A stretch of 44,304 nucleotides of DNA from a virus. Of this stretch, positions 1-44,304 are shown piece by piece. The stretch is from the IMG/VR virus record IMGVR_UViG_3300048592_000301, positions 1 to 44,304 of that record; one strand, 5' to 3'. Position 1 is the stretch's first letter; each line of letters starts with the position of its first letter. Both the position numbers and the translations under genes were made by a program. The notes beneath the pieces are model-generated. The model was given only the letters and a program-made list of their open reading frames with translations, did no database searches and was not told the origin of the DNA.

Positions 1-40
1 TTCTTCTGACAATACATTCAGCCAATATTTCGTTGTACAC

Positions 41-119
41 TTTTTTGAACATTTGTACATTATTTTGTACTTCTTTACTCATAAGTTATTGATTGTTAAT
101 TATGGCTTATATACCGTAG
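41..119 (+). other. attI-like leader of array A
   Basis: This 79-bp stretch ends at the G of the first core box (GTTATAAGCC, 119-128). It is repeated exactly at 44100-44178 through the circular overlap, and at 34690-34768 with 73 of 79 bases identical, where it heads array B. Its minus strand carries the 5' leader and first codons (MSKEVQNNVQMF) of the downstream gene. A short palindrome, GGCTTATA (104-111) against TATAAGCC (121-128), straddles the core. The position next to the first cassette is what an integron attI site would occupy; the assignment is inferred from position and duplication. Confidence 0.65.
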
Positions 120-368
120 TTATAAGCCATTTAAGTAAGATTGCACCCTTGTCCAAAAAAATGACTGAAATTGCGGTATTCCAGTTAATCTTTTTATGTG
201 TAGACAACTTATTTTAGCACTTTCAATAGCTATTTCACGCCTTTGTTCATTAGTTGTCATTATACTTTTATCATCTTCACCAATCAAATATACTATCTGA
301 TGTGCTTGATGTTCGCTGATTAATCCTTCAGCAATTTCTTTTACTTTTTCGTCTGTAATTTCTGACAT
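120..368 (-). CDS. Hypothetical protein, 82 aa (cassette C1 cargo)
   Basis: I do not recognise this protein. It is charged and soluble-looking, with a glutamate/lysine-rich helical N-terminus and no membrane segment. It is the only gene of cassette C1, the 408-bp segment missing from the second copy of this region at the right end of the window, so it is dispensable to the phage. Its TAA stop codon (120-122) is supplied by the GTTA of the array core box rather than by the cassette body. The start at 368 follows an AT-rich, Shine-Dalgarno-free leader, as usual in Bacteroidetes. The gene is transcribed leftwards into the leader and the HTH gene at 43902-44141. Confidence 0.6.
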   Translation of the reverse strand: MSEITDEKVKEIAEGLISEHQAHQIVYLIGEDDKSIMTTNEQRREIAIESAKISCLHIKRLTGIPQFQSFFWTRVQSYLNGL

Positions 369-398
369 ATCAATTTATTTTAGTTGTTAATAATAAAC

Positions 399-536
399 GG
401 CTTATAACAGCACATACCCAAAAGAGGGGTTTTAGTGGTTATATGAACATCTTCGCTTCGGTTAAACATTTGTACTATTTTGAAATTTTGTGCTTCGATT
501 TCCCCTCCTTCGGGTATCTGCAAAACGTTATAGGGC
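399..536 (+). repeat. attC-like site S1 (cassette C1)
   Basis: The left box GGCTTATAAC (399-408) is the exact reverse complement of the cassette start GTTATAAGCC (119-128). One base (A) separates it from a stem that pairs GCACATACCC with GGGTATCTGC; five bases (AAAAC) then precede the right box GTTATAGGGC (527-536). A long loop lies between the arms and contains AACATTTGTAC, shared with other sites. The right box is where the two versions of this region switch. Confidence 0.8.
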
Positions 537-538
537 AT

Positions 539-841
539 TTAACGAACCCCTATCCATTCAGCAAATGAACCTCCGAACCAATCAGCATCTAAATACTCTT
601 GATAGCGTTGTTTTGACCTGCTGTTTTTGTTTTTCGGTGGCTTTTTATTGAAAGTTTCCAAGTAAACAACTTCTGAGGTTGGATGACAAGGTAAAGGCGA
701 TTTGTCCTTTCTGTCATAAAAAGTAACTCCAATATAGTTACCCATATCTTTGGTAATTACGCCTTTTTCACCGCCAACAGTAACCTCTCTGAACATATCA
801 GCAGGTACTTTGTAATAATTTTTAATGTACTCAAATTCCAT
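539..841 (-). CDS. Hypothetical phage protein, 100 aa (cassette C2)
   Basis: Unknown function. The middle looks like a compact beta fold (residues ~25-60, containing GNYIGVTFYD), followed by a basic linker rich in Lys/Asn (PKNKNSRSKQR) and an aromatic C-terminus (DADWFGGSFAEWIG). It is the sole cargo of cassette C2 and lies upstream of C1 in the transcription direction. Its last ~38 codons recur exactly at 44190-44304 because the genome ends overlap; there the gene sits directly beside the leader, with C1 absent. The protein resembles small accessory proteins of Bacteroidetes phages, but I cannot name a family. Confidence 0.65.
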   Translation of the reverse strand: MEFEYIKNYYKVPADMFREVTVGGEKGVITKDMGNYIGVTFYDRKDKSPLPCHPTSEVVYLETFNKKPPKNKNSRSKQRYQEYLDADWFGGSFAEWIGVR

Positions 842-858
842 AATCTGAAAATAAAAAC

Positions 859-995
859 GCCCTATAACATACGCTATACAAAAGCAGGGGCGTACTGCTA
901 AAGTGAGCGTTCGTGCATCTATTTTTCATTTGTGCAAGGCTGAAAGGGAGTGCATCTTTACCCCTGCCTTCGTATAGCGTTTTACCGTTAGGCAA
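859..995 (+). repeat. attC-like site S2 (cassette C2)
   Basis: The left box GCCCTATAAC (859-868) is the exact reverse complement of the C2 start GTTATAGGGC (527-536). The stem pairs ACGCTATAC (871-879) with GTATAGCGT (972-980), and further in GCAGGGG with CCCCTGC. Spacers are asymmetric: AT on the left, TTTACC on the right. The right box is GTTAGGC (987-993). The reading frame through this site on the minus strand is open but is not counted as a gene. Confidence 0.8.
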
Positions 996-1028
996 CATTA
1001 AAACGAGCCAACACACAGGCAATCACGC

Positions 1029-1408
1029 TTGCCTAACAGCGTATTGGTTCAATATTTTAAAAAGCCTACGCAATCTTAGTTACTTTAATAATATTAGATG
1101 ATGAAACTAGCTTGTAAAACCAATTTGTAATTTTGCCAAAAACAGGGTCGTATAAATCATCATCATCATCCGTTAAGTGTCTCCATAATCTTACTGGTGG
1201 ATTATCTTCTGTTAAATAACCCTCTAATATAACATATTCTTCTACTTGAAACGGATGTCCTGTTTTTATTCCAAGTGCTTTTTCAACACAATCAATCATA
1301 TCCTCTGGCACTCCTTTTATTAAAAGTTCGTTTTTTGTTGGTACCATTTTCATTGTTTTTCCTCCTTATTTTTTAAAATACTAAACCAATACGCAAACCG
1401 TTAGTAGC
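1029..1408 (+). repeat. attC-like site S3 enclosing a gene (cassette C3)
   Basis: The left box TTGCCTAAC (1029-1037) matches the C3 start GTTAGGCAA (987-995) in reverse complement. After one A, GCGTATTGGTT (1039-1049) pairs with AACCAATACGC (1384-1394), followed by AAACC and the right box GTTAGTAGC (1400-1408). Unusually, the 95-aa gene lies entirely inside the loop. The head of C3 (996-1008) also carries CATTAAAACGAGC, which recurs as the loop of S4, hinting at an older, decayed site. Confidence 0.7.
1066..1353 (-). CDS. Hypothetical acidic protein, 95 aa (cassette C3)
   Basis: Function not recognised. The N-terminal half reads as a small alpha/beta unit (ELLIKGVPEDMIDCVEKAL), followed by a beta region and an acidic run of five Asp at about residues 62-66. 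It lies completely within the two arms of palindrome S3, so gene and site are nested. The TAG stop sits inside the motif GCCTACGCA (1064-1072 on the + strand) that also ends other cassettes. It is transcribed leftwards. The start at 1353 has AT-rich upstream DNA with a GGAGGAAAA-like stretch on the minus strand, unusual here and possibly a real ribosome site. Confidence 0.65.
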   Translation of the reverse strand: MKMVPTKNELLIKGVPEDMIDCVEKALGIKTGHPFQVEEYVILEGYLTEDNPPVRLWRHLTDDDDDLYDPVFGKITNWFYKLVSSSNIIKVTKIA

Positions 1409-1413
1409 AAGCA

Positions 1414-2115
1414 CTACATTTCGTTTTCAAATAAAGTTTTCGGTTCAAAATTTTTATTAAAATCTGCCACCGCACCACTTAATACAAATTCACTCCATTG
1501 TTTCGCCATAGCGTCTGCAACCCCTTGAAAAAACTTGCTTCTTTTTACACTGCCATTTGCAAATGTTTTTCCTTTATAGTTTGCTTTCTCCAATCTGCCA
1601 CCACCTCCATTTATGTATGGTTGGTATTCAGTAAGTATTTCAGTTGGTTGCAGCTTTGGTAATCCTTTTAGCCATAAGCAAGTTTTTTTACTAAAAGGTT
1701 CTCCAAACATATATGGTTGTATTATTTGGTCATATTTTGGCAAACCAATTACGCTCATAGGCACTGGGTTTTCAATAGCTACATATTTGCAATCTAAATT
1801 ATAAAACAACATAAAAAACTCTTTTGCTTCCATTGCTTTTTTATATCTTTCTTGGTCTATAATTCCTTTTTGTGGGTACATTCTTACTGCTCCGCCATTT
1901 GTCATATAAGTGCAAGGTGGAAAAGCAATTACAATATCCCAATGTTGTTTTAATAATTCAGTTACATCGCCTTGTGTATGCCATTCAGGATAACCACCGC
2001 TACACTCTTGTAAATCACAACTAAATGCTTCGTGTCCTAAATCTCTAAATGCTTTCGTTACTGCTTGGCTTTCCTCACAAGCTAATAATATTCTTAATTT
2101 TTTTCCTTCGCTCAT
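1414..2115 (-). CDS. C5-cytosine DNA methyltransferase-like protein (cassette C4)
   Basis: 233 aa. It likely transfers a methyl group from SAM to cytosine in DNA, protecting phage DNA from host restriction. Visible support: the catalytic-loop-like IAFPPCTYMTNGG (about residues 64-76), with the PPC nucleophile motif, and AIENPVPMSV (about 118-127), corresponding to the ENV motif of C5 enzymes. The usual N-terminal FxGxG SAM motif is replaced by LLACEESQAV, as in a compact phage group of these enzymes, and the protein is shorter than typical host enzymes because a large recognition domain is missing. It is the only gene in cassette C4. An inactive decoy or a modified-base enzyme remains possible. 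Confidence 0.75.
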   Translation of the reverse strand: MSEGKKLRILLACEESQAVTKAFRDLGHEAFSCDLQECSGGYPEWHTQGDVTELLKQHWDIVIAFPPCTYMTNGGAVRMYPQKGIIDQERYKKAMEAKEFFMLFYNLDCKYVAIENPVPMSVIGLPKYDQIIQPYMFGEPFSKKTCLWLKGLPKLQPTEILTEYQPYINGGGGRLEKANYKGKTFANGSVKRSKFFQGVADAMAKQWSEFVLSGAVADFNKNFEPKTLFENEM

Positions 2116-2174
2116 TTTAATAAAAATTTTGTTTTGTGTTTCAAATAAAGTTTTGTGCTTAATTTACCGTGCCA

Positions 2175-2232
2175 GCTACTAACACGTGCTATACGCCATT
2201 AAAACGAGCGTATAGCACCATCCGTTAGGTGC
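2175..2232 (+). repeat. attC-like site S4, compact (cassette C4)
   Basis: The clearest short site, 58 bp. The left box GCTACTAAC (2175-2183) is the exact reverse complement of the C4 start GTTAGTAGC (1400-1408). A perfect 10-bp stem, TGCTATACGC (2187-2196) and GCGTATAGCA (2208-2217), encloses an 11-base loop. Spacers are ACG and CCATCC. The right box is GTTAGGTGC (2224-2232), which fits GTTRRRY. Confidence 0.85.
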
Positions 2233-2279
2233 AATATTTTTTAATTTTTTGCCTACGCACTTTGGCTTTTGCAAAGCAA

Positions 2280-2711
2280 TTAAAAGATAACGATCATACT
2301 ATCGTGCATCGGTGCTTTATTTGTAACATATTCGCCTTTAGTATTTATTCCTAAAAATTTTATTCTACCCTTTACAAATCTTATTTCTTTTGCATTTGGT
2401 TGTATATGATCGTGAAATAATTTGGTAGATGTGCTTACTGGTAATAACATAACGCATAATTTACCCTTTTTACTTTCTTCTATTGCTTTTTTTACAAATA
2501 ATTCTTTGTTTTTTTGAGAGTATGGAGGATTTACGAAGTTAGATTTCCCCCATTCCACGATCAATCCGTTATTTTCGTCTGTAATCTCTCCAAGATGTAA
2601 AGGACAAGGATCAAAGTCAAAATTAAATTCTGCATTTAATTGATCGTAAAAATCTTTTGGGGTAGCCCAATTATCGCTATGATCTAAATTTCTATTTTTC
2701 ATTTTTATCAA
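2280..2711 (-). CDS. Phage N6-adenine DNA methyltransferase (Dam-type)
   Basis: 143 aa, the size of phage Dam-type adenine methyltransferases (PF05869-like). The N-terminal DNWATPKDFYDQL signature occupies residues 13-25, FDFDPCP follows at 31-37, and the catalytic NPPY motif is at 61-64 (NFVNPPYSQ), which positions the adenine amino group. Expected role: methylate adenine in phage DNA to escape restriction. It lies in cassette C5, downstream of and overlapping the 78-aa gene by 20 bases. The start could be the second Met, three codons in. The array thus carries both an adenine and a cytosine methylase side by side. Confidence 0.85.
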   Translation of the reverse strand: MIKMKNRNLDHSDNWATPKDFYDQLNAEFNFDFDPCPLHLGEITDENNGLIVEWGKSNFVNPPYSQKNKELFVKKAIEESKKGKLCVMLLPVSTSTKLFHDHIQPNAKEIRFVKGRIKFLGINTKGEYVTNKAPMHDSMIVIF

Positions 2712-2928
2712 TTATTTTATCCATTTTAAAAGATTCAGCATAAAAAAGTTCTCTTGATTTTCTTATATCTTTCTTAATTCTTTTTTTGCATTTTAAAACA
2801 GCATTATCACAAGCTCTTTCCATAGCATCTAAAATAGCCATCTCTAAACTTTCAGCAGGATAAATTAAATCACTTAATTTATAACTATACTCCTCAAGTG
2901 TTAATTTTAGTATTGATCTATTGTTCAT
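2692..2928 (-). CDS. Hypothetical protein, 78 aa (cassette C5)
   Basis: Unknown function. It is predicted mostly helical and rich in Lys and Glu, with a central ESLEMAILDAMERACDNA helix and a basic stretch CKKRIKKDIRKSRE, so nucleic-acid binding is possible but unproven. It is the first gene of the two-gene cassette C5, and its 3' end overlaps the start of the adenine methylase by 20 bases, suggesting coupled translation. No membrane segment or signal peptide is visible. Confidence 0.6.
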   Translation of the reverse strand: MNNRSILKLTLEEYSYKLSDLIYPAESLEMAILDAMERACDNAVLKCKKRIKKDIRKSRELFYAESFKMDKIIDKNEK

Positions 2929-3017
2929 TTTATATTTAGTTTAAAAGTTTATAATTAAGCCCCTCGCACGCCACCTTAAAAAGTAAAAAACAAACAGGGG
3001 CTTACACACATTCAACG

Positions 3018-3089
3018 CACTAACTAACATAGGCTAATGGCAAACCACGTACTAAATTTTCATGCCATTAGCCCATATACGTTAGCTTC
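3018..3089 (+). repeat. attC-like site S5 (cassette C5)
   Basis: A perfect 11-bp stem, GGCTAATGGCA (3032-3042) and TGCCATTAGCC (3063-3073), is flanked by AACTAAC (3022-3028) with spacer ATA on the left and CATATAC plus GTTAGCTTC (3081-3089) on the right. The left box region reads GCACTAACTAAC rather than the GCACCTAAC expected from the C5 start at 2224, so this boundary does not obey the complementarity rule perfectly. Confidence 0.75.
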
Positions 3090-3094
3090 AATAC

Positions 3095-3328
3095 TTAAAT
3101 TTTTTGCCACCACTTCTTACTTTTAAGTTTTTCAATTTCTTCTCTTAGTAATTTATTTTCTACTAAAACAGTTTTTAAGGCATCATCCGTACTGATAGCT
3201 TTTATTGTTGTTATAGCACCTCCGTAAGTCCAATCATATGAACTTATAATAACTGTTTTATTATTAAAAGCCTCTTTGTATTCTAACAAATTGTCGTATT
3301 CTTTTTTTTCTAATGTTACTGTTATCAT
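3095..3328 (-). CDS. Hypothetical protein, 77 aa (cassette C6)
   Basis: Unknown. An N-terminal beta segment (MITVTLEKKEYDNLLEYKEAF) is followed by a short strand region and a C-terminal leucine-rich coiled-coil-like helix ending in a basic KSKKWWQKI tail, compatible with an oligomerising accessory protein. A start ten codons upstream at 3358 is also open, but 3328 follows an A-rich leader and begins the ordered part of the protein, so I prefer it. It is the only gene in cassette C6, the last module of array A before the phage core genes. Confidence 0.55.
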   Translation of the reverse strand: MITVTLEKKEYDNLLEYKEAFNNKTVIISSYDWTYGGAITTIKAISTDDALKTVLVENKLLREEIEKLKSKKWWQKI

Positions 3329-3379
3329 ATTTATTTTGTTTAATTGTTTATAATCCAACGCTAAAAAATTTAAGTACTA

Positions 3380-3450
3380 AAGCTAACAGCACCTAAATCG
3401 CAAATTTTGTGAAGAACAAAATCAGCGTTTAGCTGCCAACCGTTATATTC
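3380..3450 (+). repeat. attC-like site S6, end of array A
   Basis: The left box AAGCTAAC (3380-3387) is the reverse complement of the C6 start GTTAGCTT (3081-3088). After one A, GCACCTAAATCGC plus AAATTTTGT pairs imperfectly with ACAAAATCAGCGTTTAGCTGC (3416-3436). CAACC then precedes the right box GTTATATTC (3442-3450). No further palindrome follows, so the array ends here. Confidence 0.78.
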
Positions 3451-3812
3451 TATAAATATCTAAGCATCCCATTTGCGGCATCTTTTATTCCAGCGGCACG
3501 TTCATTCAAAGATTTTATTTGTTTTTCAATTAACTCTTTTTCATAAGTTACAAAATAACCCCTGCTTGTTGCTATTATTGGTAAAATACCATTCTTTCGG
3601 ATATAATTAACCATTTTGCGAAGCTTCACCCCATTAACCGGGAATTGTCGTTCCATTGTTTCTAATTGATACAATGTGTTTATTATTTTGCAAAGTTCTT
3701 CGGATTTAATTGCAGATTGCCCAATTCTTTTAAACGCCTGTTCAACGTATCGAATTAACCTTAATTCATCTTGCATTAAATCCTCTGTTATTTCTTCGAA
3801 GTTTGTTATCAT
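3450..3812 (-). CDS. Winged-helix-like phage protein, 120 aa
   Basis: No confident family. The segment KLRKMVNYIRKNGILPIIATSRGYFV (about residues 64-89) looks like the recognition helix and wing of a winged-helix fold, and such proteins often sit beside recombination genes in Bacteroidetes phages. It is downstream of the HNH gene, overlapping it by four bases (ATGA), so it belongs to the recombination operon starting at 5434. A regulatory or DNA-binding role in replication and recombination is inferred from fold impression and neighbours only. Confidence 0.7.
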   Translation of the reverse strand: MITNFEEITEDLMQDELRLIRYVEQAFKRIGQSAIKSEELCKIINTLYQLETMERQFPVNGVKLRKMVNYIRKNGILPIIATSRGYFVTYEKELIEKQIKSLNERAAGIKDAANGMLRYL

Positions 3813-4054
3813 AGTTTTTTTAGATGTATAAGTTTTAAATTTTCTTTTTCATTCGGAACATCCCCATATTTTAAATGACATTCTCGACATAGTGCCATAA
3901 GATTTTCAATATTATCTTTCTTCTTATCGCCCCCGATTTTTCTATTTTCTATGTGATGAATATCAACAGCTTTATTCCCGCAAATTTCACAAGGGATAAA
4001 ATCGTCAATACCATAACCGAAATGTTTAAAATATATTTTAGTGTGATTTTTCAA
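3809..4054 (-). CDS. HNH endonuclease, 81 aa
   Basis: A short HNH nuclease. The zinc pairs are Cys22/Cys25 (CEICG) and Cys56/Cys59 (CRECH), the catalytic motif contains His33-His34 (VDIHHI), the central Asn51, and His60 closes the fold. Stand-alone HNH proteins of this size may nick DNA in homing, packaging or recombination. Here it is between the YqaJ exonuclease (overlap 17 bases) and the winged-helix-like gene (overlap 4 bases), so a role with the recombination module, such as resolving or initiating breaks, is plausible. It is not next to the terminase, making a packaging role less likely. Confidence 0.85.
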   Translation of the reverse strand: MKNHTKIYFKHFGYGIDDFIPCEICGNKAVDIHHIENRKIGGDKKKDNIENLMALCRECHLKYGDVPNEKENLKLIHLKKL

Positions 4055-4814
4055 GTAGTTCCTCTGCTTTTTTTATCCGATTAATTAAATAATCTTTATC
4101 CTCATTCGGAATATCAAACTCAAACTTGTAAAGATTTTTATAAAATTTTCCATCAATTAAATAAGGCAAATCATCATCATTTGAGAAAACAATCCAAGCA
4201 ACCTTATTCGGGTCGTCATAGTTTTCACATTCTGTCCTTATTTTTTCAAGTTCCGATTTATAAGGGCAGTAAATAATCAACTCCCCCTTGTCGCAATCAG
4301 TAAGAATGGCGTTTGAAACTAATTGCCAATAGTATTTCTCCCCATCTGGGTGTTTTTCTCTTATTTCTGCAATATCCTTGCATTCGGCAAACGTGCAAAA
4401 ACTCTTAATCGTATAGGGGCATTTAATATCATAGACAACGCCCTCTTTTTTCCCATCGGGAGAACCGGAAAAGAAAGGAATTTCCGGGTGTATAATCGTG
4501 TCTTGCGAAATGAGTGTATATTCTATTCCTAATAAATCAAAGGCTATTTTCTCACAAACTCGCCCCCAAATTAGAGGCTTTGCCGAACCGACGTCGTTTA
4601 AGCATCTTCCAAGCTTTCTTTCCATTTGCTTTTCCGAAATATAAGTTAGAGCCAAATCCCCGAAATCAACGTCGATAGTTGTTCTTCTTCCTTTCGGATT
4701 TTCAACTTTGTACAATTCAAGTTCAATTTCTGTCATTTTTCGGCTTCCCGATTTCATTAGTTTATAAATTCCACTTGATGTAAAATTTCCAATTCTTTTT
4801 TCTGCGTGAATCAT
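4038..4814 (-). CDS. YqaJ-family viral exonuclease
   Basis: 258 aa, typical of YqaJ/lambda-exonuclease-like PD-(D/E)XK nucleases. Catalytic elements: WGRVCE with Glu88, SGSPDG with Asp120, and DIKCP with Asp129 and Lys131. It should degrade one strand of duplex DNA 5' to 3', leaving single strands for the partner annealing protein. That partner is the Rad52-like gene immediately upstream (overlap four bases, ATGA), forming a two-component recombination system. It acts in the cytoplasm during replication or genome end repair. Such a system could also help spread or rearrange sequence modules between related phages. Confidence 0.9.
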   Translation of the reverse strand: MIHAEKRIGNFTSSGIYKLMKSGSRKMTEIELELYKVENPKGRRTTIDVDFGDLALTYISEKQMERKLGRCLNDVGSAKPLIWGRVCEKIAFDLLGIEYTLISQDTIIHPEIPFFSGSPDGKKEGVVYDIKCPYTIKSFCTFAECKDIAEIREKHPDGEKYYWQLVSNAILTDCDKGELIIYCPYKSELEKIRTECENYDDPNKVAWIVFSNDDDLPYLIDGKFYKNLYKFEFDIPNEDKDYLINRIKKAEELLEKSH

Positions 4815-5434
4815 AATGCTTGGAGTTTTTTAAAGGTTTTTTTATATGAGTTGATTTCTTTATTGTTGATTATTTGCTCTATTCGGTCAATATCTACCTG
4901 GGGCAAGCCATCTTTTTTCAATTCAAATAATTCTCTTAATTCATCAACTTCGATTTCTTTAGTATTTACTCTGATTTCTCGAAAATCCTCTTTATTATAA
5001 ATATCGGCAGCAATTCCAATTTCGGCGGCGCATTTTTTTAAGCAATCCGTTGCGGCTGCTTTTAAATCATTACCAATTGACAAGGGAATTTCGGTGTTTT
5101 TTCGGCAAACGATATCCTTATTACCAAATTGCATTTTTACGATTGTTTTTCCGTTACTTCTGCAAGTTAACTTGCCCTTTACGATTGCTTCTCCATGCAA
5201 CACTTGTTGTTCAATGATTTCAAAATCCCAATCCCATCCGAACATGAGATTAAGACATTTTTTGACATACCCACCGGTTACATAATCCCATTGACCGCCA
5301 CCTTTAGCTGGGCGTTTCTTCACATACTGGGCTGGTGTTTTTTTGAGAATAATATCAAGCTGCTTTGCATTTAAAGAGTTTGATTCGACAAGCGAAAGTT
5401 CACTTGCTTCGATTAAAGATAGTTCATTTTTCAT
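4811..5434 (-). CDS. Rad52/22-like single-strand annealing protein
   Basis: 207 aa. Residues ~50-165 show features of the Rad52/Rad22-type annealing fold: WDYVTGGYVKKCLNLMFGWDWDF, a beta sheet that binds single strands (EAIVKGKLTCRSNG), and the helix GNDLKAAATDCLKKCAAEIGIA that follows the conserved strand in phage Sak-like proteins. It anneals complementary single strands produced by the YqaJ exonuclease encoded next. The C-terminal ~40 residues are helical and probably bind partners. It is the first gene of the recombination operon; a TACATTTG box lies 15 bases upstream of the start. Confidence 0.85.
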   Translation of the reverse strand: MKNELSLIEASELSLVESNSLNAKQLDIILKKTPAQYVKKRPAKGGGQWDYVTGGYVKKCLNLMFGWDWDFEIIEQQVLHGEAIVKGKLTCRSNGKTIVKMQFGNKDIVCRKNTEIPLSIGNDLKAAATDCLKKCAAEIGIAADIYNKEDFREIRVNTKEIEVDELRELFELKKDGLPQVDIDRIEQIINNKEINSYKKTFKKLQAL

Positions 5435-5448
5435 AGGTTGTGTTTTTA

Positions 5449-5456
5449 CAAATGTA
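5449..5456 (-). promoter_or_regulatory. Bacteroidetes -7 box, recombination operon
   Basis: The minus strand reads TACATTTG, fitting TAnnTTTG, 14 bases before the ATG of the Rad52-like gene. A TTTG about 23 bases further upstream may act as the -33 element. It is embedded in a short palindrome around TACAAATGTA. Confidence 0.6.
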
Positions 5457-5460
5457 TAAA

Positions 5461-6084
5461 TTATTTTTTAATTATAAAACAAATATTTTGATAAAAGTGC
5501 ATTGATTCAATCGGAAGAAAATTCCCAGCTGGCAAGTGTTTCGCATTTACGTCATTTATTAAAATTCTTAAATAATTGATTGATGTCTTTGCTGCCATGT
5601 CTTTATAATCAGGTTCGCCATCAAACCCATGTTCATTCCACCAGCTTGATTCCAAGTCCTCAATTACATATATTCCCCCTCGTTTTAAATGTGGCCACAA
5701 TAACGTAAATGAATGAATAGTTAATTTATTTATATGGCTTGCATCGTCGATTATAATGTCAAAATCTCCACATTTATGAGCAATATCATTAATGGTTGCA
5801 TCGTCGGCTTGACTGCCTTGAAAAATAGTAACATTAGCCGGTAGTTGAATTCCTGATTTATCGTACAAATCAAGCCCAAAGATTTGACCGTTTGAGAAAA
5901 ATTCTCCCCACATTCGCAGCCCGGAGCCACCTCTGTCCTTAAACTCATACCCACCAACACCTAATTCAAGCACCCGAATTGGCTTATCTTTTAAATGCTC
6001 AAAATGTCTTTGATAGTATCGACAATAATCATGATGCCCATGCTTGTCGCTTTTGTGTTTAATAGCTAATTCGATTAAATTCAT
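5461..6084 (-). CDS. SAM-dependent sugar O-methyltransferase-like protein
   Basis: 207 aa class I methyltransferase. The N-terminal SDKHGHHDYCRYYQRHF region resembles macrocin/mycinamicin-type sugar O-methyltransferases. Motif I is RVLELGVGG (about residues 38-46), followed by an acidic SAM ribose contact in FGLDLYD, the DFDIIIDDASH metal/catalytic region (about 108-118) and IYVIEDLE. The most likely substrate is a sugar, on a surface polysaccharide or a virion glycan. The phage encodes several glycosyltransferases, which supports a shared glycan-modifying function. It overlaps the 62-aa gene by four bases. Confidence 0.75.
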   Translation of the reverse strand: MNLIELAIKHKSDKHGHHDYCRYYQRHFEHLKDKPIRVLELGVGGYEFKDRGGSGLRMWGEFFSNGQIFGLDLYDKSGIQLPANVTIFQGSQADDATINDIAHKCGDFDIIIDDASHINKLTIHSFTLLWPHLKRGGIYVIEDLESSWWNEHGFDGEPDYKDMAAKTSINYLRILINDVNAKHLPAGNFLPIESMHFYQNICFIIKK

Positions 6085-6269
6085 ATTTCCTCTGATTTTA
6101 AAATTTCTTTCTTAGCGTTAATATAACCTGACCTTATAGCGTTATATTTCGACAACCCCTCTTCCTCGTTCAAGGATATTGAACCATTAGAGTGTTTTCC
6201 ATCTATTTTTGTGAAGTAAAAAATAGTGCCATCTTTTTTTGTTTCTTTTATAAATTCTAATTTAGCCAT
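6081..6269 (-). CDS. Hypothetical protein, 62 aa
   Basis: Unknown small soluble protein. The sequence alternates charged and aromatic residues, with a beta-hairpin-like start (LEFIKETKKDGTIFYFTKIDG) and a Lys-rich helical end. It sits in an operon of short genes with a four-base overlap with the methyltransferase downstream and a one-base gap from the 99-aa gene upstream. No motif supports a function. Confidence 0.6.
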   Translation of the reverse strand: MAKLEFIKETKKDGTIFYFTKIDGKHSNGSISLNEEEGLSKYNAIRSGYINAKKEILKSEEI

Positions 6270-6270
6270 T

Positions 6271-6570
6271 TTAGTTAAAGTTTAGTTTTCGGTGATTAAT
6301 TGGTTGAGTTTTCGTGGAATAAAAATTTATTAGATAACAGTCAGCAACTCTATAAGTCAAGAGCATTCTGTCTTTATCGAACATTTCTCCGGGCATATAA
6401 AGAGTAACATTAGAATTATGCATTAATAAGTTGTGCAATTTGATTAATGAAACTAAATCAACGTCGTAAAAAGAAAAACTCGTTGCGTCAATCTTTAACT
6501 CGTTTGCTTTTTGCATCAAGGTTGTTATTTCCTTAATTTTCAAAATGTAATGTATTTCTGTCAAAATCAT
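6271..6570 (-). CDS. Hypothetical protein, 99 aa
   Basis: Not recognised. The protein is predicted to be mixed alpha/beta, with no transmembrane segment and no cysteine pair suggesting metal binding. It overlaps the 104-aa gene upstream by four bases, so both are probably made from one message. Its place among early small genes downstream of a promoter-like box near 6934 suggests an accessory or host-takeover protein, which is inference only. Confidence 0.6.
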   Translation of the reverse strand: MILTEIHYILKIKEITTLMQKANELKIDATSFSFYDVDLVSLIKLHNLLMHNSNVTLYMPGEMFDKDRMLLTYRVADCYLINFYSTKTQPINHRKLNFN

Positions 6571-6881
6571 AATTCTATGGATGAAATGGTTTCTAATAAA
6601 TCGAATATATCTGTATGTAATTTACCTAAATCAACTACTTTAGATACTTCCATTATATGCTCATCAATTACTGGCGTGGACATTGGCGTTACTTCTTTAT
6701 CTTTTATTGGGATTAGTTCGGATGTCCAATAAATTCCCACTTTAAAATGATGTTGGTACTCAAAAACCTCAAAGCCGAAGCCTACCTCATCAGATATTTT
6801 ATTTTGCTCAAGATGATAAAGGGCTACAATCATTGCGATTGCTCCTTCTAATTGCTGTTTTGTTAATTCTTTAATTGTCAT
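6567..6881 (-). CDS. Hypothetical protein, 104 aa
   Basis: Unknown. An N-terminal helix (LTKQQLEGAIAMIVALYHLEQ) is followed by a beta region and a helical tail. The N-terminal helix is amphipathic rather than a membrane span. It is the first gene of a short operon running through the 99-aa, 62-aa and methyltransferase genes with overlapping ends. A TACATTTG box about 52 bases upstream (6934-6941) is the likely promoter. Confidence 0.6.
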   Translation of the reverse strand: MTIKELTKQQLEGAIAMIVALYHLEQNKISDEVGFGFEVFEYQHHFKVGIYWTSELIPIKDKEVTPMSTPVIDEHIMEVSKVVDLGKLHTDIFDLLETISSIEL

Positions 6882-6933
6882 GGTTGTGTTTTTATTTATA
6901 CAGCTAAATTACAAATAATTTCAACGTATTATA

Positions 6934-6941
6934 CAAATGTA
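6934..6941 (-). promoter_or_regulatory. Bacteroidetes -7 box, small-gene operon
   Basis: The minus strand reads TACATTTG inside a perfect palindrome TTATACAAATGTATAA. It lies 52 bases before the 104-aa gene, giving a normal-length leader unlike the leaderless set seen elsewhere. The palindrome could also be an operator. Confidence 0.5.
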
Positions 6942-6957
6942 TAAGAAATATATGTTA

Positions 6958-7173
6958 TTACTCCGTAACTGTTTGATTATCAGTACTATTATTTTTGCTT
7001 TCAGGAAGTACAATAAAGTGTTTACCAGCGATTTTAACCCACTCAAATGGGGCTTTTTCACTCCGAATAAAATAATATATATTCGCTCTCGTTTGTCCTT
7101 TTGTCTTTGCGTAATCCTCTACGGAAATAAGTCTGTCCGTGTTAATACACTTGCTTTTAATTTTTACCTTCAT
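6958..7173 (-). CDS. Small helix-turn-helix-like protein, 71 aa
   Basis: Residues ~14-50 (ISVEDYAKTKGQTRANIYYFIRSEKAPFEWVKIAGK) read like an excisionase/MerR-type winged helix, in which a protein chooses a DNA site or a small regulator binds DNA. An upstream in-frame start at 7341 exists but would read backwards through the gene for a membrane protein; 7173 is preferred because a TACTTTTG promoter box sits exactly four bases before this ATG. Whether it is a regulator or an excisionase-like factor cannot be told from sequence; no integrase is present nearby. Confidence 0.65.
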   Translation of the reverse strand: MKVKIKSKCINTDRLISVEDYAKTKGQTRANIYYFIRSEKAPFEWVKIAGKHFIVLPESKNNSTDNQTVTE

Positions 7174-7177
7174 TTTA

Positions 7178-7185
7178 CAAAAGTA
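7178..7185 (-). promoter_or_regulatory. -7 box TACTTTTG four bases before ATG (7173)
   Basis: Minus strand TACTTTTG, then TAAA, then ATG. With a Bacteroidetes transcription start only a few bases past the box, the message would start at or almost at the start codon. Confidence 0.6.
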
Positions 7186-7196
7186 AAAAAAATAAT

Positions 7197-7613
7197 TTAA
7201 TAAGTTGCTTTTACTAATTTTCTCAAGAAAGCGGAACCCGATAAAACATAAGGCAGATAAAACCACCAAGAAAGCCCAAGAAATGCCCACAGAAGCACAA
7301 AAATATCCGAGGCAATATAAATATTCATACATACACAACAACCCCCTAATACCTTATATATGAATATTTCTTGTGCTGTGTTTAAAAACTCATTTTCTTG
7401 AGCGTCTTTCGGAAGTTGGGATATTAAATTATATTCCTTTTTTCGGTATTTTTTTACTAAAGTTCGGGAAAGCCAAGGTAAATAATTCTTAAATATAGAA
7501 CCGGGCCAAAAGCAGTAATCAAGAAAGTAAGAAAATAACGCAACCATCATCCCGGCCATAACCGAAAAAACAAGTTTAAGTATTATTTCTGCGTATTCGA
7601 ACATCACTCGCAA
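7197..7613 (-). CDS. Integral membrane protein, 138 aa
   Basis: About three hydrophobic spans: residues ~10-32 (ILKLVFSVMAGMMVALFSYF), ~83-105 (FIYKVLGGCCVCMNIYIAS) and ~106-128 (FVLLWAFLGLSWWFYLPYV). A basic cytoplasmic loop lies between the first two. The GGCCVCMN motif near the second span recalls cysteine-containing membrane proteins often found beside Bacteroidetes phage tail genes. It overlaps the 106-aa gene by ten bases. A holin or host-envelope role is possible, but the lysis genes are far away at 32484-33984, so I leave it unassigned. Confidence 0.65.
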   Translation of the reverse strand: MRVMFEYAEIILKLVFSVMAGMMVALFSYFLDYCFWPGSIFKNYLPWLSRTLVKKYRKKEYNLISQLPKDAQENEFLNTAQEIFIYKVLGGCCVCMNIYIASDIFVLLWAFLGLSWWFYLPYVLSGSAFLRKLVKATY

Positions 7614-7924
7614 TTATCTCCACATTCTGGGAAGGTTTGAATATAAGTGCTAATACAGAATTTATTGCAATCATTCTCATCGACTATATATGTTCCGCTC
7701 GGTTTCTTAATAGTGAAACAGTAATAATAAGATTCGTTTAAATAGCCTTTAGGAATTATTATAGTTTCGCTATTCGGGTCGGTAATGTTTACCTCTAATT
7801 TTAGCCTCGTTCCATTGATGGAATCGAACTCAATCACATGAACACCGACTTCATCAGTTGACAATTGAGTGTTTATATCTTGATTATGAGGGAAATTCCC
7901 TAATTCCGTTTTACAGCAATCCAT
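7604..7924 (-). CDS. Hypothetical virion-associated protein, 106 aa
   Basis: Predicted all-beta, with several Cys (DCCKTELG at the start, CGDNCE at the end) and a central beta sandwich region (TRLKLEVNITDPNSETIIIPKGYL). It lies at the end of a run of tail-fibre-like genes and resembles short beta-rich proteins that decorate tail tips, but no family is recognised. A TAAATTTG promoter box lies four bases before its start, so it has its own leaderless promoter and may be expressed apart from the fibre operon. Confidence 0.6.
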   Translation of the reverse strand: MDCCKTELGNFPHNQDINTQLSTDEVGVHVIEFDSINGTRLKLEVNITDPNSETIIIPKGYLNESYYYCFTIKKPSGTYIVDENDCNKFCISTYIQTFPECGDNCE

Positions 7925-7928
7925 TTTA

Positions 7929-7936
7929 CAAATTTA
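7929..7936 (-). promoter_or_regulatory. -7 box TAAATTTG four bases before ATG (7924)
   Basis: Minus strand TAAATTTG, then TAAA, then ATG, the same spacing as at 7178, 17847, 32737 and 34224. No convincing -33 TTTG is visible. Confidence 0.55.
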
Positions 7937-8752
7937 TAAATTAAATCTTGATTTATGTGTTAAAAAATTAATTTTAATTTCTTCCCCAGATAATGCTCTT
8001 TTAAAAACTTCACATTTATAAATATAGCCTTTAAACATTCGTAATCCATCCGAGCAGCCTAAATAAAAATTAGGATATGGAATATACGCAGAAGGGGTGT
8101 AAGTATCCCCAGCCCCATATTTATATGAATAAAAACTTGTGTAAGTACTATCTTCTAATTCGCCATTCAAGTAGCCAATAGTTCCATCCATATTCCAAGA
8201 CAAGGCAGTGTGAAATAAACTCGCTCCAATTGTTGATTCTGTCCCGATTACATTTGAAGCATGAGAATACTCAATTGGCTTTCTGTTTGTAACTTCCAAA
8301 ATCAATCGTTTATCAGAATACCCTGTGTGGCACCATAACGCATAACCATTTGAGTCATAACCTGCTCGACAACCTTTTCCTGCTAATGTCCAGTAAGAAT
8401 TACCCCCATTCCAATCACTAATTTCAGCCCACAAAATAAGCGTTCCTTCTCGCATCAAATTTAAGCTTTCATTATTGCCGAAATTAATTCTCGACGCTCC
8501 GCTAAAATACATTCTTCCTCCATTAGTATTATCAAAAGAATGTCCACTTCCTTCAAATATCCCAATATGTCTTTGAGTTGATAAATCAAAGACATTAGTG
8601 CCGCCTGAATAGCATTTAGGTTTTGAAAAATCAACGTCTAAAACCTTAGATAAATCAACCTTATTCTTACTACTAAACCCATAATTTCCGTTGAATAATG
8701 ACTTTCTTAGCCCATTACGACTTAAAGATTTATATTTCCTTAATCCAATCAT
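7934..8752 (-). CDS. LamG/concanavalin-like lectin domain tail protein
   Basis: 272 aa. Residues ~75-265 form a LamG-type jelly roll: INFGNNESLNLMREGTLILWAEI, the glycine-rich middle, and the family-typical end GYIYKCEVFKRALSGEEIKINF. Such domains bind carbohydrates, and in phage tails they are receptor-binding or adhesion modules. The short N-terminus may attach to the fibre. It overlaps the 153-aa gene by four bases at the end of a fibre operon (11927 to 7934). A role in recognising host surface sugars fits with the glycan-modifying genes elsewhere in the genome. Confidence 0.8.
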   Translation of the reverse strand: MIGLRKYKSLSRNGLRKSLFNGNYGFSSKNKVDLSKVLDVDFSKPKCYSGGTNVFDLSTQRHIGIFEGSGHSFDNTNGGRMYFSGASRINFGNNESLNLMREGTLILWAEISDWNGGNSYWTLAGKGCRAGYDSNGYALWCHTGYSDKRLILEVTNRKPIEYSHASNVIGTESTIGASLFHTALSWNMDGTIGYLNGELEDSTYTSFYSYKYGAGDTYTPSAYIPYPNFYLGCSDGLRMFKGYIYKCEVFKRALSGEEIKINFLTHKSRFNL

Positions 8753-9210
8753 GCAGATGGGGAAATACTAAAATCAGCACCTAATGCAGTTGCATAACAT
8801 TTTTTTCCTGCAGTCATATTAGCAAGACAAGAAAATTTCAAAACCTCGTTTGGCATTAATGGAATATAAGGTTTTCCAGTAACATCAATCGGCAACCCTT
8901 GGAGTGTTATACTTGCACCTCTTAAAGCATCTACGTTATTAACCGAGCCTGAGTTTCCTGAGTTCAAAGGCACATTTACAATTCCTAATGGCTTAACAGA
9001 CGAACCGTTTAAAATATAAATAAAGCAATTTACAGCCGCAGTATCATCTGTACTAATCATCAATGATTCCACCCTTCCCCCGTTATTGTTTGCTGTATAA
9101 ATAGCAACTCCATTCGTGTCAGCGCCTAATGTCCCAGCAGATGCTGCCGTTAAAACACCTACTCCGTTGTTTTGTTCATTGGTAAATTTTGCCTTTTCAA
9201 TTGTATTCAT
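8749..9210 (-). CDS. Tail/fibre-associated beta-rich protein, 153 aa
   Basis: Low-complexity, Gly/Asn/Ala-rich beta protein without cysteine motifs of enzymes (SAGTLGADTNGVAIYTANNNGG). Its composition resembles short fibre or head-decoration modules of phages. It is sandwiched between the LamG lectin and a 140-aa beta protein in the fibre operon, with a four-base overlap downstream. Virion location is inferred from neighbours. Confidence 0.65.
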   Translation of the reverse strand: MNTIEKAKFTNEQNNGVGVLTAASAGTLGADTNGVAIYTANNNGGRVESLMISTDDTAAVNCFIYILNGSSVKPLGIVNVPLNSGNSGSVNNVDALRGASITLQGLPIDVTGKPYIPLMPNEVLKFSCLANMTAGKKCYATALGADFSISPSA

Positions 9211-9211
9211 T

Positions 9212-9634
9212 TTAGTTATTTGTTAAATATAAATAATATGTTAAATTTGATAATTCAATTGCTTCAACAAGTTCTGTTTCTTCATTTTTTCTTAAAATCT
9301 GAAACCCACTCCCTTCGGTATATTCTAAACTTTCTCCAGGCGAAAGTGTTATTTTTCTCAAACAATAATAAGAACTTCCATCGTAATAACAAATTTCCAC
9401 CTCTCCCGAAACGGTATCTTTATTGAAGATATTAATATAACCTACATTCCTAATAAAATTCTCTATGCCTTGTACAATAGTTACCCAATTAGTATCATTG
9501 CTTAACGACAGTTGTCTGCCTTCTTCCCTCTCAATACCATCATCCCAGCAAACAATACAAGTAAATTGATTTGTTGTAGCCGCTCCCGACAATCGGATTC
9601 GTAGTTCATCAGTTATGCCATTTACAATTATCAT
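9212..9634 (-). CDS. Hypothetical virion-associated protein, 140 aa
   Basis: Predicted beta sandwich with regularly spaced strands (ELRIRLSGAATTNQFTCIV; SGEVEICYYDGSSYYCLRK). No enzymatic motif. It overlaps the 238-aa gene upstream by four bases (ATGA). It is probably a minor fibre or tail-tip protein because all flanking genes are of that kind; no family name can be given. Confidence 0.65.
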   Translation of the reverse strand: MIIVNGITDELRIRLSGAATTNQFTCIVCWDDGIEREEGRQLSLSNDTNWVTIVQGIENFIRNVGYINIFNKDTVSGEVEICYYDGSSYYCLRKITLSPGESLEYTEGSGFQILRKNEETELVEAIELSNLTYYLYLTNN

Positions 9635-10347
9635 TCTATTTCCTCCCCGATTATATTAAATATAACATCAGTTGTTTGTCCATATACACGAATAACATCA
9701 CCAACTTCTAAATGAATACCATTATTAAATATTTTAGAATCATTCCTAACAATTGTTTCATTGTACGCAATATATTGATAAAGAATATCAACAGCCCCGC
9801 CTTTAGCTAATGACAACCTAAATGTTCTTGATGTGTTCGTTGAATTTGCAATATGAATTGCGTTCACAAACGTCGGCTTTGACGCAGTAAATAAGTTCGT
9901 TAATACCGCTCCGGGATTCCCTTGCGCTAAAATTTTTCCAATTCTACTTTCGTCAATAGCAATCGGCGTTCCTTTATTATTGTAAATCTTCCAGCCTTCA
10001 TTAACATTATATTCGGCTCTCCAATATTGTTTTAAAGTAAAATATTGAACTCTTGTGTTAATAGGAATTGCGCTATCTGTTAAGGTAATAGTTACCGTAT
10101 GTGATTCTGTATTCGGATTAACAATAGATACATAACGTATCTCTTGTCTTTGATATTCGCTTGTTAAAGCGGGAATAATCTCAACGTCAATATTTGTTAT
10201 TTCGGTTTGATAATTATCTGGGCCATTTGGCAAGTTGGCTAAATATTGTGGAGATTTATTTGTTACCGTAACGCATTGTAATGGCAATGTCGGAGCAACT
10301 GTTGTTTTTGCTTTTAATGTTTGTGTATCTCGGACAGTCAAATGCAT
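9631..10347 (-). CDS. Hypothetical virion-associated protein, 238 aa
   Basis: Beta-rich protein with two repeat-like halves: VRYVSIVNPNTESHTVTITL-like strands near residues 75-90 and NAIHIANSTNTSRTFRLSLAKGG near 160-182, each resembling a small sandwich found in tail-fibre accessory proteins. It begins exactly at the stop of the 526-aa beta-helix gene (one-base overlap) and overlaps the next by four bases, so it is co-translated with fibre genes. Function inferred as structural. Confidence 0.65.
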   Translation of the reverse strand: MHLTVRDTQTLKAKTTVAPTLPLQCVTVTNKSPQYLANLPNGPDNYQTEITNIDVEIIPALTSEYQRQEIRYVSIVNPNTESHTVTITLTDSAIPINTRVQYFTLKQYWRAEYNVNEGWKIYNNKGTPIAIDESRIGKILAQGNPGAVLTNLFTASKPTFVNAIHIANSTNTSRTFRLSLAKGGAVDILYQYIAYNETIVRNDSKIFNNGIHLEVGDVIRVYGQTTDVIFNIIGEEIE

Positions 10348-11927
10348 TAACTAAAGTTGTATTGTGGGGTTAAATACATTGTACCCCAATTATCAATATA
10401 TATATCAATAAGGTCTGTACCAGCAGATGCAGTATATCCTGCTCCACCAGCAGTTACATAAGCACCTCCATTAATAGTAAGGGTATCTGTTCCTGTATTA
10501 TTAACAACAACAATTCTATACTTTTTACCTATCCCATAAGAATTAATTGTTAATGTATTTGCTCCGCCATTTTCACCAGTAAGATTAACCATACAATTAA
10601 ACTTATCTACAAAATCAACTGTAAAATTTCCAAAGCCATCACTTACTAAATCAGGCATACCATTACCCTCAATTAACACTATCTGAGGGCTAATTGAATT
10701 GACAGATGAGTTATTAGCATACACTTCAACAGTTCCCGCAGGTTTTCTTAATCCATAAAAGGTTGTTCCTCCTTTTATTGTGCAATTTTTGATAGTTAGT
10801 GGTTGTGCTACATCCTCAATCCCATGTCCTGATGGGTTATCAATTATACAGTTCTCAAAATAAGAATTAGCATCTGTCTTAGAAACCCCTGCAAATTGAG
10901 AATTCTTGGCTTGTATATCAACCACTCCACCACTTGTTGTGACTGTAATTAATCCAACTCTACAAATATTATATATTTGAATAGGCGATGAACCTGAAAC
11001 ATTTTGTATTGTGATTGCCCCACTACCAAGTGCTGATTTCTGACAATTTATAAATGTTGGGTTACTACTAACTTTAAGAGTCATTGTATCGTAAATACAA
11101 TTATACATCTCAACAAGGTCTGTACCAGCAACTGCCGATGTTTGAGTAAGTGTACCAATTTTACAACTTAATCCCTCAATATATATTTGCGATGGAATGT
11201 TATTATTAGCTGCTGTAATGTTACCTAATGAAAATCCTGCTGTTGAAATGACACTTATAAGCCCTGCGGTGTTTGTTGCTGTTAAACCTGAAGTTACTAT
11301 GTTTCCACAAGAAAAATCAAATTTATTTGCAGAAATACGAACAAACCCACCAACACCAACTGTGTTCAATACATCAGTAATTGATGTGTCTAAATTTCCT
11401 ATTACAGCATTGTCTAAGTACAACCCTATATTTCCTGAATTACCACTTACTCCTGTTGCGTTTGTTGTAATATTTCCAACTTTTATATTAACAAACCTTA
11501 CATAGTTTATAAGAGGAACACTTCCTCCAACATTAAACCCATTACCAGCGGCATTACTTCCATCAATATTTCCAATTTCTGAAACATCATAACCACTACC
11601 TACAAAAATAATATTTCTATTATAGTTAGCGGTTAAGGTTATTCCACCAACTGTTGCTGATGTTGTGTTGCCCACTATTATAACAACCTTATTTGTTCCG
11701 CCTAATGTGGTCTGCAAAGTATTAGCGGCATCATAAGCTGTTTGAGCGGTTTTATAGACATTATTACCATTACCTGTAAGATTAACTAAATCATCGTTAT
11801 CTTGCACTAAATACACAGCTCGAACTTTACCTAAATAATTAGATGAAATTATATTATTTTTCATCTCGTTTAGTTTGCTTCTTACGCTTGCCCCACTCTC
11901 ACCATCTCCTATATCTGCTATATTCAT
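10347..11927 (-). CDS. Beta-helix tail spike/fibre protein
   Basis: 526 aa. An N-terminal helix region (residues ~1-60) probably attaches to the tail. Residues ~85-430 contain many short strands with Asn/Gly turns (for example FENCIIDNPSGHGIED and IKNCTIKGGTTFYGL), the look of a right-handed parallel beta helix, as in tail spikes that bind or cleave polysaccharide. A compact C-terminal sandwich (SYGIGKKYRIVVVNN) follows. No catalytic triad can be assigned by eye, so it may be adhesive only. It is the first gene after the 57-aa gene in the fibre operon and the most likely host-range determinant, with the LamG protein. Confidence 0.75.
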   Translation of the reverse strand: MNIADIGDGESGASVRSKLNEMKNNIISSNYLGKVRAVYLVQDNDDLVNLTGNGNNVYKTAQTAYDAANTLQTTLGGTNKVVIIVGNTTSATVGGITLTANYNRNIIFVGSGYDVSEIGNIDGSNAAGNGFNVGGSVPLINYVRFVNIKVGNITTNATGVSGNSGNIGLYLDNAVIGNLDTSITDVLNTVGVGGFVRISANKFDFSCGNIVTSGLTATNTAGLISVISTAGFSLGNITAANNNIPSQIYIEGLSCKIGTLTQTSAVAGTDLVEMYNCIYDTMTLKVSSNPTFINCQKSALGSGAITIQNVSGSSPIQIYNICRVGLITVTTSGGVVDIQAKNSQFAGVSKTDANSYFENCIIDNPSGHGIEDVAQPLTIKNCTIKGGTTFYGLRKPAGTVEVYANNSSVNSISPQIVLIEGNGMPDLVSDGFGNFTVDFVDKFNCMVNLTGENGGANTLTINSYGIGKKYRIVVVNNTGTDTLTINGGAYVTAGGAGYTASAGTDLIDIYIDNWGTMYLTPQYNFS

Positions 11928-11944
11928 TTTTTATATTTTAAAGA

Positions 11945-12118
11945 TTAATCATTCCAATTATTTAAGTCATCCCAAAAGCACGCATCAGCCCAAAAAGAAG
12001 TTCCAAGAATCCAACAGCTTACACTTAAATTATATCCCCCTCTTAAAAGTCTTTGACGATTAAAAGTCAAAAGGTTTCCGCAACTCCTTCTTGTGCAATT
12101 ATTTCTTTTCTTTGCCAT
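11945..12118 (-). CDS. Small Cys/Trp-rich protein, 57 aa
   Basis: Short of the usual length cut-off but well supported: its ATG (12116-12118) shares a base with the TAA stop of the GT25 gene (TAATG), the coupling used throughout this genome. The basic N-terminus (MAKKRNNCTRRSC) is followed by a hydrophobic-aromatic end (SCWILGTSFWADACFWDDLNNW). It has four cysteines and four or more tryptophans. It may be a tail or neck component placed between the glycosyltransferase and the spike; function unknown. Confidence 0.65.
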   Translation of the reverse strand: MAKKRNNCTRRSCGNLLTFNRQRLLRGGYNLSVSCWILGTSFWADACFWDDLNNWND

Positions 12119-12717
12119 TAATTATCAAATAACCAACTCGTAACAAATTTACGCTCTATATTTGAATAGCCGCTTAATTGTCGGGTTATGTTTTTATTAA
12201 ATATTAAACATTTATTTTCTTTCTGAAACTCAGCGAGAATAACATCAACCGGCATTGTTTCAAAACTCATTAATTCAATTAACTTACTATAATTTTTAAA
12301 GGGTACGCAATAACTATGCGTCGTTAGAATTCCTGAGCCAGTTAAAAAATATTCATTATACCTCTTTACACTTGCATTCCATAATGTTCCGCCTAAATAA
12401 AGCAAATCATAATCAATTAAAGATTTCATGCCCTCTTTAAACAATCCTCCGACCTCGTTTCTAAATTGACAATCATCCTCCATTATCAAAATATTCGTTG
12501 CTCCTTTTTCTTGTGCCAACATCAAGGCGTTCTTGTGCGCCCTCAAACAACCAATTCTTTCTTTTGATATTTTCCCATTGCCAAAAGGAACTTTGACGCC
12601 ATCGACATACTCAAATTTAAAGCCCATAGCCTTAGCCTGAGCCTCAAAAAAAGCCCTTCTATCATCACGTTCGGGTAAACTAATGCAAACAATCATATCA
12701 AAATATTCGCTCAACAT
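12118..12717 (-). CDS. Glycosyltransferase family 25-like protein
   Basis: 199 aa. The order of motifs is that of GT25 (LPS biosynthesis type) enzymes: N-terminal VCISLPERDDRRAFF (about residues 10-24), GCLRAHKNALMLAQ (about 57-70), the metal-binding acidic motif ILIMEDDCQF (about 77-86), and YDLLYLGG (about 104-111). It should transfer a sugar, often galactose, from a nucleotide donor in the cytoplasm. It is embedded between the spike operon and head-connector genes rather than with metabolic genes, which argues that its target is a virion protein or a host surface glycan altered after infection. Overlap of seven bases with the gene upstream. Confidence 0.85.
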   Translation of the reverse strand: MLSEYFDMIVCISLPERDDRRAFFEAQAKAMGFKFEYVDGVKVPFGNGKISKERIGCLRAHKNALMLAQEKGATNILIMEDDCQFRNEVGGLFKEGMKSLIDYDLLYLGGTLWNASVKRYNEYFLTGSGILTTHSYCVPFKNYSKLIELMSFETMPVDVILAEFQKENKCLIFNKNITRQLSGYSNIERKFVTSWLFDN

Positions 12718-13256
12718 TCTCTTTCAATATCTAATTCACAAGGCAAGCAAATAGCATCGTCTTGTCCCCATATTAAATCAAAATCAATATATACTCCTGT
12801 AAATTCCATTCCTTCACTTATTCTTTCTCTTACTTCTTCTTTAAACACATCTATATAATGAAAATTTTGCTTCGTTAAAACAATTTGAGGTCGTGCCATT
12901 ACATTCGTGCTTTTAAATTCTTTCAGTCCCCGAATTAATCTATCGGTAAGTTTATCACTTGAAACTACGTTCGAAAATGATAAAGCAACAATTCTACATT
13001 TCGCAGTTGCATTGAAAGTTTTTTGACATGAGGTTAATCTTCTTGCCGGCTCTGAAAATGTAATATTTGGGTCAAATCTGATATAAAAATAATTGCCCTC
13101 GCAGTCCGTTATTCCTATATATTTTTTATCCCGATTATCGGTAAACTGAATTACTCGCCCATCGCTTGTCTTAACACCGTTTATAGCGTAATTATCAAAG
13201 AAAGGATTTTCTGCCTTTATATAATCTCCTATTTCTTTTATTAAATCTAAGACCAT
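12711..13256 (-). CDS. Probable neck/tail-terminator protein, 181 aa
   Basis: Alpha/beta protein of the size of phage tail-completion proteins. A helical start (LDLIKEIGDYIKAENPFF) precedes a beta sheet (GRVIQFTDNRDKKYIGITDCEGNYFYIRF) and a final strand (MEFTGVYIDFDLIW). It lies directly after the gp10-like gene, where tail terminators are usual. Overlaps its neighbour by ten bases. The assignment rests mainly on gene order. Confidence 0.55.
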   Translation of the reverse strand: MVLDLIKEIGDYIKAENPFFDNYAINGVKTSDGRVIQFTDNRDKKYIGITDCEGNYFYIRFDPNITFSEPARRLTSCQKTFNATAKCRIVALSFSNVVSSDKLTDRLIRGLKEFKSTNVMARPQIVLTKQNFHYIDVFKEEVRERISEGMEFTGVYIDFDLIWGQDDAICLPCELDIEREC

Positions 13257-13708
13257 TTTCTTACTATGTCTTTTAAAGAGTTTTGAACGTATGCAGATAC
13301 AGTGTCTTTAATTTGCTTTCTTTCTTCGTCATTCAAAGAAAATATACTCGTTTTATTTTGTTCTTCTTGATACCCGGAAACATCGGCTCCATATTGCGTT
13401 AAAAATCCGAGTGTAGGAATTTCATCTTCGGTTCCTATTTGTATGCTTTCAAACAATGCACCTGTAAATAATAAATCTTTTTTCTCAACTTGCCTTCCCG
13501 CTTTTTCTCTTTTCTTTGCATAAGCGGTTGAATAAGGACTTAATGCTTTTCCTTTAGTGTCTTTTGCTCCTTCGCCACCTGAGTAAACTCTCCCAAGTAA
13601 TAATTCTTGCGCTTTTTGTGCGGATAATAATTCAATATTTCTTGCTAATTTTCTGAAATCAGGAAGCGTTGCGATAATCTTCTTGCCTATTTCATCACTC
13701 TTTGCCAT
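13247..13708 (-). CDS. HK97 gp10-like/virion morphogenesis neck protein
   Basis: 153 aa. The segment KGKALSPYSTAYAKKREKAGRQ (about residues 52-73) followed by KKDLLFTGALFESI (about 76-89) is the hallmark of phage virion morphogenesis or gp10-like head-tail joining proteins. A basic/aromatic core and a C-terminal amphipathic helix (EERKQIKDTVSAYVQNSLKDIVRKW) complete it. It would bridge the connector and tail during assembly. It overlaps the membrane gene upstream by 14 bases. Confidence 0.75.
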   Translation of the reverse strand: MAKSDEIGKKIIATLPDFRKLARNIELLSAQKAQELLLGRVYSGGEGAKDTKGKALSPYSTAYAKKREKAGRQVEKKDLLFTGALFESIQIGTEDEIPTLGFLTQYGADVSGYQEEQNKTSIFSLNDEERKQIKDTVSAYVQNSLKDIVRKWS

Positions 13709-13997
13709 TATTGATTGTTTTTATGAGTTTACCAATTACCATATTGCCAATCAATCCGAGTTCAACACAATGCTCGCCTGTTAACGTATCGTAATACCAA
13801 CCCATGTAAAATATAATAGCAATAACGATAGCACTCATACAAAATCTTATTTGAGTTTCATTCCACCATTTTTTTATTGATATTTGACTAAACCTCTTAG
13901 CTTTCGGAAATATCATTGCTAAATTATAAACGAACATTCCTAAGAGCGTCAATAAAATCCCAAGCCATACAGGCACTATTTCATGTAATATTTCCAT
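13695..13997 (-). CDS. Membrane protein, 100 aa, holin-like
   Basis: Two to three hydrophobic spans: VWLGILLTLLGMFVYNLAMIF (about residues 10-30), FCMSAIVIAIIFYMGWYY (about 52-69), and a weaker one near 80-90. The topology (small, two to three spans, charged ends) fits a holin or another envelope protein. It lies inside the structural operon, next to a second small membrane protein, and starts exactly where the 75-aa gene ends. The amidase is far away, so a holin assignment is tentative. Confidence 0.6.
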   Translation of the reverse strand: MEILHEIVPVWLGILLTLLGMFVYNLAMIFPKAKRFSQISIKKWWNETQIRFCMSAIVIAIIFYMGWYYDTLTGEHCVELGLIGNMVIGKLIKTINNGKE

Positions 13998-14224
13998 TAT
14001 ATATAAACTTTTACTTTTAATTCTCGGACATCTTCCTTAACATTTTCAATCTCGTTTTCCAAGTTTTCATGCTTAGTTGCAATTTCTTTAACTGATACCT
14101 TAATCACTCCTAAATCATCCGCCATGCGGTCAATAGAAGTAACCAGTCTTATTAAAAAAAAACTAATAATTCCAAGCATCACGCCTGCGGCTGCGACGAC
14201 AATGGTGGTTAGTGTTATTACCAT
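13997..14224 (-). CDS. Membrane-anchored coiled-coil protein, 75 aa
   Basis: One N-terminal membrane span (TTIVVAAAGVMLGIISFFLIRLV) and a C-terminal heptad-rich coiled coil (VSVKEIATKHENLENEIENVKEDVRELKVKV), a layout shared by XhlA-type holin partners and some phage membrane anchors. The ATG overlaps the TAA of the preceding 20-aa gene (TAATG). Likely partner of the adjacent 100-aa membrane protein. Confidence 0.65.
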   Translation of the reverse strand: MVITLTTIVVAAAGVMLGIISFFLIRLVTSIDRMADDLGVIKVSVKEIATKHENLENEIENVKEDVRELKVKVYI

Positions 14225-14286
14225 TATTTTTTTGGTTTTGTTGTGCGTGGCTTACCACATCCACAACCATATTCTCTTATTTTCAT
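14224..14286 (-). CDS. Tiny basic Cys protein, 20 aa
   Basis: A 20-codon gene that most ORF scans miss. Its ATG overlaps the TGA of the 322-aa gene (ATGA, 14283-14286), and its TAA overlaps the next ATG (TAATG, 14222-14226), so it is coupled on both sides. It carries a YGCGCGKP motif and a lysine-rich tail. The two-sided coupling is the main evidence that it is translated. Function unknown; a small structural cofactor or pure coupling relay are both possible. Confidence 0.5.
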   Translation of the reverse strand: MKIREYGCGCGKPRTTKPKK

Positions 14287-15251
14287 GGCGTTTGTTGTGT
14301 TATTTTAGTACCGTTACAAGATATACATTCGCCCTTTGTTTGACTAATGAACAATCTTGCGTTATTAATTAATGTTTGATATTTAGCGTTATATATAGCT
14401 GTATATTCTTCAATCAACTCCTTTGCTCTGTCTTTCGTAAATAAAGTAATTGCATTTATTCTGTCCGAATAAATAAGTTCACTCAAAAAAACAATTCCAG
14501 CTCTGTACCATAATATAAAATAAAATTGGTCTAATAAAGCACAAAAGATATTTTCAAAGTAACATTTTACAGAAGCATACACGCCAACACCGAAACACTT
14601 TCCTTGTTCGGCAGTACCGTTCCAACCGTTTACGAATAATCCTTTTCCTTGCCATTGTCCACATCGGCAATCCCACGAACTATTTACTAATGAACATCCA
14701 TAAGTGTCGAACGCTGTTTGGTCGAACAATATTTTAATTTCTTCTTCGGTAGCTTTATAATCAAACCGAACCTTTGTTATACACCCAGCGACAACCGTTG
14801 CTGTTTTCTGAATAGTATTACACCCATCGTAAATTTTTACATCTACGTTACCGTTTTGATTAGCCTTGATATAAACCTCATGTACAAATATCTGTGCTAA
14901 TTCTGACCGCCATCTTTTTATAATCAATCCCCTTTCAAGGGCTGCGGCAGGAATAATCTCCGGGCCAAAAACATCAACTTGTCTTGATTCAACGATGCTT
15001 TGAGAATCAAAACTTGTATATGCTTGTTCTCGAAATTCATCGTAAACATGACGCAATGCCATGTTAATAGAGTGCTGCAAAAGATTATAACCACTTTGCT
15101 TTTCTTCGTCTGAAATCTTACTTGCAGATTTTAAAGAAATACCGGGTAAATCATTTATAAATAGATTTGATTCGGGCAATGCGCAATTATTAAAATCACG
15201 AATACCGATTATCGTTCTATTTCCACAAAGAATATCGTTTATACACTCCAT
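14283..15251 (-). CDS. Head-region structural protein, 322 aa, Cys-rich
   Basis: Follows the major capsid gene, where head-tail connector or head completion genes sit. Helical N-terminus (residues ~45-100, SASKISDEEKQSGYNLLQHSINMALRHVYDEFRE) followed by a beta domain (about 110-170, ELAQIFVHEVYIKANQNGNVDVKIYDG) and a hydrophobic Cys-rich helical C-terminus. It has well over ten cysteines in 322 residues, unusual for a cytoplasmically assembled virion protein; several other structural genes here share this. Family not recognised. Confidence 0.65.
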   Translation of the reverse strand: MECINDILCGNRTIIGIRDFNNCALPESNLFINDLPGISLKSASKISDEEKQSGYNLLQHSINMALRHVYDEFREQAYTSFDSQSIVESRQVDVFGPEIIPAAALERGLIIKRWRSELAQIFVHEVYIKANQNGNVDVKIYDGCNTIQKTATVVAGCITKVRFDYKATEEEIKILFDQTAFDTYGCSLVNSSWDCRCGQWQGKGLFVNGWNGTAEQGKCFGVGVYASVKCYFENIFCALLDQFYFILWYRAGIVFLSELIYSDRINAITLFTKDRAKELIEEYTAIYNAKYQTLINNARLFISQTKGECISCNGTKITQQTP

Positions 15252-15254
15252 TTG

Positions 15255-15282
15255 AAAAAAAGGGGCTAATTAAAGCCCCTAT
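15255..15282 (-). terminator. Rho-independent terminator after the capsid gene
   Basis: On the minus strand AGGGGCT pairs with AGCCCCT across a short loop and is followed by a run of seven T. It lies directly after the stop of the major capsid gene and would reduce expression of genes downstream relative to the capsid. Confidence 0.8.
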
Positions 15283-15287
15283 TAAGT

Positions 15288-16499
15288 TTAACAATAGCAA
15301 CTTTCGTCTGCGTCTGCTCTGAAATGCAGTGAGCCATTAAATCCGAAATAATCGTCAGTTGCAGCAAATGAATTCGCCGGAATGAAGAATAATTCATAAT
15401 TCAATGTTAAGCGCATTACATACTTTTCAGCACAATCATCATACTTCCACTTCATATCGAAGGTTAATCCAGTTACGGGGTCAGTAATAGTTGTATGGCT
15501 GAATGTTGCGTTTTCTTCACGATATTCGCCAACATACTTGTTCCAAGTCAATAACTGAACATAACCCGGTACTAATCCAATGAAGTGATTTGCTCCTAAG
15601 ATAGAGTTTACGAATCTATCTCTAAAGAAGTCCATGTTGCCGGCCTGAGAAAGATTAACACCCTCGTCATTACAACAACCAATTCCTACTTGACGAACAT
15701 AATGTGCTAAGTTACCAGCACCAACAACGATTGGTCTTTGACGAATTCCTAAATCTTCAAAAGATTCCATTACTAAGCTTTCTCCATAATATAATGGCGA
15801 TTTTTTCACGGTTTCTAATAAAGGAACAGCAACCGCAGCACTTGAACCTCCTAAAAAGTTGCCAAAGTTAGCAGCTTGTTCAGTAATTAAGGCCTTGTTT
15901 AATTCAACAGAAAGAGTGTCAATTTCAGCACGAATAACTTGCTCCATGAACATTGAATCAGGCTCGCATAATTTGCGCATCTGTGTTTGGTCGAAGCCCA
16001 TCCATTTAGTTCCAATGAATTTAGTTACCTCAACTGTTTCTTCAAATGGCTCCTTTTCGATATCAACAGTACAATCTCCATCAGGGTCAGTTGTTATGTC
16101 AGAAGACACTCCACGTTGAATGAATTTAATACGCACTTGCTTTTTCTTTCCTGTTCCTGGGTCAACCATTACTTTTTCAACACCCGCTGTATTTTGGGTT
16201 GAAATTAAAGCATCAAGGTAACCGATTGGAGTTCTAAGAACAGATGGTGCTTTTCCGTTTAATATTTCATTTAATGATTGTTGCACCTTTTCGCATATAC
16301 CTTGAGTAAATACGATAAACATTCCATTAAATTTAACGCTCGGCATTACAATTGATAATGCGAACATCGTACAAGTTACGCCAACGAAGGCAGAAGGGGC
16401 ATTGAAAGCGGTTGATATAATTCCACCGGTCAATGCGCTAATCATGAATGCTCCTAATAGCAACATGAATAGTTTTGATGTAGAGAATAGTTTTTTCAT
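15288..16499 (-). CDS. Major capsid protein (candidate)
   Basis: 403 aa. Placed after portal, minor head and scaffold genes and bracketed by two strong terminators, as expected for the most abundant virion protein. Residues ~160-400 read as an HK97-like shell protein: long helix VIRAEIDTLSVELNKALITEQAANFGNF, then LVMESFEDLGIRQRPIVVGAGNLAHYV and a beta-rich end. Odd: the first ~60 residues are strongly hydrophobic (LFMLLLGAFMISALTGGIISTAF and AFVGVTCTMFALSIVM), like a signal peptide plus membrane span, and no maturation protease is visible. This segment may be a delta-domain analogue removed or buried on assembly. Confidence 0.8.
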   Translation of the reverse strand: MKKLFSTSKLFMLLLGAFMISALTGGIISTAFNAPSAFVGVTCTMFALSIVMPSVKFNGMFIVFTQGICEKVQQSLNEILNGKAPSVLRTPIGYLDALISTQNTAGVEKVMVDPGTGKKKQVRIKFIQRGVSSDITTDPDGDCTVDIEKEPFEETVEVTKFIGTKWMGFDQTQMRKLCEPDSMFMEQVIRAEIDTLSVELNKALITEQAANFGNFLGGSSAAVAVPLLETVKKSPLYYGESLVMESFEDLGIRQRPIVVGAGNLAHYVRQVGIGCCNDEGVNLSQAGNMDFFRDRFVNSILGANHFIGLVPGYVQLLTWNKYVGEYREENATFSHTTITDPVTGLTFDMKWKYDDCAEKYVMRLTLNYELFFIPANSFAATDDYFGFNGSLHFRADADESCYC

Positions 16500-16606
16500 T
16501 TTTAATTATTGAATATTAATAAAATTTTGATTTTGTGCCTATATCGGAAGGCTTCCGCAACTATAACTTTTAGATTGGTTAGTTATCAACCACGAAACAA
16601 ATATAA

Positions 16607-16636
16607 ATAAAAAAGGGGCTAATTGCCCCCTTTGTT
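16607..16636 (-). terminator. Rho-independent terminator before the capsid gene
   Basis: On the minus strand GGGGGCAATTAGCCCC forms a short stem followed by six T. It lies between the scaffold and capsid genes; a 108-base A/T-rich stretch between it and the capsid start likely holds the capsid promoter, though no clear TAnnTTTG box was found there. Confidence 0.8.
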
Positions 16637-16653
16637 TATTAAGTGTTAAAAAA

Positions 16654-17475
16654 TTATTCTTTCGTTGCCGCCTTTGCTGCTTCTAATGCTTCAATTGCTT
16701 TTTGTGCGCCTGGAAAAGACTTTGCGGTTTTCTTTTTTTCTTCATCAAGTTCAACTTGTGTTTTCTTTGTTCCGCCCTCTTGACCATTACTTTCTTCGAT
16801 AAATTTCCATTCTTTAAGTGTTGTATCAAGAATATCGTTAAGTCCCAACAATCCAGTCTTGTCTAATTTTGTTGGATGTACCTTTGTCCCTTTTAAAAAG
16901 ACTTGCAATTGTTTCTTTTCGTCAATATCAAGGTCGTATAATTCTGCAAGTTTATTATTCAACGCAGGGTAAGCAGCCTCGAATGGAACTCTCAATTTTT
17001 TACCCCCTAAAAGCTTAGTTAGTTCGTTATCGATTGACAAGCGTTTTTTGTGGGCTTCAACCTCGGCAAGTTTAGAAGGGATTACTGTTTCTTCAAACTC
17101 TTTAACCTTAGTGTTCGCCTCCATAAGTTCCTTTTGTAAATCTTCTATGCTCTTGTCGTTATTTGTCGATGCTTTATTTTTGGCAATTTCAATTATTTCT
17201 TTAACGGTTTTTTCTTTGATTTCTTCGCTCGATAAACCGAAAGTCTTTTTTAAATCACGAGTAATAATATCAAGCTGCTTTCCTTTTTCTTCTGATTTAA
17301 ATTTGTCGATAAATTCTTGGTCGTTTTCAAACAACTTTCTTTGATGCGCTGTTGCCTTTTCAACTAAGTCTTTAATATCGAAGTCGCTTTTATCTTCCTT
17401 GGATGCTTCGATTAATGGTTTTGCGTCAGCTTCGGTAATTCCGAAAGCTAATAATAATGCTAAGAGTTTATTCAT
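16654..17475 (-). CDS. Scaffold-like capsid assembly protein
   Basis: 273 aa, highly charged and helical, with a long coiled-coil centre (residues ~100-150, SIEDLQKELMEANTKVKEFEETVIPSKLAEVEAHKKR) and a basic-acidic C-terminal tail. Composition, size and position immediately upstream of the capsid gene fit GP20/scaffold families that guide procapsid assembly and leave or are digested. No protease domain is visible at either end. Confidence 0.75.
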   Translation of the reverse strand: MNKLLALLLAFGITEADAKPLIEASKEDKSDFDIKDLVEKATAHQRKLFENDQEFIDKFKSEEKGKQLDIITRDLKKTFGLSSEEIKEKTVKEIIEIAKNKASTNNDKSIEDLQKELMEANTKVKEFEETVIPSKLAEVEAHKKRLSIDNELTKLLGGKKLRVPFEAAYPALNNKLAELYDLDIDEKKQLQVFLKGTKVHPTKLDKTGLLGLNDILDTTLKEWKFIEESNGQEGGTKKTQVELDEEKKKTAKSFPGAQKAIEALEAAKAATKE

Positions 17476-17481
17476 ATATAT

Positions 17482-17583
17482 TTATTTTTTGTTACTCCAT
17501 GAATCCCGAACAGAAATTTTGCCCTTTACTTCAAATATGTCATTTATCTTTTCTTGGCTTATTTCTTTTGGTTTTTCCATTGT
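17482..17583 (-). CDS. Possible overlapping 33-aa gene
   Basis: A reading frame that begins inside the end of the 100-aa gene and stops seven bases before the scaffold start. It encodes MEKPKEISQEKINDIFEVK and a short basic end. The frame is open further upstream to 17667, so it could instead be an alternative C-terminus of the 100-aa protein reached by frameshifting. It fills the only gap in this part of the operon, but low-complexity lysine/glutamate codons make chance likely. Confidence 0.3.
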   Translation of the reverse strand, partial: TMEKPKEISQEKINDIFEVKGKISVRDSWSNKK

Positions 17584-17842
17584 TACCACCTGCGGATTCA
17601 GATTCTTTATCTGCTCCGATAGCTTCAATTTTTTCTTCTTTGATTGGTTCGATTGATTCTCTTCCATTGATTTCGTTTAAAAAATTATTATAATTTAACT
17701 CTCTCCCGAATTCGTCGCACTCAGCAAGCACTTCGTAATTCATTTTTAAAAGTCTATTATTCTCAATTATAGACTTTGCCTTTTCAGTTAAAACATCTGT
17801 TTTACCTGACTTTTTGTTTTTAACTTTGTAAAATAATGACAT
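17540..17842 (-). CDS. Hypothetical protein, 100 aa
   Basis: N-terminal ~60 residues form a small alpha/beta unit (FYKVKNKKSGKTDVLTEKAKSIIE), typical of short proteins near the capsid in Bacteroidetes phages, followed by a disordered charged tail (NNGKTKRNKPRKDK). It has its own leaderless-type promoter box four bases upstream of the ATG. Possibly a head-assembly accessory; function unknown. Confidence 0.6.
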   Translation of the reverse strand: MSLFYKVKNKKSGKTDVLTEKAKSIIENNRLLKMNYEVLAECDEFGRELNYNNFLNEINGRESIEPIKEEKIEAIGADKESESAGGNNGKTKRNKPRKDK

Positions 17843-17846
17843 AATA

Positions 17847-17854
17847 CAAAAGTA
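17847..17854 (-). promoter_or_regulatory. -7 box TACTTTTG four bases before ATG (17842)
   Basis: Minus strand TACTTTTG, then TATT, then ATG. Fourth member of the identical-spacing set. It would drive the 100-aa, scaffold and perhaps capsid genes. Confidence 0.55.
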
Positions 17855-17878
17855 TAATTTTTTTAATTAAGATAAAAA

Positions 17879-18730
17879 TTAAGTTTTAACAGCAATTGCA
17901 CGATGCCGACAATTATACCCACCTCTATATACTGAAAAATTATCAACATTCGTTCCGGGTATCATTCCGGATGCTCTCTTTCCTCCAAAATACCCATTTG
18001 TTAAAGCTTTATTAATATCAGCTTCTAATTCTTCCTTTTTCAATATTCTTTTCTTAACCCAATGCGCACATTGCGCTCTTGTGTCTGAAATTATTGTCCC
18101 GGCATAAAGAAAGCCATCAAGCCCAAGTTCATCAGCAATCGTTTGTTGAATTGCTCCATCGAATTGGCTGATAGCATCTCTTGAAATCTGTCCAGCATAC
18201 CTTCTTAAAACGCTTTGCTTTTGAGGTGTTGACACGACATAGCTTTCAATTATCTGTTCAGCATCGGCAATAGAGCCACCAAACGTAATATTTCTATACA
18301 ATGCCTCTCTCATGGGGTTTATAAATTCGGCATCTATCCCTGTCCCAACTAATTTATCAAGAGCATTCTGAACTTCGAGTTTTTGAATACCAGTTAAAGT
18401 ACTATTTTGAATAATTACATTATTAGCGATTTCATGAATAGCGATGTTATTGGCCTTAATTTTAGCGAAATTTTTTAATAGTTCTTTTACTTTATCCTCA
18501 TAACCCGCTTGATTCATAGCGTTTCTAATTCTTGATTGCATAGACGCTAAAAAATCAATCGCTTTTTGATTGCTTGTAATCTTGCCGCCTTTTACATCTA
18601 CGACTTTTAATATTTTTCGGATTTCATCAGCGATGAGTAATTCTAATGAAGAAACGGAAGCTTCAAACTTAGCCCCTCCGTTTTCAATAATTTCTTCGCC
18701 CTCTCTTATTTTTTTATCAATTGAAGCCAT
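17879..18730 (-). CDS. SPP1 gp7-like minor head protein
   Basis: 283 aa. The C-terminal region FLYAGTIISDTRAQCAHWVKKR (about residues 208-229) and the final GYNCRHRAIAV motif are typical of the phage head morphogenesis (gp7/Mu F-like) domain, in which a conserved Cys/His pair closes the fold. The N-terminal half is helical and would contact the portal. It starts at the portal stop codon (one-base overlap), the usual portal-gp7 order. Such proteins enter the procapsid with the portal and influence DNA entry or ejection. Confidence 0.85.
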   Translation of the reverse strand: MASIDKKIREGEEIIENGGAKFEASVSSLELLIADEIRKILKVVDVKGGKITSNQKAIDFLASMQSRIRNAMNQAGYEDKVKELLKNFAKIKANNIAIHEIANNVIIQNSTLTGIQKLEVQNALDKLVGTGIDAEFINPMREALYRNITFGGSIADAEQIIESYVVSTPQKQSVLRRYAGQISRDAISQFDGAIQQTIADELGLDGFLYAGTIISDTRAQCAHWVKKRILKKEELEADINKALTNGYFGGKRASGMIPGTNVDNFSVYRGGYNCRHRAIAVKT

Positions 18731-20460
18731 TACCCTCCAATGTCATCGATAAATAAATTAGGCTTTGGCTGTAAGAATGGCTTTATTTTTTCATCGAACA
18801 TAATCTTTAATTTGTCCAAAGGCGATTCGATAAACTCTCGAACACCTATTTCATAAGCCATTTGTTGAAGAATTGTGTACGCATAAATTGAACTTGTTGC
18901 TTGGTCGTTTGCAACTGCCCCAGAGGCAACCATATTTGTCTTTTCCTCAGATGTATAAATATACAAAGGGTCGTAAACGGAAATAAAAATAAATATTTTT
19001 TCACTTAACGGCTTACCCGAAAATCTTTTCTTGGCCAATTCAACCGATGCTTGTGCCATGAAGAAGTTCGGGGCGTTACCTTGCTTTAGAACAGTAATTT
19101 CGTTCACTAAATCATCTTCATTCTTAACCCAAAATGTTGATGGCTTAATTATAGCAACATCACTTTCATTAACAGGAATTACGTTTATATACCCATCGAT
19201 AAATTTTAAGGAATTCAAATAAATATTATCAAAAATATTATTCCCTATTTTTGTAAGCATAGAATATTGTCCCTCTTTATCAAGTTGCTTTGCTACGCCC
19301 GACTGATTAACACCAACGGTTAAATCTATATTAAGGCTATTTTCAGCCCATTCAAGTAGCTTTTCCCAACTCTCTCCGCTATACTTAACATTCTCAACAT
19401 TCGGCTGAATAAACCTAACTGAGGGTATTTCATATGGCAAATTAGCTTCAAAATTTTCTTGTGATTTACTCAATACTTTTCTTTCGATTACCGAATAAGG
19501 ACTTGCTGTTTTGTTTCTTAATTTTAATTTCCCTTGGCTGACTTGCTTTTCAAATTTTTGTTCATTCTCGGAAATATTATTTGAAATTTTACTTATAATA
19601 TCAACATCGCATTCGGCTTCGAATACTTCTTTAATCGGATGAGTACTGGAAATCATTACAGCTTGCCAATCCGAAAACTGTCTAATAGCCTCGTTGCCAA
19701 AGGCTAAATAAGGAGCGAAAAATGATTCGTAATATCCTGCGGCTGTTTTATCTCCACCTAATGTGATAACGGGAAATTCGCCAAGTCCATGCTCATAAAT
19801 ATCTTCACGAATCCATTTAGGGCTCGATTTAGTTCCCTCTTGATATAACTTAATAAACCATTCCTTGGTAAATATGCAATATACTTTTCCGCAATACTCA
19901 ACACCTCCGGGTACTCTCAGGGGTGTTTTTTCGTCTGATAAATAAGAAAACACATTCTCGTCGGAATAATAAAACTGAGATGAAAATATCAATTTTGGTT
20001 TAGGCGTTATTTGAACAGATGAATCCGTTAATCCCTCACCACTTGGAAGCCAAACTAAAAACCCATTCGGGTCTTCAATCATTCTTTTCATTACGACCTT
20101 CTGAATATATAATTCAAAGTTTAGTTGCTCGTTTTGGTCTTTGAATTTTGCAGTTTTAATAAAGTCTTTAACCTCGTCATTAGCATCAATAGTGTAATTA
20201 ACAGCATTTACAATACGAAACAAATCATCGAATGACTTATTCATTGAGCCATAAGTAATTGCTTCGTAATTTTCAATTCTGTAATTATAAATGCGTTCTT
20301 CTTCGTTCGGGCGGCGTTTTAAAAGCAATTCTTTCGGAAGTCTTTTCCGGGTGTGAACAGCCATTTCTTCGAAAATTTCAACCCATTTAGTCTTTAACTC
20401 GCTTTCGGGTAGTTTAAGAAACGCTTTTATATATTCATCAATGGTTTCAAACATTGCCAA
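18730..20460 (-). CDS. Portal protein
   Basis: 576 aa, the length of phage portal subunits. Helical N-terminus (residues ~1-60), a clip/stem region, and long helices in the C-terminal third (ILKQGNAPNFFMAQASVELAKKRFSG; LLEWAENSLNIDLTVGVNQSGVAKQLD). It begins 14 bases inside the glycosyltransferase gene and is followed at once by the gp7-like gene. It should form the dodecameric ring at one capsid vertex through which DNA is packaged by the terminase at 30735-32033. The assignment is by architecture and gene order, strengthened by the adjacent gp7 homologue. Confidence 0.85.
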   Translation of the reverse strand: MAMFETIDEYIKAFLKLPESELKTKWVEIFEEMAVHTRKRLPKELLLKRRPNEEERIYNYRIENYEAITYGSMNKSFDDLFRIVNAVNYTIDANDEVKDFIKTAKFKDQNEQLNFELYIQKVVMKRMIEDPNGFLVWLPSGEGLTDSSVQITPKPKLIFSSQFYYSDENVFSYLSDEKTPLRVPGGVEYCGKVYCIFTKEWFIKLYQEGTKSSPKWIREDIYEHGLGEFPVITLGGDKTAAGYYESFFAPYLAFGNEAIRQFSDWQAVMISSTHPIKEVFEAECDVDIISKISNNISENEQKFEKQVSQGKLKLRNKTASPYSVIERKVLSKSQENFEANLPYEIPSVRFIQPNVENVKYSGESWEKLLEWAENSLNIDLTVGVNQSGVAKQLDKEGQYSMLTKIGNNIFDNIYLNSLKFIDGYINVIPVNESDVAIIKPSTFWVKNEDDLVNEITVLKQGNAPNFFMAQASVELAKKRFSGKPLSEKIFIFISVYDPLYIYTSEEKTNMVASGAVANDQATSSIYAYTILQQMAYEIGVREFIESPLDKLKIMFDEKIKPFLQPKPNLFIDDIGG

Positions 20461-21283
20461 TCCTTTCTTGTATTACTGTTTTTTTATCAATATGAAACCG
20501 CTTGTTCATTCCGTATGCGTTGGAGTATAATTCAACTAATTGATTATACATTCTTTTTGTTTTTTCTTTTAAGGAATTTCCACCAATCGCTAAACCCCAA
20601 AAGTTCTTATAAATTTGTTCGCTTGTCATTTGTCCGCTTACTTTATCAAAGTATAGTAAGTGCGAATACTCTTGAGAGTAATTCGTTTGACTTAACGCTA
20701 CATTAAAACAATATTCATCAGGCTTTCCTCCTGCCCAATTAATAACCGGTGCGCCTAAATCAGAATAAACCTCTCTTGCTTTTTCAAATATTTCATTCGA
20801 AGATTTAGTAAAATAAAACGTTCCGCTAACTGTTTGCGGCAAATTGTTTTTTAAATCAAAATATCGAACAATACTTGGAGCCTCGCCCCAGTAAGTATAA
20901 TTACGATTTGTTTTAACTCTTGTTTTTACGTTATATTCTCCATTGTACCCAATATAAAAATCTCTTTCTCCTAATCTATTAAATAAATTAGTTAAATCCT
21001 TTTTAGGGAAAATAATACTATCGACATCAATATAAAGTGTTCTTTCAAAATCTGTATATTTATCAACGCATATTTTTAACCTATGATATTGTGGCTTGGA
21101 ATACTCCTTAATCAAATAATCGGAATTTTCTGCGTGTTTCAGTATGTCAAAAAACGATTTTTCTTTTTCTGTTAAGTTGTTAATACAATCGTCGTGGATT
21201 AATAATATCGGAAGTTGGGGGGCGTAAGCCTTAATACTCATTGCTAAGTTTAAGGCGTTCGCCGCATACAACTCATAACCCAA
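20447..21283 (-). CDS. Glycosyltransferase family 8-like protein
   Basis: 278 aa GT-A enzyme. Metal-binding DxD is seen as TLYIDVDSI (about residues 83-91), followed by a small-residue acceptor region and an HxxGxxKPW-like C-terminal helix lacking full consensus. No ATG fits the start: the first usable codon is TTG at 21283, and about a dozen open codons upstream encode KEGIILIALG, which would complete the first strand of the nucleotide-binding fold. The real start may therefore be an unusual codon upstream. It lies inside the head operon before the portal gene, favouring a role in glycosylating virion components. Confidence 0.75.
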   Translation of the reverse strand: MGYELYAANALNLAMSIKAYAPQLPILLIHDDCINNLTEKEKSFFDILKHAENSDYLIKEYSKPQYHRLKICVDKYTDFERTLYIDVDSIIFPKKDLTNLFNRLGERDFYIGYNGEYNVKTRVKTNRNYTYWGEAPSIVRYFDLKNNLPQTVSGTFYFTKSSNEIFEKAREVYSDLGAPVINWAGGKPDEYCFNVALSQTNYSQEYSHLLYFDKVSGQMTSEQIYKNFWGLAIGGNSLKEKTKRMYNQLVELYSNAYGMNKRFHIDKKTVIQERIGNV

Positions 21284-21305
21284 AGCGATTAATATTATTC
21301 CCTCT

Positions 21306-21920
21306 TTATGAATAACAGCTTTCTGTTACAAGATAGGATTTAAGAACATCAATAATTCCGGGAATGCTTACAGGAGTTATTAATTCCTTTTCAGAAATTG
21401 TTATAATTCCATCTTTGTAATTCATTCCATCTTTAGTATCTTCTATTACATCGCCAATCTCAATGTCCCATTCTGCATCAGTTTTGTAAACTAATTCGTC
21501 GCAAGTAATCCAACCTAATGACATATATTTTTTATTTGCCACGATTGCATTCCACCACTCGAAATCAGTTAAATCAGGGTCAGCATTGAAATCTTGGAAG
21601 CCGATTGTTTGAGTTCCTGAAATTGTTTGCTCTGGCCCACAAGATGTAATTCTTCTTTTTGTGAAAGAACCTTTGTCTTTCTTACCTAACAAATTAGGGC
21701 TTACATGAAGAATACCTTGACAGATTGCCCATTTAACATTATCTAAGTTTGTTAATGGGTCGGTTTGTCCCGGTGCTGGTGGATTCGGATAAACCAAATC
21801 AGGGTCGCATTTTAAAAATATTAAATAAGGGATGCCACCTGGGCGATACGTTACATCACATCCCTTGCTCCAATCGTTAATTGGAATTGCGCTGCCGCAT
21901 GAAGGATTACAAATTTCCAT
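21306..21920 (-). CDS. Tail tube/major tail protein candidate, 204 aa
   Basis: Beta-rich protein with Cys near both ends (EICNPSCGSAI; TESCYS). Central strands (GSFTKRRITSCGPEQTISGTQTIGF) and the final sheet resemble major tail proteins of siphoviruses in length and composition. It lies between the tRNA and the portal cluster. The identification is positional. A stem-loop (21974-21991) and tRNA just upstream suggest processing of its message. Confidence 0.5.
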   Translation of the reverse strand: MEICNPSCGSAIPINDWSKGCDVTYRPGGIPYLIFLKCDPDLVYPNPPAPGQTDPLTNLDNVKWAICQGILHVSPNLLGKKDKGSFTKRRITSCGPEQTISGTQTIGFQDFNADPDLTDFEWWNAIVANKKYMSLGWITCDELVYKTDAEWDIEIGDVIEDTKDGMNYKDGIITISEKELITPVSIPGIIDVLKSYLVTESCYS

Positions 21921-21973
21921 TTGTTTAAATTTTAAGATTTATAAATTTAGTGAGAAAGCACTTTTGACTTCAA

Positions 21974-21991
21974 ACACCTTTAGCAAGGTGT
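21974..21991 (-). terminator. Stem-loop downstream of the tRNA
   Basis: ACACCTT (21974-21980) and AAGGTGT (21985-21991) form a perfect 7-bp stem with a 4-base loop. No long T run follows on the minus strand, so it may be a processing signal or 5' stabiliser rather than a strong terminator. Confidence 0.45.
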
Positions 21992-21999
21992 CAGCTTGT

Positions 22000-22068
22000 A
22001 GCGGAGCAAGGAATTGAACCTCGTTTCGTGGGTTATGAATCCACCGTTTTACCGTTAAACTACTCCGC
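22000..22068 (-). tRNA. tRNA with CAT anticodon (Met or Ile2)
   Basis: Cloverleaf on the minus strand: acceptor arms GCGGAGT (22062-22068) and GCTCCGC (22001-22007); D arm TTTAACGGTAAA; anticodon loop TTCATAA with CAT at 22035-22037; T arm CGAGGTTCAATTCCTTG. The anticodon stem GTGGA/CCCAC has one A-C mismatch beside the loop. Length ~69 and the lack of three G-C pairs in the anticodon stem argue against initiator tRNA. CAT could be elongator Met, or Ile if the C is modified. It is between two structural genes in the same orientation. Confidence 0.85.
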
Positions 22069-22099
22069 ATTAACTAAAACAACATAACAAATTTAATTC

Positions 22100-23059
22100 T
22101 TATTCGCATTTGAAATTTATTTCGCTGCATTTTTTATTAACTTGAGTATTAACAACCCACATTTGACCTTGTTCGTTGTTTTTCTCAAATTCGGCTCCGG
22201 CTATGTATTCAATATCGTCAATATAAAGTTCTTTTGCGTTAAAACAAAGTGCTATTTTATCAGCAACATAAGGAGGAACAAGTCCTGTTCTTAAAGCAAA
22301 GGAATCTGTTTGAGTGCTTGTTTGGTTTTTATTATTAACCACCGTTTTTGTGAATATGAAATTCTCTTTTACAAGTTCAGCAATTAGTCTTATTTGTGCC
22401 TTAAAGTCATTCGGAGCGACACCAATATCGGTTGTGAATTCGCCATAATAATTACCGTTACAATCATGTCCGGGATAATACCCTTCAATCAATATCGTGT
22501 TTTCGCATTTTACCCGACAATAAGGCTCTGTGAATATTTGACTTACTCCACTTCCGCATACCTGAATAGAACATTCAAGTTCTGCTTCTTCTGGCGTTTT
22601 CCCCTCCCCTATTTTTGTGGCAACACAAGCATCATAAATAATTTCATTCGGCGTGCAGTTGAATAAATACATTGACAAATACCAACAATCTAAAGTAAGA
22701 GTTGAAGTATCAATAATTACATTAATATAATTGTTATCGTTTGAATCTCTCCCTATCTGAGTAGTAATATAACTTGCTGAATCAATTGGTAATTGTGTTT
22801 CTCCATCAATAATTTTAGGAAGGATTTTCCAAAACGCAGCGTTATCGGAAAAGAATTGATAATATATTTTATCGCCAGCAACAAATGGATTGCAATATTT
22901 TTCATCCTGCCCACATAAGTTATTGCACCATAATTCGCTTTCATTGTTACCGATTAGCGAATCTTTACAAGGCTGTATTTTATAATTTCGTTTCGCTGTC
23001 CAAGAATCATTATCTTGCGGAACATAAACAATTGGTTGATTATAGAAATATACGCCCAT
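22100..23059 (-). CDS. Tail structural protein, 319 aa
   Basis: Cys-rich (about 18 Cys), beta-dominated protein with segments such as LWCNNLCGQDEKYCNPF and CYKxxV-type pairs that could bind metal or form cross-links. A helical-coil C-terminus contains NFIFTKTVVNNKNQT. It overlaps the end of the 676-aa gene by one base, so they are co-translated. It is part of the tail-tip region downstream of the tape measure, where distal tail and baseplate proteins are usual. No family identified. Confidence 0.65.
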   Translation of the reverse strand: MGVYFYNQPIVYVPQDNDSWTAKRNYKIQPCKDSLIGNNESELWCNNLCGQDEKYCNPFVAGDKIYYQFFSDNAAFWKILPKIIDGETQLPIDSASYITTQIGRDSNDNNYINVIIDTSTLTLDCWYLSMYLFNCTPNEIIYDACVATKIGEGKTPEEAELECSIQVCGSGVSQIFTEPYCRVKCENTILIEGYYPGHDCNGNYYGEFTTDIGVAPNDFKAQIRLIAELVKENFIFTKTVVNNKNQTSTQTDSFALRTGLVPPYVADKIALCFNAKELYIDDIEYIAGAEFEKNNEQGQMWVVNTQVNKKCSEINFKCE

Positions 23060-25089
23060 TAGATTTTTTTTGCTATTACTGATACTTTATATTCGTTTCC
23101 TGTTGATGTTTCTGAATCGGCAGTTAATGCTGTTTCGTCAATGCAGAACAACGCTTTTAGCGGTGTAGTTTGCTCGAAAAATTGTTCTTGCGCATAGATA
23201 AACGGTGTTGTTAATTGACCTAATAAAGCGGGGTTCCATGCTTCGGCTTCAAGTATTGTTGATATACTTCCCGGTGCTGGGTCAATATTAGTTATAAGAT
23301 AATAACCAAGTGCTGGATCGATCACAATTGGGTCGGCAATCTCTCCTTGCAAACACATATCTTCGCCCGGACACCAAAACAGCTTAGTATCAAATGGCGG
23401 ATTTTGGGCTGTTATTTTTAAAATGGTGTCAGGCTGATAATCTTTAACGAATAGCTTTTGAGTGAAAACAATTATATCGGTAAATGGCGTTATATAGTCA
23501 TCGTAATCTAATTGAAGTTTCCATTCAACTAATAAATTTTTCGCTCCCCAATATTGGGTTGATTGCGGTGTTGATGTTGGCACTCCATTCGCAACGCTTG
23601 AAATATTTGTAACATTCGCCTCGTATCTATTTCTCCATTGGGCTGTTAGTTTTATTATATTGGGCGTTGAATAAAAATCTAATGTTATCCCTTTTCCGCT
23701 TTCGTATGTTGTCGGGTTTACTTTCTTTGAAACCCTTATGTCGTAAAATTCTTGAAATATACCCGGATAGCCCGATAAATAATATTCTTCTTTTATAGTG
23801 AAATTAACTTCCGTTAAATATCTTCTTATATCATTAGGCACAACAATTCCTAATCTGTTTAAAATATCGGCAGCAAAAGAATTAGCTGAAATATCAATAC
23901 TTAATTCTGATATCATTCTTTCTTCAATCGTTGCTGTTAAGTCATTGCCGGTATAAAGCAATTTGTTATCCCCTATTTTACCTGAAATATCAGTCCATGA
24001 ACCAAAATATGGAACATCGGCGTTCGTATCAAATTCATCACTCAAGAATGATGTTACTTCATTATTTGTCGGAGGGTTGTTGTAGTAAACGATTGCAATT
24101 AACCTATATTTATACCCACTTACAAGTGTTGTTTTATCTATTTTAAATGTCCATTTATATGTTGTACCAGCAACAAGCGTTGGTCCAGTATATGGCGTTT
24201 TAAATTTTACAGTTGACACTCCGACACCTGTAATCTCTGCAACGTCTAATTCGTAATTCGTTTCCCACTGAACAGTTTGGTCGTTTGTATCTGTTCTTAT
24301 ACACTTAACAACAAGTGCAGGAGTAGCAATCGGCGAATCGCATCTAAATTCAACATCGGTGTCTTGAATGAACGAAAAACCGTTTACTGTTACACCGTTT
24401 CTTGTTAATAAAAATTGAGGGTTTGTAAAGTACGGAGCAACCCCATATTTCCCTTTATTATAAAAGCCAGCCCCATATCCGTATTGCGGATTCCATTCGA
24501 GGCTGCCGAAATTACCCGGTGCGCCTGTGTCCTCCATAAAAATATAAGTCCGTATATCATTATTCACAGATGAATAAATACTCGTTGCGGTCGCATCTTC
24601 TGTTGCACCTTGTCTTTTTTCAACTAATAATCTATCTTTATTGACATCAAATTGTGGGGTGGTATAATCAAGCACATCATAAGAATGAATGAAATAAATC
24701 CAAACTATAAATTGAAAATTAGTAATCGGTTGCACGAAAACGGCATTAATCTTTCCCGGTAGGGGCAAAGGAGTAGATGGCGATTGATAATTACAAGCCA
24801 AATTTAACCCTAAAGAAATTGATGAACCTAATGTTACAGCCCAATATGAATCGCCTTTTCCGACGATAGAATTAACATAAGAATTCGGCAAGAACAATCC
24901 CGGATTAATGTAAATATTAGAATTTTTGATATTCTTGTCAGAATCAACAGTTAGTTTCAATAGCTTTTTTTCTCCAATTACACTTGGGCAGTTAATCATC
25001 AGTCCATCGATGTAATCCGTTGGGCTATACGCTGTGTATTCGGGTACTGTCCGAATCCTTGAATCTGATATTGATAAACTTATTGCCAT
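23059..25089 (-). CDS. Tail tip/baseplate structural protein, 676 aa
   Basis: Large beta protein made of several sandwich domains; the region DQTVQWETNYELDVAEITGVGVSTVKFKTPYTGPTLVAGTTYKWTFKI-like (about residues 275-325) resembles a fibronectin-type or similar beta domain seen in tail-tip proteins. There is no coiled coil and no membrane span. It ends where the 319-aa gene begins and starts at the end of the 559-aa gene. Probably the central tail-tip or receptor-binding scaffold; based on size, composition and position. Confidence 0.65.
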   Translation of the reverse strand: MAISLSISDSRIRTVPEYTAYSPTDYIDGLMINCPSVIGEKKLLKLTVDSDKNIKNSNIYINPGLFLPNSYVNSIVGKGDSYWAVTLGSSISLGLNLACNYQSPSTPLPLPGKINAVFVQPITNFQFIVWIYFIHSYDVLDYTTPQFDVNKDRLLVEKRQGATEDATATSIYSSVNNDIRTYIFMEDTGAPGNFGSLEWNPQYGYGAGFYNKGKYGVAPYFTNPQFLLTRNGVTVNGFSFIQDTDVEFRCDSPIATPALVVKCIRTDTNDQTVQWETNYELDVAEITGVGVSTVKFKTPYTGPTLVAGTTYKWTFKIDKTTLVSGYKYRLIAIVYYNNPPTNNEVTSFLSDEFDTNADVPYFGSWTDISGKIGDNKLLYTGNDLTATIEERMISELSIDISANSFAADILNRLGIVVPNDIRRYLTEVNFTIKEEYYLSGYPGIFQEFYDIRVSKKVNPTTYESGKGITLDFYSTPNIIKLTAQWRNRYEANVTNISSVANGVPTSTPQSTQYWGAKNLLVEWKLQLDYDDYITPFTDIIVFTQKLFVKDYQPDTILKITAQNPPFDTKLFWCPGEDMCLQGEIADPIVIDPALGYYLITNIDPAPGSISTILEAEAWNPALLGQLTTPFIYAQEQFFEQTTPLKALFCIDETALTADSETSTGNEYKVSVIAKKI

Positions 25090-26768
25090 TATACTGTTCC
25101 ATTTATAATCATTACGTTACTCGCAAAATTAATACTTATTTCATTCACTTTCCCTTTGCCCTCTGAGGTCATTATCATTCCTTGCAAATCAATTTTATTT
25201 AGCAATTCACAATTGAATATTATTTCAGCCGAAAAGTCTTTCCCCTGAAAGCCTGTTAATTTCGGATTATCAATATACCAAAAATTCGTGTAAAGATTTC
25301 CCGGATAATTAGCATTAAACCACATTGGGTAATTATAAAACTGATTAGCCGCAACATCAGGAAAACCCGCAAAATAATAAGCTGTTGGGTCAACCTTTGC
25401 GTTTGCAACACCTGTGTTCGTGTCCCATATCAACAACATAGGCGTATATGTTTGATGGGCATTCATTAAGATAGTATTTTTATACTTCTTAATTACCGGC
25501 CCAATTGAAGGAGCCCACTCATAATTAGTTAATACATCCCTATCAATGCCATCATCCCTAAACCTTGACGCTGAGAAATTAATCAATGGTTTAAATTCCC
25601 CTTTTTGGTTTGCAGAATAAGGCACATTCCACCCAACAACATCACCCCAACGACTAACAGCCTCGCCCCCGACCCAATTAATACCATCTTTTTGATAATA
25701 TAGCGACGCATACGAATATCTATCTTTCGTGCTCCAAGTCCAACAAACCTCGTTCACTTCGGGATAAGTGGTTAAATCAAGCCAAGGCGTTGAAGGAACA
25801 AAATAATCACGTCTTTCAAATACTAAATCATTTCCGTTAATTTTATAATCGGCATTGAACACCGACTTCATTTCATTAAAAAACTGAGTACCGTTTAAAA
25901 GAGGCTTGTTATCATCAATCCAATAAGTTGTTGTATCGGTTTCGATAATTCCCTTTTTTATCGGAGCACTCAAATAGCAAAGATTATAATACTGCGAGTT
26001 GACATCATTTAATATGCTTGATTTAAAATTCAACCCGCACTTGCCACATACATTTGTCGCATAATCACGCACTAATGGAGCTGGGTGCTTTCTGCCACAT
26101 CCAACAATAAAGGCATATAACAAATTCAATTGATTTTGAAGGTCATTTATAGTGATTTGAGTGTTGCCTCCAATTGATATTTGATTGATGTTAGTATTAA
26201 GATTGTTGTTTAGAAATGAAATAACCGCATTAACCGTATTAAAAAGAAGAACTAAAGAAGCTATTAAAGGAATCCAAAAAACAATTTGTGTTGCGGTGGC
26301 CACCGAGAGGATTATTAAAACATCGTGCATCCAATCAGGTCGTAATTCGTTACAGTAAGCAAAACGTGGATGTTGTTTAGATTTAAAACCATTGTAATCA
26401 TCCCATATTAAAGTATTCTTTAAACATGTAAGTTTATCCTCGGCTGTTGTTTTTTCGACTGCGGCAGCATTTAATTCACATTTATTCTCGCACCATTTTA
26501 ACCCCTTGTAAGTTACATTGAACTCATAAATTTGAGCATTTGAACAACAATCGTTTTCAAATCTTAACACAACTTTATTTTCGAGAGCGGTCGCTGATTG
26601 AACTAATTGCGCATAAAGATAGTCGTATTCTTTTCCCGAAAATATCAAATCGCCGGTAAATGAAAAACCAATCTCGCCCGTTTCTGTTTGCCTTCTTAGT
26701 GTTATTGAAGGATTTTGCAGCGATTCAACCGGATTGGCTATTATTTGATTATCTAAATAAACTTTCAT
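25089..26768 (-). CDS. Distal tail/baseplate protein, 559 aa
   Basis: The N-terminal ~120 residues are beta-rich (VYLDNQIIANPVESLQNPSITLRRQTETGEIGF), with Cys pairs (NDCCSNA, WCENKC). A strongly hydrophobic helix occupies ~residues 150-190 (LIILSVATATQIVFWIPLIASLVLLF), unusual for a tail protein and perhaps a fusion or membrane-penetrating segment. The rest is beta-rich with a CGKCG motif. It overlaps the tape measure gene by four bases, so it is the first tail-tip gene, where distal tail (Dit-like) proteins occur. Confidence 0.65.
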   Translation of the reverse strand: MKVYLDNQIIANPVESLQNPSITLRRQTETGEIGFSFTGDLIFSGKEYDYLYAQLVQSATALENKVVLRFENDCCSNAQIYEFNVTYKGLKWCENKCELNAAAVEKTTAEDKLTCLKNTLIWDDYNGFKSKQHPRFAYCNELRPDWMHDVLIILSVATATQIVFWIPLIASLVLLFNTVNAVISFLNNNLNTNINQISIGGNTQITINDLQNQLNLLYAFIVGCGRKHPAPLVRDYATNVCGKCGLNFKSSILNDVNSQYYNLCYLSAPIKKGIIETDTTTYWIDDNKPLLNGTQFFNEMKSVFNADYKINGNDLVFERRDYFVPSTPWLDLTTYPEVNEVCWTWSTKDRYSYASLYYQKDGINWVGGEAVSRWGDVVGWNVPYSANQKGEFKPLINFSASRFRDDGIDRDVLTNYEWAPSIGPVIKKYKNTILMNAHQTYTPMLLIWDTNTGVANAKVDPTAYYFAGFPDVAANQFYNYPMWFNANYPGNLYTNFWYIDNPKLTGFQGKDFSAEIIFNCELLNKIDLQGMIMTSEGKGKVNEISINFASNVMIINGTV

Positions 26769-29758
26769 TTTGCCATATTGCGGATATAATCTTGTCTTGC
26801 TTTTACATTCGATAAATGAACAGAGAAACCATTTTCGTCTATATTAATTGCAGAACTTTGATTCTTAACAATTTTAATAAGCATATTCATTTGGTCTTTT
26901 AACTCAGTTACCTCAACTCTCGTATTATAAATAGGAGAATGTTGTCTTATTTCCTTATTCATATTATAATAATCGAATGCTCGAACCTTTTTATGCCAAT
27001 CATGTAAGTCAATCTTGCCTTCGTGAACGCCTTGAAAGATATCCTTATATTTTCTTGTGTTTTTGTGATTGAAAATAAACTCGTCTTTGTGGTAAGTGTA
27101 AGGCTTGCTTCCTACTTTATTACTAACTTCTTTCGGATTTCCACTTCCTGTATATCCCTCATATAAACCGCCTTCATAAAACGCCGCTTGTGATGAAATA
27201 GCCCTTGCAGACGCAAGCCCAGCGACTAATGCAAGTAAAGCCGCCGCAATCGTTACCCCCGCAGCAACACCACCACCTTGTGCCGCTGCTTTAGAAACCG
27301 CAATTGCGGTATTCGCAATTAATTCAACCGTTGCCAATGCTTGTTGTTGTCTAACAAATTTCTCCTTTTCTTTATTTAGATTATCAAGCCTTTTTTGCTC
27401 CTCTTGCAGCAACTCAGCATTCCCTTGTTCGGCTATATTCCGAGCATCGTCAACTCTTTTTTGTTGCAATGATGTTTGCCCTTCGATTTCTTTAATCTTA
27501 GCGGAAAGAATTTGATTCGTTGCTGATATAGCCGCATTAATTATTTCCTCGGTATAAGCAATATTCTCAAGTCGGCGTTGTTTTTTCGCCTCCTTTTCTA
27601 ATAACGATAATTTTTCTTGCTGTTTCTTTGCTGCTACCTCATATTTTTTCCCACCGGCTTGCAATATTAATAATCTTTGCTTTTCGTATTCAATATCAGA
27701 AAATAACAACTCGGAATTCCTTGCGTTTTTAAGTTTTAATTCTGTTTGCGCTGTATCTTTTTGGGAATCAATTTGGCTTTGTGATTCTTCTACTTCCAAT
27801 TTATTTAACTCAATTTGCCCTTTTAACAAGGCTTGTGTTGCTTTTAGTTTTATATCATTTAGTTTCTTTTCTTCATCCTCCGTTGACAACCCTAATTTTT
27901 TCCTTTCTTCGATATTTTTTTCTTGTAAGATAATTAATTGGTCAAAATAATCTTGCTGTACATTGAACCGCTGTTGCGCTTCTTGAAATTCTGATTGTTC
28001 AATAGTGCTTAATATTATTTCAGCAGATTCCTTTTTTCTTTCTAATTCTTTTTCCGCTCTTATCTCATCACCCTCCAATATCGCAAGGTTTTTATCATTA
28101 TTGAAATTGACTTCTTGTTGCGATGAAATCTTAGCAAGCAACACTTTCGCCTTTTCTCTATCAGCTACGGTTTTGGCTTGTTCTAATGCGTTTTTCTGTA
28201 ATTCTATAAACGCTTCCTTCTCAAGTTCTTTTCTTATTTTAAAGACCTCGTTTATTTGTTCTCTCGAACCCTCCCCGAAATTATTTTTAGCGTTAAAAGT
28301 AGCTGTTTTTACTTGTTCTTCCCTAAGTTTTTTTTCTAAATCAGTAAATAATGCTCTAATGTCATTGGCGTATTTTATTGCGGCGTTTTTTCTTTTTAAT
28401 AATAATCCAGCATCTATTTCAGCTGACTTTGTTTTTAAATCAAGTATTTTATTTGCAAGGTCAATTTCTTCTTTCTTTTCTTCATCTGTCAAGGTTTTAT
28501 GGTTCTTTCTTCTGCTTTCCGCTGCTTTAAAAGCTACCCCTAAAGTTCTTATTTGTTGATTTATTGCTTCTTTTTCGAGTTTTTCGGTTTCTAATCCAGC
28601 CGCTTTTGCTATTGCGATTCGTCGTGCCGCAACCTTTTCTTGTTGGTCTGCGAGGGCTTGCCCGTTTTTAATTAAAGATTCATTCGCTATGTCAAGTGCG
28701 TGAGTTGTTAATCCGATAGCATCACTTAATTCAAAAAATAAATTTATTGCTCCTTTTATAATCTTTCCAATTCCGGTAAAAACCTCACCAATCAAACCAC
28801 CCGATGCTTTTAATTTATCGAAGTTTGCAATTATAGCAACTATTGCGCCACCGATTAAAAAAAGAGGATTTGTCAATAATGCTTTACCTACTTTAAGAAG
28901 TGTTGCTCCCAAATCAGATAAACCTTTCAAACTCTCTTTAAATGTTATTGACTTGGTCGCAGCGACTAATAAATCAGCTTTTTTTGCTGCCCCTTTAAAA
29001 TCTAAAAATGCAAGTTTGCCCCCTATTTCACCAAGTAATGTTCCAACTACTTTAAACTTGCTATCTGACGCAAACGCTGATGCAGCTTCTTTTGCATCGT
29101 CTAATTTATTTTTTATTTCTCCTGCCTGCTGTGCTAATTTTGTAAATTTTTCCGGGTCTGTTGTTGTTGCAAGTTGCGCTTTTAGAGATTTTAATTGAGC
29201 GGTCAAAGATTTAATTGCAGCCTCTCCTTTTTTACCAATATCATCGACCACCGCTTTTCCTGTTTTCTTTGCTGTTGGGTCTGTATCTTTAATTGTGTTT
29301 TTTAATTTCTTTTGCCCTTCATCTACTTTTTTAATCGATTCCGCTGCATTTTCTCCGAATGTTTTTGTTGTCTTTGTCGCATCCTTTATCCCAGTTGTAA
29401 TAGAAGATACTTGCGCTCCTTTGAACGCATTATTTATTTTAACCGAAAGCGTTTCGGCTTCTTTCGTTGTTGTTTGTTGATTTTTATTTAGTCCCTCAAT
29501 GCTCTTATTTAGATTATCTACGGCATCCTTGTTCTTCTTTAATTCCTCGGTGTATTTCGCTGCTTGTGAAGGCGAGTTTGTTTTTTTTCTCGCAGCAAGT
29601 ATATCAGCTTCTTTCTTTAGTAACTTATTTAATTCAGCTTCTTGTTTTTTTATCTCGGCATTTACTTGACCGTATTTCTCGGCCACCTTGTTAATCTCGG
29701 AAATTACTCCTTGACTTTCTGCTTCAAGCTGAAATATAACCTTAAAAACATCCGCCAT
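26765..29758 (-). CDS. Tail tape measure protein
   Basis: 997 aa. Long alternating coiled-coil and helical regions (residues ~20-120, ~440-760), a hydrophobic helix near residue 295 (PLFLIGGAIVAIIANFDKL) and another alanine-rich one near 845-875, and a C-terminal basic motif with YHKDEFIFNHKNTRKY. These are the hallmarks of tape measure proteins that set tail length; by the usual ~0.15 nm per residue the tail would be about 150 nm, within the siphovirus range (estimate from family behaviour). The gene is the longest in the window, with tail-tip genes after it and chaperone-like genes before it. Confidence 0.9.
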   Translation of the reverse strand: MADVFKVIFQLEAESQGVISEINKVAEKYGQVNAEIKKQEAELNKLLKKEADILAARKKTNSPSQAAKYTEELKKNKDAVDNLNKSIEGLNKNQQTTTKEAETLSVKINNAFKGAQVSSITTGIKDATKTTKTFGENAAESIKKVDEGQKKLKNTIKDTDPTAKKTGKAVVDDIGKKGEAAIKSLTAQLKSLKAQLATTTDPEKFTKLAQQAGEIKNKLDDAKEAASAFASDSKFKVVGTLLGEIGGKLAFLDFKGAAKKADLLVAATKSITFKESLKGLSDLGATLLKVGKALLTNPLFLIGGAIVAIIANFDKLKASGGLIGEVFTGIGKIIKGAINLFFELSDAIGLTTHALDIANESLIKNGQALADQQEKVAARRIAIAKAAGLETEKLEKEAINQQIRTLGVAFKAAESRRKNHKTLTDEEKKEEIDLANKILDLKTKSAEIDAGLLLKRKNAAIKYANDIRALFTDLEKKLREEQVKTATFNAKNNFGEGSREQINEVFKIRKELEKEAFIELQKNALEQAKTVADREKAKVLLAKISSQQEVNFNNDKNLAILEGDEIRAEKELERKKESAEIILSTIEQSEFQEAQQRFNVQQDYFDQLIILQEKNIEERKKLGLSTEDEEKKLNDIKLKATQALLKGQIELNKLEVEESQSQIDSQKDTAQTELKLKNARNSELLFSDIEYEKQRLLILQAGGKKYEVAAKKQQEKLSLLEKEAKKQRRLENIAYTEEIINAAISATNQILSAKIKEIEGQTSLQQKRVDDARNIAEQGNAELLQEEQKRLDNLNKEKEKFVRQQQALATVELIANTAIAVSKAAAQGGGVAAGVTIAAALLALVAGLASARAISSQAAFYEGGLYEGYTGSGNPKEVSNKVGSKPYTYHKDEFIFNHKNTRKYKDIFQGVHEGKIDLHDWHKKVRAFDYYNMNKEIRQHSPIYNTRVEVTELKDQMNMLIKIVKNQSSAINIDENGFSVHLSNVKARQDYIRNMAK

Positions 29759-29768
29759 TTCATATAAA

Positions 29769-29939
29769 TTAAAGTGTTTTTGTTATAATGAAAACGAAAC
29801 AGAGAAACCCAAATTGTCGACCTGTAACTTTTTGCTGAGGCTGAAAATTCATAATCTCATTAAAAGGCGTTATGTGCCACGTTAATAAATCAATTTTTAA
29901 GCGTAAATGTGTTTTCTTTTTTGCTTCTACTTTTTCCAT
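29769..29939 (-). CDS. Small protein, 56 aa, near tape measure
   Basis: Open frame between the chaperone-like pair and the tape measure. It starts with a basic helix (MEKVEAKKKTHLRLKID) and ends in a hydrophobic run (FGFLCFVFIITKTL), possibly a membrane span. It fills a 230-base gap that would otherwise be empty, and a near-consensus TAAATTTA box lies just upstream. Function unknown. Confidence 0.5.
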   Translation of the reverse strand: MEKVEAKKKTHLRLKIDLLTWHITPFNEIMNFQPQQKVTGRQFGFLCFVFIITKTL

Positions 29940-29994
29940 ACTGTAAATTTAACTTGTTATTGTTAATAATAAATTATAGACTTATAAAACTTTT

Positions 29995-30207
29995 TTAACT
30001 TTTCTTCCCTTTCTTTATTCCCGAACTATCAAATCCTTTTTTCATTTTCTCTATTTCCTTATTTGTTCGTTCGACTTTTTCTAAATATGAATCTAAAATC
30101 GAACAGAATTCAATATATGAGTTGTCCATTAATGCTTTTATATCGGAGGCTCTGCCTTCGCAGGCAAGATAAATTATGTCGTTGATGAACTTTCGTCCCT
30201 CGTCCAT
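29995..30207 (-). CDS. Tail assembly chaperone second ORF candidate, 70 aa
   Basis: Overlaps the 185-aa gene by 34 bases in the -1 frame and lies upstream of the tape measure, exactly the gpG/gpGT layout in siphoviruses, in which a frameshift makes a longer chaperone. The protein is helical with a basic tail. I looked for a slippery heptamer in the overlap (30174-30207) and did not find a convincing one, so a separate start at the ATG at 30207 is equally likely. Confidence 0.55.
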   Translation of the reverse strand: MDEGRKFINDIIYLACEGRASDIKALMDNSYIEFCSILDSYLEKVERTNKEIEKMKKGFDSSGIKKGKKS

Positions 30208-30731
30208 GCGTTCGTCGCTATATATCGATGGACTCTTTTTACTTGGTTTTTCATTTCCTCCAAATAAATGCTTAAATCTGTGTCGGGTAGTTCTGAAAAT
30301 TGTTTCATAAGGTTGAGTGCAATTGGCAAAAAAAAACCACGCACGTCAGGGTCAGATTTGTATAATTCTCTTTTCTTATTATTAAATGCCTCACTCGGAG
30401 TTTTAACATTCTCGCCATCAATAAAAAAATAAAGACAAGCCAAGTCGAACATGGAATTTTCTTCCACGATATAATTTAGCCGGAACTCCATTTCTTGAAT
30501 AATAGAATGTGAATAAACAATGTCTTGATTATTAACTCCCTTTTTATACTCTTGTATAAGAGCCTTCATTTCTTTTTTTGACAAGCACATTTCGGAATAA
30601 CGTCTTGCTTCCTCTGCCGAAACTCCACGCTCAGGGCTAATTGTTAAAGGGTCATGGTGGGCGTAAAAATTAACGCCACTTTTTGTTGTGAATACTATTT
30701 TTAAATTCGGATTGTCTTTGGTTGCTAACAT
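30174..30731 (-). CDS. Tail assembly chaperone-like protein, 185 aa
   Basis: Mostly helical soluble protein. Its position between the terminase and the tape measure, and the -1 frame overlap with a 70-aa ORF, fit tail chaperones (gpG-type), which coat the tape measure during tail assembly. An N-terminal beta hairpin (LKIVFTTKSGVNFYAH) precedes helices with SPERGVSAEEARRYSEM. The start follows a TACATTTG box by six bases, separating it from the terminase gene. Assignment is positional. Confidence 0.6.
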   Translation of the reverse strand: MLATKDNPNLKIVFTTKSGVNFYAHHDPLTISPERGVSAEEARRYSEMCLSKKEMKALIQEYKKGVNNQDIVYSHSIIQEMEFRLNYIVEENSMFDLACLYFFIDGENVKTPSEAFNNKKRELYKSDPDVRGFFLPIALNLMKQFSELPDTDLSIYLEEMKNQVKRVHRYIATNAWTRDESSSTT

Positions 30732-30734
30732 AGT

Positions 30735-32033
30735 TTACAAATGTAAAAAATTATACATAAATATATTAAATAAATATCGAGCGCAATCTAAAATGTCGGC
30801 TTGTTGTGTCGGGTCGTTTCTATTAGTTTTATCAATTCCGCCATCAAGAGTGGTGCGAACATTCTCTAAATCAAATATTAAATGCCTACACTTTTCTTCG
30901 TGCATTTCGACTGGGTAATTTGCTAATATTGAATTAAACAATACTTGGTTTTCTTCTAATCTCGGATTGACCGAAGGAACTTTCATTTGATTACCCGAAA
31001 TACCAAGCATTTGTTTTATAACCACATAGAAATTAAGATTGTCTTTTACTAATGCAGATGTGTTTTGTCCCGAAGCATCCCCGGTTACCATATAAACATA
31101 ATCCTTATAATGAACAAGAATATAGTTACAAAGCGCATAAATATCGGAGTTGTTTAATTTAATCGCTTCAATAAATTTCCACTTATTATCGTACCATTGC
31201 GCCACTAAGCACGAAATCGGATTTTTATTAAAGTCAAAGGACAAATAAAGTAATTGGTCTTTTTTTAGTTCGGGTCTGCCTAAGTGCTTTTTTCTATCAA
31301 ATGCAAACGCCCAAAGATTATCTTTATTCGAAAAATCAGTCCAATCGCCTTCAATAAACTGCTTTTGATACCGTTCAGCCATTCGCCCCCAAGCATCCCA
31401 TTGCTCGGTTGTTACATAAGCGTTATCGCTCGGCAAAGCGTGCTGGAAGTAATATGGTTCTTTTAATTCATTTCGCCTCCATTTATCATATATTTCACTT
31501 TTAATCCACGTTTGCGTTGGATTGAATGTACTTAACGTAATTGGCTTCGGCATTTTAGGAATGTACCAAGAACCATTCCTTGATTGTCCTATTTCCCACA
31601 ACTTCTTTGAAAGTTCTTCTATCTGTTCAAACCATAAGCCATTAGTTTCAAGTCCGAGTAAATCGTTTAATTCGGGGTCATGGGAAATATTCTCGCCCCG
31701 AAAAAAAATCTTAGCATCCGATTTTTTGTTATAAATAAAGAAATTTGATTTATCTCTATTCCATCCCCACTTAGGGCTTCCGGCAATAATCTTTTCAAAT
31801 GTCGGTACAGTTGTGGCTTGAAGGGCAGGCATATCGGCACGAAATATATGCCATCGTGAATTTTCGAACACCGTTGCAGCGGTTAAGAATACAGCGGAGC
31901 AAGCAACTGATTTTCCACCCCTGATTGCGCCTCCATAACTTAGATTTCTGTAATTATTCAGCCCATACAAGGCTTCAATACATTTATTATAAAATTCTTC
32001 TTGCTTTGGATTTTGTGATAAATCAATTATCAT
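30735..32033 (-). CDS. Terminase large subunit
   Basis: 432 aa. ATPase: Walker A-like GGAIRGGKSV (about residues 35-44) and an acidic Walker B around GLWFEQIEEL (about 133-142). Nuclease: acidic motifs in LYLSFDFNKNP (about 226-236) and VTGDASGQNT (about 277-286), with a third acidic site near the end (DILDCARY). This is the headful or cos packaging motor, which docks on the portal. It overlaps the small 39-aa gene by eleven bases and lies after the small terminase-like gene. Confidence 0.9.
   Translation of the reverse strand: MIIDLSQNPKQEEFYNKCIEALYGLNNYRNLSYGGAIRGGKSVACSAVFLTAATVFENSRWHIFRADMPALQATTVPTFEKIIAGSPKWGWNRDKSNFFIYNKKSDAKIFFRGENISHDPELNDLLGLETNGLWFEQIEELSKKLWEIGQSRNGSWYIPKMPKPITLSTFNPTQTWIKSEIYDKWRRNELKEPYYFQHALPSDNAYVTTEQWDAWGRMAERYQKQFIEGDWTDFSNKDNLWAFAFDRKKHLGRPELKKDQLLYLSFDFNKNPISCLVAQWYDNKWKFIEAIKLNNSDIYALCNYILVHYKDYVYMVTGDASGQNTSALVKDNLNFYVVIKQMLGISGNQMKVPSVNPRLEENQVLFNSILANYPVEMHEEKCRHLIFDLENVRTTLDGGIDKTNRNDPTQQADILDCARYLFNIFMYNFLHL
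30738..30745 (-). promoter_or_regulatory. -7 box TACATTTG upstream of tail chaperone gene
   Basis: Minus strand TACATTTG within the palindrome TTTACAAATGTAAA, six bases before ATG at 30731. It also overlaps the last codons of the terminase gene. Confidence 0.5.
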
Positions 32034-32142
32034 TCTTAGCCAACTCTTTTAATTGCTCATAAATCAATTTTGCTTGATATTTTTGCCAAAGGGCAATTAG
32101 TTTGCAAATAGCTTGATTTACTTTTTTTATTTCGTTCGTCAT
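32023..32142 (-). CDS. Small helical protein, 39 aa, terminase region
   Basis: A short gene linked on both sides: its ATG overlaps the TGA of the 97-aa gene (ATGA), and its end overlaps the start of the large terminase by eleven bases. The sequence is one amphipathic helix (NQAICKLIALWQKYQAKLIYEQLKEL). It may help the terminase subunits associate; inference from location. Confidence 0.6.
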   Translation of the reverse strand: MTNEIKKVNQAICKLIALWQKYQAKLIYEQLKELAKNDN

Positions 32143-32432
32143 AAGTCTATTATTGTTCCGTTTGATAGCGTGATTTTAGTTGGCTCTTTGTTTAAACTCT
32201 CCCCATCTGTTGTTACATCAACCTTTTTCGGAAGCACAAAATCCATTAATTTAACCATAATCTTTGCCCATTCTCTCGGTTCTTCTGTTTTTAATTTACC
32301 CATAACTTTGTTGAAATGTGCACTCTGATTATCTATTGCCGCAACAATTAGTTCTTTTGCTTTAGCTGTTGATTTATTCGGAATCCCTTTAGTTCTTCCA
32401 CCTTTTTTATCGTTACCTTTTTTATATGACAT
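32139..32432 (-). CDS. Small terminase subunit candidate
   Basis: 97 aa. The basic start GGRTKGIPNKSTAKAKELI is a DNA-binding motif often opening Bacteroidetes phage genes next to the large terminase; a helical middle and acidic tail follow. It would bind the packaging start site and recruit the ATPase. Immediately upstream of the 39-aa and large terminase genes. No helix-turn-helix pattern is strong enough to be decisive. Confidence 0.6.
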   Translation of the reverse strand: MSYKKGNDKKGGRTKGIPNKSTAKAKELIVAAIDNQSAHFNKVMGKLKTEEPREWAKIMVKLMDFVLPKKVDVTTDGESLNKEPTKITLSNGTIIDL

Positions 32433-32483
32433 CTTAATTCTTTAAACTACTTTATTATCAATAAGTTATGAATTTTTATTTTA

Positions 32484-32732
32484 TTAATCTTCTGTAAATG
32501 ATTCTTTTTCAATTTGTTTTGCTGCATCGTAAACAAAAAATCCCGAAATAAGTAAGGCTAAGAATAAGAATATTGCTATTCCTATTGCTATTGATATAAA
32601 CCAATCTAATTTATTGTCGGGTTTTATAATCAAATAAGGTAATAAAGACAAGCTTACATTTACATATATCACGCAAATAGCTACATAAACAAGTAATATT
32701 CGGCTTTGTATTTTTGGTTTTATAAATTTCAT
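32484..32732 (-). CDS. Two-span membrane protein, holin candidate, 82 aa
   Basis: Two clear hydrophobic spans (residues ~8-28, ILLVYVAICVIYVNVSLSLL; ~44-68, ISIAIGIAIFLFLALLISGFFV) with short charged ends, the class II holin pattern. It sits beside the spanin-like, lipoprotein and amidase genes, so holin is the best guess. A leaderless promoter box lies four bases upstream of its ATG, separating it from the amidase operon. Confidence 0.6.
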   Translation of the reverse strand: MKFIKPKIQSRILLVYVAICVIYVNVSLSLLPYLIIKPDNKLDWFISIAIGIAIFLFLALLISGFFVYDAAKQIEKESFTED

Positions 32733-32736
32733 TTTA

Positions 32737-32744
32737 CAAAAGTA
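32737..32744 (-). promoter_or_regulatory. -7 box TACTTTTG four bases before ATG (32732)
   Basis: Minus strand TACTTTTG, then TAAA, then ATG; the identical arrangement is seen at 7178. Confidence 0.6.
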
Positions 32745-32747
32745 AAA

Positions 32748-33314
32748 CTATTTTTTTAAAAATAAACGTCTGTTAATAATTAAGTAGCCTCCCTTATTAA
32801 AGGCATCATAAATCACTCCGTATGTGTATTTGTTAGTTTCAAACCCGGCCATTAGTCCTAAACTTGGCTTGTTATTCATCCACCCAGGGGCTAAACCTAC
32901 GTTGATTCCTTTTTTTATTCGGGTTTCTGTAATCTTTATTGGTCGATATGAGTAATCTATCTTTAAATCGTTTAATGCGTTTCGTGAAACGGTTGCATGA
33001 TATCGAACCTTTGCAGTATCGTTGAATATTGAATCGAAATATTGTCTTTCTTTTAAGTAATCCTTTACAACAAGGTCGGAATCTTCCTTCGTCATTATTT
33101 CATAAGTGTTATATTCAATTATTTTCTCTTTATAAACTGTTGGATTAGTGAAAGTGTAGGTTTTAATTATCGGCTTTTTATCAAGACTTACTTTAACCGT
33201 AATGTTTTGCGTATTCCCTCCGTTAATCATAAATAGAAGAATAATAACAGCAATTGCGGTAATTATAAGATTTGCAGATATGTTAGTTAGTCTTTCTTTC
33301 ATCGTATGTGGCAA
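32748..33314 (-). CDS. Membrane-anchored protein, spanin-like candidate, 188 aa
   Basis: An N-terminal membrane anchor (about residues 14-32, LIITAIAVIILLFMINGG) is followed by a helical/beta periplasmic region with coiled-coil character (ETRIKKGINV) and a C-terminal beta-barrel-like repeat pattern (NVGLAPGWMNNKPSLGLMAGFETNKYTYGVIYDAF). A proposed job is bridging the inner membrane to the outer membrane during lysis, together with the lipoprotein encoded next (16-base overlap). The start could be Met5. Confidence 0.55.
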   Translation of the reverse strand: MPHTMKERLTNISANLIITAIAVIILLFMINGGNTQNITVKVSLDKKPIIKTYTFTNPTVYKEKIIEYNTYEIMTKEDSDLVVKDYLKERQYFDSIFNDTAKVRYHATVSRNALNDLKIDYSYRPIKITETRIKKGINVGLAPGWMNNKPSLGLMAGFETNKYTYGVIYDAFNKGGYLIINRRLFLKK

Positions 33315-33502
33315 TCTCGATAAAAACTTCCCGAATCTTCATCTCCCGAATTACACTTTTTTTCGGCATCTTGCTTTTTTGCATTAATCGGGTAATCCAT
33401 AACCGAAACATTGCCGGTTGAATAATCAAGCGTTTGACATTCGCAATCGTATCTTTTTGCACAGCTTGTTAGGAAAATTCCTAAAATTAAAACGTATTTC
33501 AT
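33299..33502 (-). CDS. Small lipoprotein, o-spanin candidate, 67 aa
   Basis: The start MKYVLILGIFLTSC is a lipoprotein signal with lipobox LTSC (Cys14 lipidated), placing the mature protein in the outer or inner membrane facing the periplasm. The mature part has four more Cys. A short lipoprotein overlapping a membrane-anchored gene next to an amidase fits the i-spanin/o-spanin pair that fuses the membranes in the last lysis step. Overlaps the amidase gene by four bases. Confidence 0.65.
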   Translation of the reverse strand: MKYVLILGIFLTSCAKRYDCECQTLDYSTGNVSVMDYPINAKKQDAEKKCNSGDEDSGSFYRDCHIR

Positions 33503-33984
33503 AATCCTTTATAGTATATGTTATTTTCATTAATTCCTATTTCTTTGCAGAACAATTGAACATTAAACGAGGGGCAAGCTTTAGTAGCAAAATCGTAATG
33601 CCCAGCAACTTTAATATTCGGATGCGCTGCCACGAATTGACGAATGTAATTTCCTAAAGCGAGTTTTTGCGCCATTGTTCTCGTATCTTTTGCTCGTTTA
33701 CCCGATGAATCTAATCCACCGACATAAACTATATGTCGTGAAATTGAATTCAATCCACTTGCTCCGTTGGTTATTTCTCTCGGCTGAACAATATCGTCAT
33801 TATTATATGGCACTAAATTCTCAAGTGTTCCATCAAGATGAACCATATCTGAATATCCGACTTGCTTCCAACCACGACCTTCGGGTGGTTTTGACGTGTG
33901 CATTTTACGAATCTGAATAGAGGTAATATTTTGCCCCTCCCTTGTCGCTGTACAATGGATTATTAAATAAATTAATTTAGCCAT
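33499..33984 (-). CDS. N-acetylmuramoyl-L-alanine amidase (endolysin)
   Basis: 161 aa Amidase_2 protein. Zinc ligands: His10 in LIIHCTATREG, a second His and Cys in AGHYDFATKACPSF near residues 128-137, with the family's GWKQVGYSDMVHLDG region at 38-52. It cleaves the bond between MurNAc and L-alanine in host peptidoglycan. No signal peptide, so export depends on a holin. It is the enzymatic core of the lysis module 32484-33984. Confidence 0.92.
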   Translation of the reverse strand: MAKLIYLIIHCTATREGQNITSIQIRKMHTSKPPEGRGWKQVGYSDMVHLDGTLENLVPYNNDDIVQPREITNGASGLNSISRHIVYVGGLDSSGKRAKDTRTMAQKLALGNYIRQFVAAHPNIKVAGHYDFATKACPSFNVQLFCKEIGINENNIYYKGL

Positions 33985-34219
33985 TTTTCTTATTCTTATT
34001 GATTTTTGATTTATTTATTTCCCAAAGCCGAATAACAATGGTTTTTCTTGCTGCTTTAAACTGTTCTTTATCTTTTAGTTCGCCGCAATCAATTACCATA
34101 TCTGCAACATTCTCGAATTCAACCATTTCTATTTTATTAAAAATCTTTGTGTTCGATAGGCTTTCAAATATTATCTCCCTTGAGTTTTTTTGCTCGTTTT
34201 TTAAATAAAGGTAAACCAT
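33977..34219 (-). CDS. Hypothetical protein, 80 aa
   Basis: Unknown. Mixed alpha/beta with a basic C-terminal helix (AARKTIVIRLWEINKSKINKNKK). It overlaps the amidase gene by eight bases and has a promoter box four bases upstream of its ATG, so it starts the late lysis operon. A regulator or antiholin-like function is conceivable but unsupported. Confidence 0.6.
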   Translation of the reverse strand: MVYLYLKNEQKNSREIIFESLSNTKIFNKIEMVEFENVADMVIDCGELKDKEQFKAARKTIVIRLWEINKSKINKNKKNG

Positions 34220-34223
34220 TATA

Positions 34224-34231
34224 CAAATTTA
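34224..34231 (-). promoter_or_regulatory. -7 box TAAATTTG four bases before ATG (34219)
   Basis: Minus strand TAAATTTG, then TATA, then ATG. It overlaps the last codons of the HTH gene. Fifth example of the same four-base spacing. Confidence 0.55.
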
Positions 34232-34549
34232 AAAAACAATTCGATTATTTGCATCCATTCCCGGAAATACCGATAAAAGTACAGAATACTCATGTTTGCT
34301 CGCTGATTCGCCCTTTGCAAGTCTTTCGGCTAAATTAATTAATCGGGCTTCTGTATTTTCCACAATCATTATCGCATCATTTATAGGGCTTTTTAAGGCG
34401 GTTGCATCTTCGAGTTTATAAACCACATAATTTATATGCCACCAGCTTACACCTGTTTTTTCGGAAATCTCCTTTTTAGAAACGCCTTTTAAATAAAGAA
34501 GAACGATTTGCTCTTTTTTCTCGATGCTTATTTGTTGATGTATTTTCAT
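34229..34549 (-). CDS. Helix-turn-helix DNA-binding protein, 106 aa
   Basis: Residues ~10-45 (KKEQIVLLYLKGVSKKEISEKTGVSWWHINYVVYKL) form a clear helix-turn-helix of the Hin/transposase type, followed by a helical tail that may dimerise. Candidate regulator of late or lysis genes. It overlaps the 61-aa leader-fused gene by four bases. Confidence 0.75.
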   Translation of the reverse strand: MKIHQQISIEKKEQIVLLYLKGVSKKEISEKTGVSWWHINYVVYKLEDATALKSPINDAIMIVENTEARLINLAERLAKGESASKHEYSVLLSVFPGMDANNRIVF

Positions 34550-34731
34550 TCTATTATATTTTTAATTCCTTTGCAAAGCTTACCTATCCACTCTCCTGAA
34601 TATTCGGGAAAGAATACAAGGGTTACTAAGGTAACTATAACCACTAACAAAGTTAGTATCTGCGTGGTGTAGTATAGGGTTATGTATGTTCTTTTGAACA
34701 TTTGTACATTATTTTGCACTTCTTTACTCAT
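34546..34731 (-). CDS. Leader-fused membrane protein, 61 aa
   Basis: Its first 12 residues, MSKEVQNNVQMF, are identical to those of the HTH protein at 43902-44141, because both start inside copies of the 79-bp array leader. After that it is unrelated: a membrane span (residues ~22-45, TQILTLLVVIVTLVTLVFF) and a basic end. It lies directly downstream of array B in the transcription direction. The shared N-terminus looks like a by-product, or purpose, of leader duplication. Confidence 0.7.
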   Translation of the reverse strand: MSKEVQNNVQMFKRTYITLYYTTQILTLLVVIVTLVTLVFFPEYSGEWIGKLCKGIKNIIE

Positions 34732-34768
34732 AACTTATTGATTGTTAATTATGGCGTGTATACTGTAG
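34690..34768 (+). other. attI-like leader of array B
   Basis: Matches the array A leader at 73 of 79 bases and ends at the G of core box GTTACCAGC (34768-34776). The GGCTTATA half-palindrome of leader A is changed to GGCGTGTA here. The minus strand encodes MSKEVQNNVQMF. Confidence 0.65.
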
Positions 34769-34792
34769 TTACCAGCAATGCCACCGACACCG

Positions 34793-35503
34793 CTAAAACA
34801 AACGTAATTGTGATTTAAAGTCATTAAAACGCTTTTCTTGTTTCTCATAATATTCTTGGTCTATTTCAAATCCCACAAAGTTAAACCCGCCTTTATACGC
34901 TGCTATTCTACTACTTCCGCTTCCTAAATGAGTATCTAAAATCAAATCATTTGGCTTTGCGTAATTTTGTAAAATCCAATCGTAAATATTTATATGCTTT
35001 TGGCAAGGATGTATTTTGCCTTTAAATGTATAATCAACTTTCAATTTGCCGTCAAATCCATTCATATTCCCAATATCTGAAAACCGTATCATTTTACATT
35101 TGCCATCAAAAGAAGTCCATGCCAATTCAAATTCATCAAACTCTCGTTTCCCTAAATATCCAGCTTTTATAACTGATTTGTCCCAGCATATCCATTGGCG
35201 TTTTATTGGCAAATTAAAGTAGTTTCCACCCCACACAATTTGATTTTTAGACACTCTAAATAACTGCTCCCAATATTCGTCTGTTGGTCTTTCTTTGTCC
35301 CATTCAGCTATTTCAATCCCATAAGGCGGATCAACAATCGCCAAATCAAAGTGGTTATCTGCATAGCGTTTTAATGCCTTTACACAATCTTCCAAATAAA
35401 CCTCCGATGAAGGCACTGCTGGTAACACTGTATAACCGTCAATGGCGGGGTTCGTGCTTAATCCAGCGTTTGTGCTTTCTATTATGTTTTGTTCTTTATT
35501 CAT
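34793..35503 (-). CDS. DNA methyltransferase, N4/N6 class (cassette C7)
   Basis: 236 aa. Catalytic DPPYG in AIVDPPYGIEIAEWD (about residues 55-69), then WGGNYFNLP, and the C-terminal SAM-binding DTHLGSGSSRIAAYKGG plus VGFEIDQEYYE, giving motif order IV...I of beta-class amino methyltransferases. It methylates adenine or cytosine amino groups, probably against restriction. The N-terminal ~28 residues (TNPAIDGYTVLPAVPS) are encoded by the left arm of attC-like site S7; the ATG lies in its loop, so translation begins inside the recombination site. Confidence 0.88.
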   Translation of the reverse strand: MNKEQNIIESTNAGLSTNPAIDGYTVLPAVPSSEVYLEDCVKALKRYADNHFDLAIVDPPYGIEIAEWDKERPTDEYWEQLFRVSKNQIVWGGNYFNLPIKRQWICWDKSVIKAGYLGKREFDEFELAWTSFDGKCKMIRFSDIGNMNGFDGKLKVDYTFKGKIHPCQKHINIYDWILQNYAKPNDLILDTHLGSGSSRIAAYKGGFNFVGFEIDQEYYEKQEKRFNDFKSQLRLF

Positions 35504-35554
35504 ACTTTTTGCTTTTTAATCCGCCACTGCGGTTATACTTTTACGTTAGGCGTA
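35412..35554 (+). repeat. attC-like site S7 (cassette C7)
   Basis: The left box GCTGGTAAC (35418-35426) is the exact reverse complement of the C7 start GTTACCAGC; the match extends imperfectly to 15 bases. GTATAACCG plus AATGGCGG pair with CCGCCACT and CGGTTATAC. The right spacer TTTTAC leads to GTTAGGC (35545-35551). It overlaps the 5' end of the methylase gene. Confidence 0.8.
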
Positions 35555-35557
35555 ATG

Positions 35558-36385
35558 TTAGAACAGCGTTTCCGACAGACGTTTGACTGAAATATCATAA
35601 TATGCTTTTTCTTTTTCTATGCCTATAAATTGACGGTTTAACATTTGACAAGCTAAACCAGTTGTATTTGAACCCATACAATTATCTAACACTATATCAT
35701 CTTCATTTGAGTAGGTAGAAACTAAATACTCTAATAATGATAAAGGCTTTTGAGTTGGATGTAATCTAATTCCATTACAGTTTGGTACTCCTTTAAAAAA
35801 CTGTACACTTTCAGGGTATTTACCTCTTTTTAGTTCAATACCTTGCTCTCCTGCAAAAGATAAACCACCATTTATACTATTAGTACTTTTTTCTAATTGT
35901 TTACTCCTATTTACCATTTCTCCATCTTTAAACCTTTTTTTAGTGCTATCCGAATACTCTTGAAATATTGGATTGTAAGTAGGTTTATTTTTGTAAAAAA
36001 CTAAAATATTTTCGTGTCGCTTCATTGGTTGAATTTTTGAAGTTGCAAAACCACCCCCAGTATTTTTGTGCCAAATAATTTCATACCTAAATAACTTTCT
36101 ATTGCTATTTATTAAATCGGTTGTAAATGGTTGTGAAGCAAACAAAACTATTGCACCATTTTTATTTATTATTCTCTCGTATTCGTTCCACAATTTATCC
36201 AAAGGCAAAACACTATCCCATTTACAAGCGGTTGTTCCGTAAGGCAAATCACAAAGGATTAAATCAACACTTTCACTTTCTATATTTGAAAGTATATTGA
36301 AACAATCATCGTGGAACAAAACACTACGCCTAACAATGGTTTTGCAATAGTGGGGCATCTGTGCTATATTTAAACTTTTCTGCAT
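35558..36385 (-). CDS. Site-specific DNA methyltransferase, N4/N6 class (cassette C8)
   Basis: 275 aa. Catalytic LILCDLPYGTTACKWD (about residues 41-56, DLPYG form of DPPY), RRHENILVFYK-like region (KRHENILVFYKNKP), and C-terminal motif I DNCMGSNTTGLACQML followed by FIGIEKEKAYYD. The sequence RLHPTQKPLSLLEYLV is typical of beta-class phage enzymes. The first ~20 codons overlap the left arm of site S8; an alternative start is at 36358 (MPHYCK). Next to the C7 methylase, giving two tandem methylases of the same class but little similarity, so probably different target sites. Confidence 0.88.
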   Translation of the reverse strand: MQKSLNIAQMPHYCKTIVRRSVLFHDDCFNILSNIESESVDLILCDLPYGTTACKWDSVLPLDKLWNEYERIINKNGAIVLFASQPFTTDLINSNRKLFRYEIIWHKNTGGGFATSKIQPMKRHENILVFYKNKPTYNPIFQEYSDSTKKRFKDGEMVNRSKQLEKSTNSINGGLSFAGEQGIELKRGKYPESVQFFKGVPNCNGIRLHPTQKPLSLLEYLVSTYSNEDDIVLDNCMGSNTTGLACQMLNRQFIGIEKEKAYYDISVKRLSETLF

Positions 36386-36461
36386 CTATTTAACTTTTGT
36401 AATTAATTGAACATTTGTACTTTGAAGCCCCACCATCGCAAAGCCCCGAAACGTTAGCTGT
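36325..36461 (+). repeat. attC-like site S8 (cassette C8)
   Basis: The left box TACGCCTAAC (36325-36334) is the exact reverse complement of the C8 start GTTAGGCGTA (35545-35554). The stem TTTTGCAATAGTGGGGC (36340-36356) pairs with GCCCCACCATCGCAAAG (36427-36443), with mismatches. The loop holds GAACATTTGTAC. The right box is GTTAGCTGT (36453-36461). Confidence 0.78.
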
Positions 36462-36500
36462 AATTTGTTTTATTTAAAATTAAAAGCCTACGCACAAAAA

Positions 36501-36650
36501 TTACTCCTGTAAATCAATAATCACCGTTTTATAAACGCTAACCTTCGCAATTAAAGGTAGTGCTTGTTGTGCTGTCATTGTTTCAATTTGTTTTTTCATC
36601 TTCTTGATGTAGCGTTTATATTTTTCTATCAATTCTTCATTTCGTGTCAT
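36501..36650 (-). CDS. Small helical protein, 49 aa (cassette C9)
   Basis: An open frame of 49 codons with a plausible composition: Lys/Glu-rich amphipathic helix (ELIEKYKRYIKKMKKQIETM) and a short hydrophobic end. It follows the 63-aa gene closely. It may be a cytoplasmic coiled coil; function unknown. Confidence 0.45.
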   Translation of the reverse strand: MTRNEELIEKYKRYIKKMKKQIETMTAQQALPLIAKVSVYKTVIIDLQE

Positions 36651-36668
36651 AACCGTAATTTTTACTTA

Positions 36669-36860
36669 TTACTCTAATAAATATTCTATTTTCACTTGTT
36701 CTTCTAATATAATTTTGGATGCAAATTTTGCGCTCCGTATGTTTTTAGCATAAGAAACTAACGCTTCATTATTTTTCTCAATCTGCGAAATATAAGCATC
36801 TCTGTTTTCCAATAAGGATTTTAAATGATTTATTTCATCTAAACATTGTTGTTTTTTCAT
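36669..36860 (-). CDS. Hypothetical coiled-coil protein, 63 aa (cassette C9)
   Basis: Leucine/lysine-rich helix from residue 5 to 35 (LDEINHLKSLLENRDAYISQIEKNNE) suggests dimerisation. It ends in a short charged strand. It overlaps the zinc-ribbon gene upstream by four bases (ATGA), and the 49-aa frame follows, so C9 carries three or four linked tiny genes. Function unknown. Confidence 0.55.
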   Translation of the reverse strand: MKKQQCLDEINHLKSLLENRDAYISQIEKNNEALVSYAKNIRSAKFASKIILEEQVKIEYLLE

Positions 36861-37090
36861 AGTTTTTTTGTTTTAAAGTTTTCAAATGAGATTGCATCAC
36901 TCAAAGTTGTAGTAAATCCTTTTTTACATTCTTCGCATTTATACACATATTGGTTGCCACTTACAACTTTGTTTTTACTTGCAACAATATATTTTCTCAT
37001 TGGTGTAGTTACCTCAATTTTCTTGTTTCCACAAAAAGGGCAACCACCAAATGTTTTTAATTCTTCTAATATTCGTTTATCTATTTTCAT
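36857..37090 (-). CDS. Zinc-ribbon protein, Lar-like, 77 aa (cassette C9)
   Basis: CPFCG (about residues 17-21) and CEECKKG (about 52-58) make a four-cysteine zinc ribbon, the layout of Lar-like restriction-alleviation proteins and small phage transcription or DNA adapters. A Lar-like anti-restriction role would suit a cassette array rich in methylases but is inferred only from the ribbon. An upstream start at 37144 would read through the left box of site S9 and is less likely. Confidence 0.6.
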   Translation of the reverse strand: MKIDKRILEELKTFGGCPFCGNKKIEVTTPMRKYIVASKNKVVSGNQYVYKCEECKKGFTTTLSDAISFENFKTKKL

Positions 37091-37142
37091 CTCTTTTTTA
37101 ATTTTAAATAAAACAAACTTGCCTACACACCATCCAACACAC

Positions 37143-37276
37143 ACAGCTAACAGCAGATAAGAGCAAAAAAAGTAACCAGCCCTATAATAACCGCACCGTA
37201 TAACGTGAGTCTAAACCCTATAAAATCATCATTGTCTTCCATCTTTTTCTGCTCTTATCTGCAAAACGTTATGCTC
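37143..37276 (+). repeat. attC-like site S9 (cassette C9)
   Basis: The left box ACAGCTAAC (37143-37151) is the exact reverse complement of the C9 start GTTAGCTGT (36453-36461). After one A, a perfect 13-bp stem GCAGATAAGAGCA (37153-37165) with TGCTCTTATCTGC (37250-37262), then AAAAC and the right box GTTATGC (37268-37274). The loop encodes a 31-aa membrane peptide on the minus strand. Confidence 0.85.
37147..37242 (-). CDS. Possible 31-aa membrane peptide inside attC loop
   Basis: A short frame wholly inside S9: an acidic start (MEDNDDFIGFRL) and a single membrane span (LYGAVIIGLVTFFALICC). It would add a single-pass toxin-like or envelope peptide to cassette C9. No codon or promoter evidence confirms translation, and its end coincides with the stem, so chance is possible. 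Confidence 0.3.
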   Translation of the reverse strand: MEDNDDFIGFRLTLYGAVIIGLVTFFALICC

Positions 37277-37505
37277 CATTCTGTGAACGGTCAATTATCC
37301 ATATACCAAATATCAACACCGAATTGGTGGCTATTATTTTAATCATTGTTTGTGTATCAAACCAAATCAATCCTATCAATAATGGTATGTACATCATAAA
37401 TAAAAAGCCACCAATCGTCTGCACCCAATCAATGAATGAGTAAGAACGGCAGCTAACAAAGTATTGGCGTAATGCCTTTATACTTTCAATTAAACTTTTT
37501 TTCAT
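37269..37505 (-). CDS. Two-span membrane protein, 78 aa (cassette C10)
   Basis: Two hydrophobic spans (residues ~28-48, VQTIGGFLFMMYIPLLIGLIW; ~53-70, MIKIIATNSVLIFGIWII) after a basic amphipathic start. Residues ~9-23 (IKALRQYFVSCRSYS) are encoded by the left arm of site S10, and the ATG lies in its loop. The TAA stop is the GTTA core of the preceding boundary (37268-37271). A superinfection-exclusion or holin-like role is possible. Confidence 0.55.
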   Translation of the reverse strand: MKKSLIESIKALRQYFVSCRSYSFIDWVQTIGGFLFMMYIPLLIGLIWFDTQTMIKIIATNSVLIFGIWIIDRSQNGA

Positions 37506-37573
37506 AATTTCAAATTTTGTATTTCAATTAAACTTTTCGTTAGGCACTACGCCAATACTCGACCGTTATAACC
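37451..37573 (+). repeat. attC-like site S10 (cassette C10)
   Basis: AGCTAAC (37451-37457), spacer AAA, then GTATTGGCGTAATGCC (37461-37476) pairing with GGCACTACGCCAATAC (37543-37558), spacer TCGACC and right box GTTATAACC (37565-37573). The left box does not complement the C10 start GTTATGCTC (37268), one of three such failures; a relic GTTAGGC also lies in the loop at 37539-37545. Confidence 0.72.
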
Positions 37574-37652
37574 AATAGGGGTGGACTGCTCCGAATTAAC
37601 TTTATCGTTCAAAAAATTAAAACAAAAAAGCCCACCCACAATGATTAAATGA

Positions 37653-38423
37653 TTATTGAACGTTCTTAAAAAATGTTGGTGAACTTCCGTAAAGCGGTGT
37701 TTTACCATCCCATTTCTCAATGAATTGTTGCTGAATTAGCATAGGAGTAAGTGATTGCTGCTTTAACTCATTAGCTTTCTTTTCTGCCTCTGCTTGAACA
37801 ATCATTTTCTTTGCTTGTGCTTCAACTAATCGCAATTCATTTTCCACTTTCATAGCTTCTTGAACCGCTTTGTTTTTTGAATTTACTGCATCTACAATAG
37901 TTTGCGGATATTGTAAGCCGCTTGTAAGTTGTTCAAGTTTAAATCCCTCTTTGTCCAATACCTCTGAAAGTGTTTTTTGAACATCGTTTTCAAACTTTTC
38001 TCTATTACTTACAATTTCATCAGTAGTGTATTTGTTCATCTGTAATCTGAACGCATCTTTTACATAGTTCAAAATTGTGGTTTTGCTAACTTCCTCTAAA
38101 TTCTTTCTGTATTTAGTAAAAATCTTTGGGGAGTTTCCAGATACAATATTGAAGGAAAGTGTAGGGTCAACAGAAAAGCTGCTTCCATCTTTTGCATTTA
38201 CTCCGAATGCTTCATAATCCACGGTTTGAACGAATGTGGCGTATTGTTCTACATCTTCTGTCCAAGGGTTATACCATACACGCCCAGTTACAAGTGATAC
38301 ATCTTGAACACCTTTGTCCGTTCCGTATTGTTTGATTAAAATACCCTCGTGTCCTGCATCAATTCTTGTGCAGCTTGCTAATGTGGCTAATGCCAATCCG
38401 AATAATACAATTTGCTTTTTCAT
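37653..38423 (-). CDS. SPFH/prohibitin-like lipoprotein (cassette C11)
   Basis: 256 aa. Lipobox LATLASC (Cys18 lipidated), then GHEGILIKQYGTDKGVQ and a beta-rich band-7 (SPFH) domain (residues ~25-125) ending in a long coiled coil (residues ~175-240, VQEAMKVENELRLVEAQAKKMIVQAEAEKK). Prohibitin-like proteins form rings on membranes and regulate proteases or host envelope processes. Phage copies occur in Bacteroidetes phages but their role is unclear; in a cassette, superinfection exclusion or envelope protection is a natural guess. It overlaps the 66-aa membrane gene by four bases. Confidence 0.82.
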   Translation of the reverse strand: MKKQIVLFGLALATLASCTRIDAGHEGILIKQYGTDKGVQDVSLVTGRVWYNPWTEDVEQYATFVQTVDYEAFGVNAKDGSSFSVDPTLSFNIVSGNSPKIFTKYRKNLEEVSKTTILNYVKDAFRLQMNKYTTDEIVSNREKFENDVQKTLSEVLDKEGFKLEQLTSGLQYPQTIVDAVNSKNKAVQEAMKVENELRLVEAQAKKMIVQAEAEKKANELKQQSLTPMLIQQQFIEKWDGKTPLYGSSPTFFKNVQ

Positions 38424-38620
38424 TTTGTTCTTTGTTTAAATTGTTTTTGAATTAATTTGATTAAATAAAGGTTGCCTACTAAAGCAGCACAAACAAGTGT
38501 TACACCTGCTATTACTGCCATATCAGAAGGTTGCCGCAACAATTCTGCAATCCAACTGAATAACATTATTTCAACCAACAGAATAATTGGTGAAATGAAA
38601 AGAATGATTTTTTTTCCCAT
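38420..38620 (-). CDS. Two-span membrane protein, 66 aa (cassette C11)
   Basis: Two spans (residues ~4-26, KIILFISPIILLVEIMLFSWI; ~34-56, MAVIAGVTLVCAALVGNLYLI) and a basic tail. It is translated just before the SPFH lipoprotein, with a four-base ATGA overlap, so the two are likely a functional unit. Partner membrane proteins are common next to SPFH genes in bacteria. Confidence 0.65.
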   Translation of the reverse strand: MGKKIILFISPIILLVEIMLFSWIAELLRQPSDMAVIAGVTLVCAALVGNLYLIKLIQKQFKQRTK

Positions 38621-38685
38621 CGCTTTTTTTGTTTTAATTTTTTGTTTCGTTCTCCGATTAAAATTACTATTGAAAAATCCCTACT

Positions 38686-38821
38686 GGTTATAACAGCACC
38701 TAACCAAAAGCGGGGGTTCTCTGCCTCGTAAAAACATTTGTGGTATATTGAAATTCATTGCTTCGTATTAAATTTTGTGGTACAAATCCCCGCCTTCGGT
38801 TAGCTGCAAAACGTTGCCAGC
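38686..38821 (+). repeat. attC-like site S12 (cassette C11)
   Basis: The left box GGTTATAAC (38686-38694) is the exact reverse complement of the C11 start GTTATAACC (37565-37573). After A, GCACCTAACC (38696-38705) pairs with GGTTAGCTGC (38798-38807) with one mismatch, then AAAAC and GTTGCCAGC (38813-38821). The loop shares AACATTTGT with S1 and S8, and GCGGGG pairs with CCCCGC inside it. Confidence 0.8.
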
Positions 38822-38825
38822 AATA

Positions 38826-39152
38826 CTACCGAAGTAGCTTAACGAAAAACGGCATTGTGTTCTTTGTATTCCAAGCATCAATAATATCCCCGTTTTCGGC
38901 TTTTAGTTTTGTTTCATTATTATCTTTTATTACAATATATCTGTGTCCGTACTTTAAACATTCACTACCAAATCCACCAAAGGCGCAAACTAAAATATCG
39001 CCATATTCAACATCTGTGTTCCAGTTGCCGTTTTTATCATATTTCGGGTGTTCGTGAATAAATCCTCGTATTTTTAAACCCGTACTGCCACTAACAACAG
39101 GTATATTTAATGCCTGTACTTCTGCGGTTTTTAAGTTTTCTGCTTCTTTCAT
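38826..39152 (-). CDS. Hypothetical protein, 108 aa (cassette C12)
   Basis: Beta-rich protein (GLKIRGFIHEHPKYDKNG; YRHIYIVIKDN-like GHRYIVIKDNNETKLKAENG) resembling a small peptidase-fold or SH3-like domain (YGDILVCAFGGFG). The first ~18 residues are encoded by the arm of S13, and the start lies in its loop. Function not recognised; a LexA/S24-type lid was considered because of the DILVC motif, but no catalytic Ser/Lys pair is clear. Confidence 0.55.
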   Translation of the reverse strand: MKEAENLKTAEVQALNIPVVSGSTGLKIRGFIHEHPKYDKNGNWNTDVEYGDILVCAFGGFGSECLKYGHRYIVIKDNNETKLKAENGDIIDAWNTKNTMPFFVKLLR

Positions 39153-39222
39153 AATTTCTACTATTTTGATAAGTTTGTACTATTAAGTCAGGCACTAAAA
39201 TATACCTGCGTAACGTTAGCGG
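39086..39222 (+). repeat. attC-like site S13 (cassette C12)
   Basis: CACTAAC (39089-39095), AA, CAGGTATATTTAATGCCTG (39098-39116) pairing with CAGGCACTAAAATATACCTG (39189-39208), CGTAAC, and right box GTTAGCGG (39215-39222). The left box does not complement the C12 start GTTGCCAGC, so this junction may be a hybrid. Confidence 0.72.
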
Positions 39223-39225
39223 TAA

Positions 39226-39471
39226 TTAAAATGCACAATCTTTGCACCTCATATTACCATCTTTCGCTATAATTAATTCTTCATATTCATAACCACATGA
39301 GCAGCATTTTAACATGCCGCTAACAGCACCTATGCGAAATTTTTTAACCTCGCTTAGTACTATATCTAAAGCCTCTGTCAATTTTTTAGGTTCGTGAATC
39401 ATATCTTCTCTTTTACCAAGCCTCCATTCTTGATGGTATTCAAGTATTTCAATTGCTGTTTGTAATTCCAT
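39226..39471 (-). CDS. Phage helical domain plus zinc ribbon, 81 aa (cassette C13)
   Basis: The first ~45 residues (LQTAIEILEYHQEWRLG; EALDIVLSEVKK) are a helical module common in Bacteroidetes phages. The last ~30 form a zinc ribbon (CCSCGYEYEE; MRCKDC). The joint between the two (FRIGAVSGMLKC) is encoded by the left arm of site S14, so the recombination site runs through the coding frame and looks like a domain-fusion point. Function unknown; DNA or RNA binding is possible. Confidence 0.6.
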   Translation of the reverse strand: MELQTAIEILEYHQEWRLGKREDMIHEPKKLTEALDIVLSEVKKFRIGAVSGMLKCCSCGYEYEELIIAKDGNMRCKDCAF

Positions 39472-39520
39472 TTTATCGTTATTTATTCGGTTAAAAAACT
39501 ATCGCTCGTGCGTTATGTAC
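39317..39520 (+). repeat. attC-like site S14, end of array B
   Basis: The left box CCGCTAAC (39317-39324) matches the C13 start GTTAGCGG (39215-39222). TTTTTTAACC (39340-39349) pairs with GGTTAAAAAA (39489-39498), and GCAC/GTGC closes the base of the stem next to the right box GTTATGTAC (39512-39520). The long loop contains most of the 81-aa gene's N-terminal domain. A further GTTAAGA (39550) may be a decayed core box. Confidence 0.65.
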
Positions 39521-39550
39521 AATTTAATTTTTACTTTTTGCCAGCGCACG

Positions 39551-39730
39551 TTAAGAGGCAATAGTGTAATCATAAGGTTTATAACATTTAGGAGCTTTTA
39601 AAAAAGGGTCTTTTTGTTTATCTGTAAAATAAAACATAACTCCGTAATATCTTTCTTTAATGCAACCGCATCTTACACATGTTGCATATTTATCCTTTCT
39701 GTTTAGTTTATGATTCCATTTGTGCCTCAT
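39551..39730 (-). CDS. Small zinc-binding-like protein, 59 aa
   Basis: 59 codons. CVRCGC near residues 18-23 looks like half of a zinc site, followed by an aromatic/beta region (KERYYGVMFYFTDKQ) and a further Cys. The TAA stop is again inside a GTTA that resembles a core box (39550-39553). It sits between array B and the replication/regulator genes. Function unknown. Confidence 0.5.
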   Translation of the reverse strand: MRHKWNHKLNRKDKYATCVRCGCIKERYYGVMFYFTDKQKDPFLKAPKCYKPYDYTIAS

Positions 39731-39742
39731 GTTTCATTTTTA

Positions 39743-39901
39743 TTATTTAATCTTTTTCTTTGTCAACGCACGTTTGACGTATTTAGTAATCGGTTCAATT
39801 AGTGATTTCGGTACTCGGAAAGAAATTGTTTGAGTCGGTTCATCGTATTGTGATTTACGTCCTGCATTGGCTCTTTTGCCTCCGTGTTTTTTACTATCCA
39901 T
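39743..39901 (-). CDS. Ribbon-helix-helix-like small protein, 52 aa
   Basis: Basic GGKRANAGRKSQYD start followed by TQTISFRVPKSLIEPITKYVKRAL, the strand plus two helices of ribbon-helix-helix regulators, which also begin many phage toxin-antitoxin-like proteins. It overlaps the end of the 85-aa gene by eight bases. Likely a DNA-binding regulator of the early operon. Confidence 0.6.
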   Translation of the reverse strand: MDSKKHGGKRANAGRKSQYDEPTQTISFRVPKSLIEPITKYVKRALTKKKIK

Positions 39902-40151
39902 TACAACAATCTAAATGAACACTAAATCCGTAAGAGTCGCTCGTTTCATGGCCACACTTACAACGAAATATCCTTCCGATAGCTATGTCAATATCCCTAT
40001 CTGTAAGCTCTCCAGTGTGTTTATACCCTTTTTGTATGCCATAAACAAGAGCTCTTCTAACTTGCTCCTTTGTCATTGGCTTTCCTTTGTGTTCAAACGT
40101 TTTCCAACTTCTATCCAGTTGTTCTAAAGCTCCTGCTAAATCTGCATTCAT
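39894..40151 (-). CDS. Hypothetical protein with Cys/His site, 85 aa
   Basis: Helical start (LEQLDRSWKTFEHKGKPMTKEQVRRALVYGI) and a C-terminal CKCGHETSDSYGFSVHLDCC segment resembling a small zinc site. It lies just after the 259-aa gene in the replication operon (one-base gap), so it is probably an early accessory factor. No family identified. Confidence 0.6.
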   Translation of the reverse strand: MNADLAGALEQLDRSWKTFEHKGKPMTKEQVRRALVYGIQKGYKHTGELTDRDIDIAIGRIFRCKCGHETSDSYGFSVHLDCCNG

Positions 40152-40152
40152 A

Positions 40153-40932
40153 TTATTTATTTTTTTTATTTAAACAATCTTCAAAATAAGCTGTTACAAT
40201 TCTTGCTCTCAATTTATTCATTTTCGTAGCATTCATTTTAAAGCTTTGAGTTAATAAAACCTTACAATCCTGAGCATCTTTAATTCCCCCTTTAGCCTTA
40301 AATCTCGCAATGGCTTCATTAACATAATTAGCGTAATCATTCTCGGCTAATTTTTTAATTTCAACTTGTCTTTCAGGTTCAGGGACAATAACGCCTAATT
40401 TGTCTTTTAAATACCTATAATAAACCCAATGACCTTCGGAATGTTGCCTTGTTTTTTTATATTCTTCCAATGCTTCATTCATGCCATCGATAATTATTTT
40501 TTGCTTTTCCATTTCTGTTAGTTCTTGTTTTGTTTCTGTTAGTTTTAAATATTCGTTTAACGCCTGAAATCTCTCAGGTCGTGTTTTATAATGTTTTAAG
40601 AATTGCTGATATGTCTTTAAGCAAAGACCGAAAAAAGGGCCGGATTCTCCATATATTCCAACTTCAAACGCTCTATGAACTTCCATAATAGAAAAATCAG
40701 AGAAATTTTTTATTAAACAATTATAAAGTTCATCTTTCTGAAAATCAAGAACGCTTTGCTCAACTTTATAAGTACCCATTGAAGCAAATGCTTTAACAAT
40801 TATTCCCAAGCATTTATCTTTTGCCTCTATCTTATTAATATTTTTAATAACTGGCTGCCCTATCCTCGCTAAAGCAAAATATTTTAAATTTTCTGACAGC
40901 CGATTAACATTGTTCTGAATTTCCATTTCCAT
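40153..40932 (-). CDS. Replication-associated protein, 259 aa
   Basis: A predominantly helical protein with N-terminal [22 protein letters not shown] and a central region like helicase-loader or replication accessory proteins of Bacteroidetes phages ([49 protein letters not shown]). No Walker motif is present, so it is not the helicase itself. It overlaps the initiator-like gene by 29 bases, which suggests joint function. The start may be Met3. Confidence 0.6.
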
Positions 40933-41599
40933 AGTGTTCTCGTATTGTGTTTAAAATTGGGTAATCTGTTTCTTTTTTATTGTTTTTTAGCCATTGTTTT
41001 GCTGTAAGATAAAGTGATTTATACTTCGTATTCTTTTTGTAGTTCTCAATAGAATCTAAAACGTTTTTAATTTGAAGTTCATTATATCCGTCACATATTA
41101 ATTTATTAAATTCTTCAATTGATAAAGACAAATGAGCAAAATGTCTATATATATTTATTTCTTCTTTTCTTTTCTTTTCTTTTCTTTGCTTAGATTCGCT
41201 TAGCGGTCGCTTAGCGGTCGCTTCATTTCGCTTATTAGCATTTGTAATAGTTTGATTTTTAACACTTTTAGCTATTGCTCCTTTTTTGCCATTCTCTGAA
41301 TTTACAACCGAAATATGTCTTGCATCTTTTAATTGTTCATCGAGGAATTTTATTGAAATAACTCCATTTTCTTCTAAAATATACTGGTTTAGCGACCGTA
41401 TAATTTCGCTTAGCGGCCGCTTAGTTTCGCTTAATCTGTACCTTTTTTCTACTTCTTCTACGGTTAATATTCCATCCCTTTGCCAATAAATTGCACAAAT
41501 ATTAATAAATAAGCCTTGCACTTCTAAAGGCTCGAAAACAATATTGCCTGTTAGCCAATCAGTCGCTATAAATTTAAAATAAGGAAAATTCTTTGCCAT
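40904..41599 (-). CDS. Replication initiator-like protein (DnaD/DUF4373-type N-terminus)
   Basis: 231 aa. The N-terminal [41 protein letters not shown] (residues ~4-44) is the winged-helix domain typical of phage replisome organisers. A basic linker follows with two KRPLSE repeats (residues ~61-66 and ~130-135), then a C-terminal helical domain ([31 protein letters not shown]). The linker-coding DNA holds iteron-like repeats, so the gene may contain its own origin, as in lambda O. It would bind them and load the replicative helicase from the host. Confidence 0.75.
41195..41435. repeat. Iteron-like repeats, candidate replication origin
   Basis: CGCTTAGCGGT occurs twice in tandem (41198-41208, 41209-41219), followed by CGCTTCATTT and CGCTTATTAG (41220-41239). 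A second cluster at 41407-41435 has CGCTTAGCGGC, CGCTTAGTTT and CGCTTAATC. The spacing of 10-11 bases, one helical turn, suits a protein that binds side by side. A (TTTTC)n pyrimidine tract (about 41165-41187) flanks the first cluster as a possible unwinding element. Confidence 0.5.
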
Positions 41600-41602
41600 C
41601 GG

Positions 41603-41689
41603 TTAAAAATATACTCCCACAATATAACTTAGCCCACCGCTAAGAAGGCATCTGATATAAAGGGGAGTAATTTTAAAAGATTTTTTCAT
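41603..41689 (-). CDS. Possible 28-aa leader peptide
   Basis: Short frame just upstream of the initiator-like gene: MKKSFKITPLYIRCLLSGG then a hydrophobic end. It sits under a TATATTTG box (41707-41714) and inside a 9-bp inverted repeat, so it may be a leader or a chance frame. Confidence 0.25.
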   Translation of the reverse strand: MKKSFKITPLYIRCLLSGGLSYIVGVYF

Positions 41690-41697
41690 TAGCGGTG
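41635..41697. promoter_or_regulatory. Inverted repeat in replication-operon leader
   Basis: CACCGCTAA (41635-41643) and TTAGCGGTG (41689-41697) are a perfect 9-bp inverted repeat, resembling orphan attC boxes (CCGCTAA/TTAGCGG, compare cassette C13) but without a paired inner stem. It could be an operator for replication genes or a decayed recombination site. Confidence 0.45.
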
Positions 41698-41706
41698 TAT
41701 TTTTTA

Positions 41707-41714
41707 CAAATATA
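41707..41714 (-). promoter_or_regulatory. -7 box TATATTTG, replication operon
   Basis: Matches TAnnTTTG. Located 108 bases before the initiator-like ATG and 17 before the 28-aa frame; the only promoter-like box in the 187-base gap after the glycosylation operon. Confidence 0.5.
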
Positions 41715-41786
41715 ACATTTTTTTATTAAAACCTCCTACTTACCCAAATAAAAACACAACCACGAGTAAATTCGGGCTTTCAGAGG

Positions 41787-42338
41787 TTATTTTTTAAATA
41801 TCATTAAGGTATCTTTAAAGTAATTAACGAAACCTTCCGAAACAGTCCTTATTTCGCTTGTTTCCCTTTCTAAATAAGTAAACCCACGCTTGTTTAATTC
41901 GCTTATTACCCATTCATTGGTTCGGCACGATATATGACCGATACCATCTTGTCCGGGCAAAGCCCAACTAATTACTAAATAATTCAAACAAGCCGAACTT
42001 ATATTAGTTAGAAAAAAATCAAGATTTTCTTCGGGAATATGCTCCCCAACCTCCAAGCAAATCACATTAAAATTAGTAACCATATTAATTGGCTGACTTA
42101 AATCCATTTTTATAAAATCTTCAATCTCTACTCCTTGATAATATTCTCCATCAACCCCAATTACTTCTTTAAATCCTATATCTTTTAAATATCGGCAATA
42201 AGCACCTTTTCCACACCCGAAATCAATTACAGGCTTATCTTTAGGGAATAATCTTCCAATAAATTGTGCAATTCTATAAGAAAATATATGTGCATTATCC
42301 GCTTCTTCTTGTGACCAGATTCCATTACTTTGTGGCAT
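41787..42338 (-). CDS. SAM-dependent methyltransferase, 183 aa
   Basis: Class I methyltransferase: VIDFGCGKGAYCRYLKD (motif I, about residues 38-54), IGVDGEYY with the acidic ribose contact, and NVICLEVGEHIPEENLDFFL (motif post-IV). The closest impression is of type 11/12-like small-molecule or sugar methyltransferases. It overlaps the GT11-GT fusion gene by 14 bases, pointing to methylation of the same glycan. Two SAM enzymes and four glycosyltransferase domains make a sizeable glycan toolkit for a phage of this size. Confidence 0.8.
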   Translation of the reverse strand: MPQSNGIWSQEEADNAHIFSYRIAQFIGRLFPKDKPVIDFGCGKGAYCRYLKDIGFKEVIGVDGEYYQGVEIEDFIKMDLSQPINMVTNFNVICLEVGEHIPEENLDFFLTNISSACLNYLVISWALPGQDGIGHISCRTNEWVISELNKRGFTYLERETSEIRTVSEGFVNYFKDTLMIFKK

Positions 42339-43902
42339 ATTCCATTTTTTTGATGTAAGTTAATAATTCTTCTTTTGTTAGTGATTTTATTAGTTCAAAT
42401 TCTTGTTCGTTTTTCTTAAAATATTCATGTCTGGTTAAGCTGTCTTTCCCTCTGTGATGGTCGATATGATAAATCATTCCAGGAATTCGTTTAACTTTAA
42501 ACCCAGCTTTTGTGAATCTTTCCATTCTTTCCGTATCTTCCGGCCCATAACTTATAAATTTAGTATTCTCACCTCCACCCCGAAAAAATGATTCTTTATT
42601 AAAAAATATAGAACCCCCAACACTTTTTAAATCATCTTTATGAGTTCCTGGCCATTGTTGATACGCTAAACATCCGACATCAAGTCTATTTTGTAACGTA
42701 ATAAAATTACTTCGTGAAACACGGGCAAAACGCCCATCATACGGATAAACCATGTCAGCCCCAAGTTTTATAAATTCAACCGCTTTTATTATCGCCAAAG
42801 GAGGCAGAAAAACATCAGCATCGTGATTCACAATTATATCGGTTTTACTTGCCTTAGCCATTTCGTTCAACATTTTTGTTCGATGAAATAAACTTCCCTC
42901 AAAATTCATATAAGTACACCATGAACTTAAATACTCAAAATGATTTCCTCCATTTTCTCCGACAGTAATTGAACAATCAAACATTCTTAAAAGTAAAAGA
43001 ATATTTAAGTTTAGATTTTGTCTTCTATCAGAATGGTCATATTTGACCGGGATAGTGAACGTTACATTTTTTAATGAAATTCTTTTCTGTCTATGGTCGT
43101 GGGAAATCCATTCGCTCGGATAATGGTCATTCATATTTATTTGCGTAGCAAGATTCCCTTTAACATATATAGCCGGTCTAATCACTTTATTTTTATTTTT
43201 CGACAACCACGCACCCCACCATGCAAATGTTGAATTTGAAATAATAAAATCGCTGCACATTGACATCAAGCAAAGTTGTTCAATAGCAGATTCATTTTCT
43301 TTAAAATATAATCTTTTATCAGTATTATTAAACCCCCCTCCGACAATATAAAAATTATAGTAACACGAAAAATGAAGCCGACAATACTCAATATCATCCG
43401 AAAAAACAACTATATCTCTATTTTGCCAATCAGAGAAATGTTCAAATAAAGCAGTTAAATAATATTCAATCGGCAATAATTCGTAATTTGGATTATCAAC
43501 GTAATCGCCTCGTCTGATACTAATGGCGATTGGGTTTCTTCTTAAAGCATAGGAATATTTTAAATAAACTTTTTCACTATATTTTTTATTAAAACTAAGA
43601 ACTGAACGAACTTCTTTTTCGGCATCCTTGAAATATTTTTCGCTTTGAAAATATCCGAATAAGTCAACAATTCCTTTTGCTGGGATATTTAGATTATCAC
43701 AATAATGAAAATAAGGCTCTTTTAATTGCTCCATAGGTTCAATGCTCGTTTCTTTAATTTCCCAATTAAAATATTTTGAATAAACCCAAGGAGGTAATTG
43801 ACATTTATGATTGTATTTTTTTGCAATACCAATACTTGAGGCTATTTGAAACAATTGGTTTCCAAGCCTTCCGAGTTTTCCGAGTTTTGAAAATGTAATC
43901 AT
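42325..43902 (-). CDS. Fused glycosyltransferase: GT11 fucosyltransferase plus GT2-like
   Basis: 525 aa with two catalytic domains. The N-terminal ~280 residues are a GT11 alpha-1,2-fucosyltransferase: LGRLGNQLFQIAS (residues 8-20), ISIRRGDYVDNPNY (HxRRxD-like motif, about 127-140), and ISNSTFAWWGAWLSKN (about 222-237). The C-terminal ~240 are GT-A (GT2-like): DIIVNHDADVFLPP (DxD, about 375-388) and GPEDTERMERFTKAGFKVKRIPGMIYHIDHHRG with the ED motif of galactosyl/N-acetylgalactosaminyl enzymes. A bifunctional enzyme could add two sugars in sequence. It starts where the HTH gene ends. Confidence 0.9.
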   Translation of the reverse strand: MITFSKLGKLGRLGNQLFQIASSIGIAKKYNHKCQLPPWVYSKYFNWEIKETSIEPMEQLKEPYFHYCDNLNIPAKGIVDLFGYFQSEKYFKDAEKEVRSVLSFNKKYSEKVYLKYSYALRRNPIAISIRRGDYVDNPNYELLPIEYYLTALFEHFSDWQNRDIVVFSDDIEYCRLHFSCYYNFYIVGGGFNNTDKRLYFKENESAIEQLCLMSMCSDFIISNSTFAWWGAWLSKNKNKVIRPAIYVKGNLATQINMNDHYPSEWISHDHRQKRISLKNVTFTIPVKYDHSDRRQNLNLNILLLLRMFDCSITVGENGGNHFEYLSSWCTYMNFEGSLFHRTKMLNEMAKASKTDIIVNHDADVFLPPLAIIKAVEFIKLGADMVYPYDGRFARVSRSNFITLQNRLDVGCLAYQQWPGTHKDDLKSVGGSIFFNKESFFRGGGENTKFISYGPEDTERMERFTKAGFKVKRIPGMIYHIDHHRGKDSLTRHEYFKKNEQEFELIKSLTKEELLTYIKKMEYATK

Positions 43903-44141
43903 TAATAAAATTTATAATTAAGTTTAATTTCTATGTCTAACAAATCGGCATAATTTAAAAGCAATCCAACACTTATTTTTCCTTGTTCCAAATCTATTAT
44001 TTTTCTTCTATTAGTGTTTAATAATTCTGATATTAATTGTTGAGAAAAGTTAGCAGCTTTTCTTCTGACAATACATTCAGCCAATATTTCGTTGTACACT
44101 TTTTTGAACATTTGTACATTATTTTGTACTTCTTTACTCAT
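43902..44141 (-). CDS. XRE-type helix-turn-helix protein, leader-fused, 79 aa
   Basis: After the leader-encoded start MSKEVQNNVQMF, residues ~32-70 (NFSQQLISELLNTNRRKIIDLEQGKISVGLLLNYADLLDIEI) form a XRE/Cro-like helix-turn-helix. It lies directly downstream of array A in the transcription direction, so cassettes control how much leader precedes it. It could repress a nearby promoter or the array. The first ~12 residues are shared with the 61-aa membrane protein after array B. Confidence 0.75.
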   Translation of the reverse strand: MSKEVQNNVQMFKKVYNEILAECIVRRKAANFSQQLISELLNTNRRKIIDLEQGKISVGLLLNYADLLDIEIKLNYKFY

Positions 44142-44304
44142 AAGTTATTGATTGTTAATTATGGCTTATATACCGTAGTTATAGGGCATTTAACGAACCC
44201 CTATCCATTCAGCAAATGAACCTCCGAACCAATCAGCATCTAAATACTCTTGATAGCGTTGTTTTGACCTGCTGTTTTTGTTTTTCGGTGGCTTTTTATT
44301 GAAA
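44060..44304. repeat. Terminal overlap (right copy), cassette C1 absent
   Basis: 44060-44183 equals 1-124 and 44184-44304 equals 533-653. The join falls within GTTATA (44178-44183). The 408 bases of C1 are missing here, leaving the 100-aa gene of C2 directly next to the leader. The window ends inside that gene. Confidence 0.93.

Follow-up and report, generated by a model that had tools for sequence, protein, structure and literature searches.

A 44,304-bp tailed phage of Bacteroidota, assembled as a circle (IMG/VR record IMGVR_UViG_3300048592_000301; the whole of this stretch is referred to here as the window), carries two arrays of small exchangeable gene cassettes (119-3441 and 34768-39215+), and one cassette is captured both present and absent at the exact point of exchange. 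The two arrays each start at a homologous leader, and their sites belong to an integron-like class that is widespread in Bacteroidota and their phages. We consider integron-style gain or loss of a single cassette at the leader-proximal position, by a tyrosine recombinase acting in trans, to be the best explanation (probability roughly 0.8), although the cassette-absent form rests on one contig end without read data and the acting enzyme is inferred. Cassette arrays without an integrase (CALINs) are already known from virulent phages (PMC9892861). In contrast, neither this recombinase/site class nor the orientation rule described below was found in the papers searched, which included no preprints and few subscription papers, such that priority is not established.

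Two states of one locus at the ends of the window

Window positions 1-653 and 44060-44304 share a 124-base prefix and a 127-base suffix, and the right copy (245 bases) lacks exactly 408 bases. The only ambiguity in the break is a shared 6-base core, GTTATA (119-124 = 527-532), which places the missing block, cassette C1, at 119-526 (at most 125-532). C1 contains an 82-amino-acid (aa) open reading frame (ORF) on the minus strand (120-368), of unknown function and without a Pfam, PHROGs, or phage match, together with the first attC-like site, S1 (399-526; 399-533 with the following bases). The block starts with GTTATAAGCC and ends with its reverse complement, GGCTTATAAC, followed by a hairpin, as an integron cassette does. 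The preliminary description had reported this difference and read it as integron-type excision or insertion at the first array position, suggesting an array that is mobile in the sampled population; the observation is confirmed, and the interpretation is supported at the level of sequence. However, it requires three corrections: the phage encodes no tyrosine recombinase of its own, the sites and their probable recombinase are not of the canonical IntI type, and the cassette genes run against the cassette direction.

Leader 1 (82-124, plus strand; GGCTTATATACCGTA/GTTATA) is an attI-like site lying 5′ of array 1 in the cassette direction. A second copy without C1 downstream is found at 44141-44183, where, at the right end (44060-44304), the leader is joined directly to cassette C2. 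The right-hand leader is identical to leader 1 over 124 bp and differs from the 91% identical copy at 34692-34779, indicating that the join is not a chimera of the two leaders. Among 4,183 pairs of identical 6-mers lying 50 to 3,000 bp apart within positions 1-3500, only 3 join two cassette boundaries, and a chance microhomology deletion would thus rarely land there. The 127-base suffix would fit a final assembly k of 127, and it is likely that the sampled population held both leader-C1-C2 and leader-C2 and that assembly left one form at each contig end.

Near-identical IMG/VR phages show the same kind of event at the same position. Two contigs (L073 and L127; L numbers are our labels for the sequence stretches compared) are identical in the compared blocks, but L127 has a 639-bp cassette exactly at the leader (...AGCGAGTA/GTTA) and a 1,002-bp internal one. 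Contigs L050 and L072 (99.96% identity) have different first cassettes at TTATACAGTA/GTTA, while L057 and L136 carry 98.8 to 100% identical cassettes in changed order. An exact leader pattern found nothing in IMG/VR, the C1 and C2 proteins gave no relatives there, C1 gave none among isolated phages, and leader 2 had no match in the phage with the nearest terminase.

Anatomy of the two arrays

On the plus strand, each unit begins with GTT and ends with the reverse complement of its own start, then a hairpin, and then the GTT of the next unit, with the ends matching over 8 to 10 bases for units starting at 119, 527, 987, 1400, 3081, 34768, 35545, 36453, 37565, and 39215. The missing block is one such unit, which places the cut at G/TT on the plus strand and sets the cassette direction from left to right, whereas every cassette gene lies on the minus strand. 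In array 1, C1 is followed by C2 (527-986; 100-aa ORF at 539-841, attC at 859-986) and C3 (987-1399), whose 95-aa ORF (1066-1353) lies entirely inside the loop of its own long attC (arms at 1039-1063 and 1370-1394, within 1029-1406). C4 (1400-2223) contains a DNA methyltransferase (1414-2115) and an attC at 2175-2223, and C5 (2224-3080) contains a Dam methyltransferase (2280-2711), a 78-aa ORF (2692-2928), and an attC at 3015-3080. C6 (3081-3441; 87-aa ORF at 3095-3358) carries the last recognized attC of array 1 (3380-3441).

Array 2 starts at leader 2 (34692-34771, plus strand; GGCGTGTATACTGTA/GTTA), also attI-like. Cassette T1 (34768-35544) encodes an N6_N4 methyltransferase (34793-35503) whose start codon lies inside the loop of its attC (35417-35544), and the first ~220 bp of T1 are 88% identical to a cassette of phage contig L060 from the same boundary. 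T2 (35545-36452) encodes a second N6_N4 methyltransferase (35558-36385; attC at 36325-36452), and T3 (36453-37267) contains small ORFs and an attC at 37143-37267. T4 (37268-37564; 78-aa ORF at 37269-37505, attC at 37450-37564) is followed by T5 (37565-38812), with a Band_7/SPFH protein (37653-38423), a 66-aa ORF, and an attC at 38685-38812, and T6 (38813-39214; 108-aa ORF at 38826-39152, attC at 39089-39214). Some of these sites are irregular: the R″ sequences of T4 and T6 do not match their own cassette starts, and array 2 trails into the start and R″ of a further, incomplete or nested cassette, T7 (39215-39324; 81-aa ORF at 39226-39471), so that its end is not resolved. Both leader regions (43-130 and 34692-34779) include the start of a small ORF with the same first residues (MSKEVQNNVQMFK) but different C termini, and the one at 43902-44141 is a weak HTH match. 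A recurring AACATTTGTAC-type motif in the leaders and attC loops (49-59, 467-477, and 34698-34708, and in attC loops of other phages) is possibly a promoter or operator.

Site class, linked recombinases, and cassette orientation

A pattern taken from window sites hit 41 stretches in a collection of 84,980 species genomes, nearly all named Bacteroidota, Chlorobi, or Ignavibacteria, and 98 stretches in IMG/VR. Stem scanning showed a constant offset, with the spacer on the R″ side about four bases shorter than that on the R′ side (offset of 3 to 5 in 70 of 81 bacterial and 133 of 144 viral sites), although a mild selection effect of the search motif is possible. The offset of canonical attC sites is probably near 0, but too few sites were found on a Shewanella prophage to measure it cleanly. 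Cassette ends were self-complementary over ≥8 nt in 91 of 109 phage and 54 of 80 bacterial sites, compared to 18 of 209 random AAC positions. In 105 unique sites selected by the end motif alone, 12 further stem columns were 72 to 80% Watson-Crick, and mismatches were A·C on the top strand, hence G·T wobbles on the bottom strand, in 160 cases against 15 (P = 8e-32); we rely on this set since an earlier covariation count used sites chosen by stem score and is partly by construction. S1 folds at −16.2 kcal/mol on the bottom strand and −8.5 kcal/mol on the top strand, and structure and wobble bias favor the bottom strand. A covariance model (R2) built from 42 sites outside the window, with the structure given by hand, found 11 sites in the window, all in the two arrays and all on one strand (S1, 97.5 bits). 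At E ≤ 1e-3, R2 matched 109 of 198 Bacteroidota genomes.

None of 25 genomes carrying the sites reached the IntI cutoff. The best matches instead form a family with an XerA-like core that scores at most 245 bits against the TIGR02249 cutoff of 265, leaves IntI positions 180-237 unmatched, and lacks the IntI-specific I2 region, while a true IntI matches the same model in one piece with 394 bits. The core domain scores near or above the cutoff of NF040815 ("site-specific tyrosine recombinase/integron integrase"). At E ≤ 1e-60, the family was found in 71 of the same 198 genomes, of which 66 have the sites, against 43 of the other 127 (P = 3.6e-17; Fisher's test); 43 of 198 genomes have sites without a family member at this threshold. 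R2 found 117 sites in 40 recombinase neighborhoods and none in 18 random stretches of such genomes. Two layouts occur: a longer form (mostly 345 to 390 aa) with an N-terminal domain without a Pfam match, on the same strand as the array (stretches L327-L343), and a shorter form (mostly 246 to 308 aa), usually on the opposite strand. Both, with phage forms, stand apart from Bacteroidota XerC/XerD in a phylogenetic tree; a single long-branched IntI falls among them, and its placement is not interpreted. A Chryseobacterium plasmid (NZ_CP041688.1) shows a recombinase followed by five R2 sites with annotated cassettes (Crp/Fnr, RidA, and metallophosphoesterase), interrupted by IS110 and a group II intron.

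Cassette ORFs read with the attC direction in bacteria (119:9 over 83 contigs) but against it in IMG/VR contigs (2:108; 52 of 54 contigs wholly antisense), as in the window (0:6). Some of the bacterial exceptions are the two ends (L012 and L031) of a 36.7-kb contig (JADBXZ010000137.1) from a Bacteroidetes MAG, with antisense genes and a leader very like that of the window, which is probably a phage binned in a MAG. Phage cassettes are also shorter (median of 382 bp, compared to 997 bp in bacteria). A PF03237 terminase search was too narrow to show phage identity, but with PHROGs hallmarks, portal, terminase, helicase, or primase genes were found in the same stretches for several of these contigs. 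Judged by eye, leaders of phage and bacterial arrays look alike. The simplest reading is that phages hold a separate cassette pool locked to the phage operon direction, but this is an inference.

Alternative explanations and relation to known systems

Under the favored explanation, a recombinase supplied by the host or a coinfecting phage joins the leader (about TATAC-n-GTA/GTTA) to the R′ end (G/TT) of a cassette's attC, folded as a bottom-strand hairpin, and so inserts or removes single cassettes at the first position. That the linked family performs this chemistry is inferred, and no member is present in this phage. An ordinary host IntI acting on these sites, with the linked family only a neighbor, is an unlikely alternative. 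In its favor, IntI1 recombines phage attC sites, including one of Polaribacter phage P12002L (PMC9892861), which has comparable sites beside methyltransferases in the same gene neighborhood (HNH, YqaJ-like, and Rad52-like genes) as array 1, although R2 does not detect these short sites. However, the absence of an above-cutoff IntI in the 25 genomes, the unmatched positions 180-237, and the tight linkage of sites to the recombinase family all argue against it, as does the reported near absence of complete integrons in Bacteroidetes (PMC9024848). An assembly or library chimera is less likely still. Contig ends are where assembly errors gather, and only one contig shows the join, but the join falls exactly on a cassette boundary and next to leader 1, 6 bp is far too short to join contigs in a k-mer assembler, and the same class of difference is seen between other near-identical contigs. 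Finally, RecA-independent slippage between the two GTTATA copies is improbable, since exactly one cassette with its own attC is removed from the leader, and similar changes occur at leaders of other phages where the shared core is only GTTA and where cassettes are gained or permuted, not only lost.

The arrays share with integrons one attC at the 3′ end of each cassette, R″/R′ ends of the form RYYYAAC...GTTRRRY, and, by comparative sequence only, a cut at G/TT and leader-proximal gain and loss; in bacteria, a recombinase gene lies beside the array. They differ in that the linked recombinase falls below the TIGR02249 cutoff and lacks the I2 region, in that many bacterial recombinases are codirectional with the array, and in that phage genes are antisense to attC. 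With its 11 modeled sites and no tyrosine recombinase, the window fits a phage CALIN, as in P12002L, which likewise has an attC array without intI and methyltransferase cassettes (two methyltransferases). However, the study of phage CALINs reports neither cassette-present and -absent states within one phage nor a dedicated recombinase family nor the antisense rule (PMC9892861). The array-linked recombinases resemble XerA-like enzymes in their core domain, but the longer form adds the N-terminal domain noted above. In Riemerella anatipestifer, a Bacteroidota host, aph(3′)-IVb with a 140-bp attC-like 3′ stem-loop was reported in 2026 to integrate without homology, with the mechanism left open (PMC13148043), and it is possible that this capture reflects the same system.

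Although complete integrons are reported as very rare in Bacteroidota, this site class is present in over half of 198 sampled species and is tied to recombinases without the I2 helix that is credited with single-strand recombination by IntI (PMC7790495), which makes the origin of integron recombination directly testable. Tentatively, Bacteroidota and their phages might share a cassette-exchange system of their own, in which I2-less recombinases act on bottom-strand attC hairpins of +4 geometry, phages keep an orientation-reversed pool swapped at attI-like sites, and some phages carry the recombinase themselves; such a system could be the lineage from which, or beside which, classical IntI arose. 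Antisense cassettes and first-position swaps in phages point to a gene exchange route among viruses that is rich in DNA methyltransferases (four in the window), which probably counter host restriction. Some array-bearing viral contigs do carry the recombinase (L057, L076, L141, and L201), and in L057, L076, and L201 it lies beside arrays. Two of these, L201 (with L066, L059, and L138; IMGVR_UViG_3300043411_001575, 169,658 bp) and L076 (310,542 bp), are large phage-like contigs with long arrays and are apparently complete integron-like elements on viruses.
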